From Sterolibacterium sp. (GTDB lineage Bacteria; Pseudomonadota; Gammaproteobacteria; Burkholderiales; Rhodocyclaceae): a DNA stretch of 46,842 nucleotides. Shown piece after piece: positions 1 through 46,842 of this stretch; the first letter of the stretch is position 1, and every line of letters begins with the position of its first letter. The notes under the pieces are model-generated. The model saw only the letters and a program-made list of their open reading frames with translations, was not told the origin of the DNA and made no database searches. Where the stretch lies: the NCBI GenBank assembly GCA_018061005.1, contig JAGOVA010000017.1, positions 1 to 46,842 of the forward strand, written 5' to 3'. Position numbers and translations under genes: made by a program.

Positions 1-2
1 GG

Positions 3-398
3 GCAGAAGTCGCTGCTGACCTGAAGCGGATTTACACCGCCAGCACGGCTGATGAGGCTGAGCTGCGACTCGGTGAGTTCGAGGATAAATGGGATGACGC
101 CTATTTGCCGATCAGCCAGTCCTGGCGCCGGAACTGGGCTCGGATCATTCCGTTCTTCGATTACCCGCCTGAGATCAGGAAGGTCATCTACACCACCAAT
201 GCCATCGAGTCAGTGAACATGAGTCTGCGGAAAATCACCAAGAACCGTGGATCGTTCCCGAGCGATGAGGCGCTGCTCAAACTCTTCTACCTGGCGCTAC
301 GAAACATCAGCAAAAAATGGACAATGCCCATTCGGGATTGGAAAGCAGCGCTGACTCGATTTACCATCCAGTTCGAGGATCGGATGAACAACATTTAA
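3..398 (+). CDS. IS256-family (mutator type) transposase, C-terminal part, cut by window edge
   Basis: The reading frame is open from the first bases of the window and ends at the TAA at 396-398, so only about 131 C-terminal residues are present. The stretches IRKVIYTTNAIESVN and LRKITKNRGSFPSDEA are the conserved end of the DDE catalytic domain of IS256/MULE-type transposases, which move the element by cut-and-paste or copy-out circle formation. The catalytic residues towards the N-terminus lie outside the window. The element's right end follows directly, and the DNA beyond it is a truncated recombinase gene. Confident on family; whether the copy is intact cannot be seen. Confidence 0.93.
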   Translation, partial: AEVAADLKRIYTASTADEAELRLGEFEDKWDDAYLPISQSWRRNWARIIPFFDYPPEIRKVIYTTNAIESVNMSLRKITKNRGSFPSDEALLKLFYLALRNISKKWTMPIRDWKAALTRFTIQFEDRMNNI

Positions 399-434
399 CT
401 CAAACCCCATTTACACAAAATTCCGGACACCCTC
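399..434 (+). mobile_element. Right end / terminal inverted repeat of the IS256-family element
   Basis: Between the transposase stop and the recombinase-coding sequence lies TTTACACAAAATTCCGGACA (411-430). Ends of proteobacterial IS256-family elements commonly look like this (GTGTCCGGAATTTTGTGTAAA read inwards). The exact last base and the target duplication cannot be fixed because the left end is outside the window. Confidence 0.65.
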
Positions 435-733
435 GCGGTTTCGAGCAACTTCGCGGTTTGCTACGCTCTCCAGCACTGATCGCCGACGTCGTGCCAAAGG
501 CCACGGCCCTCGACCCATCGCTAGACGAGGCTAAGGTTACGGTTGGACTGACCCGGCTCGACGCAATCTGGGATGAACTGTTTCCGGTCGAGCAGCACCG
601 TTTGGTCAGCCTACTGGTCGAGAAAGTGGTGGTTTCGCCCAATGAACTGGAACTCCGGCTGCGCACGAACGGAATCGAACGTGTGCTCATTGAACTTAAT
701 ACCCAGCGTAGTGAAGACAAGGTGGCGGCATGA
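435..733 (+). pseudogene. Large serine recombinase, C-terminal fragment truncated by the IS256 element
   Basis: About 98 residues in one frame start abruptly at the IS end (GFEQLRGLLRSP) and run to TGA at 731-733. The segment LDAIWDELFPVEQHRLVSLL followed by VEKVVVSPNELELRLR is the characteristic tail of large serine recombinases of the resolvase/invertase type with Recombinase and zinc-ribbon domains. The catalytic N-terminal domain is missing in the window, so the gene is either interrupted by the insertion with its 5' part beyond the element, or deleted. It overlaps the next gene by ATGA (730-733), the usual arrangement of this recombinase with its small partner gene. Confidence 0.7.
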
Positions 734-1188
734 GCGACCTCACAATTCAACGGGTTGGTGACGCAGAAATCCAATTGGCGAGCGACGGTCGAATCGCCGT
801 TGCTGTGCCGATCAATTTCAAACGTCGCAGTGGCCGAAAACTTGTCACGCTGCCGGATGGGGAAGTCCTGAAACCTCGTCCATGGGATAAGGAACCATCC
901 CCACTCCAGCGAGCTCTGGCGCGAGCACATCGATGGCAGCGTATGCTCGACTCGGGCGAAGTGCGTACTCAACAGGAACTTGCCGATCTCGAAGGGGTAA
1001 GCAATCCTTACGTTTCAAGGATGCTGCGGCTCACGACACTGGCCCCTGATCTAGTCGCGGCAATCCTCGATGACGACCTCCCGGACCACATCAAGCTTTT
1101 CGACTTCTCGGCAATGGATCCGGTAATTTGGGATGAGCAACGGGCGCTTGTCGCATCCTTGATTACCGAGCACGAATCGATCGGTTGA
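730..1188 (+). CDS. Recombinase-linked small protein with a predicted HTH
   Basis: This 152-residue protein starts at the ATG that overlaps the recombinase stop (ATGA), so the two are translationally coupled. The middle section (about residues 70-105) reads as a helix-turn-helix of the ParB/KorB sort: TQQELADLEGVSNPYVSRML, then RLTTLAPDLVAAIL. Proteins of this type commonly follow large serine recombinases on islands and prophages, but their role is not established to my knowledge. A recombination directionality or DNA-binding function is a guess. No membrane segment or signal peptide is seen. Confidence 0.7.
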   Translation: MSDLTIQRVGDAEIQLASDGRIAVAVPINFKRRSGRKLVTLPDGEVLKPRPWDKEPSPLQRALARAHRWQRMLDSGEVRTQQELADLEGVSNPYVSRMLRLTTLAPDLVAAILDDDLPDHIKLFDFSAMDPVIWDEQRALVASLITEHESIG

Positions 1189-1247
1189 TCAGGAAACGCT
1201 GGCCAGTTGCCATTTCGGGTTGTCGGGAATAGCGCGCGGGTCTTATA

Positions 1248-1263
1248 CTGTACAAAAATCCAG
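1248..1263 (+). promoter_or_regulatory. SOS box (LexA site) of umuDC
   Basis: CTGTACAAAAATCCAG has the exact CTG-N10-CAG form of the proteobacterial LexA operator. It ends 22 bases before the chosen umuD start at 1286, as expected for damage-inducible error-prone polymerase genes. Confidence 0.85.
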
Positions 1264-1285
1264 TATTTATATACAACCCCTCCAC

Positions 1286-1747
1286 ATGATCCGTTCCGAA
1301 TCACTCACGCTTAGCCAGAATCCGTTGAACTTGAAGTTGGATGCGCTTGCGTTCGAGTTCAGGCTGCTTTCGCATCGGATCAGCGCGGGTTTCCCTTCAC
1401 CGGCCACCGACTACGTTGAGGAAGGCCTGGATCTCAACGATTATCTGGTTCGCAACAAACCAGCCACCTTCATGTTCACGGTCAAGGGCGACTCCATGAC
1501 CGGGGCAAGCATCGAGGAAGGAGACAAGGTCGTCGTCGATCGCGCCCAACTCCCCAAGCACGGCGATATCGTCGTGGCCGTCGTTGAAGGCGAGTACACG
1601 ATCAAACGCCTGTTCAAGCACATGGGCCGTGTCGAACTCCGGCCAGAAAACTCCGACTATCCATCCATCGTCTTCCATGACGGCTCTGAGCTCATGGTGT
1701 GGGGCGTCGTGGTCGGCGTGGTACGCCGATACGCATCCAAGAGATAG
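1286..1747 (+). CDS. umuD: DNA polymerase V accessory subunit UmuD (S24 self-cleaving protein)
   Basis: The 153-residue protein is a LexA/UmuD-type serine-lysine protease. The cleavage pair Ala34-Gly35 (ISAGFPSP), the nucleophile Ser70 (GDSMTGASI) and the general base Lys107 (EYTIKRL) are all present. RecA filaments trigger self-cleavage to UmuD', which joins UmuC to form Pol V. I chose the ATG at 1286 because it lies just downstream of the SOS box; a longer start at 1220 would place the operator inside the gene. It is followed after 2 bases by umuC, forming one operon. Length is slightly above the usual 140. Confidence 0.94.
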
Positions 1748-1749
1748 TC

Positions 1750-3039
1750 ATGGCGATCCTCCCCCAGTTCGCACTGGTGGACGTCAACAATTTCTACGTC
1801 TCTTGCGAGCGCGTCTTTAATCCCAATCTGGAAAGCACGCCACTGGTCGTGCTATCAAACAACGACGGCTGTGCGGTTGCCCGCAGTAACGAGGTGAAGG
1901 CCCTGGGCGTGAAAATGGGCACGCCCTGGTTCAAGATGAAAAACTTGGCCAGCCAGCACGGGATCTTGGCGTTTTCCTCAAACTACACGCTGTACGGTGA
2001 CATGAGCAATCGTGTAGCGACCATCCTGCGCGGCTTCTCGCCTGACATCGAGGTCTACAGCATTGATGAAAGCTTCTTGCGCATCGAAACGGTGACCCAT
2101 CTGTACGGTGGTGCGGTGGCTATGGGCCAGCAGATGCGGGAACGAATCCGTCAGTGGACGGGCTTGCCGGTCTGCGTTGGTATTGCCCCCACCAAGACGC
2201 TGGCCAAGTTCGCGAACCACCTGGCCAAGAAGAACACGTTCTTCGAGGGAGTGTGTGATCTCCATGCCATGACCCGGCCGGAACGGCTGGAGTGGATGTA
2301 TGGGGTCGAGGTCGGAGAAGTGTGGGGCGTCGGTCGGCGCATTGCCAAACGCCTCGAAGCCATGCACATCGTTACCGTTCTGGATTTACGGAATGCATCG
2401 CCGAAAGAAATTCGGGCCCAATTCGGCGTCGTAATGGAGCGTACCTGCAATGAACTTCGGGGAGTCTCGTGTTTGGAACTCGACGACGTTGTGCCCTCCA
2501 AGCAGCAGATCATGTCCTCGCGCAGCTTTGGCACCCCGGTGGAATCCATCGCTGAACTGCGAGAGGCGGTGGCAACCTACATAGCTCGCGCTGCCGAAAA
2601 GTTGAGGCAGCAAGGCTCCGCGTCGGCTGCGGTCTACGTTTTCGTCCAAACTAACCGATTTAAAACGGACGAGCCTCAATATAGTTGCGGCATGACGGTG
2701 CCTATGGTCGATCCCACTGACGACACGATGCTACTGACGCGTGCTGCGTTTCAGGGACTGGCCGCCATTTATCGGCAAGGGTTCCGGTACAAGAAGGCTG
2801 GTGTAATGCTCACCCTTCTTTCCGATAAGGCAGGCCGGCAGGAAACCCTGTTCGACGACCCTGCATCCCGGGCCAAATCGACGCGATTGATGGCGGTGAT
2901 GGACGCAGTCAACCGAGAGTTTGGACGGGACGCCTTGCGATCCGGAGCCAGTGGCGTAGCCCAACGCTGGGCCATGCGCTCGGAAAACCGTTCACCACGC
3001 TACACCACCCGGTGGGATGAATTGCCGGTGGTAACGTAG
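1750..3039 (+). CDS. umuC: DNA polymerase V catalytic subunit UmuC
   Basis: This 429-residue Y-family translesion polymerase copies past DNA lesions with low fidelity after SOS induction. The metal-binding Asp11 ([13 protein letters not shown]) and the catalytic pair Asp106-Glu107 (YSIDESFL) are present. The helix-hairpin-helix ([12 protein letters not shown]) and little-finger regions follow. QETLF near residue 364 looks like a beta-clamp binding motif. The last 60 residues match the DUF4113 tail of UmuC proteins. The start at 1750 is 2 bases after umuD. Position on a mobile segment resembles plasmid or ICE umuDC (rumAB-type) copies. Confidence 0.95.
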
Positions 3040-3187
3040 CCGTTCGGAATCGGCAATCGGGCGTAACTAAAATCTTTTTGATTCAGCGGATCGATCACTA
3101 GAACGTCCACACTACAGATTTCGGCCTGTACCTGATGGCCTGACTGCAGACATCAGTCGTCTGTTCGAGGGAGTAGGATTGCTACCC

Positions 3188-4042
3188 TTAACGACTGCAA
3201 TACCAGGTATCTTTCGCTGCTCCTAGTTCAGATTGCTCGCGGCGAATGGTGAAACTCGCTGATTCGTGCAGAACCTGACGCCAGCTTGAACAACCATAGC
3301 GTTTCGGCGTGTGGCCTGGCTCTCGGCCGGAGATGTGCTCAATGGCCCTAGCAAGGGGCGTCCATCCATCGACAGCAAGCGTTGCCTCGGCATCGCGCAA
3401 GAGATTCACGATGGTGCATGAAGACCATATCGCGCCAGTGCCGCCAGGTAGGATTCCATGTAGCAGGAAGTCACTAAATTCATCAGACTGCATCACATTA
3501 GCCATCTCTTTACGGGCTTCATCTTGGTGCTGAGCCATCTTTCTCAACTCCTCAAAGCGCTCGTCGATTAGGCGAAAACAGTCGTCGAGGTATGCATCTG
3601 CACTGGCGCATCCTGCTACCGTCCAGATGTCATGTATTTCAATGAAGTGGTGAACCAATACGTTCCGCAGTTCGACAAGCTCAGCAAGCCTCCGCTGCGT
3701 GCGCTGGTGATCTTCCGGCGACATCTCGATTCGGAATGACGTGCGAAACCAGATCTTGGTCGGATCGCCAGGGCGCTCTTGTTGCTGGTCTTCCTCATTC
3801 GCCGGCAGCGATATAAGGTCAGTCGTCAGATCGCCAACGACCTGCCCCAAGGTCTTTTTAGCTATATCTTGTTTTCGTTTGTCCAGGAAACTGTGCATGT
3901 CTCCCGATTCGCTTTCGATGACACTATGGGCGACCATGGATTTGACCATGACCTCCAACTGTTGAATGCGTAGGAGATTTCGTCCTAGCTTGCGTTGGAC
4001 CTCCCGCTGGGCCTCAGCGATGTTTTCTGGTTGTAATGGCAT
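3188..4042 (-). CDS. OST-HTH/LOTUS domain protein
   Basis: This is a 284-residue soluble protein. Residues 1-190 are helical and charged, with no domain I can name with certainty. The C-terminal 60-70 residues (WTPLARAIEHI...YGCSSWRQVLHESASFTI) have the pattern of an OST-HTH/LOTUS winged helix: a Trp-Thr-Pro-Leu entry, Tyr-Gly and a closing beta hairpin. In bacteria such domains are thought to bind RNA, notably G-quadruplex RNA, and are often joined to NYN nucleases; no NYN domain is visible here. It is convergent with umuC and lies between umuDC and the SRAP gene. Function unknown. Confidence 0.75.
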   Translation of the reverse strand: MPLQPENIAEAQREVQRKLGRNLLRIQQLEVMVKSMVAHSVIESESGDMHSFLDKRKQDIAKKTLGQVVGDLTTDLISLPANEEDQQQERPGDPTKIWFRTSFRIEMSPEDHQRTQRRLAELVELRNVLVHHFIEIHDIWTVAGCASADAYLDDCFRLIDERFEELRKMAQHQDEARKEMANVMQSDEFSDFLLHGILPGGTGAIWSSCTIVNLLRDAEATLAVDGWTPLARAIEHISGREPGHTPKRYGCSSWRQVLHESASFTIRREQSELGAAKDTWYCSR

Positions 4043-4175
4043 GTGGGAATCCTACACCATGAATTGCGTCGGTTGAATCACCCTGGATTTCCTAGACGCT
4101 TTGCGCCTGCTCCGCTCGTTTACGTGCCGTTGAAGCATTGAAGTGACCAATGACCGAATGGTGTCGGAGGCTAAC

Positions 4176-4847
4176 CTAGAACAAGGTTTGATGCCTTGAA
4201 GGAAATGCTTCGATCTTCAACTCATCTGCGGGAAAGGGGCTCAGGAAGTTTACACTTTGTTCAGGGGACGCAACGAGCCAATCGTCGTAGAGATCCGCCG
4301 ACAGGATGACCACCATTCGTTTTTCGTCGGCTGGCTTGTGGAATTGCTGCATCAGCGGATGCTGGTCCGCATTGATGGTCAGCATCGTAAAACTGTGAAG
4401 GATCTCGCCCTGGGGTTGCTTCCACCAGGACCACAGCCCTGCGATTCCCATGGGTAGCCCATCGGCTCGGGAAATACGCGTCGCCACTGCCTTGCCGGTT
4501 CGCCAGTCAGGTTCATAAATGGCATCGGCCGGAATAATGCAGTGCTGTGCTTTCTTCCAGACATCTCGATAGCTCGGCTTTACGGCGACCGTTTCCGATC
4601 GAGCGTTGTAGGTCTGCCGAGCAATCTTAGTGTCGGTTGCCCAATGCGGGATCAGCCCAAAGGAGCCAAGCAAGACCTCACGATCGGGTACCGCTTCGTC
4701 ACCGACGTCCGCGAACTCGTGCCGACGGATGAACGGCCCCAGGTAACCAGGCCATATGTCCCACTTGCCACCCTCGGGCACATCGTCCAAGCGGAAGTGG
4801 CGCTTTAGGGTTTGTCTGTCTTTGACGGATTCGAAGTGGCTGCACAT
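4176..4847 (-). CDS. yedK: SRAP-domain protein (YedK/HMCES family)
   Basis: SRAP proteins bind abasic sites in single-stranded DNA and form a covalent thiazolidine crosslink through Cys2, shielding the lesion from error-prone processing. The start is fixed at the ATG giving MCSHFE, because Cys must follow the removed Met; longer frames would bury it. The other active-site residues are present: Asn81 (YNARSET), Glu112 (IPADAIYEPDW) and His170 (QQFHKPADEKRM). At 223 residues it has the usual length. Its place near umuDC fits a shared task at stalled forks. It lies 22 bases downstream of a small gene in the same orientation. Confidence 0.93.
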   Translation of the reverse strand: MCSHFESVKDRQTLKRHFRLDDVPEGGKWDIWPGYLGPFIRRHEFADVGDEAVPDREVLLGSFGLIPHWATDTKIARQTYNARSETVAVKPSYRDVWKKAQHCIIPADAIYEPDWRTGKAVATRISRADGLPMGIAGLWSWWKQPQGEILHSFTMLTINADQHPLMQQFHKPADEKRMVVILSADLYDDWLVASPEQSVNFLSPFPADELKIEAFPSRHQTLF

Positions 4848-4869
4848 CAGAATAATGCTGACCGGGTGA

Positions 4870-5109
4870 TCAAACTTCGAGCGCGGCTTTGAGGCCGGCA
4901 AGGTCGACGGTGAGTTCGTTAACCAACTGCTGCTCGACATCATTTTCAGGCGTACTGCTCGCTGCCCACTCGATAAACAACGTCATGCTTGACGCCTGCT
5001 CACGCGACAACTTCGTGTCAGCAAGGCCAGATTGAATCATCGGGATGAGTGCAGCAGCGGCTCTAAGTCGGCTAAGCGTAGGGGAAGATGGTGTGGTGAT
5101 CGTTGGCAT
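4870..5109 (-). CDS. Small hypothetical protein upstream of SRAP gene
   Basis: A 79-residue frame with an ATG at 5109 ends 22 bases before the SRAP start, so the two may be one transcript. The protein is acidic and helical (AAALIPMIQSGLADTKLSREQA ... NDVEQQLVNELTVDLAGLKAALEV read in parts) with no signal peptide, membrane helix or domain that I recognise. No good Shine-Dalgarno sequence precedes the ATG. The even codon pattern and the tight spacing support a real gene, but it remains a moderate call. Confidence 0.5.
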   Translation of the reverse strand: MPTITTPSSPTLSRLRAAAALIPMIQSGLADTKLSREQASSMTLFIEWAASSTPENDVEQQLVNELTVDLAGLKAALEV

Positions 5110-5410
5110 AAGGAACGAATTTTATCGGCGTGACCAAGCGATGACCAGCGATGATCGTCGAGGAGCCATGCCGGCGGTTTCCTTTGCCCACCAAAACAGG
5201 AAAAAACCAATTGCAAAGTAAGCGGCTAACCTATTGATTAAAAACAGCCCGAAGCTGCTTACTCGTTTACTTCACCACATTTCACTGGCGAACGAATACG
5301 GAGAAAACAGTGGCACGAGAGAGAGGATAGGCATGTACTTGGGCTAGTTACGGGAACCGCGAAGTAAACATGAACCCGCAGCACCCCGCGACGACTCGCG
5401 CCAGTAGGCG
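5110..5410. other. Non-coding stretch between island genes and tRNA-Ser
   Basis: No convincing gene is seen on either strand. The base composition drops in G+C around 5190-5260 (for example CCTATTGATTAAAAACAG), unlike the housekeeping genes to the right. I looked for a copy of the tRNA 3' end that would mark an attachment site and saw none. Confidence 0.4.
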
Positions 5411-5440
5411 AAAAAAAACCGCCAAGAGAGGCGGTTTTCT
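5411..5440 (-). terminator. Rho-independent terminator of the tRNA-Ser gene
   Basis: The stem AAACCGCC/GGCGGTTT (5416-5423 with 5430-5437) encloses a 6-base loop. Read on the minus strand it is followed by a run of eight T. It begins about 10 bases after the tRNA 3' end. Confidence 0.85.
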
Positions 5441-5447
5441 TATAATC

Positions 5448-5536
<89 letters not shown>

Positions 5537-5682
5537 AAGCGGACGATTTTAACATCAATCCATTTGACGTGACAGACAGAAATTTCCACTACAATCGGCG
5601 ATTGTTGTTTTAAACCTGAACCCGCGCGCATCACTCGCCTTTTTTTGCAGCACCCTGACCCCTATCTTGAGGAGCTTTCAGC

Positions 5683-6702
5683 ATGGCCAAGACTGCCAAA
5701 GATTACTTCATTGCAATGACCGAGTTTCATTTCATGAACCTCCAGACCATGTCGGAGATTGATTACTACCCGAACGTGCAGCGCTGGTGGGGCAGTGTGG
5801 ATGGCGTGATGCGTGCCTGGTCGGGTCGCGACCTGACCGGCGAATGGCCGCAGCCGATCGCCAGCGCGCTGATCACTGAAATGGACAAGACCAATGTCGA
5901 CGTCGCCTTCTGCCTGCGCGAGCCGATGATGGACGTGACCGGCGGCGTGGTGTCGCTGTCGACCAACGGTTTCATGCTGCAGCAGATCGCGCCCTATCCC
6001 GAACGCATGTATCTGGAAGCCAACGTCGGCCCGGTCATCAAGCGCGGCATCAAGGAAGCCAACTGGGAACTCGAATTCCTGTTCAAGGAAAAGGGCGCCA
6101 AGCTGTGCAAGCTGTACACGCCGGAAGATGACGGCCCGCTCAATGACAAGCGTCTGTGGCCGTTCTACGAAAAGGCGCAGGAGCTGGGCATCACGCTGAC
6201 GGTGCACACCGGCTTCAGCTATGTCGTGCCGCAGCCCTCCAGCCATTGCCAGGTCGGCCAGCTCGACGACGTGCTGCTGGATTTCCCTGATCTGAAAATC
6301 ATCGCCTATCACGCTGGCTGGCCGCAGTCGGAAGAGCTGATTGGCCTGTGTGGCAAGCATCGCAATCTGTACATGAGCCTGTCGGGCATCATCGGCTGGT
6401 ACCAGCGCGCGCCGTATCGCGGCTACCACGCCATCGGCACGGCGCTGCAGTGGATGCCTGCCGACAAGATCGTGCTGGGCTTTGATCTGCCTTTCGACGA
6501 TCTCAGTCGTGTGGTCAATTACATCGTGAACTTCGACATGCCTGCCGAATTGCAGGAAAAGTGGGGCTATCAACAGCTCACCGAAGAAGACAAGGCCAAG
6601 ATACTCGGCCTGAATCTGGCCAAGCTGACCGGCATCGAACCGGTCAAACGCAAACAGGGCGGCTATAAAATACCCGCACCGGCGACCGGCCACGGGCACT
6701 GA
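5683..6702 (+). CDS. Amidohydrolase family protein (ACMSD-like TIM barrel)
   Basis: The 339-residue protein belongs to the amidohydrolase_2 (PF04909-type) group, TIM barrels that include metal-dependent decarboxylases and hydrolases. Probable metal ligands are the Glu14-x-His16 motif (TEFHF), His175 (LTVHTG), His210 (AYHAGWP) and Asp268 (GFDLPF). GAGGAG sits about 9 bases before the ATG. A good terminator follows. It is separate from the next gene, a short-chain dehydrogenase, which could share a catabolic role with it. The substrate cannot be read from sequence; a ring-cleavage or decarboxylation step in aromatic or steroid degradation is one possibility. Confidence 0.85.
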   Translation: MAKTAKDYFIAMTEFHFMNLQTMSEIDYYPNVQRWWGSVDGVMRAWSGRDLTGEWPQPIASALITEMDKTNVDVAFCLREPMMDVTGGVVSLSTNGFMLQQIAPYPERMYLEANVGPVIKRGIKEANWELEFLFKEKGAKLCKLYTPEDDGPLNDKRLWPFYEKAQELGITLTVHTGFSYVVPQPSSHCQVGQLDDVLLDFPDLKIIAYHAGWPQSEELIGLCGKHRNLYMSLSGIIGWYQRAPYRGYHAIGTALQWMPADKIVLGFDLPFDDLSRVVNYIVNFDMPAELQEKWGYQQLTEEDKAKILGLNLAKLTGIEPVKRKQGGYKIPAPATGHGH

Positions 6703-6735
6703 GCTTGTTACGTCAGGCTTGATATTTGATTCATG

Positions 6736-6772
6736 CGGGCGCATTTTCTGCAAAGAGAATGCGCCCGTTTTT
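6736..6772 (+). terminator. Terminator after the amidohydrolase gene
   Basis: The 10-base perfect stem CGGGCGCATT/AATGCGCCCG (6736-6745 with 6758-6767) is followed by TTTTTG. It lies about 33 bases after the stop. Confidence 0.85.
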
Positions 6773-6828
6773 GTTGATGCAACCGCTTTGTATGACGACA
6801 ACGCATTAAATTTTTGGATCATTGAATC

Positions 6829-7779
6829 ATGGCTAAATGGACTGAAAACGAAATTCCTGATCTCTCCGGTAAACGCGCCTTGGTCACCGGTGCGGCCAGC
6901 GGCATCGGCTTTGAGGCCGCCCGCGGTCTGGCACAACAAGGCGCAGATGTGCTGCTGGTTGATCGCAACGAACAGGCGGGCGTGGCCGCCTTGCAAAAAA
7001 TCCGGGCCCTGCGCACCGATGCGAAAGTCACTTTCCTGCCGCTGGATCTGTCCAGCCAGCAGGCAGTGCGTGAGTTCGCCGCACAGCAGGTGGCAGAAGG
7101 CCAGCCGCTCGACATCCTGGTGAATAACGCCGGCATCCAGCCGATCAGCGAACGGCGCACCACTGGCGATGGTTTTGAGCTGACCTTCGGCATTGGTCAT
7201 CTGGGGCATTTCACCCTCACGGCCGGGCTGTTTCCGCTGCTGCTCAAATCGTCGGTGCCGCGCGTGATCACGGTATCCAGCCTCGTCCATCGGCTCGGCA
7301 GCTTCGACTGGGACGACCTGCAGATGGAACGCCATTACTTCGCCCAGCGGCCTTATAACCAGACCAAGCTCGCCAACATGCTGTTTGGCCGCGAACTGCA
7401 ACGTCGCGCCCAGGCCGCGGGGTTGAACCTGCTGAGTCTGGTGGTGCATCCGGGCGTGTCGCGCACCAACATTGGCAATTCACGCAAGGCACTGGGCAGT
7501 TTCCACCTGATCGACAACCTGATTTCCGTAGTGCTGGGGGTGGTGATGTCGGTCTTCGGCCAATCCGCCGAGGGCGGGGGCTGGCCAACGCTGTATGCCT
7601 GCACGTCCCCCAAGGTCTCGCCGGGCGGCTTCTATGGCCCGGATGGACTGGGCGAAACCCGTGGTGCGCCCGCACCTGCCAAAATCCACAAGGCCGGGCT
7701 GGATGACGCAACTGCAAAACGTTTGTGGGAAGTCAGCGAACAACTGACGGGCGTGCGTTTTACAGCACTCGATCGCTAA
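6829..7779 (+). CDS. Short-chain dehydrogenase/reductase (SDR)
   Basis: The 316-residue NAD(P)-dependent oxidoreductase has a classical SDR Rossmann fold. The nucleotide motif TGAASGIG is near residues 20-27, NNAG (ILVNNAGIQ) follows, and the catalytic set has Ser (VSSLVH) and Tyr-x3-Lys (YNQTK). It resembles retinol dehydrogenase/WWOX-type SDRs that carry an extended C-terminus (GGFYGPDGLGETRG). The start ATG at 6829 has only a weak ribosome site. dusC follows after 12 bases, so the two may be cotranscribed. The substrate is unknown. Confidence 0.9.
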   Translation: MAKWTENEIPDLSGKRALVTGAASGIGFEAARGLAQQGADVLLVDRNEQAGVAALQKIRALRTDAKVTFLPLDLSSQQAVREFAAQQVAEGQPLDILVNNAGIQPISERRTTGDGFELTFGIGHLGHFTLTAGLFPLLLKSSVPRVITVSSLVHRLGSFDWDDLQMERHYFAQRPYNQTKLANMLFGRELQRRAQAAGLNLLSLVVHPGVSRTNIGNSRKALGSFHLIDNLISVVLGVVMSVFGQSAEGGGWPTLYACTSPKVSPGGFYGPDGLGETRGAPAPAKIHKAGLDDATAKRLWEVSEQLTGVRFTALDR

Positions 7780-7791
7780 AAACAGCCACGC

Positions 7792-8751
7792 ATGGCGCGC
7801 CTGATCCTTGCCCCGATGGAGGGTCTGGCCGACTTTGTGCTGCGCGACATCCTCACCGGCATCGGCGGCTTTGACAGTACGGTATCTGAATTCATCCGCG
7901 TCACCGGCTCACTGCTGCCGCACCGCACCTACGAACGCTATTGCCCTGAACTGCGCCACGGTGGCCGCACACCAGCGGGTATTCCCGTCATCTTGCAACT
8001 GCTCGGCAGCGACCCGGACTGGCTGGCGCGCAACGCGGCACGCGCGGCGGCATGCTCCCCGCAGGGCATCGACCTGAATTTTGGCTGCCCGGCCAAGCTG
8101 GTAAACAAACACGGCGGTGGCGCGATGTTGCTGGAGGATCCGGAACGTCTGCAGCGCATCGTCAGTGCCGTGCGCGCCGCCGTCCCTGCCGCCGTCCCCG
8201 TCACCGCCAAGATGCGCCTGGGTGTGCACGACACGCAACGCACACTGGCCTGCGCGCAGGCACTGGCGCACGGTGGCGCGACACAACTCGTCGTTCACGC
8301 GCGCACCCGCGACGAAGGCTATCGCCCGCCCGCCCATTGGGAATGGATCGCCCGCATCCGCGCCGCCGTTGATATTCCCGTCGTGGCCAATGGCGAAGTC
8401 TGGACCGTCGCCGACTGGCGGCGTTGCCGGGAAATCAGCGGTTGTGAAGATGTCATGCTAGGGCGCGGCGCGGTGGCTGATCCGTGGCTGGCCTTGCGGA
8501 TCAAGGGGCAGAAAGCCGAAACGCCCGACGCTGAAGACTGGCACGCCCTGCTGCCGCACATCCACACTTACTGGATCAAAGTGCATGAGCGGGTGCTCGC
8601 CTGCCATGCCCCGGGGCGGCTCAAGCTGCTGCTCGCCTACTGGGCGCGCACCTGGCCACAGGCCGCCAGCCTGCAAGCCGCCGTGCGCCGCATCACCGAT
8701 CCGCAACAAATCCCCGCCATACTGGCGGCGGCACACCTCATGACCGATTGA
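7792..8751 (+). CDS. dusC: tRNA-dihydrouridine synthase DusC (U16)
   Basis: This 319-residue FMN-dependent TIM-barrel enzyme reduces uridine to dihydrouridine in the tRNA D loop, using NADPH. LAPMEGLADFVLRD opens the barrel, DLNFGCPA carries the catalytic Cys, and MRLG, VHARTRDEGY-x-PPAHWEW and VVANGEVW follow; the DEGYRPPAHW variant is typical of the DusC branch. The length is usual. It starts 12 bases after the SDR gene. Its 3' end overlaps a broken gene on the other strand by a few bases. Confidence 0.93.
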   Translation: MARLILAPMEGLADFVLRDILTGIGGFDSTVSEFIRVTGSLLPHRTYERYCPELRHGGRTPAGIPVILQLLGSDPDWLARNAARAAACSPQGIDLNFGCPAKLVNKHGGGAMLLEDPERLQRIVSAVRAAVPAAVPVTAKMRLGVHDTQRTLACAQALAHGGATQLVVHARTRDEGYRPPAHWEWIARIRAAVDIPVVANGEVWTVADWRRCREISGCEDVMLGRGAVADPWLALRIKGQKAETPDAEDWHALLPHIHTYWIKVHERVLACHAPGRLKLLLAYWARTWPQAASLQAAVRRITDPQQIPAILAAAHLMTD

Positions 8752-8978
8752 GCGAAGTGCTGCGTTTTTGCGTGCTCCAGCCGATGCACCCCAGCAAAGC
8801 CACCTGGATCAGCAGCCTTACGGTCAATGCAGATTCGGTGAACGCCGGAAACAATTCCGGATGCAGCCACATGTGCAGATTGGCCGGGGTCACCGCTAAC
8901 TAGCGCAGGCAAGCTCGCCAATGCGGCTGCAATGTGACCGTTAACCCACACCATGCCCAACACATAAACGACACGCAC
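8738..8978 (-). pseudogene. Broken small membrane protein gene (DoxX-like?)
   Basis: On the minus strand a GTG start near 8978 gives VRVVYVLGMVWVNGHIAAAL, then SLPALVSG, a typical first membrane helix. After about 8900 the sensible reading continues in another frame: AVTPANLHMWLHPELFPAF, then ALTVRLLIQVALLGCIGW, ending at the stop 8738-8740. An in-frame TAG at 8900-8902 blocks the second frame further upstream. The two halves together look like one small multi-helix inner membrane protein with a frameshift. The HP-x-LFP region and closing helix recall DoxX-type proteins, but this is not certain. It fills most of the otherwise empty interval between dusC and the PEP-CTERM gene; a perfect 6-base hairpin (8845-8860) lies inside. 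Confidence 0.45.
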
Positions 8979-9071
8979 TTTACCCCGCGTTAGTCCGAAA
9001 GCACTATTGATGAATTGATTCCGTATATTCAAAATAGAAAGCTTCAGTCTTAAACATAAAGGGGAAACACC

Positions 9072-9743
9072 ATGAAGTTCAGCAAACTCGCCATCGCACT
9101 GGCCTGCAGCTCGGTTTTTGCCACAGCCGCCCATGCCAACATCGACACCACGCCAACCTGGGACGGTGCCAGTTCAATTAACCCCTTCGGCGTCAGCAGC
9201 ACCGCCACCTACGGCCAAACCTTTACCACGGGAGCGATGAACACCGTCCTCCAGTCGTTCTCGTTCTTCCTCTCCCCGCTCAACGTCGATTTTTACGCGG
9301 GCGTTGGTGTCTGGGATGGCGCGTCCAAGAAGATCAGCTCGGTACTTTTTGAGTCCGGCAACATGAACATTGGCAACAACTTCTCGGGCTTCCAGGAAGT
9401 CGCTGTCGGCACAGGCAACCTGCAACTCGCCGCCAACACCCAGTACGTGGCCTATTTCAGCACCTCGGGCATTCAAAGCGCCTCTGGCACAAACCAGTGG
9501 GGCTACCTGCGCGATGACGTGTATAGCGGCGGCAATATGGTCTGGTTCAACAATGGCAACGACAAGAGCGCGTTGACCAGCCAGCCCTGGGATGGCAACC
9601 CGGGCTGGTTTGGCAAACCGAATGATGACCTGGCCTTCAAGGCAACTCTGGCACCGGTGCCTGAGCCCGAAACCTACGGCATGATGCTGGCTGGTCTCGC
9701 TGTGCTGGGTGCGGTTGCCCGTCGTCGCAAGGCGGTTGCCTGA
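9072..9743 (+). CDS. PEP-CTERM sorting-domain exported protein
   Basis: The 223-residue protein has a Sec signal peptide (cleavage after ATAAHA, residue 22), a beta-rich Asn/Gly/Ser body, and the C-terminal sorting signal VPEPETYGMMLAGLAVLGAV followed by ARRRK. Such proteins are exported, cleaved by exosortase (EpsH/XrtA family) and placed at the cell surface or in the exopolysaccharide. AAGGGGAAA precedes the ATG at 9072. No exosortase gene is in the window, so it must act in trans. The body has no named domain that I can identify. A strong terminator follows. Confidence 0.92.
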   Translation: MKFSKLAIALACSSVFATAAHANIDTTPTWDGASSINPFGVSSTATYGQTFTTGAMNTVLQSFSFFLSPLNVDFYAGVGVWDGASKKISSVLFESGNMNIGNNFSGFQEVAVGTGNLQLAANTQYVAYFSTSGIQSASGTNQWGYLRDDVYSGGNMVWFNNGNDKSALTSQPWDGNPGWFGKPNDDLAFKATLAPVPEPETYGMMLAGLAVLGAVARRRKAVA

Positions 9744-9772
9744 GCCACGTACCGTCAACAAAAGCCAACAAA

Positions 9773-9803
9773 AACGCCAGCCGGTTCGGCTGGCGTTTTT
9801 TTT
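9773..9803. terminator. Terminator shared by the PEP-CTERM and norEF genes
   Basis: The perfect 10-base stem ACGCCAGCCG/CGGCTGGCGT (9774-9783 with 9787-9796) has T runs on the plus side (eight T) and, read in reverse, TTTTTG on the minus side. It lies between two converging genes and can serve both. Confidence 0.9.
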
Positions 9804-9836
9804 CGTGCCAGATCAGCACTCACCTGAACAGTGAAC

Positions 9837-10151
9837 TCAGAGCGTCGCCCAGCGGGCAAACTCACGGCCAAAAAAAACAATCATCAGCAGTGCCAGCGGT
9901 GCGAAGGCAATGAACACATTCAGCAGGTTGCGGATGTACGGGTAGGCGATGTGGGCTTCAATGAAATGTCGCGCTACCAGACGGCCTTTGAACCAGATGA
10001 TGGCGGCGACCACGACTTGCAACAAGGCCGCGCCGTGCATCCAGCGACCCAGTTCCAGGCTAAGCAGGGTGAGCGCGACCAGCGCCAGCCAGGTCCAGGT
10101 GAGTGGGCGGTGGTCGTTGGAGGGCGTGAAATCTATCGGCTTTTCCATCAT
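9837..10151 (-). CDS. norF: NorF-like small membrane protein (cytochrome c oxidase subunit IV family)
   Basis: The 104-residue protein has three predicted membrane helices (about 17-35, 41-57 and 72-95). Its size and helix pattern match the subunit IV-like/NorF family. The gene sits 6 bases downstream of norE, as in norEF operons of denitrifiers, where the pair supports nitric oxide reductase activity without being catalytic. No norCB or norZ is in the window. The alternative is a small subunit of a heme-copper oxidase, but the NorE neighbour favours NorF. Confidence 0.72.
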   Translation of the reverse strand: MMEKPIDFTPSNDHRPLTWTWLALVALTLLSLELGRWMHGAALLQVVVAAIIWFKGRLVARHFIEAHIAYPYIRNLLNVFIAFAPLALLMIVFFGREFARWATL

Positions 10152-10157
10152 GCCTCC

Positions 10158-10778
10158 TCAGACCAGCACATAAAAGAACGGGAAAATCACCAGCCAGATG
10201 ATGTCGGTGGCATGCCAGTAGCTCGCCAGTGCCTCAAGGCCGGAATAATCTTCTGCGCTATAAACCCCCGCCCAATGACGCGCCAGCACCCACAAAATGC
10301 CAAGGATGCCCCAGATGGCATGCACCATGTGAGTCAGGGTGAGATAGTAATAGGTGGTGAAGAATATGCCCGATTCACCATTGATGCCTTGCGACAGATT
10401 CCACTGAAACTCGAGAAACTTGGCCACCGGGTAACCCAGCGCGAGTAACAGCCCGCCGACCAGCCAGCGGATCGATGTCCGCCGTTGATCCTGGCGCATG
10501 GCAATGACGGCACGGGCGATGAAATAGCTGCTGGTCACCATCAACAGGGTGATGACCGTCCCCGCCAGCCGCGACAACCGCTCCGCTCCGGCTTCGAACG
10601 CTTCGGGGAAGTGTGCGCGGGCGATGAAGTAGACACAGAACAAGAGCGAGAACTCGACCAACTCGCAGGTGATGCCCACCCAGATACCACTGTTACCCGG
10701 CACCCGTCCCTGGCTGGGCGCTAGCGCGGGTAGGGCGTATCCCTCCACGCAGGGGGGGGAGGTGCTTGCGCTCGACAT
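10158..10778 (-). CDS. norE: NorE-like cytochrome c oxidase subunit III family protein
   Basis: The 206-residue membrane protein has five predicted helices and the subunit III fold: GIWVGITCELVEFSLLFCVY, EFQWNLSQGINGESGIFFTT, THMVHAIWGI and SYWHATDIIWLVIFPFFYVL. Stand-alone subunit III proteins of about 200 residues are typically NorE, an accessory factor for nitric oxide reduction. The ATG at 10778 is preceded by no clear Shine-Dalgarno, and I found no FNR or NnrR palindrome upstream. It is followed after 6 bases by norF and preceded by amtB on the same strand (108-base gap). Confidence 0.8.
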   Translation of the reverse strand: MSSASTSPPCVEGYALPALAPSQGRVPGNSGIWVGITCELVEFSLLFCVYFIARAHFPEAFEAGAERLSRLAGTVITLLMVTSSYFIARAVIAMRQDQRRTSIRWLVGGLLLALGYPVAKFLEFQWNLSQGINGESGIFFTTYYYLTLTHMVHAIWGILGILWVLARHWAGVYSAEDYSGLEALASYWHATDIIWLVIFPFFYVLV

Positions 10779-10886
10779 GATTGCCTCAAACCACGGTATC
10801 CGGTGGCGAATGAAAAAATCAGTCTATCACGCACTCATCCGGCTAAAAACACGCAGGTAGTAGGGATATTCCGTGAAAACACGGGC

Positions 10887-12089
10887 TTACCAGAGCGTTT
10901 CACGCTCGGGCGAAGCGCTAATGCGGTGGATGGAAATGTCGGCACCGTGATGTTCTTCCTCGGCATCCAGACGAATCCCCAGCGTTTTTTTCAGCCCGCC
11001 GTAGATCAGCAGACCGCCGCCGAAGGCGATGAAAACGCCCAGCGTGGTTCCCATCAGTTGCGACATGAAACTGACCCCCCCCAGCCCACCCAGTGCCTGG
11101 TTGCCAAAAAGACCTGCGGCAATTCCGCCCAACGCGCCACACAGGCCATGCAGCGGCCAGACCCCCAGCACATCGTCGATTTTCCAGCGGTTCTGCATCA
11201 GGGTGAACATGTAAACAAACAGGCCGCCCGCCGCACCGCCGGTAATCAACGCACCCAATGGGTGCATCAGATCAGAACCGGCGCAAATCGCGACCAGGCC
11301 GGCCAGCGGGCCGTTGTGCACAAAACCGGGGTCATTCTTGCCCGCGAGCAGGGCGACCAGCGTGCCACCGACCATCGCCATCAGCGAATTCATCGCAACC
11401 AGGCCGGAAATTTTGTCGAGGGTCTGCGCGCTCATCACGTTGAAGCCGAACCAGCCCACGGTGAGGATCCACGCCCCCAGCGCGAGAAACGGGATGCTTG
11501 ACGGCGGGTGTGCCGACATGCCGCCATCCTTGTGATAACGCCCACGCCGCGCCCCCAGCATCAACACCGCCGCCAGGCCGATCCAGCCGCCCACGGCATG
11601 CACCACCACGGAGCCGGCAAAGTCGTGGAACTCCGCACCAAACTGGGACTTGAGCCATTCCTGCAGGCCATAGTTGTGATTCCAGGCCATGCCTTCAAAC
11701 AAGGGATAGATGAAGCCGACCAGCAAAAAGGTGGCGATCAGTTGCGGATGAAAGCGGGCGCGCTCGGCAATGCCGCCCGAGACGATGGCCGGGATTGCAG
11801 CGGCAAAGGTCAGCAAAAAGAAGAACTTGACCATCTCATAGCCATTCTTCTGCGCCAGCACATCCGCCCCATGGAAAAAGTGGCTGCCGTAGGCCAGCAT
11901 GTAGCCGATGAAAAAGTAGGCGATCGACGAAATGGCGAAGTCGGCAAGGATCTTGACCAGCGCATTCACCTGATTCTTGCGACGCACCGTGCCCAGTTCC
12001 AGAAAGGCAAAACCGGCGTGCATCGCCAGAATCATGATGCCACCGAGCAGGATGAACAGGACATCGCTGGCGTTTTTGAGGTTTTCCAT
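10887..12089 (-). CDS. amtB: Ammonium transporter (Amt family)
   Basis: The 400-residue protein has about eleven membrane helices and conducts ammonium/ammonia. The conserved pore twin histidines are in VVHAVGG and PLHGLCG, and the family stretches FAGSVVVHAVGGWIGLAA and GWFGFN are clear. There is no obvious cleaved signal peptide. GGAG lies 8 bases before the ATG. Upstream there is a -24/-12 promoter and an NtrC-like site, so expression should rise under nitrogen limitation. A glnK/PII gene, the usual partner, is not beside it. The C-terminal tail (DAEEEHHGADIS) is longer and more acidic than in E. coli AmtB. Confidence 0.95.
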   Translation of the reverse strand: MENLKNASDVLFILLGGIMILAMHAGFAFLELGTVRRKNQVNALVKILADFAISSIAYFFIGYMLAYGSHFFHGADVLAQKNGYEMVKFFFLLTFAAAIPAIVSGGIAERARFHPQLIATFLLVGFIYPLFEGMAWNHNYGLQEWLKSQFGAEFHDFAGSVVVHAVGGWIGLAAVLMLGARRGRYHKDGGMSAHPPSSIPFLALGAWILTVGWFGFNVMSAQTLDKISGLVAMNSLMAMVGGTLVALLAGKNDPGFVHNGPLAGLVAICAGSDLMHPLGALITGGAAGGLFVYMFTLMQNRWKIDDVLGVWPLHGLCGALGGIAAGLFGNQALGGLGGVSFMSQLMGTTLGVFIAFGGGLLIYGGLKKTLGIRLDAEEEHHGADISIHRISASPERETLW

Positions 12090-12125
12090 CGTGACGCTCC
12101 AAAAAGAACCGAATGGTCACACGTA

Positions 12126-12141
12126 AGCAATTTTCAGGCCA
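12126..12141 (-). promoter_or_regulatory. Sigma-54 promoter of amtB
   Basis: On the minus strand TGGCCTGAAAATTGCT gives TGGC-N7-TTGC, the -24/-12 element with the obligatory GG-N10-GC spacing. It ends 37 bases before the ATG, leaving a short leader with GGAG. Confidence 0.75.
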
Positions 12142-12236
12142 TAAAATATTTTCATTCAATATCAATCAGTTGCAACTTTCAGTCCGCAAAGAAAACAAAC
12201 GAACGTGAATCAAATCGGGGCGACCACGCACCTGCA

Positions 12237-12253
12237 TGCACCATATTGGTTCC
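12237..12253 (-). promoter_or_regulatory. NtrC-type enhancer site upstream of amtB
   Basis: TGCACC-ATATT-GGTTCC matches the NtrC palindrome TGCACC-N5-GGTGCA well in the left half and partly in the right. Its centre is about 110 bases upstream of the -12 element, the right range for activation by DNA looping. Confidence 0.6.
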
Positions 12254-12268
12254 CGCTGGGCGGGAAAC

Positions 12269-13522
12269 TTACCGGGGCGGTGCAGACGGGCTGTAGCCCG
12301 GTGGCAGCAGCAGCCACATCTGCCCCTTCTGCCGCATCTTGCCCGCCTGGTTGCCCGCTTCAATACCGCTGCCCCAGAAGAAGTCGGCACGCACCGGGCC
12401 TCGAATGGCTCCGCCGGTATCCTGCGCGTTCATCAACCGTGTTAGCGCGCGCTCACTGTTTGGATAAGTGGCTACCAGCCACACGGGTGTGCCCATGGGC
12501 GTATAGCGCGGATCCACCGCCAGACTGCGTTCGGCGGTCAGCGCCAGCCCCATCGCACCCGGCGGGCCGTCACCGGTCAGCGGCAATTCACGAAAAAAAA
12601 CATAGCTGGGATTGGCTGCCAGCAGCTCCTGCATGCGCTGCGGATGCGCTTTCAGCCACTGGCGGATTCCCTGCATCGAGGCCTGTTCGACCTTGAGCTC
12701 GCCCTGGTCGATCAGCCAGCGGCCAATGGAGCGGTAAGGGTGACCATTTTGATCTGCGTAACCCACACGGATACGACTGCCATCATCAAGCACGACCTGC
12801 CCGGAACCCTGAATCTGCATGAAGAACACATCCAGCGGATCATCCGCCCAAACAATCGCGTGATCGGCCTGACGCGACGCCAGCCGATCCCATTCGGCGC
12901 GCGCATAGTAAGGAACGAGTTTGCGCCCTTCGAGACGGCCGCGCAGGCGCATGTGTTTGAGCTCCGGATACAGGCTGCCCAGTTCGACATCGATCAGATC
13001 ATCCGGCACGGCTTCGATGGGATACAGGTAAGGCTTTTTCCGCTGGCGGCTGGCCTTGAGCACCGGCTCGTAATAACCCGTGATCAGCCCTTCGCGGCTG
13101 GCATCGGGATTCACCAGTTGCCAGGGTTGCAGATTCTTTTCAAACCAGGCGGTCAGACTCGCCTCATCGCGTTCCTTCAGGCTGCGTGCGGCGGCGCACA
13201 CGGGCTGCCAAAGCACCTGCCGTTGCAAGCTGCGACAGGACACCAGCAATGCCTCGAAGCCCGCGGCCAAACCGTCCTTGCCCGGCCAGTCCGGCAGCGC
13301 ATCCCAGCGCGCTGCCTCCAGCGGCGGCGCACTGGGCTTGGGCGGTTCTTTAGGTGGACATGAAGGGCATACGGGGCATTGCGTGATAGCGGGTGCACAC
13401 TGTTGTGGCGCAGGTTCCGGTTTGCCTGGGAGCACCGCGCAGCCCGTAACGAATAACGAGCACACCCAGAAAGCCTGCCGGGTGCGCGGAAAAACAGAAA
13501 GCGAAAAGAAGGACGAAGACAT
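12269..13522 (-). CDS. mltA: Membrane-bound lytic murein transglycosylase A
   Basis: This 417-residue outer-membrane lipoprotein cuts peptidoglycan to 1,6-anhydro-muropeptides. The signal peptide ends in the lipobox VTGC with Cys28. A Pro-rich linker follows, then the MltA domain (GLITGYYEPVLKAS) and the C-terminal 3D domain with QDTGGAI and ADFFWGSG, whose Asp residues are essential in the family. I chose the ATG at 13522 since it gives a normal lipoprotein signal; upstream frame has no signal. It is divergent from the DUF815 ATPase gene with 59 bases between them, which must hold both promoters. Confidence 0.94.
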   Translation of the reverse strand: MSSSFFSLSVFPRTRQAFWVCSLFVTGCAVLPGKPEPAPQQCAPAITQCPVCPSCPPKEPPKPSAPPLEAARWDALPDWPGKDGLAAGFEALLVSCRSLQRQVLWQPVCAAARSLKERDEASLTAWFEKNLQPWQLVNPDASREGLITGYYEPVLKASRQRKKPYLYPIEAVPDDLIDVELGSLYPELKHMRLRGRLEGRKLVPYYARAEWDRLASRQADHAIVWADDPLDVFFMQIQGSGQVVLDDGSRIRVGYADQNGHPYRSIGRWLIDQGELKVEQASMQGIRQWLKAHPQRMQELLAANPSYVFFRELPLTGDGPPGAMGLALTAERSLAVDPRYTPMGTPVWLVATYPNSERALTRLMNAQDTGGAIRGPVRADFFWGSGIEAGNQAGKMRQKGQMWLLLPPGYSPSAPPR

Positions 13523-13581
13523 GGTTCTGCTAGAGTGCCGGGTGAACGAACCCGTTAGCTTACCCCAGAGCCTCCTGCGCC

Positions 13582-14457
13582 ATGACTGATCTTGCCGATT
13601 TTTTGAGCCGTGCCGAGCAGTTGCTGGCGCGCGTCGAGGCCTTGCTACCTGCACCGGCCAGCCCGCCCGACTGGGAAACCGCCCTCGCATTCCGTTGGTT
13701 GCACGGCGCAAAGCCGCACCAGGGTGGGCAGTTGCAGGCCGTGCCCCACCCCCATCGCATCCGCCTCGACCATCTTTGCGGCATTACAGCGCAGGCGCAG
13801 CGGATCGAACAAAATACCCGTCAATTCGTCGCCCGACGGCACGCCAACAACGTGTTGCTGACCGGGGCACGCGGCACGGGCAAATCCTCACTGGTCAAAG
13901 CCATGCTCGACCGCTTTGCCCCGGAAGGCCTGCGCCTGATCGAAGTGGATAAACAGGATCTCGTCGATCTGCCGCAAATTGTGGCTCTGGTCGCCGCTCG
14001 ACCCGAGCGTTTCATCGTGTTCTGCGACGATCTCTCCTTCGAATCCGGCGAGCCCGGCTACAAGGCACTGAAAAGTGTGCTGGACGGTTCGATTGCCGGT
14101 GTGCCAGACAACCTGCTGATCTACGCCACCTCCAACCGCCGTCATCTGATGCCCGAATACATGGCGGAAAACCTGGACACCCATCATGTCGGCGAGGAAG
14201 TCCATCCGGGTGAGCAGACCGAAGAAAAAATCTCGCTTTCCGAGCGTTTTGGCCTCTGGCTGTCTTTTTACCCGTTCGACCAGGAACACTATCTCGCCAT
14301 CTGCCGTCACTGGCTGACTGAATTTGGCATGCTGTGCTGGGATGACGAAATCCGTCAAGAAGCCCTGCAGTGGGCACTCTCACGCGGCTCGCGCAATGGC
14401 CGGGTGGCCTGGCAGTTTGCCCGCGATCTGGCCGGACGATCGGGGCATACCCCATGA
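13582..14457 (+). CDS. DUF815-family AAA ATPase
   Basis: The 291-residue predicted P-loop ATPase has Walker A GARGTGKSS near residue 94, Walker B FIVFCDDLSFE near 150, and a sensor region with LLIYATSNRRHLMPE. This is the DUF815 (PF05673) pattern, a family of AAA+ proteins of unclear function widespread in proteobacteria. No membrane helix is seen. It overlaps the next gene (Nudix-ThiE fusion) by ATGA at 14454-14457; the same order, ATPase then MutT/Nudix, occurs in many betaproteobacteria downstream of argJ/secA regions (recalled, not checked). Confidence 0.88.
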   Translation: MTDLADFLSRAEQLLARVEALLPAPASPPDWETALAFRWLHGAKPHQGGQLQAVPHPHRIRLDHLCGITAQAQRIEQNTRQFVARRHANNVLLTGARGTGKSSLVKAMLDRFAPEGLRLIEVDKQDLVDLPQIVALVAARPERFIVFCDDLSFESGEPGYKALKSVLDGSIAGVPDNLLIYATSNRRHLMPEYMAENLDTHHVGEEVHPGEQTEEKISLSERFGLWLSFYPFDQEHYLAICRHWLTEFGMLCWDDEIRQEALQWALSRGSRNGRVAWQFARDLAGRSGHTP

Positions 14458-15404
14458 AAATGAGCAAAATCACTGAAGTTGCCGCTGCGGTCATCCTGCA
14501 GCCCGATGGCCGTTTTCTGCTTGGTCGTCGTCCCGCAGGCAGTTTTTATGCGGGTTACTGGGAGTTTCCCGGTGGCAAGATCGAAGCGGGCGAAACACCA
14601 CACGCTGCGCTGGTGCGCGAACTGGAAGAAGAACTGGGCATCCACATCGAACAGGCGGAACCGTGGCTGGTGCGCGAATTTGTTTATGAGCATGCCCATG
14701 TGCGCCTGTACTTCTTTCGCGTCCTGCGCTGGCAGGGTGAGCTGCGCGACCTGCAACATGACGCGCTGGCCTGGCAAACCCCCGGTGCGGTGAATGTCGC
14801 CCCCCTGCTGCCCGCCAATGCCCCCATCCTGTCGGCGTTAACCCTGCCAGACTTCTACGCCATCACCCACGCCGGCGGCGCGGCAGGCATGGGCGTTGCC
14901 GCGCAGATTCACGCCTTGAAAAAGGCACTGGATCAAGGGCTACGCCTGCTTCAGGTGCGCGAACCGGCGCTCAATACCGCGCAAATCGACACCCTGCTGG
15001 CACAGGCGGTCGCCCTTTGTCACCAATACAACGCACGCCTGCTGGTCAATGGCGATGCCCGTCTGGCGCGGGAATGCGGGGCAGACGGCCTGCATCTGCC
15101 CGCCCGGCAACTGATGGCACTGCCACGTCGCCCCGATTTTCCGCTGGTCGCTGCCTCCTGCCACAACGCGACCGAACTGGCGCAAGCGGTGCGGCTAGGG
15201 CTGGACTTCGTGGTGCTGGGTTCGATCAAGACCACCACCAGCCATCCGGGGCGCAGCGGCCTGGGCTGGCTCAGCTGCGCGGACTTGTTACAAGGTTATC
15301 CGTTGCCCGTCTACGCGCTCGGCGGGCTGACGGGGGACGACTTACCAGAAGCCCGGCGATGTGGCGCACACGGCATCGCCGCCATCCGCGCCGCGTGGGC
15401 ATAA
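14454..15404 (+). CDS. Nudix hydrolase (MutT-like) fused to a ThiE-like domain
   Basis: The 316-residue protein has two parts. Residues 1-130 are a MutT-type Nudix hydrolase with the complete Nudix box GGKIEAGETPHAALVRELEE-ELGI, which would remove 8-oxo-dGTP from the nucleotide pool. Residues 140-316 are a thiamine-phosphate-synthase-like TIM barrel (LLQVREPALN, LLVNGDARLARECGADGLHL, VVLGSIKTTTSHPG). This fusion is known in beta- and gammaproteobacteria as Nudix family hydrolase; whether the ThiE part is catalytic is unclear. The start ATG at 14454 overlaps the ATPase stop. Confidence 0.92.
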   Translation: MKMSKITEVAAAVILQPDGRFLLGRRPAGSFYAGYWEFPGGKIEAGETPHAALVRELEEELGIHIEQAEPWLVREFVYEHAHVRLYFFRVLRWQGELRDLQHDALAWQTPGAVNVAPLLPANAPILSALTLPDFYAITHAGGAAGMGVAAQIHALKKALDQGLRLLQVREPALNTAQIDTLLAQAVALCHQYNARLLVNGDARLARECGADGLHLPARQLMALPRRPDFPLVAASCHNATELAQAVRLGLDFVVLGSIKTTTSHPGRSGLGWLSCADLLQGYPLPVYALGGLTGDDLPEARRCGAHGIAAIRAAWA

Positions 15405-15427
15405 CGGGTCAGGCCGGGGACAGATCG

Positions 15428-15619
15428 TTATTCCTCGTCCGGCAAAAGTGATGCCTCTGTTTGCGGAACCCGATATTCCTCAGCCGCCCAGGCACCAAAG
15501 TCGATCGACTTGCAGCGCGCCGAACAAAAAGGCCGAAAACGATTTTCCGTCAGCCAGACCACGGCCTTGCCGCAACACGGGCAGGCGACGGTACGGGCAG
15601 TCGCAAGATGTTCGCTCAT
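15428..15619 (-). CDS. yacG: DNA gyrase inhibitor YacG
   Basis: The 63-residue zinc protein has the two Cys pairs CPCC (residues 13-16) and CSARC, then the family signature [16 protein letters not shown]. YacG binds GyrB and blocks DNA binding by gyrase. The ATG at 15619 was preferred to a TTG three codons upstream. It lies 11 bases after zapD on the same strand and is the last gene of the coaE-zapD-yacG run; it converges with the Nudix-ThiE gene. Confidence 0.93.
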
Positions 15620-15630
15620 GAGCCGCAATA

Positions 15631-16389
15631 CTACAAATTACAGAACGTCAGCTCGAACGGCACATCTTCATGCGACTGGCGCGCGCGGGGTTCGCCGGTG
15701 TCCGGGGCAATGAAGCGGATGTTCAGGGCGTATTTGTTCGCGCTGATTTCGGGGATGCAGGCGGTGTGACGATCAACACGCAGGCGCAGCATCAGGGCGG
15801 TGCGGCCGCCGAGCATCAGCTGGTAGGCACCGTGGGCGGCCACCTGTGGCTCGGGGCGACCCGAAGCGCGCAGCAGACGCAGGACGATGGTCAGGCCGGA
15901 GCGGATCGGCAGCATCGGGTTGATCCAGCCATTGAGGGATTCGCGGCGACGTTCCGGGTCGCGGTGCAACCAGTAATGATAGGCGGGCAGGTCGAATTCA
16001 CACACGCCACCGGGGATGATGGCGCGATTCTTGATCGACATCAGCCATTCGTTTTCACGCAGGTACTGGCCGATCTTGCCGTGCATGGCGAGCATCTGCG
16101 CACTGGCCATTTCGATTTCATACAGCGCGCCGGACAGCGCGTCTTCGGAAATATCGGGGTTATTGCGGAAGGTCAGCAGCGTCTGCCGCTGGCGTTCGAG
16201 TTCCTGGACGAGATCGAACTTGAGATCAGCACGGGCGGCCACTTCCAGCACTTCGAAGATCGTCAACAGGGCGACATGGTGATCTTCAGCCGCGTCAGAA
16301 CTGACGAAGTACTGGATTTTGTCGAACAGATCCTCAAGGCGCAGCAGGGTGCGGATGCGCTCGTTGAGAGGGTATTCGTAAGTAATCAC
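15631..16389 (-). CDS. zapD: Cell division protein ZapD
   Basis: This 252-residue protein bundles FtsZ filaments at the division ring. It matches the DUF1342/ZapD family over its whole length: [20 protein letters not shown] at the N-terminus, [36 protein letters not shown] and the C-terminal beta-rich domain ([20 protein letters not shown]). The usual length is about 250. It stands in the conserved order coaE-zapD-yacG. Confidence 0.95.
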
Positions 16390-16460
16390 GCTTCAAACAC
16401 GCGTCACGCGCCAATCCTGAGGGTGAATTTGTGCGATTTTGACCGATTCGTCAACAAAGC

Positions 16461-17114
16461 TCAACCTCCTGCCAGTGATTTTTTTGCTGCCAGCATATCC
16501 AGGTATTTCTGGTGCAAGGCGGCGACTTGCGGACGCAGCTGCGCCAGCTCGCCTTCGTTGTCGATGAGATCGTTGGCCACGGCGCAACGTTCGGCACGCT
16601 GAACCTGTGCGGCCATGATGCGTTCGACATCTTCGCGGCGCATCTGGCTGCGTTGCATGACGCGACGAATCTGGGTTTCTTCGCTGCAATCGACCACGGC
16701 GATGCGCGCAACCCGATTGCGGTAAGTGCCGGATTCGATCAGCAGCGGAATTTCCATGATCGCGTAGGGCGCGGCGGTCTCCAGTGCGGCGCGGCAACGG
16801 CGGCGGCTTTCCACGCCGATCATCGGATGCAGGATGGCTTCAAGGCGCAGTTTCGCGCTGGCATCGCTGAACGCCAGCTGACGCATGGCGGCGCGATCCA
16901 GTGCACCCTGCGGGGTGATCATGCGCTCACCAAAATCCTTGCGGATGGCCTCCATCGCAGCACCACCGGGGGCGGTCAGCTCATGGGCGATGGCATCTAC
17001 ATCAATCACGGGTATGCCCAGTTCGCGGAACAAGGCGGCCGCGGCACTTTTGCCGCTGCCGATGCCACCGGTCAGGCCAAGTACGCGGCCATCAGAAGTC
17101 GTGGTGTGGGTCAT
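16461..17114 (-). CDS. coaE: Dephospho-CoA kinase
   Basis: This 217-residue enzyme phosphorylates the 3'-hydroxyl of dephospho-CoA in the last step of CoA synthesis. The P-loop GLTGGIGSGKS is at residues 13-23, IDVDAIAHELT follows, and LEAILHPMI and MEIPLLIESG are family motifs. It overlaps the stop of the SPOR gene by ATGA. coaX, the first step of the same pathway, is encoded in the same operon. Confidence 0.95.
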   Translation of the reverse strand: MTHTTTSDGRVLGLTGGIGSGKSAAAALFRELGIPVIDVDAIAHELTAPGGAAMEAIRKDFGERMITPQGALDRAAMRQLAFSDASAKLRLEAILHPMIGVESRRRCRAALETAAPYAIMEIPLLIESGTYRNRVARIAVVDCSEETQIRRVMQRSQMRREDVERIMAAQVQRAERCAVANDLIDNEGELAQLRPQVAALHQKYLDMLAAKKSLAGG

Positions 17115-17782
17115 GGTGCGGCTGGGCAGTCTTCAACGGGGGAGGCGGGCAGATTGACTTCCGCCAGCAGGGGTGCCAGCCGCTCTTGCCAAAAGGCGCG
17201 CGGGGCGCGCACCACCAGTCGGGCCTTGTCGGCGGGTGCCGCGCGGGGTTGCAGGATGGCGCTATGCACGCCGCGCTGATTCAGCGTCGCCAGATAGGCC
17301 GTTGCGGCATCGGCGGTGGAGAACAGCCCCAGAGAAATGGCGTTGCGATCCGCACCGGAGCTTTCCGCCAGTAGCGGGGTCGCCTCGCGAATGCCCAGTT
17401 GCTTGAGCTCCTGCAGCTTTTTATCGAGTAGCGCCTTGCTGGCCAGCGGCGGGATGAACACCCAATGGCTGGAGGCGTGTGCCAGGGCTTGCAAGCTAGC
17501 CTCGATGGGATACGCCCCATCGGCCTGCAGTTTGTCAGACACTTGCCGGGCATCCGCGATCGGCCAGCCTTCGCTGCCACCCAGCACATGACAGACTATT
17601 TCTGTCGGTGACGGCGGGGGAGGAACCTCGCCAACCCGCAGCTTGTCTGGCTCGATCTGATGCGCCATCCGCTGCGGTTCGCGACCATCTTCAATATGGC
17701 CGAAATACCCCTGGCTCCAGGCAAAAAACAGCAGATTGCCGAAGACTGCGAGAAAAAATGTGATGCGCCAGAACAGAGCCAT
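17111..17782 (-). CDS. SPOR-domain membrane protein
   Basis: The 223-residue protein has one N-terminal membrane helix (residues 6-24, FWRITFFLAVFGNLLFFAWS), a Pro-rich linker, and a C-terminal region with the SPOR-like repeat (WVFIPPLASKALLDKKLQEL, then LGIREATPL...ISLGLFSTADAATAYL). SPOR domains bind denuded septal peptidoglycan, so a role near the division site is likely. Such a protein after coaX-birA is common in betaproteobacteria. It starts 10 bases after trpB2 and overlaps coaE. Confidence 0.8.
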   Translation of the reverse strand: MALFWRITFFLAVFGNLLFFAWSQGYFGHIEDGREPQRMAHQIEPDKLRVGEVPPPPSPTEIVCHVLGGSEGWPIADARQVSDKLQADGAYPIEASLQALAHASSHWVFIPPLASKALLDKKLQELKQLGIREATPLLAESSGADRNAISLGLFSTADAATAYLATLNQRGVHSAILQPRAAPADKARLVVRAPRAFWQERLAPLLAEVNLPASPVEDCPAAP

Positions 17783-17792
17783 GATGGAGTTT

Positions 17793-19145
17793 TCAACCGA
17801 CCTTGGGCAGATGATGCAAAGCTTCTTCGATGGCCGCCGCCGGATACGCGTAATCTTCAAGCTGACCAGCCAAATATTTGTCATACGACAACATATCGAA
17901 ATGACCATGCCCTGAAAGACAGAACAGCAACGTTTTGGCTGCGCCGGTTTCCTTGCAGTGCAGCGCTTCGTCGATACAGGCACGAATCGCGTGGCAGGAT
18001 TCCGGCGCGGGGACGATCCCCTCGGTGCGTGCAAACTGCACGCCCGCTTCAAAGGTCGCCACCTGATTGACCGCCACGGCCTCGATGATGCCTTCCTTGT
18101 AGAGCTGCGAGACCAGCGGCGAATCACCGTGATAGCGCAGACCACCTGCATGAATGCCGGGCGGCACAAAATCATGGCCGAGGGTGTACATCAACATCAG
18201 CGGCGTGTAGCCGGAAGCGTCGCCATAATCATAGGCATAGTGCCCCCGCGTCAGGGTCGGGCAGGAAGCGGGTTCCACGGCAACCAGCCGCACGTTCTTG
18301 CCCGCCGCCTTGTCCGCAATGAAGGGAAAGGCGATGCCGCCGAAATTGGAGCCACCGCCACAGGGCGCAAAGATCACGTCGGGGTATGCGCCGATTTTCT
18401 CGAACTGCTTTTTGGTCTCCAGGCCGATCACCGTCTGATGCAGGATGACGTGATTGAGCACCGAGCCCAGCGTGTAGTTGGTGTCGGCGCGCGAAGCCGC
18501 CTCTTCAACCGCTTCGGAAATGGCAATGCCCAGCGAACCAGGGCAGTTCGGGTCGCGTGCCAGCGCATCGCGCCCGGCCTGGGTCTGGGTGGTCGGGCTG
18601 GCAAAAACTTCAGCACCCCAGGTCCGCATCAGCGAGCGGCGGAAGGCCTTTTGCTCATAGCTGACCTTGACCATATACACCCGCACGTCGAGGCCAAACA
18701 TCTGCCCGGCCAGCGCAATCGAAGAACCCCACTGCCCCGCGCCGGTTTCGGTCGACAACCGCTTGATGCCCGCCTGCTTGTTGTAATACGCTTGCGGCAC
18801 GGCGGTATTGGGCTTGTGCGAACCGGCGGGCGAACCCCCTTCGTACTTGTAATAAATTTTTGCGGGCGTACCCAGGGCTTTTTCCAGACGTACGGCACGA
18901 CACAACGGGGCTGGCCGCCAGAGCTGATAAATCTCACGCACTTCTTCAGGAATGGCAATCCAGCGTTCGGCAGACATTTCCTGTTCGAGCAGACTGGCCG
19001 GGAATATCTCCAGCATCTTTTGCGGCGTGACCGGCTGGCCATCTGCACCCAGCGGCGGTGCGGGCGGATTGGGCATATCGGCAACGACGTTGTACCAGTG
19101 GGTCGGGATTTCTGATTCGTCAAGCAGTATCCGGGTGTTTTCCAT
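17793..19145 (-). CDS. TrpB2-type tryptophan synthase beta subunit-like PLP enzyme
   Basis: The 450-residue fold-type II PLP enzyme is of the TrpB2 branch, longer than standard TrpB and usually without a TrpA partner. The PLP lysine lies in [11 protein letters not shown], the glycine-rich phosphate loop in [14 protein letters not shown], and the family mark [20 protein letters not shown] follows. TrpB2 makes tryptophan from indole and serine, or uses phosphoserine in some archaea. AGGAG lies 14 bases before the ATG at 19145, rather far. It is unusual inside the birA-coaX-SPOR-coaE run and may have been inserted. Confidence 0.92.
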
Positions 19146-19176
19146 AGCGACGCGGGCTCCTGGGGCAGAAATGAAA

Positions 19177-19923
19177 TCAGGCAAGCGGCTCGGCACAGGC
19201 GATCTGCGCCAAACCCTCAAGCACCAGATTTTCGACGCGCCGCACGGGAATGTCCAGCAATCCGGCAAAGCGTTCTGCCGCACCGCCTGACAACAGGCAA
19301 ACTGCACCCGGCATGGCCGCCATGGGACGGAACATGCGTTCCACCGCGCCTGCCGTGGCCTGCAGGCAGCCGCTGGCAATCGCCGTGCGGGTATCACGCG
19401 GCAACGGCTGAAAATCGCCTTCAGCCAGCGGCAGGCGCGCCGTATGGTGCGCCAGTGCGGTACGCATCAGATCGATCCCCGGCAAAATCAGGCCGCCACA
19501 AAACTGCCCATCCGCATCGAGATGATCGATGGTGGTGGCCGTGCCGGCCGTCACCACCAGGCAGGAGCCTTGCGGATACAGATAGTGCGCGCCAATTAAG
19601 GCCGCCCAGCGATCCGAACCGAGTTGGCTCGGATCTTCATAGGCACTGCTCACCCCTGCCTGCGTGGCCTGGCTGGTGTTCCAGTGCAGAGGCGCGCCCA
19701 GTGCAGCCGCACCGGTTTCGATGGTGGCACGGGCTTCATGACCCGCGACGATGCAGCCAATGATGCGCTGCAGCGGCTGATAACCGGGCTGGGCACGGAT
19801 TTCTGCCGGCAGACGACCAATTTCCGTCAGCAGCAGCGCGCCCTGCGCCAGCCAGCGGCGTTCATCTGGAATATAAATACCCCATTTAAGACGCGTATTT
19901 CCACAGTCAAGACAAAGCAGCAT
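19177..19923 (-). CDS. coaX: Type III pantothenate kinase
   Basis: This 248-residue enzyme of the ASKHA fold phosphorylates pantothenate, the first step to CoA, and is not feedback-inhibited by Co[16 protein letters not shown] near the start and [17 protein letters not shown] are the phosphate and substrate motifs, and [14 protein letters not shown] follows. The ATG at 19923 was chosen because GAGGAAA lies 6 bases upstream. It follows birA by 48 bases, as in many betaproteobacteria. Confidence 0.95.
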
Positions 19924-19971
19924 TTCTTTCCTCAAATACTCGAACAATCAAACCATCAAATCATTACACCG

Positions 19972-20799
19972 TTACACACTACGCAGCGAAACTTCACCAC
20001 TCAGAAAGCGTTGCACACCTGCTGCCGTTTCCAGCAGCAGCGCGCCATCTTCCGCCACTCCGCGACACAGGCCGCTGACGGGTTCGGCAAAATCGGCCTG
20101 CACCGTCACCCACTGGTTTGCGTGGGCATTGCGACGCTGCCAGTCTGCACGCAGCGGTGCAAACCCCTGCCCGGCGAATGCCGTCAACTGGCGATGCAGT
20201 TCGGCCAGCAGGCAGGCCAGCAACGGGTTCGGATCAGTCGCGGCAGGCAAGGCTTGCGCCCATGCCGCCACCGGCTGATCCAGTAATCCCGCCGGATCGA
20301 GCGGCAGGCGCAAATTGAGGCCAATACCGATAATCGCCGCCAGCCGTCGCTCGCTCCCCCTGGCATGCGTGCTGCTCAGCTCGATAAGGATACCGGCCAG
20401 TTTGCGGCCTTCGAACAGCACATCGTTCGGCCATTTCAGTGTCAGCCCCGTGCCGCCCATCTGCTCCAGCGCGCGTGCCAGCGCCAGCCCCACCGCCAGC
20501 GACAAGCCCTCCAGTGCGACCGCAGGCGGAAAACGCCAGAGCAAAGAAAATGTCAGGCTGTCATCCGCTGATGAAATCCAGTGGCGACCCCGACGGCCGC
20601 GTCCGGCGGTCTGCTGCCGCGCGACGATGACCGTACCAGAAGGCGCACCCGCTTCGGCACGCGCCAGCAAGCGGGTGTTGCTGGAATCACAAACCGCCAG
20701 CAGATCGACATCAAAATGACACGCCAGCCCACCACAGGCATCGAGGGCGGATGCAATGGCAGCAAGTTCGAGCGGCGGAGACGTCAATGCGACAGACAC
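19972..20799 (-). CDS. birA: Biotin-[acetyl-CoA-carboxylase] ligase, without HTH domain
   Basis: This 275-residue enzyme makes biotinyl-AMP and attaches biotin to carrier proteins. The catalytic glycine-rich loop AGRGRRGRHW, TFSLLWRFP, the KWPNDVLFEGRKLAGIL core and the small C-terminal domain are present. There is no N-terminal winged helix, so it is a monofunctional ligase and not the bio operon repressor. It is the first gene of the long reverse run that ends with yacG. Confidence 0.94.
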   Translation of the reverse strand: MSVALTSPPLELAAIASALDACGGLACHFDVDLLAVCDSSNTRLLARAEAGAPSGTVIVARQQTAGRGRRGRHWISSADDSLTFSLLWRFPPAVALEGLSLAVGLALARALEQMGGTGLTLKWPNDVLFEGRKLAGILIELSSTHARGSERRLAAIIGIGLNLRLPLDPAGLLDQPVAAWAQALPAATDPNPLLACLLAELHRQLTAFAGQGFAPLRADWQRRNAHANQWVTVQADFAEPVSGLCRGVAEDGALLLETAAGVQRFLSGEVSLRSV

Positions 20800-20859
20800 G
20801 GACAGCAGGCGATGAGCGGAAAAGGGTCGCCATTATCAACCATCCGTGGATGGCCTGTC

Positions 20860-22254
20860 TCATTCCATGTCGAGTTCCTGAATTTTCCGAGTCAGCGTAT
20901 TGCGGCCTATGCCCAGCAGTTGCGCGGCTTCGATGCGCCGCCCACCCGTCGCCACCAGGGCGCGGCGGATCAGGGTGCGCTCAAAGTCGCGGCTGAGTCG
21001 TTCGTGCACTTCACCCGGGCTGCTGACGATCAGGCGATCCGCTTCGTGCGCCAGCCCGGCCAGCCAGTCGGACAGCGTGCCATGGCCAGACGGCTCGCGC
21101 AGTTCGACCGGCAGATCGGCGATTTCGATGGTTTGCCCGGGTGCCATGACGGTGAGCCAGTGACACAGGTTTTCCAGTTGGCGAACATTGCCCGGAAAAT
21201 CCATGCCGCATAGATGCGCCAGCGTGGTTTCGGCAATCTGCTTGCACTCCACGCCCAGCTCGCGCGCACTCTTTTGCAGGAAGTGGCGAGTCAGCAGCGG
21301 AATATCTTCGCGTCGCTCACGCAGATTGGGCAGGCGCAGGCGGATGACATTGAGGCGATGGAACAGGTCTTCACGGAACAGATTCTGCCGCACGCGCTCT
21401 TCCAGATCCTGATGGGTGGCGGCAATGATGCGAACATGGGTGCGGATCGGCTGCTGTCCACCGACACGATAAAAGTGACCGTCGGACAACACGCGCAGCA
21501 GGCGGGTCTGCAATTCGGCTGGCATATCGCCAATTTCATCGAGAAACAGCGTGCCGCCTTCGGCCTGTTCAAAACGACCACGCCGCTGGGTTTGCGCGCC
21601 GGTGAAGGCGCCGCGCTCATGGCCAAACAGTTCGGACTCCAGCAGATCGCGTGGAATCGCGGCAGTATTGATGGCGATGAAGGGCCCCTCGCGGCGCGGG
21701 CTGTGCCGATGCAGGGCGCGCGCCACCAGCTCCTTGCCGCTCCCTGACGCGCCGGTAATCAGCACCGTGGCATGCGAAGGCGCGAGGCGGCCGATCGCAC
21801 GAAAAACTTCCTGCATGGCCGGTGCCTGGCCGAGGATTTCCGGCATCATCTGCGCCACTTCCGCCGTGCTGCCGCTGCGCGTGCCATGTTCGATGGCACG
21901 CTGCACCAGGGTAATCGCCTGATCGACATCGAAAGGCTTGGGCAGGTATTCAAAGGCTCCGCCCTGAAAGGCGGCGACAGCCGAATCGAGGTCGGAATAG
22001 GCCGTCATGATGATGACCGGCAATTCAGGGTGACGCTGCTTGATGTGGCGCAGCAAATCCAGCCCGGACTGCATGGAGGAACCCGGCATGCGGATATCCG
22101 AAACCAGCACGCAGGGCTGCTCGCCCTGATCGAGCGCATCCACCGCCTCACGCGCCGAAGCAAAGCTTTTGTAGGCGATATGTTCACGCGTCAGGGTTTT
22201 TTCAAACACCCAGCGGATGGAACGATCGTCATCAACGATCCAGACGGGATTCAT
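20860..22254 (-). CDS. ntrC: Nitrogen regulator NtrC (sigma-54 activator)
   Basis: The 464-residue response regulator has a receiver domain with phosphorylated Asp53 (VSDIRMPG), a AAA+ domain with Walker A GASGSGKE, the sigma-54 contact loop GAFTGA and Walker B TLFLDEIGDMP, and a C-terminal Fis-type HTH (IEAAQLLGIGRNTLTRKI). It activates nitrogen-limitation genes at -24/-12 promoters. The start ATG at 22254 overlaps the ntrB stop. Probable targets in this window are glnA and amtB. Confidence 0.96.
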   Translation of the reverse strand: MNPVWIVDDDRSIRWVFEKTLTREHIAYKSFASAREAVDALDQGEQPCVLVSDIRMPGSSMQSGLDLLRHIKQRHPELPVIIMTAYSDLDSAVAAFQGGAFEYLPKPFDVDQAITLVQRAIEHGTRSGSTAEVAQMMPEILGQAPAMQEVFRAIGRLAPSHATVLITGASGSGKELVARALHRHSPRREGPFIAINTAAIPRDLLESELFGHERGAFTGAQTQRRGRFEQAEGGTLFLDEIGDMPAELQTRLLRVLSDGHFYRVGGQQPIRTHVRIIAATHQDLEERVRQNLFREDLFHRLNVIRLRLPNLRERREDIPLLTRHFLQKSARELGVECKQIAETTLAHLCGMDFPGNVRQLENLCHWLTVMAPGQTIEIADLPVELREPSGHGTLSDWLAGLAHEADRLIVSSPGEVHERLSRDFERTLIRRALVATGGRRIEAAQLLGIGRNTLTRKIQELDME

Positions 22255-23402
22255 AAGGGGGATCCTTGCCGGGAGGGTTCGGCATAAATCGGCAGGCACA
22301 GGGTAAAGCAGGTGTACCCCGGTCGACTATCGACCTCGATGCTGCCGTGATGTTGATGAATGAAACTTTGCGCCAGTGTCAGCCCCAGACCACTGCCGCT
22401 ACCGTCGCTGCGCCCGGTGACCAGCGGGTAGAAAATCGTCTCGCGGATGCTGTCCGGAATACCGGGGCCGTTGTCGATGATGCGGATTTCCACCCCCAGA
22501 CGATGCCGCCGCTTGGCCAGTGTGGCCTGCCGAACCGCGCGGGTACGCAGGGTAATCTCGTTGCCATGGCCATGGACATTGTCATCACCATTGCCAGCCG
22601 CCCCACGCATGGCCTGCGCGGCATTGCGGGCAATGTTGAGGATCGCCTGGATGAGCTGCTCACGATCCGCCGTAATCTCCGGCAATGATGTGTCATAGTC
22701 ACGACGCACTTCAATGCCGGTGAATTCCGCCAGAATCAAGCGCCGCACGCGCTCCAGCACCTCATGCAGATTGAGTGCAACGGGGCGCATCACGCGATGC
22801 GAGGAGAGCAGACGCTGCATCAGATCCTGCAGACGGTCAGCCTCATGAATAATGACTTGTGTGTATTCACGCAACTCATCCGCATTGTCCAGCGTCTGCA
22901 GTTCATGTTCGAGCAGCTGCGCCGAACCGCGGATACCCCCTAGCGGATTCTTGATTTCGTGTGCCAGATTGCGGATCAACTCGCGGCTGACCTGCTGCTG
23001 CTCGGCCAGACGTTCTTCGCGCACGACCTTGAGTTGCTGGTCGATCGGGCGGAACTCGAGGAGCAGGCGGGCGACCGCGCTTTCTGTATCAACCGGAGTG
23101 ACCGTGCAGTCCAGATGCAGGGCGGGCGCATCCGCGCGCGGCACCGCAATGTTGTAGCCGGTGTAACTCCAGCGTTTTTCAAGGGCATTGGTAAATGCCG
23201 TGCCCAACTCGGCGGCCTGCCCGAGCAGATCGCCGATCGGTTGCGCGAGCAACTGACGCTGGCTGGAGGCAAACAGGTTTTCAGCTGCCGGATTGACATG
23301 ACAGATGCACAAATGCTCGTCAAGCAGAATGACGGCCGTAGACAGCAGGCTCAGCCCGGCATAGAGCGGGTCGGCATCAGGGATGTGGCGCGGGGTCTTC
23401 AT
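22251..23402 (-). CDS. ntrB: Nitrogen sensor histidine kinase NtrB
   Basis: The 383-residue cytosolic kinase has an N-terminal PAS domain (about residues 15-120), a dimerisation domain with the phosphoacceptor His in RNLAHEIKNPLGGIRGSAQL, and a GHKL ATPase domain with N box LNIARNAAQAM and G boxes IIDNGPGIP and GSGLGLTLAQ. It phosphorylates NtrC when PII signals low nitrogen. It has a His/Gly-rich insert (NGDDNVHGHGNE) between the N and G1 boxes. It lies downstream of glnA and the DUF4124 gene on the same strand. Confidence 0.95.
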   Translation of the reverse strand: MKTPRHIPDADPLYAGLSLLSTAVILLDEHLCICHVNPAAENLFASSQRQLLAQPIGDLLGQAAELGTAFTNALEKRWSYTGYNIAVPRADAPALHLDCTVTPVDTESAVARLLLEFRPIDQQLKVVREERLAEQQQVSRELIRNLAHEIKNPLGGIRGSAQLLEHELQTLDNADELREYTQVIIHEADRLQDLMQRLLSSHRVMRPVALNLHEVLERVRRLILAEFTGIEVRRDYDTSLPEITADREQLIQAILNIARNAAQAMRGAAGNGDDNVHGHGNEITLRTRAVRQATLAKRRHRLGVEIRIIDNGPGIPDSIRETIFYPLVTGRSDGSGSGLGLTLAQSFIHQHHGSIEVDSRPGYTCFTLCLPIYAEPSRQGSPL

Positions 23403-23443
23403 GCGTTGAACTTAGCAAGAAGCAGGCCAGCCACGCCCCGCAC

Positions 23444-23932
23444 TTATTTAAGATTGGCCAGTTCGCGCTTCAGGGCATCGAGATTGCGCTCATGCAGAGC
23501 AACCCCGTCGCGCAGATACTGCACGCGATCGGCTGGCAGGCGCGCGGCTTCGCCGTCTGTCAGTGCCTGGCGGGCTTTTTCGAGGCTTTGTTGCTCGCTG
23601 GCATGTTCCTGTTCAAGAATTTTGCGACGATCGGTATCGCGGCTGCGCTGGGTATCGCTATCAATTCGCGGAAACCCGTTGGGGCTGGGCGTGGAGGTGC
23701 CTGCCGACGGGCTGCGCGAGGCCGCACGCGGCGGCGGTGCCATCGAGGTCATCGGCAGATCGCGCGACAAAATGGTGCAGTTCTTTGCACCACTCTTCTG
23801 ATTGGTGTAAAGAATGACACCCGACTCATCCTGGCATTTGTACAACGTGTCGGCCCACAGGGTTTCCATCCCCATGAGCGCGCCACTGCCGATCAGGCCG
23901 AGGAGCAGATGCGAAATGTGGCGACGTTTCAT
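23444..23932 (-). CDS. DUF4124-domain exported protein
   Basis: The 162-residue protein has a signal peptide (residues 1-28) followed by a DUF4124-like segment (TLYKCQDESGVILYTNQ, with Cys pair about 20 residues apart), a Pro/Ser-rich stretch and a C-terminal coiled coil (LEQEHASEQQSLEKARQAL). DUF4124 proteins are periplasmic, of unknown function. A gene of this kind between glnA and ntrB is common in betaproteobacteria. It lies behind the glnA terminator, so read-through or its own promoter must serve ntrBC. Confidence 0.82.
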   Translation of the reverse strand: MKRRHISHLLLGLIGSGALMGMETLWADTLYKCQDESGVILYTNQKSGAKNCTILSRDLPMTSMAPPPRAASRSPSAGTSTPSPNGFPRIDSDTQRSRDTDRRKILEQEHASEQQSLEKARQALTDGEAARLPADRVQYLRDGVALHERNLDALKRELANLK

Positions 23933-23985
23933 TGTGCGGAAAATGCCGGAAACATGAGGCTTTGCAGTCTATGCCAAAGCCGGAC

Positions 23986-24018
23986 GAAAAAAAAGACGGG
24001 AAGCCGCAGCTTCCCGTC
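23986..24018 (-). terminator. Terminator after glnA
   Basis: The 10-base stem GACGGGAAGC/GCTTCCCGTC (23995-24004 with 24009-24018) has a 4-base loop. On the minus strand it is followed by eight T. It lies 29 bases after the glnA stop and separates glnA from ntrBC. Confidence 0.88.
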
Positions 24019-24047
24019 AGGGTGTGGCATCGATGCAATACGCCCGC

Positions 24048-25457
24048 TTACAGGCTGTAGTACATATCGAATTCAACCGGATGCGTGGTCATACGGTAAC
24101 GCTGCACTTCTTCCATCTTCAGGGCGATGAATGCATCGATGAAATCGTTGCTGAACACGCCACCACGGGTCAGGAACTCGCGGTCCTTATCGAGGTACTC
24201 GAGTGCCTGGTCGAGGCTGGAGCAGACGGTCGGGATCTTCGCATCTTCTTCCGGCGGCAGATCGTAAAGATTCTTGTCAGCCGGATCGCCCGGGTGAATC
24301 TTGTTCTGTACGCCGTCGAGGCCGGCCATCATCAGCGCGGCAAAGCACATGTACGGATTCGCCGTCGGATCGGGGAAGCGGGTTTCGATACGCCGCGCTT
24401 TGTCTGACTGAACGTACGGGATGCGGATCGAGGCCGAGCGGTTGCGTGCCGAATAGGCCAGCTTGACCGGCGCTTCGTAACCGGGCACCAGACGCTTGTA
24501 GGAGTTGGTACCGGGGTTGGTGATGGCGTTGAGCGCGCGGGCGTGCTTGATGATGCCGCCGATGTAATACAGCGCGAATTCAGACAGACCAGCATAGCCG
24601 TTACCGGCAAACAGGTTCTTGCCATCCTTCCAGATCGACTGGTGCACGTGCATGCCGGAGCCGTTGTCGCCGACGATGGGCTTGGGCATGAAGGTCGCCG
24701 TTTTGCCGTAGTTGTGCGCGACATTCTGCACAATGTACTTGAGGATCTGGGTCTGGTCGGCGCGCCGCACCAGGGTGTTGAACACCGTGCCGATTTCGCA
24801 CTGGCCGGCGTTGGCCACTTCATGGTGATGCACTTCCACCGGAACACCGCAAGCTTCCAGTGCCAGACACATAGCGGCACGGATGTCGTTGAGGCTGTCG
24901 ACCGGCGGCACGGGGAAATAGCCACCCTTGACGGTCGGACGATGGCCAGTGTTGCCGCCATCGAACTTCTCGGCGGTCGCCCAGGCAGCCTCTTCCGAGA
25001 AAATCTTGCAGTAGGAGCCGGACATATCGACCTTCCATTCGACAGAGTCGAAAATGAAGAATTCGGGTTCCGGGCCAAAATAGGCGGTATCGCCCAGGCC
25101 GCTGCTCTTCAGATAGGCTTCAGCGCGCTTGGCGATCGAACGCGGGTCGCGGTCGTAGCCCTTGCCATCGGAAGGCTCCACCACGTCGCAGGTCATGACC
25201 AGCGTGGTTTCATCCATGAACGGGTCGATGTAAGCGGAAGAAGCATCCGGCATCAGTTGCATGTCAGAAGACTGAATACCCTTCCAGCCGGCCAGCGAAG
25301 AGCCGTCAAACGCATGGCCTTCTTCAAACTTGTCGGCATCGACCACGCGCGCGGGCACGCCCACATGGTGTTCCTTGCCGCGAATGTCGGTAAAGCGGAA
25401 ATCAACGAATTTGACTTCCTGTTCCTGGATCAGCTTGACAACGTCTTGGGGTGACAT
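24048..25457 (-). CDS. glnA: Glutamine synthetase, type I
   Basis: This 469-residue enzyme joins ammonium to glutamate with ATP; it acts as a dodecamer. Family motifs are present: [14 protein letters not shown], the Mg and substrate sites [12 protein letters not shown] and [16 protein letters not shown], and the adenylylation site Tyr in NLYDLP, so activity is probably also controlled by GlnE. AGGAG lies 8 bases before the ATG at 25457. A -24/-12 promoter and an NtrC palindrome lie upstream, and ntrBC downstream. Confidence 0.97.
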
Positions 25458-25517
25458 GAGAAAAACTCCTGGGGATTGATCGGTAGCGTTACAGTGACAA
25501 AGTGCTGCGGTTATCCT

Positions 25518-25533
25518 AGCATGTTCCATGCCA
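25518..25533 (-). promoter_or_regulatory. Sigma-54 promoter of glnA
   Basis: Minus-strand TGGCATGGAACATGCT has the -24/-12 form TGGCA-N7-TGC with exact GG-N10-GC spacing. It ends 60 bases before the glnA ATG. NtrC is encoded downstream in the same cluster. Confidence 0.78.
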
Positions 25534-25598
25534 ACTCACGATACACGCAAGGTGAGCGGCAATGGATTCATGGCAAGCGACATCACCACCCGCGTGGC

Positions 25599-25613
25599 GC
25601 ACCTGAATGGTGC
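25599..25613 (-). promoter_or_regulatory. NtrC binding site upstream of glnA
   Basis: GCACC-TGAAT-GGTGC is a perfect palindrome of the NtrC consensus (GCACC-N5-GGTGC). Its centre is about 86 bases upstream of the -12 element, the normal enhancer distance. The CDF gene ends about 19 bases further on, so the site lies in the intergenic gap. Confidence 0.8.
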
Positions 25614-25631
25614 GTTTTTTACATGAAGGCA

Positions 25632-26828
25632 CTATTTTGGTGCAATACGGCAATTCAATGAGACGGTGCTGAAGTAGGGGTCGTTCACAAGACGGGTCGC
25701 CAGATGCTGCTCCAGCATAGCCAGACGTTGCGGATCGTCGCAGAGCGTGCGTGACACGAAAATTTCAGCTTCGACGCGCTGGTTCAAATAGTGCAACAAG
25801 GTTTTTTCCATCGGCAAACCGGCTTCATCCTCGCCCAATAATTGCCGCAAATGTGCCAGCAGCACGCTTCGTTCCGGCAATTCGATGGCCACGGCGGCGA
25901 CACTGGGAGCCAGATCCTCTTCGGCATCGACATGCACCAGCACATCCAGCACCTCGGGATGTGCGGCCAGCACGCGGCGACGTGCCATTTCAGCGATACG
26001 ATGGCCTTCCGAAACACTGATCCGCGCATCCACCTGAATATGAGCATCGGCCAGCACCTGATGCGCCATGCGCCGGGTACGCAATTCGTGCAAACCGATC
26101 ACCCCGGCCGTCGTCCGCAGGGTGACGCGAATGCGCTCGACTTCCTCGTCGCTCAGTGCGGTATCGATCAATTCACGCATCGCCTCCAGCGTGAAGCGCG
26201 CGCCCATCCGCAGGATCAGGAAGCCGACCAGGATGGCCGCCACCGGGTCGAGAAAATGATAACCGGCCAGACTACCGGCCAACCCCACGGCCACCACCAG
26301 CGACGAAGCGGCATCCGAACGGGCATGCCAGGCATTGGCCACCAGCATGGGCGAGCGCAGACGTTCCGCCACGGCCAGCATGTAGCGGAACAGCCCTTCC
26401 TTGGCGGCCAGCGTGCCGAGTGCCGCCCAAAGCGCCAACGGTTTGACATGGGGAAGCTGCTCGACATCCTGCAGGCGCACCGCCGCCGACCAGAGAATGG
26501 CCGCACCCGTTCCGGCCAGCAGCAGACCCAGCGCCAGCGAAGCTGCGGTTTCGATACGATGATGGCCATAGGGATGGCTTTTATCTGCCGGATGACGGCT
26601 GTGAAAACTGGCAAACAGCACCATGAAATCAGCCACCAGATCCGACAGCGAATGAAAGCCATCCGCCACCAGACTTTGCGCGTGAGTGAGCAAGCCGATG
26701 CTGATCTGCGCCAGCGTCAGCAGCAGATTAACGACGATGCTGACCCAGGTCACCTTCTGGGCTTCGCGAAAGCGGATCGGGTCGCGTTCGTCGGGTTCGG
26801 CAAGCAAGTGGGTTTCTTTACGGGACAT
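25632..26828 (-). CDS. Cation diffusion facilitator (CDF) metal exporter
   Basis: The 398-residue protein exports divalent metal ions (Zn, Fe, Mn or Co) against protons. Six membrane helices carry the site-A motifs HSLSD (ADGFHSLSDLVAD) and HARSD (NAWHARSDAASS), both with the His/Asp ligand order. The cytosolic C-terminal domain (about residues 220-300) has HIQVD and HPEVLDVLVHVDAEED. A C-terminal extension of about 90 residues is longer than in FieF. The metal cannot be read with certainty. It is divergent from the rhodanese gene. Confidence 0.92.
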   Translation of the reverse strand: MSRKETHLLAEPDERDPIRFREAQKVTWVSIVVNLLLTLAQISIGLLTHAQSLVADGFHSLSDLVADFMVLFASFHSRHPADKSHPYGHHRIETAASLALGLLLAGTGAAILWSAAVRLQDVEQLPHVKPLALWAALGTLAAKEGLFRYMLAVAERLRSPMLVANAWHARSDAASSLVVAVGLAGSLAGYHFLDPVAAILVGFLILRMGARFTLEAMRELIDTALSDEEVERIRVTLRTTAGVIGLHELRTRRMAHQVLADAHIQVDARISVSEGHRIAEMARRRVLAAHPEVLDVLVHVDAEEDLAPSVAAVAIELPERSVLLAHLRQLLGEDEAGLPMEKTLLHYLNQRVEAEIFVSRTLCDDPQRLAMLEQHLATRLVNDPYFSTVSLNCRIAPK

Positions 26829-26959
26829 GGGTAAAAACGAAAGCGTTCCTGACCGGGGTATACTTCCCCCCCTCTCTCAACCCTTGATTGTATCGTCAGC
26901 TTCGCTCATGTTCCACGCTTTCCACCCACCTCACCCCGACCATGCCGTCACTTGCCATC

Positions 26960-27412
26960 ATGGGTAAATTGACTGAAATCCTCCAACTCGCCCAAAATCG
27001 CGCCCGCGAACTCAAGCTGTCTTACGAAGGCGCACTGACCCCCGCCGAGGCCTGGCAAATCCTGCAGGGCGCACCGGGCGCCAAACTGGTCGATGTGCGT
27101 ACCCATGCCGAACTCGAATGGGTGGGGCGCATTCCGGGTGCCATCGAAATCGAATGGCTGGATTACCCGAACCGTCAGCGCAACCCGGGCTTCATCCGCG
27201 AGCTCAAGCACGCCGTGCCTTGCGAGACCCTGCTGCTATTCATCTGTCGTAGCGGCGTACGCTCCAGCGATGCCGCCGCACTGGCCACCGAAGCCGGCTT
27301 TCCCGATTGCTTCAACGTGCTGGAAGGCTTCGAAGGCAACAAGGATGCACTGGGACACCGCAGCTCCCTCGGAGGCTGGCGACAGGCCGGGCTACCCTGG
27401 GTGCAGAGTTAA
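26960..27412 (+). CDS. Rhodanese-like sulfurtransferase
   Basis: The 150-residue protein is a single rhodanese domain with the active-site Cys in LLLFICRSGVRSSDAA and the entry motif KLVDVRTHAELEWVGRIPGA. Such proteins carry persulfide sulfur for thiol modification or cyanide handling. The start is uncertain: ATG at 26960 (MGKLTEIL) is preferred on homologous starts, an ATG at 26942 is possible, and neither has a Shine-Dalgarno. No close operon partner; nadA follows after 173 bases. Confidence 0.85.
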   Translation: MGKLTEILQLAQNRARELKLSYEGALTPAEAWQILQGAPGAKLVDVRTHAELEWVGRIPGAIEIEWLDYPNRQRNPGFIRELKHAVPCETLLLFICRSGVRSSDAAALATEAGFPDCFNVLEGFEGNKDALGHRSSLGGWRQAGLPWVQS

Positions 27413-27442
27413 CCGCTTGTTTAACCGCGTTGTTAACGCAAC

Positions 27443-27500
27443 TGCATGAACGCCTGCCAAACAGGCTCCTCGCCTTGAAGGGCGGCGCGTCATTCATGCA
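27443..27500 (+). other. Structured leader upstream of nadA (possible cis-regulatory RNA)
   Basis: A perfect 8-base pairing TGCATGAA/TTCATGCA (27443-27450 with 27493-27500) closes a multibranch loop holding two hairpins: CCTG-ccaaa-CAGG (27453-27465) and CGCC-ttgaag-GGCG (27471-27484). Two more short hairpins follow before the gene (TGTGG/CCACA around 27509-27530; CCGGATCATCCGG at 27550-27562). It matches none of the NAD riboswitch types that I can recall. It may be a regulatory leader or a dispersed inverted repeat. Confidence 0.35.
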
Positions 27501-27585
27501 ATTACCCTGTGGCCACTGCCGCTGACCACACGCTTCTTGTCATCTCTGACCGGATCATCCGGACTGCTTATTGAAGGTCATTGCA

Positions 27586-28695
27586 ATGTCATCACACATC
27601 GTCATGCAACCGACAGGCTTCGATGCCTATAACCGCCTTACCGACGAAGAAGCGCGGGAGCGCATCGTCGCTGCGCGCGCCCGGCTCGGCAAGAGCACCG
27701 TGCTGCTGTGTCACCATTATCAGCGTGCCGATGTCTATCGCCATGCCGACCTGACCGGCGACTCGCTCAAGCTGTCGCGCCTGGCTTCGCAGTCGGACGC
27801 TGAGAACATCATTTTTTGTGGTGTGCATTTCATGGCTGAAGTGGCCGACATTCTCTCGCGTCCCGAGCAGATTTCCATCCTGCCCGACATGGCCGCCGGT
27901 TGCTCGATGGCCGACATGGCCAGCCTCGCCAAGGTCGAACGCTGCTGGCGCGAACTGGCCAGTGTGCTCAACCCGGACGAAGAAGTCACCCCCGTCACCT
28001 ACATCAACTCCGCCGCCGACCTGAAAGCCTTTTGTGGCGCGCATGGCGGCATCGTCTGCACCTCCAGCAACGCCCCGAAAATCCTCGACTGGGCCTACGC
28101 CCAGCGTGGCAAGGTGCTGTTCTTCCCCGACCAGCATCTGGGGCGCTGGAGCGGCTACAAAAAAGGCATTCCGCTCGATGAAATGGTCATCTGGAATCAC
28201 GACCTGGAGATGGGCGGCCTGACTCCGGAACAGATCCGCAAGGCCAAGGTGCTGCTATGGGCGGGGCATTGCTCGGTGCACCAGATGTTCCAGCCTACCC
28301 ACATCCAGAACTTCCGCAAGCAATACCCGAATGGCATCGTCATCTCACACCCCGAATGCGCCTTTGAAGTGTGTCGTCAGTCTGATTACGTCGGCTCCAC
28401 CGAATACATCCTCAACACCGTCAAGGCCGGTGCGCCCAACACGCGCTGGCTGGTCGGCACGGAGCTGAATCTGGTCGACCGCCTCGCGGAAGAAGTGCAG
28501 CCCGAAGGCAAGATCGTCCAGTTCATGACCCCGCACATCTGCATGTGCTCGACCATGCAGCGCATCGACCCGCAACATCTGGCATGGACGCTGGAAAATC
28601 TTGCCGAAGGCCGCGTGGTCAATCGCATCAGCGTACCGCCGCATGAAGCGCAGCTGGCGAAGATCGCGTTGCAGCGCATGCTGGATATTTCCTGA
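27586..28695 (+). CDS. nadA: Quinolinate synthase A
   Basis: This 369-residue iron-sulfur enzyme condenses iminoaspartate with dihydroxyacetone phosphate to quinolinate in NAD synthesis. The three 4Fe-4S cysteines are visible in AAGCSMADM, HPECAFEVC and ICMCSTM. LCHHYQRADVYRHADLTGDS is the conserved N-terminal motif. GAAGG lies 8 bases before ATG 27586, favouring it over a TTG at 27571. No nadB is adjacent. A structured leader precedes it. Confidence 0.96.
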   Translation: MSSHIVMQPTGFDAYNRLTDEEARERIVAARARLGKSTVLLCHHYQRADVYRHADLTGDSLKLSRLASQSDAENIIFCGVHFMAEVADILSRPEQISILPDMAAGCSMADMASLAKVERCWRELASVLNPDEEVTPVTYINSAADLKAFCGAHGGIVCTSSNAPKILDWAYAQRGKVLFFPDQHLGRWSGYKKGIPLDEMVIWNHDLEMGGLTPEQIRKAKVLLWAGHCSVHQMFQPTHIQNFRKQYPNGIVISHPECAFEVCRQSDYVGSTEYILNTVKAGAPNTRWLVGTELNLVDRLAEEVQPEGKIVQFMTPHICMCSTMQRIDPQHLAWTLENLAEGRVVNRISVPPHEAQLAKIALQRMLDIS

Positions 28696-28713
28696 ACGAT
28701 ATTGCGAGTCACC

Positions 28714-29466
28714 ATGACACGCACCCTGCACGTCGCCACTTACAACATTCACAAGGGCTTTTCGCACTTCAACCGGCGCATGATGGTACATGAGCTGCGC
28801 GAACGGCTGCGTGCGCTGGGGGTCGACATCGTGTTCCTGCAGGAAGTACAGGGGCTGCATCTCAAACACGCCGAACGTCACGACGACTGGCCGGAACAAC
28901 CGCAACACGAATTCCTCGCCGAATCCTTCTGGGCCAGCGCCGCCTACGGCCGCAACGTCATTTACGACCACGGCCACCACGGCAACGCCATCCTCTCGCG
29001 CTACCCCATCCTGCGCGCACACAACCAGGACGTCACCCACCTGCGCTTCGAGCGACGCGGCATGCTGCACTGCACGCTCGACATTCCCGGCTGGGATGTG
29101 CCCCTGCATTGCGTTTGCGTGCATCTCTCGCTGCTCGGCCTGTCGCGTCGTCGGCAGATGCTGCACCTGGCCGAACTGCTCGATGCCGAACTGCCCGCCC
29201 ATGCGCCACTCATCATTGCCGGCGACTTCAACGACTGGAACAACAAGGCCGGGCAGATGCTCACCGAACGGCTGGGCGTGCGCGAAGCCTTTGGCGGGCC
29301 GGCCGGTGCGCCCGCGCGCAGTTTTCCCAGCGGCCTGCCCCTGCTGCGCCTCGATCGCATCTATGTGCGCGGCTTCAACGTCCAGTCGCTGACCGTCCAT
29401 CACGGCCCTCCCTGGGCGCGGCTGTCGGATCATGCCGCGCTGTCGGCACGGCTGATCGCCGAATAG
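28714..29466 (+). CDS. Endonuclease/exonuclease/phosphatase (EEP) family protein, YbhP-like
   Basis: The 250-residue protein has the EEP fold: ATYNIHKGF near the N-terminus, the metal Glu in VFLQEVQGL, His in VCVHLSLLG, the IIAGDFNDWNNK motif with Asp and Asn, and the C-terminal LSDHAALSARL. It lies 14 bases before a cardiolipin synthase gene; the same pair, ybhP and clsB, occurs in E. coli. A link to phospholipid handling is probable, but its substrate is not known. Starts 18 bases after nadA, perhaps cotranscribed. Confidence 0.92.
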   Translation: MTRTLHVATYNIHKGFSHFNRRMMVHELRERLRALGVDIVFLQEVQGLHLKHAERHDDWPEQPQHEFLAESFWASAAYGRNVIYDHGHHGNAILSRYPILRAHNQDVTHLRFERRGMLHCTLDIPGWDVPLHCVCVHLSLLGLSRRRQMLHLAELLDAELPAHAPLIIAGDFNDWNNKAGQMLTERLGVREAFGGPAGAPARSFPSGLPLLRLDRIYVRGFNVQSLTVHHGPPWARLSDHAALSARLIAE

Positions 29467-29480
29467 CTACGGGCAGCCGC

Positions 29481-30638
29481 ATGCATTTTCTGCCCGGCAA
29501 CCGCATCGAACTGCTGCGAAATGGCGATGAATTTTTCCCCGCCCTGATTGCCGCCATGGATGCCGCCGCAACAGAAATCCGCCTGGAAACCTATCTCTTT
29601 GCCAACGACACCACCGGCAAACAGGTTGTCGAAGCACTGGCGCGTGCCGCACAACGCGGCGTGACCGTACAGCTCATGGTCGACGGCTTTGGCGCGGCCA
29701 ATTTCAGCGCGGATTTTGGCGAACGCTTGCTGGCTGCGGGCGTGGACGTGCGCGTATTCCGCCCCGAAGTCGCACGCTTCCGCCTGCGCCGTCATCGCCT
29801 GCGCCGCCTGCACCGCAAGCTCGCGACCATCGATGCCCGCATCGCCTTCGTGGGCGGCATCAACATCATCGACGACCTGGACACGCCCGGGCAAATCCCG
29901 CCACGTCACGATTACGCCGTGCGGATCGAAGGCCCGCTCCTTGCCCCCATCCATGGGGTCATGCAACGTCTATGGCATCTGGTCAGCTGGGCAAACCTGC
30001 GCCAGCGACAGCCACAGGTGCAAGTGCTAGCACCCGTCACCGCGCCCTGCGGCTCGATACTTGCTGCCTTCCTGATCCGCGACAACCTGCGCCATCGACG
30101 CGACATTGAAAACGCCTATCTATCGGCCATTGGTGCCGCACGTCATGAAATCATCATCGCCAACGCCTACTTCCTGCCCGGCCGTCGTTTTCGTCAGGCA
30201 CTGATCGCCGCCGCCCAGCGCGGCGTGCGCGTCACCCTGCTGTTGCAAGGGCGCGTCGAATACCGCCTGCTGCACTACGCCACCCAGTCGCTCTACGGCA
30301 CACTGCTGGCCGCAGGCATCCAGATTCAGGAATACCGTCAAGGCTTCCTCCACGCCAAAGTGGCCGTCATTGACAGCCACTGGGCAACCGTCGGCTCATC
30401 CAACATCGACCCCTTCAGCCTGATGCTGGCGCGCGAAGCCAACGTCGTCATCCGCGACCATGGGTTTGCCAGCGAACTGCTACATCATCTGCAGCAAACC
30501 ATGCACCACGGCGCACACACCGTCGCCGCCAGCGACTGGCGTATCCGCGCCCTGCCCACCCGCTTCCTCGGCTGGCTGGCCTATGGCCTGGTACGGTTGA
30601 TGGTGGACGGGCTGGGGTATGGTGAAAAACGCACATAA
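29481..30638 (+). CDS. clsB: Cardiolipin synthase B-type phospholipase D family protein
   Basis: The 385-residue protein has two HKD motifs, HRKLATIDARIAFVGGINI near residue 112 and HAKVAVIDSHWATVGSSNID near 291, which form the phospholipase D active site. The length and the lack of N-terminal membrane helices are those of ClsB, which makes cardiolipin and also phosphatidylglycerol from phosphatidylethanolamine-type donors in E. coli. It follows the EEP gene by 14 bases. The start ATG at 29481 has no strong ribosome site, so it may be translationally coupled. Confidence 0.93.
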   Translation: MHFLPGNRIELLRNGDEFFPALIAAMDAAATEIRLETYLFANDTTGKQVVEALARAAQRGVTVQLMVDGFGAANFSADFGERLLAAGVDVRVFRPEVARFRLRRHRLRRLHRKLATIDARIAFVGGINIIDDLDTPGQIPPRHDYAVRIEGPLLAPIHGVMQRLWHLVSWANLRQRQPQVQVLAPVTAPCGSILAAFLIRDNLRHRRDIENAYLSAIGAARHEIIIANAYFLPGRRFRQALIAAAQRGVRVTLLLQGRVEYRLLHYATQSLYGTLLAAGIQIQEYRQGFLHAKVAVIDSHWATVGSSNIDPFSLMLAREANVVIRDHGFASELLHHLQQTMHHGAHTVAASDWRIRALPTRFLGWLAYGLVRLMVDGLGYGEKRT

Positions 30639-30691
30639 ACACCGGGCACAGCCAGGATCATCCCCCCGGAAACAAACGCCCCTGTTGCTCG

Positions 30692-31864
30692 CTATCCGGC
30701 AGCGGCAAGTTCCTCGCACAGCATCAGCAGCGGCATGGCTTCAATGTCTGCCGCCAGCGGATAGCGTTCGTCACCGGGATAAACGACCATCTTGCGTGAC
30801 GGTTGCAGGTCGTCGCAAGCCACATGGAAGCCGCGCTCAGGCCGGGGTTGCAGGCTACGCTTGATCTCGATCGCCCACATCTGGCCGCCAGGCCAGCTCA
30901 GTAACCGGTCGATTTCAGCACCACCACTGGTGCGATAGAAACTCCCCTGCACACCCTGTGGCACGCAGGTGAGCAGGCTCTCGACGACATGCCCCTCCCA
31001 ACTCGCGCCAACAACGGGACGACCAAGCAGCACTTCCTTGTCAGCGATGCCCAGCAACGCATGCACCAGGCCACTGTCACGCACACAGATCCTGGTTGCC
31101 TTCACCAGACGTTTACCGACATTGGCGTGCCACGGCTCGAGGCGACGCACCAGCAGCAGGCTGACGAGCAGATCGAGATAACTGCCCACAGTTTTGACAT
31201 CAACACCCAGACTACGCGCGAACTCCGCACCATTGAGCAAGCCACCCTGGCGGTGCGCCAACATGGTCCACAAACGACGCAGCGTCTCGGCAGACAGGCG
31301 CGGCGCGAATTGCGGAATCTCACGTTCCAGATGGCTGCGGATGAAGTCCTGCCGCCAACGCAGGCTGCGCGCGCCGCTCAGTGCCAGCAGGCTTTCCGGA
31401 AAGCCGCCGCGCAGCCAAAGTGCATCGACCGCAGCTTTGTGATCACGCGTCTCACGCACGTTGAACGGCGTCAACTCAAGATAACTGATGCGCCCGGCAA
31501 GCGTCTCACCGGCCTGGCGCAACAGGTCAAATGAAGCCGAACCAAGCAACAGGTATTGCCCGCTCCGGCAGCCCGCGCGGCGATTCGCGTCGATCATCCC
31601 ACGCAGCACCGGAAACAGTGCCGGTGCGCGATGCACCTCGTCCAGGATCACCAGCCGGTCACGGTGCTCCGCCAGATACAGCTCGGGCTGCGCCAACTTG
31701 CTGCGGTCGCGCTCCGATTCAAGATCGAGGTACACCGCCGCCCGCATCCGCCCTGCTTCAAGTGGCAGCGTCGTCTTGCCGACCTGACGCGGCCCGATCC
31801 GGGCAACCGCCGGAGTATGGTCGATGTCGTCGATGAGCTGATGGTAGATTGTACGTTCAAACAT
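30692..31864 (-). CDS. AAA ATPase with DUF4143 domain
   Basis: The 390-residue ATPase has Walker A GPRQVGKTT near residue 24, Walker B LVILDEVHRAPALFP near 92, then the winged-helix DUF4143 (about residues 190-360) ending with AIEIKRS, a restriction-endonuclease-like core motif. The family is large and found next to toxin and mobile genes; its function is unsettled. I chose the ATG at 31864 (MFERTIY); ATG codons at 31891 and 31900 are possible. It converges on clsB. A toxin remnant lies upstream, suggesting an accessory patch. Confidence 0.88.
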   Translation of the reverse strand: MFERTIYHQLIDDIDHTPAVARIGPRQVGKTTLPLEAGRMRAAVYLDLESERDRSKLAQPELYLAEHRDRLVILDEVHRAPALFPVLRGMIDANRRAGCRSGQYLLLGSASFDLLRQAGETLAGRISYLELTPFNVRETRDHKAAVDALWLRGGFPESLLALSGARSLRWRQDFIRSHLEREIPQFAPRLSAETLRRLWTMLAHRQGGLLNGAEFARSLGVDVKTVGSYLDLLVSLLLVRRLEPWHANVGKRLVKATRICVRDSGLVHALLGIADKEVLLGRPVVGASWEGHVVESLLTCVPQGVQGSFYRTSGGAEIDRLLSWPGGQMWAIEIKRSLQPRPERGFHVACDDLQPSRKMVVYPGDERYPLAADIEAMPLLMLCEELAAAG

Positions 31865-31912
31865 GTTTGCAATTACGGAACCACGTTCCATGAAATGCAA
31901 GGATCAACAATG

Positions 31913-31952
31913 AAGCTTCTTGCAGAGCCCCACCCGCAAGAAGCTTTTTTTG
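31913..31952 (+). terminator. Terminator-like hairpin without an obvious gene in front
   Basis: The 11-base perfect stem AAGCTTCTTGC/GCAAGAAGCTT (31913-31923 with 31936-31946) is followed by seven T on the plus strand. The only plus-strand gene upstream is clsB, about 1.3 kb away across an opposing gene, so it is either an orphan terminator from a lost gene or a guard against antisense transcription. Confidence 0.7.
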
Positions 31953-32025
31953 CCACATAGATCCAACCCAAGCATTTCGGCACGCCGTTGCGTAAAACTG
32001 AGCGACGAAGGAAACACCTGCACAA

Positions 32026-32181
32026 GACCGGAAAAGCGACCGGATTCCCGGGGCGCGGGAACTGGCCGTGCCCCGGTTGCCATACGTCATCTTCGTCAAA
32101 CTGCAGCCCGACGCAATCATCGTGTTGAACGTGGTGCACACGACGAGGAAATTTCCCGCATCGGCAGCGGGCGCTCTCTGA
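32026..32181 (+). pseudogene. RelE/ParE-family toxin remnant
   Basis: One plus-strand frame reads DRKSDRIPGARELAVPRLPY, then VIFVKLQPDAIIVLNVVHTT and RKFP before the stop at 32179-32181. The pattern GR-x-PGTRELV...PYVIFYR...I-x-VL-x-V-x-H-x-R-x-FP is the C-terminal half of RelE/ParE toxins. The N-terminal half is missing or frame-shifted: an upstream stretch HLHKTGK in a second frame could be its continuation. No start codon with ribosome site and no antitoxin gene are seen. Called a dead toxin gene. The rest of the gap 31865-32211 holds the hairpin above and nothing else that I can name. Confidence 0.45.
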
Positions 32182-32211
32182 GCCCGATGCTTTCGGCAGT
32201 CACCCTGCCAA

Positions 32212-32622
32212 TCAACCCATCAGCCGCGCGTGCTCGATCTTGGGGCAGCGATCCATCACCACTGCCAGCCCGGCGGTGCTGGCAGATTGTGCGGCTTCTT
32301 CGTTGATGACCTCCAACTGCATCCAGAGCACTTTTGCACCAATGGCGATGGCATCCTGCGCGAGTGGCGGGATGTCGGCGGATTTGCGAAAACAATCGAC
32401 GACATCGACTTTTTGCGGGATGTCGGCCAGCCGTGCGTAGCATTTCTGGCCGAGGATTTCTGTTTCAACCGGGTTCACCGGAATCACCGTGTAACCGTGT
32501 GTCATCAGGTATTTCGCGACTTTGTGGCTGGGACGCTCGGGGTTGGAAGACAGGCCGACGAGGGCAAAGACCTTCATTTCGCGCAGCAATTGGCGCATGT
32601 CGTTATCAGTCTGGATCAACAT
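32212..32622 (-). CDS. CoA-binding domain protein (YccU-like)
   Basis: The 136-residue Rossmann-type protein matches the CoA_binding (succinyl-CoA-ligase-like) family: FALVGLSSNPERPSHKVAKY, VIPVNPVETEILGQKCYA, VDVVDCFRKSADIPPLAQDA and the closing VVMDRCPKIEHARL. E. coli YccU is the recognised relative; the role is unknown. AGGAG lies 9 bases before the ATG. The ribosome site sits directly beside the GGGTTAA repeat tract. Confidence 0.9.
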   Translation of the reverse strand: MLIQTDNDMRQLLREMKVFALVGLSSNPERPSHKVAKYLMTHGYTVIPVNPVETEILGQKCYARLADIPQKVDVVDCFRKSADIPPLAQDAIAIGAKVLWMQLEVINEEAAQSASTAGLAVVMDRCPKIEHARLMG

Positions 32623-32634
32623 GAACGGGCTCCT

Positions 32635-32676
32635 GGGTTAAGGGTTAAGGGTTAAGGGTTAAGAGTTAAGAGTTAA
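32635..32676. repeat. Telomere-like heptamer repeat, six units
   Basis: Four copies of GGGTTAA are followed by two copies of GAGTTAA, with no interruption (42 bases). The tract begins 12 bases upstream of the CoA-binding gene start and lies in its leader, so a change in unit number could affect its expression. Such tracts are short sequence repeats prone to slippage. Confidence 0.95.
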
Positions 32677-32713
32677 TGCGGGAATATTGAATCGGCAACA
32701 AACGATTGAGCAA

Positions 32714-32788
32714 GTCATCCCCGCGCAGGCGGGGATCCATACAGGCGATCAGCTCAACACCATGGATTCCCGCCTGCGCGGGAATGAC
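32714..32788. repeat. Inverted repeat of dRS3/REP-like type
   Basis: The left arm GTCATCCCCGCGCAGGCGGG-GATCCAT and the right arm ATGGATTCCCGCCTGCGCGG-GAATGAC pair almost fully around a 21-base centre. The right arm has the ATTCCC-N8-GGGAAT form of Neisseria dRS3 units, which are also seen dispersed in other betaproteobacteria. The rest of the 187-base gap between the heptad tract and the SWIM gene holds nothing that I recognise. Confidence 0.75.
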
Positions 32789-32863
32789 GGGGTGGCAGGT
32801 GGCGAGGCAATAGAGTGACCGTGTGCGATGGCGTTCAATTCTTGATTGTCAGTTCAATATGCA

Positions 32864-33925
32864 TCACGCGGCGGCTGTTTTGCTGCTGCGGCGTTTGGTG
32901 GGGGACGCTGCAGAGGATGCCGGTTTTTTTGCGGCAGGCTTTGCTTTGACTATGGGCTTGGGCTTGGTCACGCTGGTTGCTGCTGGTTTTGCGGTGACCG
33001 GCGGGCGGGGTGCTTTTGCAGGCGACTTTGGCGTTGCAGGTTTCGACGGGGCAGTGCGCTTCGTTTTTTTGACCCCATTTTCCTGGCCATCAACCGCCTG
33101 CGCGGGCTTGGCCAGCGTGCGTGACGGTTGTTTTTTCGCAGCTGAGGTAGCGGTAGAGGCAGGGACAGGGATGAACTTGGGCTTGCGTTTTAGCTTGGCC
33201 GGGGCAGGTGTACCGGCCAGTTCGAGGCCAAAGACATCGGCCAGTGCGCTGTCATCCAGCAGCCGGGCTTTGGCGGGGGCTTTTTTCGTTTTGGCCACGG
33301 CAGTGGCCTGCACGGTGAGCAGGTCGTTGGCATCCACCTGGCGCAGCACGAACAGCAGCTCGGGCTTTGCATCGAGTTGCGCGCCCACGCCGTAAAGTGC
33401 GGCGGCGACGTGTTTGCACATGCTGGCCCAGTCCGGACAGGAGCAACCCAGCTGGATTTCCTTGGGGGTGGGGAACAGGCCGGTTTTTGGCGCGCAAAGC
33501 TGCTCCATCACCGCTTTTGAAAAGCGGCCTTGCAGCAGTTCCACCAGCGTGGCAATCGAGCCCGCGCAGGCTTGAACCAGTTTTTGCCAGTGTGCCGCAG
33601 GCAGCGGCGCCATGCCGATCTCGATCTGGTAGAGCGACGAGCCCATGACCAGTGCCTTGACTTTTCCCGGCTCGATTTTCAAATCAATGACCGAGCCATT
33701 GCGAACATAGGTACGGCCGCGCGGCAGACGATTTGCATAGTCGCTACAGGATTCGAGATGCTCGCACCAGGCTTTGCCCCAGAAGGTTTTGGCGATGCTG
33801 CGCCCTTCAACGCGTATCGGCGTATAGCCTTTGCCCGCCTTGCTGGCTTTTTGCGCGGCTTTCTCGGCTTGCGCCCGGCGCTGGGCAACGGGAACATACG
33901 GCTTCCAGTCATACGACATGCTCAT
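32864..33925 (-). CDS. SWIM zinc-finger protein with histone H1-like tail
   Basis: The 353-residue protein starts with the usual SWIM-protein region (AKTFWGKAWCEHLESCSDYA, RGRTYVRNGSV). Its zinc finger is Cys161-x-Cys163-x6-Cys170-x-His172 (CSCPDWASMCKH). From about residue 230 the sequence becomes a Lys/Ala/Pro-rich, disordered tail like histone H1 or AlgP (KSPAKAPRPPVTAKPAA, VKAKPAAKKPASSAAS). It overlaps the SNF2 helicase stop by ATGA, so the two are coupled. The pair probably acts on DNA together; the function is unproven. Confidence 0.9.
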   Translation of the reverse strand: MSMSYDWKPYVPVAQRRAQAEKAAQKASKAGKGYTPIRVEGRSIAKTFWGKAWCEHLESCSDYANRLPRGRTYVRNGSVIDLKIEPGKVKALVMGSSLYQIEIGMAPLPAAHWQKLVQACAGSIATLVELLQGRFSKAVMEQLCAPKTGLFPTPKEIQLGCSCPDWASMCKHVAAALYGVGAQLDAKPELLFVLRQVDANDLLTVQATAVAKTKKAPAKARLLDDSALADVFGLELAGTPAPAKLKRKPKFIPVPASTATSAAKKQPSRTLAKPAQAVDGQENGVKKTKRTAPSKPATPKSPAKAPRPPVTAKPAATSVTKPKPIVKAKPAAKKPASSAASPTKRRSSKTAAA

Positions 33926-36606
33926 TCCTCCACAGTATGTATATCGAGTTTGACCAGGTCGAGCAGTTCGCGGTCGCTCATCTCGGTTAGATTGATTTCT
34001 CCCGCGCCCTCAACCACATCGGTAACCAGCCTTTGTTTGGCGCGGATCATCTCATCGATGCGTTCTTCGATGGTGCCACGGCAGACAAACTTATGCACCA
34101 GCACGTTGCGATGCTGGCCGATGCGGTAGGCGCGGTCAGTCGCCTGATTTTCGACGGCCGGGTTCCACCAGCGATCGAAATGCACCACATGCGAGGCCGC
34201 CGTGAGGTTGAGCCCCGCACCACCAGCCTTGAGGGAAAGAACGAAGAAGGGGATACGTTCATCTTCCTGAAACCGTTTGACCAGTTCGCGGCGTTTGGCT
34301 ACCGGCGTGCCGCCGTGCAGCACCAGCCCTTCACGACCAAACACGCCGCCGAGAAAGGCGGCCAGCGGGGCGGTGGTTTCCTGAAACTGACTGAACACCA
34401 GCAGTTTCTCTTGCCGGGCGGCGATGGTTTCGGCAATTTCACGCAAGCGGGCAAACTTGCCACTGTCCTGCGCCTGCCAGCCGCCATCGCCCACCCATTG
34501 CGAGGGGTGGTTGCAGATCTGCTTGAGCCGCATCAGCCAAGAGAGCACCAGCCCCTTGCGTTCGATGCCTTCGGCGGTTTCCAGTGCGTGCGCCAGGGCT
34601 TCCACCGCCGCCTGATAATGCGCGGCCTGCGTTGCCGAAAGCGCGCACCAGGCGGTGATTTCGGTCTTGTCCGGCAAGTCGGCAATGATGCGTTTGTCCG
34701 ACTTCATGCGGCGCAGGATGTAGGGGGCGACGAGGGCGCGCAGCGGCCTGTAATGGCCGCTTTCGGCGAGCCGTTTGGCGAACCCGGCAAAGGTGGCCGC
34801 CGAACCAAGCAATCCTGGATGAGTGAAGTCGAAGATCGACCAGAGATCCGACAGCCGGTTTTCTACCGGCGTGCCAGTGAGTGCGATGCGGGCATCGGCC
34901 TTGATCTGCTTGATCTGTTTGGTTTGCTGGGTGCTGGGATTCTTGATGGCCTGTGCTTCGTCGATGATGGCCAGCCGCCAGTGCATGGCGGCCAGATGAG
35001 GCAGGCGCGGCAGCGTGCCGTAGCTGGTGATGACCAGATCCACGCCGGCCAGTTGCGCTGCATTCAGCTTCAGCAAGGCCGCACGCGGCAGTTCGGAAGG
35101 ATGCGCGACCCGGCAGTTCAGGCTGGGGGCGAAGCGGGCGGCCTCCTGCATCCAGTTGGCCAGCAGCGAGGCCGGGACAACCAGCAAGCTGGGGCGATGC
35201 GGCGGGCCGCTGGTTTCCTGTTTGAGCGACAGCAGCAGGGCGATCACCTGGATGGTTTTGCCCAGCCCCATGTCATCGGCCAGACACGCGCCAAGCCCGA
35301 GACGGGTGAGCAGCGAGAGCCAGCGCAGGCCGTCCTGCTGATAGGGACGCAATGTGGCCTTGAGTGCCGGGCCGGGGTCGATGGCGGCCAGGGCTTCCGG
35401 CGAACGCAAGCCGCGCAGGGTGTCCGCCAGCCATGCGCCCGCGCCGATTTCCGACCAGTCGGCGTCAGGTGCGGCTTCTTCCAGCGTGGCACCAGCCAGC
35501 AAGCGCATGGCATCGGCCAGCGACAAGCCTTCATTCGCGGCGGCTTCGATGGCATTAAAGCGATCCAGCAGACGGCTCAGCCGTTCGCGATCCACTTCGA
35601 TCCAGCGACCACGGATCCATTGCAGCCCGTCGCTCCCGGCCAGCAAGGCCCGGATTTCTTTGGGGGTGAGCGCATCTCCGTCGAGGGTGACGGCCATGTT
35701 GAAATCGAGCAGGGCATTCAAACCCAGCGTCGACGGTACGTTCGTGCCGATCGTGGCATTCACCTTGGGGCGCGACGGACGACCGGCCTGCCATTGCGCG
35801 GGCATCCGGACGACGATGCCTGCGACTTCGATCTTCGGCAGGTCGTTGAGGAACTGCACGGCATCGCTCACGTCCCAGCGCAAGGGGTGATAAATCTCGC
35901 CGGAATCCACCATGGCGGCAATCCACGCGCAGGCTTCGGCGGCGCGTTGCACGGGCATCAGCAGCGTGAGTAACTGCGCCTTTTTGCGCGCGCCGGAAAG
36001 CTCGTTGAGTGCTTGCGACAGCGGCAGATGCTGCGCCTTGCCGTGGGCCGACAAGCGGGTGGTGTAAGTCGCCATGAAGGCAAACGGTGCGTCGGGATCC
36101 TTGCGGTTTTCGGCCAGGTTGAAATGCACTCGTCCTACCCGGTGCCAGGCGGGATGCCGCGATTGCAGGAAATCCTGCAACGATTGCTGTGCGCTGGCCA
36201 GTTCATCATTCAGCGCGGCATCGAGGCTCGCCCACAAGGTGGTGAGCTTTTCCGCATCGAGATATTCCGCACCCGGCATGGGCGGAATATCGGTGATCAG
36301 TTGCAGCAATGCCCGCTCGTCGGGCGGAATGACAGTTTCATCTTCGACTGTCGTGCAGCGCGCCGTGACATAGCGCGCGGCAAAATCGCGCCACCATGCC
36401 CACACCGGTGGCAAAGCCTGCCCGACCAGCGCCGCGCCCAGATAAACCAGCCCGTGCCCCGCACCTTGCGTAAAGGCGGCTGAAATGGCCACCGCATGAG
36501 CGGCAGGCAGCGGCTCCGCTGCGGCATCCACCAGGCAGGAAAGATGGCCAGCGGGGGTCAGTGTCAATGCCAGCAGGACAGAGGGCGCAGATTCTGTTGA
36601 GTTCAT
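33922..36606 (-). CDS. SNF2-family DEAD/DEAH helicase (HepA-like)
   Basis: The 894-residue protein has an N-terminal part of about 430 residues without a named domain, then the SNF2 ATPase core. Motif I is DDMGLGKT, the Walker B/DEAH-like box is IIDEAQAIKNPSTQQ, LTGTPVENRLSDLWSIFDF is motif III, and the C-terminal half has LVFSQFQETT, FFVLSLKAGGAGLNLTAA and motif VI QATDRAYRIGQ. It is likely a DNA translocase. The ATG at 36606 is chosen; the longer frame runs into gluQRS. It is followed by the SWIM gene. Confidence 0.94.
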   Translation of the reverse strand: MNSTESAPSVLLALTLTPAGHLSCLVDAAAEPLPAAHAVAISAAFTQGAGHGLVYLGAALVGQALPPVWAWWRDFAARYVTARCTTVEDETVIPPDERALLQLITDIPPMPGAEYLDAEKLTTLWASLDAALNDELASAQQSLQDFLQSRHPAWHRVGRVHFNLAENRKDPDAPFAFMATYTTRLSAHGKAQHLPLSQALNELSGARKKAQLLTLLMPVQRAAEACAWIAAMVDSGEIYHPLRWDVSDAVQFLNDLPKIEVAGIVVRMPAQWQAGRPSRPKVNATIGTNVPSTLGLNALLDFNMAVTLDGDALTPKEIRALLAGSDGLQWIRGRWIEVDRERLSRLLDRFNAIEAAANEGLSLADAMRLLAGATLEEAAPDADWSEIGAGAWLADTLRGLRSPEALAAIDPGPALKATLRPYQQDGLRWLSLLTRLGLGACLADDMGLGKTIQVIALLLSLKQETSGPPHRPSLLVVPASLLANWMQEAARFAPSLNCRVAHPSELPRAALLKLNAAQLAGVDLVITSYGTLPRLPHLAAMHWRLAIIDEAQAIKNPSTQQTKQIKQIKADARIALTGTPVENRLSDLWSIFDFTHPGLLGSAATFAGFAKRLAESGHYRPLRALVAPYILRRMKSDKRIIADLPDKTEITAWCALSATQAAHYQAAVEALAHALETAEGIERKGLVLSWLMRLKQICNHPSQWVGDGGWQAQDSGKFARLREIAETIAARQEKLLVFSQFQETTAPLAAFLGGVFGREGLVLHGGTPVAKRRELVKRFQEDERIPFFVLSLKAGGAGLNLTAASHVVHFDRWWNPAVENQATDRAYRIGQHRNVLVHKFVCRGTIEERIDEMIRAKQRLVTDVVEGAGEINLTEMSDRELLDLVKLDIHTVEE

Positions 36607-36610
36607 AGCT

Positions 36611-37546
36611 TCATGGGCTGCGGGTGAGCCGTTGCGTGGCGAAGGATGCGTTTTTGCACGGGATGCCTGCCATAGACCAGTGCGCCACCGCCCATTGCCA
36701 GAGCGCGTCCCGCGTTGCTGAACGTAATTCTTCCGGAGGCTGCTGGCCGAGGAATTCCAGCGCGGCCAGTAGGGCGGGGATGGCTTGCTGTGCCACCAGC
36801 GGCGCGGCGTGGGTCTGTTTGGAGAGCTTTTCGCCGTGGGCATCGAGCACCACGGGCAGATGGGCGTATTGCGGGGTGGCCAGGCCAAGCCGGTGTTGCA
36901 GGAGGATTTGCCGGGGGGTGGAACCCAGCAGGTCGGCGCCGCGCACCACATGAGTCACCCCCTGCGCGGCGTCATCGACCACCACGGCCAGTTGATAGGC
37001 ATACAGGCCATCGGCGCGGCGCAGGACAAAATCGCCTGCCTCGTCTGCCAATGATTGCCCGATGATGCCGCAAACCGCATCCGTAAATGCGATGTTTTCC
37101 TCATCGACCCGCAACCGCCAGGCGCGCGCGCTGCGGCCTGCAGGCAGCCCGTGGCGGCAGGTGCCCGGGTAGATCAACGCGCCATCCGCCGCCCGTGCGG
37201 CCGGATGGGTGATCGTGATCCGCGAATCGGCCAGTTCGCTGCGCGTGCAGGCGCAGGCATACACCTGACCGGTCGCCCGCAGTTGCTCGAAAGCCGCGCG
37301 ATAAATCTCGTCACGCGCGCTTTGGTACAGCACTTCCCCTGCCCATTCAAAACCGTAGGCATCGAGCAAGCGGAGGATGGCATCCGCCGCCGCCAGCTGA
37401 CAGCGGGGGCGATCGAGATCTTCAATACGCACGAACCAGTGGCCACCGTGCGCCCGTGCGTCGAGATAGCTGCCCACCGCCGCGACCAGCGAGCCGAAAT
37501 GCAACGGGCCGGTGGGTGAGGGGGCAAAACGGCCGCGATAGGGCAT
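36611..37546 (-). CDS. gluQRS: Glutamyl-Q tRNA(Asp) synthetase
   Basis: This 311-residue paralogue of GluRS lacks the anticodon-binding domain and attaches glutamate to queuosine in tRNA-Asp. The HIGH-like motif is PSPTGPLHFGSL, the zinc cysteines lie in YACACTRSEL and further GTCRHG, and the KMSKS-like motif is EKLSKQT. The ATG at 37546 is chosen over a TTG three codons upstream. It is 4 bases from the SNF2 gene on the same strand, so the three genes gluQRS, SNF2 and SWIM may form one transcript. Confidence 0.95.
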   Translation of the reverse strand: MPYRGRFAPSPTGPLHFGSLVAAVGSYLDARAHGGHWFVRIEDLDRPRCQLAAADAILRLLDAYGFEWAGEVLYQSARDEIYRAAFEQLRATGQVYACACTRSELADSRITITHPAARAADGALIYPGTCRHGLPAGRSARAWRLRVDEENIAFTDAVCGIIGQSLADEAGDFVLRRADGLYAYQLAVVVDDAAQGVTHVVRGADLLGSTPRQILLQHRLGLATPQYAHLPVVLDAHGEKLSKQTHAAPLVAQQAIPALLAALEFLGQQPPEELRSATRDALWQWAVAHWSMAGIPCKNASFATQRLTRSP

Positions 37547-37807
37547 CTGGATCAATGGCTTACCGCAGACACATATCTTCCCGGGAAAAACAGCATGCTG
37601 GAAAACCTGGGGTGATGAACATGGTGTGTGCCTGTGGTGGGGTCCAGCTGAAGGAAAAATACGGTAGCGGTGCTGACAACGATGTCAGCCATTTTATGAC
37701 AGGCCGTCGTGTCTTGCTGGCACGGATGTGCTGCAGATCCGTCTGGTCGCGTGCGCTGCGATCACCAAGAATACGAAGTCGTGATTTTACGATTTCAGGA
37801 GCCCACC

Positions 37808-38719
37808 ATGGCTGAATACCCTCAACATCAACCGACGACCCGCTCAGCCGTTTCGGATACCGTTGCGCCCGACCTCATCGTTCATGATGTGGGCATCGAT
37901 GCCCAAAAGAAGGCGAAGCTCGATGTTCGGCAACTGTTGATCCGCAGCTTTCTGTGCACGCCATTTCTGGCTTATGCCGTGGCACTGGTGGCTTTGCTCA
38001 TCAGCCAGGGCGTGCCGAGTGCCGTGGCGGGCCTGCTGTTTCCGGCGGGTTACGTCATGCTCTCTGTTCTCGGCCTGGAAATGGCGACCGGCAGTTTTTC
38101 GGTGATGCCCATCGGACTTCAGCTGGGCTTGCTGAATGGCCGTGACGTGATCCGCAACTGGAGCTGGACATTCATCGGCAACCTGCTGGGCGGCGTGTTC
38201 TTCGCCTGGCTGCTGTGGTTTTCGCTGACCAAGGGCGGCCAACTGAATGCCGATGGCTTACTGGCGGTCATTGCACACCTGGCCGAGAAGAAAGTGTCTT
38301 ATCAGCATTACGGGCTGAGTGGCTGGGTGGCCGCAGTGGGCATGGGCGTGCTGTGCAACTGGCTGGTCAGCCTGGGGCCGATCATGGCCAAGTCCACGCA
38401 CAGCATGGTGGGCAAGATCACCATCATCTGGCTGCCGATTGCGACCTTTTTTGCGCTGGGTTTCGAGCATGCCGTGGTCAATCTATTCGTCTTTCCGCTG
38501 GGCATGCTGGCCGGTGCATCCGTCAGCTTCAGTGACTGGTGGTTGTGGAACCAGATTCCCGTCACGCTGGGCAACATCATCGGGGCGGTGCTGTTCAATT
38601 GCGCGTTGTGGGCGGGGACGCATCACGCGTCATCCACGCCATCCACGCCATCCACGCCATCCACGCCATCCACGCCATCCGCTCCGGCCGAAGGGCTTGC
38701 CGTACCCCAAACAGCCTGA
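37808..38719 (+). CDS. Formate/nitrite transporter family protein with Ser-Thr-Pro tail
   Basis: The 303-residue protein has six predicted membrane helices and FNT family features (LIRSFLCTPFLAYAVALVAL, SWTFIGNLLGGVFFAW, CNWLVSLGPIMAKSTHSMVG and PLGMLAGASVSFSDW), typical of FocA/NirC channels. AGGAG lies 5 bases before the ATG. The last 30 residues carry a (Ser-Thr-Pro)n repeat coded by a 9-base tandem repeat. NarK-type transport genes follow, so nitrite passage is the likely role; formate is an alternative. A 6-base hairpin (37672-37689) lies in the 261-base upstream gap, which otherwise shows no clear promoter. Confidence 0.92.
   Translation: MAEYPQHQPTTRSAVSDTVAPDLIVHDVGIDAQKKAKLDVRQLLIRSFLCTPFLAYAVALVALLISQGVPSAVAGLLFPAGYVMLSVLGLEMATGSFSVMPIGLQLGLLNGRDVIRNWSWTFIGNLLGGVFFAWLLWFSLTKGGQLNADGLLAVIAHLAEKKVSYQHYGLSGWVAAVGMGVLCNWLVSLGPIMAKSTHSMVGKITIIWLPIATFFALGFEHAVVNLFVFPLGMLAGASVSFSDWWLWNQIPVTLGNIIGAVLFNCALWAGTHHASSTPSTPSTPSTPSTPSAPAEGLAVPQTA
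38632..38676 (+). repeat. 9-base tandem repeat in the transporter gene
   Basis: Five perfect copies of ATCCACGCC, followed by a partial sixth, code for Ser-Thr-Pro units. As the unit is a multiple of three, gain or loss of units changes tail length without shifting the frame. Confidence 0.95.
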
Positions 38720-38756
38720 ACGCCGAAACGAATACCCACTCTGAATGGAGTCTCTC

Positions 38757-40040
38757 ATGCACCCTGCCGCTATCGAACCTGTATCCGAACCGAACGGAAA
38801 TATGCGTGTCCTGTGGTTTGCCTTTCTGGCCTTTGCCCTGGGGTTTGCCATTTGGGGCATGTTTTCGGCACTGGGACCCTTTCTGATCAAGTGGTATCAC
38901 CTCACCCCCAGCCAGGCACTATTTTTGGCCGCCATGCCGCCATTTTTTGCCACGGCGGTCAGTATTCCGCTGGGCATTGCGGCGGACCGGTTCGGCGGGC
39001 GACGGATATTCAGCATCACGTTGATGCTCATCACCCTGCCGTTGATTGCCGGCCTGTTTGCCGATACCTATCTGGCTTTTCTGATGCTGGGGCTGTTTCT
39101 GGGGCTGGGCGGAGCCACTTTTGTGGTGGGTAATGCCCATGTGTCTTCCTGGTATCCAAAATCGCGTCAGGGAACGGCATTGGGCGTTTTTGCCCTGGGC
39201 AACTTCGGGATCAGCATCGGCATGATTGCCGTCCCGTTCCTGATCACCCAGGTGCTGGGCGGGCCGGAAGGCTATTTGCCCCAACCGGCCAAAATGACAC
39301 TGGGACCCATCGTCGGCTGGCATCTGATCTTTCTGGTGGCCGCTGTGCCAACCGTCATCATGGCGATTTGCTACTGGCTCTTTACCGAAGATCCTCCCCA
39401 GCGGAAAAGCCCCCTGAGTCTGGCTGAAATTTTTGCGGTATATAAATCCGGCCCGCTGGTCTGGATTGTGACCTACCTGTACTGGACTTCCTTTGGCACG
39501 CTGACGTTCTTTTCGGCCACCACGCCGACCTATCTGGTGGATCGCTGGGGCGTGGATCCGACGGAAGCCTCCATGCTGTTTACCGCATCACTGGTGGTGT
39601 TCGTTGCTTTCATGCGTCCTGTGGGCGGATGGCTTTCCGACCGGCTTGAACCGTTGAAAATGCTGACCTGGCTGTTTGGCGGAGCGGCAATTTTCACGAT
39701 CGTGTTGTTGATGGAGGTTTCACTGACGGTGCAGATCTGGTCGATTTATGCCATGGCGCTGATTTCCGGTGCGGCATCGGCCACGGTCATCAAGCTGATT
39801 CCAACCTATTTCACCCAGGTGGGTGCGGTGAGTGGTCTGGCCAAGGCCGCAGGTGCGGCCTGTGGTTTCACCATGACGATGGTGATGGCCTTCAGCAAGA
39901 ACATGACGCAAGGTTACACGCTGGGCTTTGCCGTCTGGGCGGCCATGAATGTACTGGCGTTCTATCTGGCCTATCGCCGCACGGGCTTTCCTGAGCAGGA
40001 ACCCCGTCTGTCGATAGAAACCGCTGCCGCTGCTGCATGA
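38757..40040 (+). CDS. narK: NarK-type nitrate/nitrite transporter (MFS)
   Basis: The 427-residue major facilitator protein has twelve predicted membrane helices. LGLFLGLGGATFVVGNAHVS-SWYPKSRQGTALGV is the nitrate-signature region of the NarK/NNP family, and GLAKAAGAACGFTMT is the second signature. Its C-terminus is short and Ala-rich. GGAG lies 7 bases before the ATG at 38757; an ATG at 38745 lacks a ribosome site. Located between an FNT channel and a two-component system, it probably takes up nitrate or exports nitrite. Confidence 0.9.
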   Translation: MHPAAIEPVSEPNGNMRVLWFAFLAFALGFAIWGMFSALGPFLIKWYHLTPSQALFLAAMPPFFATAVSIPLGIAADRFGGRRIFSITLMLITLPLIAGLFADTYLAFLMLGLFLGLGGATFVVGNAHVSSWYPKSRQGTALGVFALGNFGISIGMIAVPFLITQVLGGPEGYLPQPAKMTLGPIVGWHLIFLVAAVPTVIMAICYWLFTEDPPQRKSPLSLAEIFAVYKSGPLVWIVTYLYWTSFGTLTFFSATTPTYLVDRWGVDPTEASMLFTASLVVFVAFMRPVGGWLSDRLEPLKMLTWLFGGAAIFTIVLLMEVSLTVQIWSIYAMALISGAASATVIKLIPTYFTQVGAVSGLAKAAGAACGFTMTMVMAFSKNMTQGYTLGFAVWAAMNVLAFYLAYRRTGFPEQEPRLSIETAAAAA

Positions 40041-40080
40041 ACAATGCAGGCAGCCCCTTGTTATTCAATAAAGGAACCCT

Positions 40081-40431
40081 ATGAATCCCCGTTTTTCAAC
40101 GAAAGCCACGATGCGCACGCCCTGTGCTTCCGGCATGACCACACGCTCGAACACGCCGGGTCGGTGGAGTGAGCGTGGCCGTCTGGCCATCCTCACCGGC
40201 TGGCTCATTTCCATGTTCGGGATAGTGCTGTATTGTCTGACCATGTTGAGCGGTGTTCATGGCAGCGAAGTGCTGACAATACAAGAAGGCGGCTGGAAGG
40301 GCATGGCAGCCCTCTTGCTATTAGTGACGGGGGTGCTGCTATGGTTTTATGGCGCGGTCGCCTCCTTGCGGGAACTCGAATGGCAGGAACCACAGGAACC
40401 GCAGGACAAGGGGTGGGGCGCGACATTCTGA
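40081..40431 (+). CDS. Small hypothetical membrane protein
   Basis: The 116-residue protein starts with a polar basic stretch (residues 1-35), then two membrane helices (about 37-58 and 75-95) and an acidic Glu/Pro/Gln tail (WQEPQEPQDKGW). AAAGGA lies 6 bases before the ATG. I do not recognise the family. Its place, 40 bases after narK and 60 bases before the sensor kinase, suggests an operon and a helper role in nitrate/nitrite transport or signalling, an inference from position only. Confidence 0.65.
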   Translation: MNPRFSTKATMRTPCASGMTTRSNTPGRWSERGRLAILTGWLISMFGIVLYCLTMLSGVHGSEVLTIQEGGWKGMAALLLLVTGVLLWFYGAVASLRELEWQEPQEPQDKGWGATF

Positions 40432-40491
40432 GGAACCCGCGCACACGCTGCTGGTGCGCGCGGACGATGCCTCTCCGCCCGGCCGGGTGTC

Positions 40492-42279
40492 ATGCCTGAT
40501 CTGCTACCCTTTCAAACCCTGCGGGGCAAGCTGGTGTTCTTTGCGTGCTTTGCCACGCTGCCGGCCTTTATTTTTGTTCTTTCTGTGGCCACCAACGAGC
40601 GGGCGGCAGCGCTGGAAAAAGCGCAGGTCGAATCGCTCTATGTGGCCGAAAGCGCGTCGCGTGAACACGCGCATCAGGTCGAGGGTGCGCGGCGCTTGCT
40701 GGAAACCCTGTCGGCCTTGCATCTGGAGGGGGAAGGCGCCGTTCAGCTGCCGGTACTGCTGCCGGCCATCCTGAGTGGATTCCCGCAATTTGCCAACATT
40801 GGCGCGCTAACGCCGGAAGGCGAGCTGGCTTACAGCGTGGTGCCACCTCCCGGCCATATCAGCATGGCCCGCCTGCCCGTATTTCAGGAAGCCTTGTCCT
40901 CCCGCCAGGTGGCGATCGGGACCTACCTCGTCGGCCTGATTGTTCAGCGTCCGATCCTCATCATGGCCCGATCGCTGCGTGATCTGGCTGGAAAGCCGAA
41001 TCATGTCTTGTTCATCGCCCTGGATCTGGCCTGGCTGAACCAACTCGCCCGTAGCGTCAGCCTGCCACCGGGCAACGCATTGCTCATCGTGGATCGGGAT
41101 GGCAACGTGCTGGCCAGCTCCATGCCGGAAGAGACAGCACCGGTGGCACATCGCACGCTGCAGGGTATGGCACAACTGCTCAGCCAGCCCGGGACATTGA
41201 GCCGGGTTCAAACCCCCGATGGCATACACCGCATGGCTGTTGCGCGCCCGCTGGAAGGATTGCCGGGGATCTGGGTGGTGATCGCTACGCCGGAAGAGCG
41301 GGTGTATGACATCGCCAATGACATCTTTTTGCGCGATCTCGTCGTCCTGGCGTTGCTGACGGTGATTGCCATTCTGTCTTCACTGGTGGCGACGGATTTT
41401 TCGGTGCTCAAGGATATCCGCGCCTTGTCGCGTGCGACGCGACGTTTTGGCAGTGGCGAGCTCACGGTACGGGTGGCGGTTCCGCCTGCGGAAGGGGAAA
41501 TCCGGAATCTGGCCCTGGCCTTCAACACCATGGCCGATGTGCGGGCGCAGCACTATCAGGCGAACCGTCTGGCGCAGGATCGATTGCGTGCGCTAACGCA
41601 CCAGTTGCAGCATGCCCGGGAAGAAGAGGCGGCCCGTATCGCCCAGGAACTGCATGACGAACTGGGGCAGGAGCTCAGTGTCATGCGGCTGGAACTGGAA
41701 AGACTGATGCGTTGTATTCAGGTCAATGATGACTGTATCGAATGCAAAACCCTGCTGAATCTGATCGATGAATTCGGCGCGCGTATCGATGCGGCCGTGC
41801 GCTCTGTCCGGCGGATTTCTTCCGAATTACGCCCGGGGGTACTCGACCGCCTGGGTTTGCAGGCCGGGCTGGAATGGCTGCTGAGTCAGTTTGAGCGGCG
41901 TACCGGCATTGCTGCCCGTCTGCAGGCGACAGGCCACATGCATCAAATTCAGCACGGTGAGCGGGATAGCGATATTTCGACGGCTCTGTTTCGTATCACC
42001 CAGGAAGCCCTGACCAATGTCGCCCGCCATTCCGGGGCAAGCTGGGTGACAACCGAGTTGCAGATGGAAGCGCATCAGGTGCTGCTGATGATTCGTGATA
42101 ATGGCAAAGGGTTCGATGTGGCCGGGAAATTCAGCCAGCCTTCTCTGGGGGTGCTGGGCATGCAGGAGCGTGCCGGGCGGCTGGGTGGCACATTCGATCT
42201 CATCAGTGCGCCCGGGCAGGGAACGGTACTCAGGGTCACCTTGCCACGCCACCCCCTCGATGGAGAAAACAAAGCATGA
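40492..42279 (+). CDS. NarX/NarQ-like sensor histidine kinase with a periplasmic domain
   Basis: The 595-residue kinase has two membrane helices (about residues 14-32 and 280-302) around a 240-residue periplasmic dCACHE-like domain, then HAMP (300-350), a HisKA_3 domain with His388 (ELHDELGQEL) and an HATPase_c domain (FRITQEALTNVARHSGA, IRDNGKGFD, LGVLGMQERAGRLGG). The nitrate-binding P box of NarX is not seen, so the ligand is uncertain. It overlaps the response regulator by ATGA. A cysteine pair (Cys-x6-Cys, VNDDCIECK with MRC upstream) near residue 405-422 could be redox active. Confidence 0.93.
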   Translation: MPDLLPFQTLRGKLVFFACFATLPAFIFVLSVATNERAAALEKAQVESLYVAESASREHAHQVEGARRLLETLSALHLEGEGAVQLPVLLPAILSGFPQFANIGALTPEGELAYSVVPPPGHISMARLPVFQEALSSRQVAIGTYLVGLIVQRPILIMARSLRDLAGKPNHVLFIALDLAWLNQLARSVSLPPGNALLIVDRDGNVLASSMPEETAPVAHRTLQGMAQLLSQPGTLSRVQTPDGIHRMAVARPLEGLPGIWVVIATPEERVYDIANDIFLRDLVVLALLTVIAILSSLVATDFSVLKDIRALSRATRRFGSGELTVRVAVPPAEGEIRNLALAFNTMADVRAQHYQANRLAQDRLRALTHQLQHAREEEAARIAQELHDELGQELSVMRLELERLMRCIQVNDDCIECKTLLNLIDEFGARIDAAVRSVRRISSELRPGVLDRLGLQAGLEWLLSQFERRTGIAARLQATGHMHQIQHGERDSDISTALFRITQEALTNVARHSGASWVTTELQMEAHQVLLMIRDNGKGFDVAGKFSQPSLGVLGMQERAGRLGGTFDLISAPGQGTVLRVTLPRHPLDGENKA

Positions 42280-42902
42280 AAATATTGCTGGTGGATGACC
42301 ATGCCATTCTGCGTGCCGGCTTGTGCCGGATACTCAAGGACGATCTGCAGGCCGTGGTGGGCGAAGCCGCGCATTGTGATGAGGCCATGCAACAGCTCGA
42401 ATCGGCCGACTGGGATCTTGTGTTGCTGGACATTTCCCTGCCAGGACGCAGCGGGCTTGATCTGCTGCCGGATATTCGTGCGCTGTATCCAAAGACCCGG
42501 GTCATCATCCTGAGCAGCTTCGACGATACACAATTCGCCGTGCGCTCTTTCCGGGATGGAGCTGCGGCATTTCTGACCAAGGAAAGAGCGCCTCGCGAAT
42601 TGATCCATGCCATCCAGACCGTCATGCTGGGTCGGCGGTACATTACGCCCGACCTGGCCGATCAGCTGGTTTCCCTGCTGGCGCAGGATGCCCCCAAAGC
42701 GCCCCATGAAACCTTGTCCAGCCGTGAGTTCGAGGTATTCCGGCTGATTGCTTCGGCGATGGCGCCGAAGGAAATTTCCAGACAACTGGATATCAGTCCA
42801 AAAACCGTCAGCACCTATCGCGCGCGCATCCTCGAAAAAATGAACATGACCACGAGCGCTGAACTCATGCAGTACGCAGTACGGCACGCGCTGGTGAGCT
42901 GA
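42276..42902 (+). CDS. NarL/FixJ-family response regulator
   Basis: The 208-residue regulator has a receiver domain with phosphorylated Asp52 (LLDISLPG), switch residue Ser in VIILSSF and Lys in AFLTKE, and a C-terminal LuxR-type HTH (LSSREFEVFRLIASAMAPKEISRQLDISPKTVSTYRARIL read in parts). It is coupled to the kinase gene by ATGA overlap. The targets probably include the upstream transport genes. Confidence 0.95.
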   Translation: MKILLVDDHAILRAGLCRILKDDLQAVVGEAAHCDEAMQQLESADWDLVLLDISLPGRSGLDLLPDIRALYPKTRVIILSSFDDTQFAVRSFRDGAAAFLTKERAPRELIHAIQTVMLGRRYITPDLADQLVSLLAQDAPKAPHETLSSREFEVFRLIASAMAPKEISRQLDISPKTVSTYRARILEKMNMTTSAELMQYAVRHALVS

Positions 42903-42934
42903 CTGCTGAGCTGACTCAACTTTCCGCCGCGTAT

Positions 42935-42948
42935 TTGACATGTATCAA
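42935..42948 (+). promoter_or_regulatory. FNR/ANR-like site and promoter before the macro-domain gene
   Basis: TTGAC-ATGT-ATCAA matches the FNR palindrome TTGAT-N4-ATCAA in nine of ten positions. A -10-like TAGAAT lies at 42970-42975, which places a transcription start near 42982 and the FNR site about 41 bases before it, the class II activating position. Confidence 0.65.
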
Positions 42949-43016
42949 ACCATCCGCAAGGGCGCTGGATAGAATGAATTCAGCAGCATCAATAAACCGT
43001 CATAAAGGAGCGTTTC

Positions 43017-43523
43017 ATGATTCGTGAAGTAGAAGGCGACATCCTGCTGAGCCAGGCGCAGTTGATTGCACACGGCATTGCGACGCACGACCCGTTTGAT
43101 TCAGGGCTGGCACTGGCGTTGCGCGAGCGGTTTCCGGCGATGATCAAGGATTTTCGTCATGCGACGCATGCCAAAGCGGCAGAAACCGGGCAACTATGGG
43201 CGTGGCATGGCGTGGCGGAAGATGGCTCGACGCGCAGCATCGTGAATCTGCTGACCCAGGGAATGCAGGGGCAAGGCGGTGCGGCGCGGCCGCTCAAGGC
43301 CAAGCTGGAAGATGTCAATCATGCCTTGCGTGCATTGGCGCGGCATGTGAAGGAAGAAGGGATCAAAAGCCTCGCGCTGCCGCGTCTGGCTACGGGAGTC
43401 GGTGCGCTGGCATGGAGCGACGTCAAGCCGCTGATCGAGCAGCATCTGGGCGGCCTGGGGGTTCCGGTGGTGGTATATGCGGTGTTCCACCCGGGACAAA
43501 AGGCGGACGAAAAACTGGTCTGA
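43017..43523 (+). CDS. Macro-domain protein (ADP-ribose-binding/hydrolase type)
   Basis: The 168-residue protein starts MIREVEGDILLSQAQLIAHG, the macro-domain entry. VNLLTQG and SLALPRLATGVGALAWSDVK contain the substrate loops. Macro domains bind or remove ADP-ribose or its derivatives; this short variant lacks the usual N-terminal Asn-x-Asn pair, so hydrolase activity is uncertain. AAGGAGC lies 6 bases before the ATG. An FNR-like site upstream suggests anaerobic expression. A terminator follows. Confidence 0.86.
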   Translation: MIREVEGDILLSQAQLIAHGIATHDPFDSGLALALRERFPAMIKDFRHATHAKAAETGQLWAWHGVAEDGSTRSIVNLLTQGMQGQGGAARPLKAKLEDVNHALRALARHVKEEGIKSLALPRLATGVGALAWSDVKPLIEQHLGGLGVPVVVYAVFHPGQKADEKLV

Positions 43524-43550
43524 ACAGAACATCGACACCCGGTAACAACT

Positions 43551-43584
43551 CGCTAAAAAGCCCGCTCATGCGGGCTTTTTAGCG
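43551..43584. terminator. Terminator after the macro-domain gene
   Basis: The 14-base perfect stem GCTAAAAAGCCCGC/GCGGGCTTTTTAGC (43552-43565 with 43570-43583) has a TCAT loop. The A/T-rich arms let it work in either direction. The 230 bases after it, up to the CRISPR-Cas remnant, hold no gene that I can support. Confidence 0.88.
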
Positions 43585-43817
43585 GGTGCAAATGCCGCGC
43601 GAGCGTGGAGGCGTTGCTTTCTCAACGGATGGATCGCCGGTCACATGCAATGTGACAAATGAATTATTGATCTGCTCTGGTTGCGTTTGAAGTATCGTTC
43701 GAACTGCGCCTGACGCAGACCGGGTGACCACAGCCCTTCGGCAAGCCTGCCCTGAGATTTATCGAAGGTTTCAGTGGGAAGGCACGGTTCTGGATCAATA
43801 TGAATGCCGGAGGAGTC

Positions 43818-44804
43818 ATGGAGTTCTGGGGGAAGCTGTCCGATGATCGAAAGTGCCATTTATCCCTGGCAGACCATAGTGTCGACGTTGCTTGCGTCTT
43901 TCGTGCCTTATGCGATCTACCGTCGATTCGACGCAGCCTCGGAATCGACGCCACCACCATGGATCGCCTTGCTGTGTTCGCGCTTCTTCACGACCTCGGA
44001 AAATGCAACTCTGGATTCCAGGCAAAACGAGACCCGAACGCGAAAGATACTGCCGGCCACGTCAAGGAAACTGCCGCATTGCTCTACGACACAACGCTCG
44101 GCCCCATGGCTAGCGAAGCACTTGGCCTTGAAGAGATGTGCTCATGGTTTGCCGCCCCGGAAGCAGACCTACCTCGCTTGTTGCTTGCGACCATCTTTCA
44201 TCATGGAAAACCGGCATACAAGGACGAGATCGGGCAGAGCAATGAAATCGGCAGGTTGAAACGACACTGGTTACCCCGCGATGGCATTACCCCCTTCGAC
44301 GGTCTTAAGGAACTGGCCAAGGCCGCCCGCCGTGCCTTCCCCAGCGCATTCAAACCTGATGCACCACCAATCGAAGTCAGCGTCGAACTGGAGCATCGCT
44401 TCGCTGGGCTGGTGATGCTCGCTGACTGGCTCGGTTCGCATCGCGAAGCCTTTTTCCCTTTCGAACACGAAGGGGATCGCTTTGACTGGTCGCGACGCCA
44501 AGCGAGAAAAGCGCTGATCGCCATTGGCCTAGATGTTTCTTCCGCCCGAAGCAAGATTAAACACGATCAACCTACTTTCGGCGCTGCGTTCGGCATTCGC
44601 GGCGAACCGCGCCCCTTGCAGTCAGCGCTGGACAGCGCCGACCTGCCTGCCTTGATGATTGCGGAATCCGATAACCTTGAGCGCACCTTGCGTAGGGAAG
44701 CGGCAATGGAGTTTCGCCGGGTGAAACTCATCTCACACATGATTGAACGCATCAAGGAACTGTTCCATGTCGATGACGGTGGTAGTGACACGCAACGTGA
44801 GTGA
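43818..44804 (+). CDS. cas3: Chimeric Cas3 HD domain joined to a probable Cas1e C-terminus (type I-E remnant)
   Basis: The 328-residue protein begins MEFWGKL and has the Cas3 HD nuclease: His20 (LADHSV), His58-Asp59 (LLHDLGKCNSGFQAK), His-His in IFHHGKP and Asp in MLADWLGSH. It runs up to FGIRGEPRPLQSALDSADLP and ALMIAES, which in Cas3 stands just before the helicase P-loop. There the frame changes partner: from about residue 285 NLERTLRREAAMEFRRVKLI and SHMIERIKELF look like the C-terminal helices of Cas1e. The helicase is lost. The stop at 44804 overlaps cas2 by 38 bases, as cas1 does in intact loci. The start at 43818 has GGAGGAG near; ATG 43800 is an alternative. HD part sure, Cas1 tail inferred. 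Confidence 0.8.
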   Translation: MEFWGKLSDDRKCHLSLADHSVDVACVFRALCDLPSIRRSLGIDATTMDRLAVFALLHDLGKCNSGFQAKRDPNAKDTAGHVKETAALLYDTTLGPMASEALGLEEMCSWFAAPEADLPRLLLATIFHHGKPAYKDEIGQSNEIGRLKRHWLPRDGITPFDGLKELAKAARRAFPSAFKPDAPPIEVSVELEHRFAGLVMLADWLGSHREAFFPFEHEGDRFDWSRRQARKALIAIGLDVSSARSKIKHDQPTFGAAFGIRGEPRPLQSALDSADLPALMIAESDNLERTLRREAAMEFRRVKLISHMIERIKELFHVDDGGSDTQRE

Positions 44805-45057
44805 CCGCGTACGCGGCTTTCTCGCATCGTCGATGCTGGAACTTGCGCCGGGCGTCTATAGCTCGCCGCGAATTACGCCCGCCGTGCGGGATCGCATCTG
44901 GCGAGTGCTTGGCGACTGGTTTCCGAACGAAAATGATGCATCGATCGTCATGCTATGGGCAGATGCGGCGATGCCCGGTGGACAAGCAGCAGCGACTTTG
45001 GGACTACCACCCATTAGATTGTTTGAAATTGACGGGATGCTGGTAACACTTCGTTAG
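44767..45057 (+). CDS. cas2: CRISPR-associated protein Cas2e (type I-E)
   Basis: The 96-residue protein starts MSMTVVVTRNVSDRVRGFLA and continues SSMLELAPGVYSSPRITPAV, ending with PPIRLFEIDGMLVTLR; this is the Cas2e (CasB/CT1978) subfamily. With Cas1e it integrates new spacers; here no full Cas1 is encoded, so it cannot act alone. The ATG at 44767 overlaps the chimera by 38 bases. The frame is intact, which is notable in a deleted locus. The array begins 48 bases later. Confidence 0.93.
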   Translation: MSMTVVVTRNVSDRVRGFLASSMLELAPGVYSSPRITPAVRDRIWRVLGDWFPNENDASIVMLWADAAMPGGQAAATLGLPPIRLFEIDGMLVTLR

Positions 45058-45105
45058 TCTGTTCTTTCACAATTTGGTAGATAATTCATCTGTTTGAACG
45101 ATAGA

Positions 45106-45317
45106 CTCTCCCCCGCGCACGCGGGGATCGACCCGCAAAGGGGGGAGGCTCCAGACATGCTACGATCTCTCCCCCGCGCACGCGGGGATCGACCCTGGGA
45201 TTTTCATTTTAGATTAAATTCGCGTACGTCTCCCCCGCGCACGCGGGGATCGACCCTTACACTTTCCGCCAAGCGTTACGATCTCGGACTCTCCCCCGCG
45301 CACGCGGGGATCGACCT
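45106..45317 (+). CRISPR. Type I-E CRISPR array, four repeats and three 32-base spacers
   Basis: The 29-base repeats start at 45106, 45167, 45228 and 45289, an exact 61-base period: CTCTCCCCCGCGCACGCGGG followed by GATCGACCC. The spacers are 45135-45166, 45196-45227 and 45257-45288, each 32 bases. The repeat forms a hairpin CCCCGCG/CGCGGGG typical for Cas6e, but no cas6e is present. Repeat 3 has G for C in the first base and repeat 4 has T for C in the last. The short A/T-rich interval after cas2 is the leader. The array stops at the IS66 fragment. Confidence 0.97.
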
Positions 45318-45634
45318 TTTGGTATCTGACCGATCCGGATGTGCCGATCGACACCAATCATCTGGAGCGGGCGTTGCGGGCGATTCCGATGGGGCGAAAA
45401 AACTGGATGTTCTGCTGGACTGAACTGGGGGCCAAACACGTCGGGATCATGCAGAGCCTGATCGTGACCTGCCGACTTCATCAAATCGATCCTTATGACT
45501 ATCTGGTCGATGTGCTGCAGCGGGTCGGTCAGCATCCCGCTAGCCGTGTCGAGGAATTGACGCCGAGATTGTGGAAGCAATTCTTCGCCAGTGAGTCGCT
45601 TCGATCGTCTTTGCACACGGCTTCGATGGGGTAA
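45318..45634 (+). pseudogene. IS66-family transposase (TnpC), C-terminal fragment
   Basis: The frame is readable from the base after the last CRISPR repeat: WYLTDPDVPIDTNHLERALR, then AIPMGRKNWMFCWTELGAKH and IMQSLIVTCRLHQIDPYDYL, ending at TAA 45632-45634. This is the IS66 catalytic C-terminus and DUF-like tail with HPASRVEELTPRLWKQFF. The rest of the transposase, the accessory genes and the left end are absent; no start with ribosome site exists. It is a remnant that truncates the CRISPR array. Confidence 0.92.
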
Positions 45635-45671
45635 GCAAGTACGCTGGGGGCAATGATTCAATCGCCACGGA

Positions 45672-45992
45672 TCACTCCTCGAACAATTCAGAGTGCGTGC
45701 CTGCCCGCACAAAGATGATGGCGTTGCCATCCAGGCGGTAAATGAGCAGGAAGTCGCCGCCGATGTGACATTCGCGGTGGTCAGCCCAATCACCCTTCAG
45801 CGGGTGATCCAGCCATTCAGGCCCCAGCTGCGCATCGTTGCCAATGAGCAGCAACATCGCCTCCTTCAGCCGCTTCAGGTCGTAGCGGCCCGAACGCGAG
45901 AGGCGTTCCCAGTCTTTGAGGAAAGTCTTGGTGTAATCGCTCGCCTTGGGCAGCGGCGCCCGCTTACTGCTGGCGGGCTTTTTCGAGGTCAT
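45672..45992 (-). CDS. YafQ-family type II toxin (mRNA interferase)
   Basis: The 106-residue protein matches the RelE/YafQ fold. The Lys-rich start (MTSKKPASSKRAPLPKASDY) is followed by TKTFLKDWERLSRSGRYD and L-x-G-x-WADHRECHIGGDFLLIYRLDG, then IIFVRAGTHSELF. YafQ cuts mRNA on ribosomes; conserved His and Asp residues are visible in WADHRECHIGGDF and GTHSELF. It overlaps the antitoxin gene by 29 bases, so the two are coupled. The start at 45992 is the only ATG that fits. Confidence 0.9.
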   Translation of the reverse strand: MTSKKPASSKRAPLPKASDYTKTFLKDWERLSRSGRYDLKRLKEAMLLLIGNDAQLGPEWLDHPLKGDWADHRECHIGGDFLLIYRLDGNAIIFVRAGTHSELFEE

Positions 45993-46242
45993 CGATCAGG
46001 GCGTCTGCAGACTCAAAACGGGCGGTGCGCGCCTTGGCCATGGCGCGGGCTTCTTCCATCGCCGCGCGGGTCTGGGCGTTAGGCACCTTCAACTCCAACG
46101 GGAAGGCCTGGTCGTTGACCACGCGCTTGAGCAGGATGCGCACGGCATCAGACACCGACAGCCCCATGGCTGCCAGCGCCTCGCTGGCTTGCGTCTTGAT
46201 TTCGTCGTCCACCCGGACGTGCAGCATCGTGGAATGAGCCAT
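45964..46242 (-). CDS. RelB/DinJ-family antitoxin
   Basis: The 92-residue protein starts with a ribbon-helix-helix DNA-binding part (MAHSTMLHVRVDDEIKTQAS, then EALAAMGLSVSDAVRILL) and ends with a flexible toxin-binding helix (EEARAMAKARTARFESADAL). GGAGG lies 8 bases before the ATG at 46242. It precedes the toxin gene, the classical order, and should repress the operon through the GTATC repeats upstream. Type II RelB/DinJ. Confidence 0.93.
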   Translation of the reverse strand: MAHSTMLHVRVDDEIKTQASEALAAMGLSVSDAVRILLKRVVNDQAFPLELKVPNAQTRAAMEEARAMAKARTARFESADALIDDLEKARQQ

Positions 46243-46253
46243 GATCGAATCCT

Positions 46254-46289
46254 CCGTATCCGCAATTATGTATCTCGATTGCGATACGG
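46254..46289 (-). promoter_or_regulatory. Probable operator of the toxin-antitoxin operon
   Basis: CCGTATCCGCAA (46254-46265) and TTGCGATACGG (46279-46289) form an imperfect inverted repeat, with a third GTATC half-site at 46270-46274. It overlaps the ribosome site of the antitoxin gene, where autoregulating RelB-type proteins usually bind. Between here and 46501 I see no other feature. Confidence 0.5.
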
Positions 46290-46501
46290 TCAAGTAACCG
46301 CTGGCGGTGCTCTGGCGGCGTTCGATGCCTGACCGGTCGCCTTGGTTGACAGCGAACCGGCGGTCGTAAGTCCTTGATTTTGCTAGGCCGCCATCTGCGC
46401 CTACCCGCAGGCCAAACAGAGAACAGAGACCGCTCTGGCTGAGAAAGTGGCCGATTTCGGGCGTTTCGGGTGATGGTCACCCGCAGCACAGGTGGTCGGA
46501 A

Positions 46502-46518
46502 CCCCGCGTAGCGCGGGG
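46502..46518. repeat. Short GC-rich palindrome
   Basis: CCCCGCG-TAG-CGCGGGG is a perfect 7-base hairpin. It stands 15 bases before the terminator below, with no T run of its own. Similar in form to the CRISPR repeat stem, but it is a single copy. Confidence 0.6.
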
Positions 46519-46533
46519 ATTTCAGGCAAGAAA

Positions 46534-46560
46534 AAGGGCCCGGAGATTATCCGAGCCCTT
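46534..46560 (-). terminator. Terminator of the helicase gene at the right edge
   Basis: AAGGGC-C-CGGA and TCCG-A-GCCCTT pair with one mismatch. On the minus strand the hairpin is followed by TTTTTCTT. It lies about 117 bases after the helicase stop on the same strand. Confidence 0.7.
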
Positions 46561-46677
46561 GTATATGGTGGCGGATGGTTCCCGCCCGAAAAACCGTCTA
46601 CCTAGATTAGATCGTACTTCTGCGGGTTGATGCGGGCGGGAGAGAAAATTGCAGTCAACGTCCTCATTTTCGCGGGT

Positions 46678-46842
46678 TCATCCCACGGTTCCGCTGCCAT
46701 CCACCCGATATCCCATCGCCCGGTAGCCGCGCTGTCGTTTGTCCCACATTCGCAGCAGTGCCGGGTGACCGGTGTCGACAAAGTCGATGATCCGCACGTC
46801 GGTCTTGCTGGCGTGCTCCCGGTGCAGGCGCCCGGCATATTG
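46678..46842 (-). CDS. DEAD/DEAH-box helicase, C-terminal end, cut by window edge
   Basis: Reading from the window edge on the minus strand, 54 residues start QYAGRLHREHASKTDVRIID and continue FVDTGHPALLRMWDKRQRGY to the stop at 46678-46680. QYAGRLHR is helicase motif VI of superfamily 2, and the tail with RMWDKRQRGYRAMGY is the usual end of large DEAD/DEAH proteins related to type III restriction and UvrB-like helicases. Its neighbours, a CRISPR remnant and a toxin pair, suggest a defence role; only the end is visible. Confidence 0.75.
   Translation of the reverse strand, partial: QYAGRLHREHASKTDVRIIDFVDTGHPALLRMWDKRQRGYRAMGYRVDGSGTVG

Follow-up and report, generated by a model that had tools for sequence, protein, structure and literature searches.

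What does a single open reading frame that begins as Cas3 and ends as Cas1 represent: a new protein that the cell has kept, or what remains of a CRISPR-Cas operon that was lost? Such a frame lies in a 46,842-nucleotide stretch of DNA from Sterolibacterium sp. that was analysed at its full length (the window). We suggest that it is very probably the scar of a single in-frame deletion of 7.14 kb that put a complete type I-E CRISPR-Cas operon out of action.

The fused frame and its two parts

The open frame occupies positions 43800-44804 of the window. GGAGG precedes an in-frame ATG at 43818, and this ATG lines up with the start of Cas3 in the closest related locus that we found (L038, described below), so that a product of 328 amino acids starting there is likely. 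In the frame 43818-44804, residues 1-285 correspond to the HD domain of a type I-E Cas3, and are followed in frame by the last 43 residues of a Cas1e. A simple scan of the plus strand, which carries little weight, returned no sigma-70-like promoter. The features of the region are:

43818..44673, + strand: HD nuclease domain of type I-E Cas3, residues 1-285 (PF18019, TIGR01596, identity to L038, HD motifs, Foldseek)
44673..44674, + strand: predicted deletion junction, with 7,140 bp missing compared to L038 (10868 to 18008) and 1 bp of microhomology
44674..44804, + strand: last 43 residues of Cas1e plus stop codon, in frame with the Cas3 part (TIGR03638, identity to L038, alignments of relatives)
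44767..45057, + strand: cas2e, intact, overlapping the fused frame (PF09707, E 5.4e-22; TIGR01873, E 6.8e-22)
45107..45317, + strand: CRISPR array remnant, four repeats of 28 nt and three spacers of 33 nt (DNA aligned with L038)
45322..45650, + strand: 3' fragment of an IS66-family transposase gene beside the last (fourth) repeat (PF13817, E 9.8e-15; PF03050, E 7.6e-9)

The identity of the HD part is clear from several lines of evidence: it matches the Cas3_HD family of Pfam (PF18019) with an E-value of 6.2e-29 and TIGR01596 with 1.9e-20, is 80% identical to the L038 Cas3 over 284 codons at the amino-acid level, and retains intact the HD motifs that are conserved in an alignment with 12 relatives. 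The pLDDT of an AlphaFold model of the fused protein averages 76 and exceeds 80 over much of the HD region; when this model was used in Foldseek, the best matches were the Cas3 structures 4q2c (E 5.7e-6) and 3sk9 (E 1.4e-5). The HD part stops at AESD, directly before the helicase P-loop, where relatives read AESDTGSGKT.

The profile match of the tail covers positions 235-269 of the 269 positions of TIGR03638 (Cas1e), with an E-value of 0.018 for the whole protein as query and of 8.2e-4 for a 56-residue piece containing the tail. A sequence search of the PDB with the same piece returned no Cas1, the best match (E 0.68) being a designed protein. The tail is, however, 89% identical in amino acids to the end of the L038 Cas1e over 44 codons, and 77, 72 and 72% identical to frames in three further genomes (G350, G245 and G590), each located approximately 7 kb downstream of the genome's own cas3. 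While the profile match is weak by itself, together with the relatives it makes the predicted assignment to Cas1e firm, and these matches rule out that the tail is a Cas3 C-terminus. When the L038 Cas1 is aligned with a Cas1e chain of known structure, the retained part falls at the C-terminal end. The Cas1e catalytic core is thus absent from the fused frame, and we take the catalytic residues to lie upstream of the 43 residues that are left. In the AlphaFold model, the tail is a single helix with block means of pLDDT of 32-52; the alignment behind the model contained only two further sequences for the tail.

A probable deletion relative to the intact operon of L038

A contig scan of genomes yielded 79 related loci, the closest being L038 (JAPLQY010000073.1, from a Rhodocyclales MAG) with 79% identity. 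Its operon is complete, in the order cas3-cse1-cse2-cas7-cas5-cas6-cas1-cas2-array, and all eight genes match their NCBIfam type I-E families; for Cas3 the match to PRK09694 (E 4.3e-84) is under the cut-off of that model, while the HD and helicase domain models are over theirs. Alignment of the window DNA with L038 extends to position 10868, within cas3, and resumes at position 18008, within cas1. The two points are separated by 7,140 bp, or 3 x 2,380, which is exactly 2,380 codons, and at the junction (44673/44674) the two sides have 1 bp in common. Calculated from alignments, the corresponding distance is about 7,127 bp in L039 and 7,142 bp in L040. A single deletion would explain this junction. 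What was lost compared to L038 is Cas3 from the P-loop onward, the Cascade genes cse1, cse2, cas7, cas5 and cas6, which in L038 sit between cas3 and cas2, and Cas1 except for its last 43 residues; the HD domain, the Cas1e tail, cas2e, the leader and four repeats are still present.

Cas2e is 91% identical to that of L038 in amino acids, and its overlap with the fused frame is that of cas1 and cas2 in L038, where cas2 (at 18102) starts before cas1 ends. The alignment with L038 continues across the leader and repeats, and the 28-nt repeats and 33-nt spacers next to cas2e are a type I-E feature. The array remnant is then followed by the IS66 fragment, which shares 98% identity over 329 bp with a copy found on contig C82 of the same genome and lacks both the upstream part and the last bases found in other copies. 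IS66 copies also sit at the ends of several contigs of this genome. A RelB/YafQ-type toxin-antitoxin pair (45672-46290, minus strand) adjoins the array end and has relatives on plasmids; none of the 192 matching plasmid records had one place covering 80% of 43500-46842, and all ten matches listed hit the RelB/YafQ pair. Contig C128 carries a lone 29-nt stretch (G000:C128:135293-135321) that is 93% identical to the I-E repeat region; being a single repeat-like 29-mer outside any array, it was rejected as a second I-E array.

These comparisons bear out most of a sequence-only reading of the same DNA, which had proposed that a Cas3 HD domain ending just before the P-loop is fused to a Cas1e C-terminus, that the Cas3 helicase was lost along with Cascade and the greater part of Cas1, and that the adjoining cas2e, overlapped as by cas1, is intact; its suggested searches of the HD part against Cas3 and of the tail against Cas1e families gave the matches above. 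Its single in-frame deletion also stands, while the size that it gave, roughly 9 kb, has to be reduced to the 7,140 bp measured on L038.

Replacements for the lost genes were sought in the rest of the genome. No Cas1e over the cut-off was seen elsewhere (the controls matched in 10 of 14 genomes, in two of them over the cut-off), nor was a second I-E Cas3 or helicase (controls matched in 11 of 14, none over the cut-off), and the ~7.1 kb of L038 that are deleted here had no match in a search run without a positive control. Given that the Cas3 helicase and the Cas1 core are gone, the I-E locus alone can neither interfere nor adapt.

Distribution, and a second damaged CRISPR locus

A search with the fused protein gave a match in 52 of 395 genomes of the family and in 27 of 399 genomes of the order (two overlapping samples), the source genome being counted in both; only in the source genome do HD part and tail share one frame. 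Matches in G606 and G664 that span the HD end and the tail with 28-29% identity were rejected as antisense to another long frame, which looks penicillin-binding-protein-like by eye. Of the 79 related loci, an HD match is seen in all, a helicase match in 77 and a Cas1 match in 49; none combines HD and Cas1 in one frame (three frames are cut by a contig end and two matches are partial). Six of the frames in these loci are shorter than 600 codons though not cut by a contig end, so that a broken or short cas3 is not unique to this genome. The same junction, which the sequence-only reading had suggested looking for in related genomes, was thus seen in the source genome alone, and a wider family of such fusions can be set aside for the family, order and locus samples searched. 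The exact 20-mer across the junction had no match in IMG/VR, and the phrase 'Cas3-Cas1 fusion' retrieved no paper from the open-access literature.

The same genome carries a type I-C locus on contig C130 (L117; G000:C130:78000-97000), where the cas3 frame continues into the N-terminal portion of cas7c at about L117:9163-9172. Approximately 2.65 kb are missing there compared to L126, which at this place holds cas5c (E 2.7e-63) and cas8c (E 2.2e-173); no cas8c was found in the source genome, with controls matching in 1 of 14 genomes. A deletion comparable to that in the I-E locus would thus have removed cas5c and cas8c and joined cas3 to cas7c. The locus retains cas4 and cas1 according to family matches, with a cas2-like frame, identified by eye, next to them. 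Between cas7c and cas4 (L117:10027-10625) there are small frames that by eye look like an antitoxin-toxin pair (DUF433, DUF5615-like); L126 has a frame similar to the first of these at the same place. The I-C array is interrupted (L117:13690-14449), with 12 repeats followed by other DNA and one further repeat at 14449. An impression by eye of phage-like frames (Mu-like, tape-measure-like) beside this array was given no support by Pfam.

Eleven spacers were read in the main I-C array, and one of them (L117:13329-13364) matches a resident gene at 34 of 36 positions (L146:3708-3743, on G000:C88), a member of the phage-integrase family (PF00589, E 8.3e-19). The protospacer has 5'-TTC beside it, and TTC is given as the PAM of a type I-C system in the portion of PMC8406640 that we draw on. 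It is plausible that this self-targeting spacer, which sits in a system now lacking its effector, was a cost favouring loss of the I-C effector.

Scar, new protein or artefact

In our view the locus most likely reflects ordinary CRISPR-Cas decay with an unusually clean in-frame scar, and the fused frame is a young leftover rather than a new working protein. The junction would have been created by near-blunt illegitimate joining; the deletion may have been tolerated or even favoured as CRISPR-Cas turned costly or useless, and would be recent enough for the frame to be still unbroken. Translation of the frame would yield a predicted HD metal nuclease domain on its own, followed by a helical tail; since neither Cascade nor a helicase is left for target delivery, this product most likely has no immune function. 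Decay is also visible directly beside the fused frame, where four repeats are followed by the IS66 fragment, and in the effector loss of the type I-C locus; we count both as supporting a deletion scar. The intact frame, the intact HD motifs and the intact cas2e speak against it to the extent that a functional protein would also show them.

A rival proposal is that the fused protein has been kept as a new HD nuclease, in which the HD domain cuts single-stranded DNA while the Cas1e tail provides a partner or a fold, perhaps in concert with the overlapping Cas2e. Besides its open frame, plausible ribosome-binding site and intact HD motifs, and the existence of stand-alone Cas3 HD proteins, it can draw on the low dN/dS of the HD part since the split from L038, 0.11 (NG86) or 0.14 (YN00) over 284 codons; the values are 0.14 and 0.41 for the tail (44 codons), and 0.085 and 0.082 for cas2e (96 codons). 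The branch in question may, however, mostly reflect time before the deletion. When changes were polarised, amino-acid changes with L039 and L040 and synonymous changes with L039 alone, the HD part showed 19 amino-acid changes and 17 synonymous ones for the window branch, compared with 13 and 24, respectively, for that of L038 (Fisher p 0.16); amino-acid changes are, if anything, more numerous on the former branch. The corresponding counts were 2/3 and 1/2 for the tail, and 5/11 and 2/5 for cas2e (p 1.0); columns with a gap in any of the window, L038 and L039 were omitted throughout, as were amino-acid differences whose direction could not be assigned (26 in HD, 1 in the tail, 2 in cas2). The counts prove neither constraint nor relaxation after the deletion, and the earlier suggestion that selection has kept the frame open thus finds no backing in them. 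One in three random deletions would keep the frame, and an open frame would be the expected leftover of a recent event; a recent deletion suffices to explain the intact HD motifs, the intact cas2e and the lack of a significant rate change. With a tail that is modelled as one helix at low pLDDT and a fusion seen in one genome only, we regard a retained nuclease as very improbable. There is likewise only a very slim chance that the cell uses the chimeric gene, a helicase-free HD nuclease with a Cas1e tail, perhaps together with Cas2e, as a Cascade-independent nuclease or regulator.

The fusion could also be an artefact of assembly, in which two remote parts of an operon that is in fact intact were put together, or strain variants were merged. 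The assembly is a draft (135 contigs, 93% complete), and the IS66 copies at several contig ends would suit such an error, but the two sides have a single base pair in common at the junction, the DNA is colinear with L038 on both sides, and neither the missing genes nor, in the DNA search without positive control, the missing DNA turned up on other contigs; we therefore think an artefact hardly likely. A different matter is self- or cross-targeting, for instance of I-E genes by I-C spacers or of resident elements by I-E spacers, which concerns the cause of the loss and not the nature of the scar. The I-C spacer matching the integrase gene shows that a self-match is present, but none of the 11 I-C spacers, and none of the three I-E spacers, matches the searched I-E loci of relatives, so that the I-C spacers were rejected as anti-cas spacers. 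The remaining I-E spacers, to which the array is now reduced, have no convincing target in their own genome and no exact match in IMG/VR (0 for each). Targeting as the cause is in our opinion unlikely.

Read as a deletion scar, the locus offers a base-pair view of the one-step inactivation of a complete type I-E operon, and the genome illustrates well how CRISPR interference can be lost in parallel, both CRISPR systems seen in it having lost effector genes. Should the fused protein be used after all, a new gene would have been born from a CRISPR deletion; nothing here requires that.

Loss of a CRISPR-Cas locus is known from other settings. In the parts of PMC3784566 considered here, a type III-A locus was lost by mutation and deletion under laboratory selection; the deletions described there lie mostly between transposons or repeats, unlike the near-blunt junction of this locus. 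The passages of PMC8616872 that we draw on ascribe incomplete loci to degeneration, with self-targeting as a possible origin of some, and also report that at least some seemingly incomplete systems do work, which calls for caution. Incomplete loci and orphan arrays combine a partial cas set with a short array, as seen here; the difference is that the deletion here is in frame and has left a chimeric gene. The type I-E operon of L038 is alike in gene order at both ends, HD domain, Cas1e tail, cas2e overlap, leader and repeats with a 61-nt period, whereas the window lacks the Cas3 helicase, cse1, cse2, cas7, cas5, cas6 and all of Cas1 but 43 residues. The Cas3 HD domain of Thermus thermophilus (3sk9) has the HD fold and motifs in common with the fused frame. 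Stand-alone Cas3'' HD nucleases exist as well and resemble it in the same fold and motifs; the present frame differs from both of these in that it joins a truncated type I-E Cas3 HD domain to a Cas1e tail, with no helicase or effector adjoining it.
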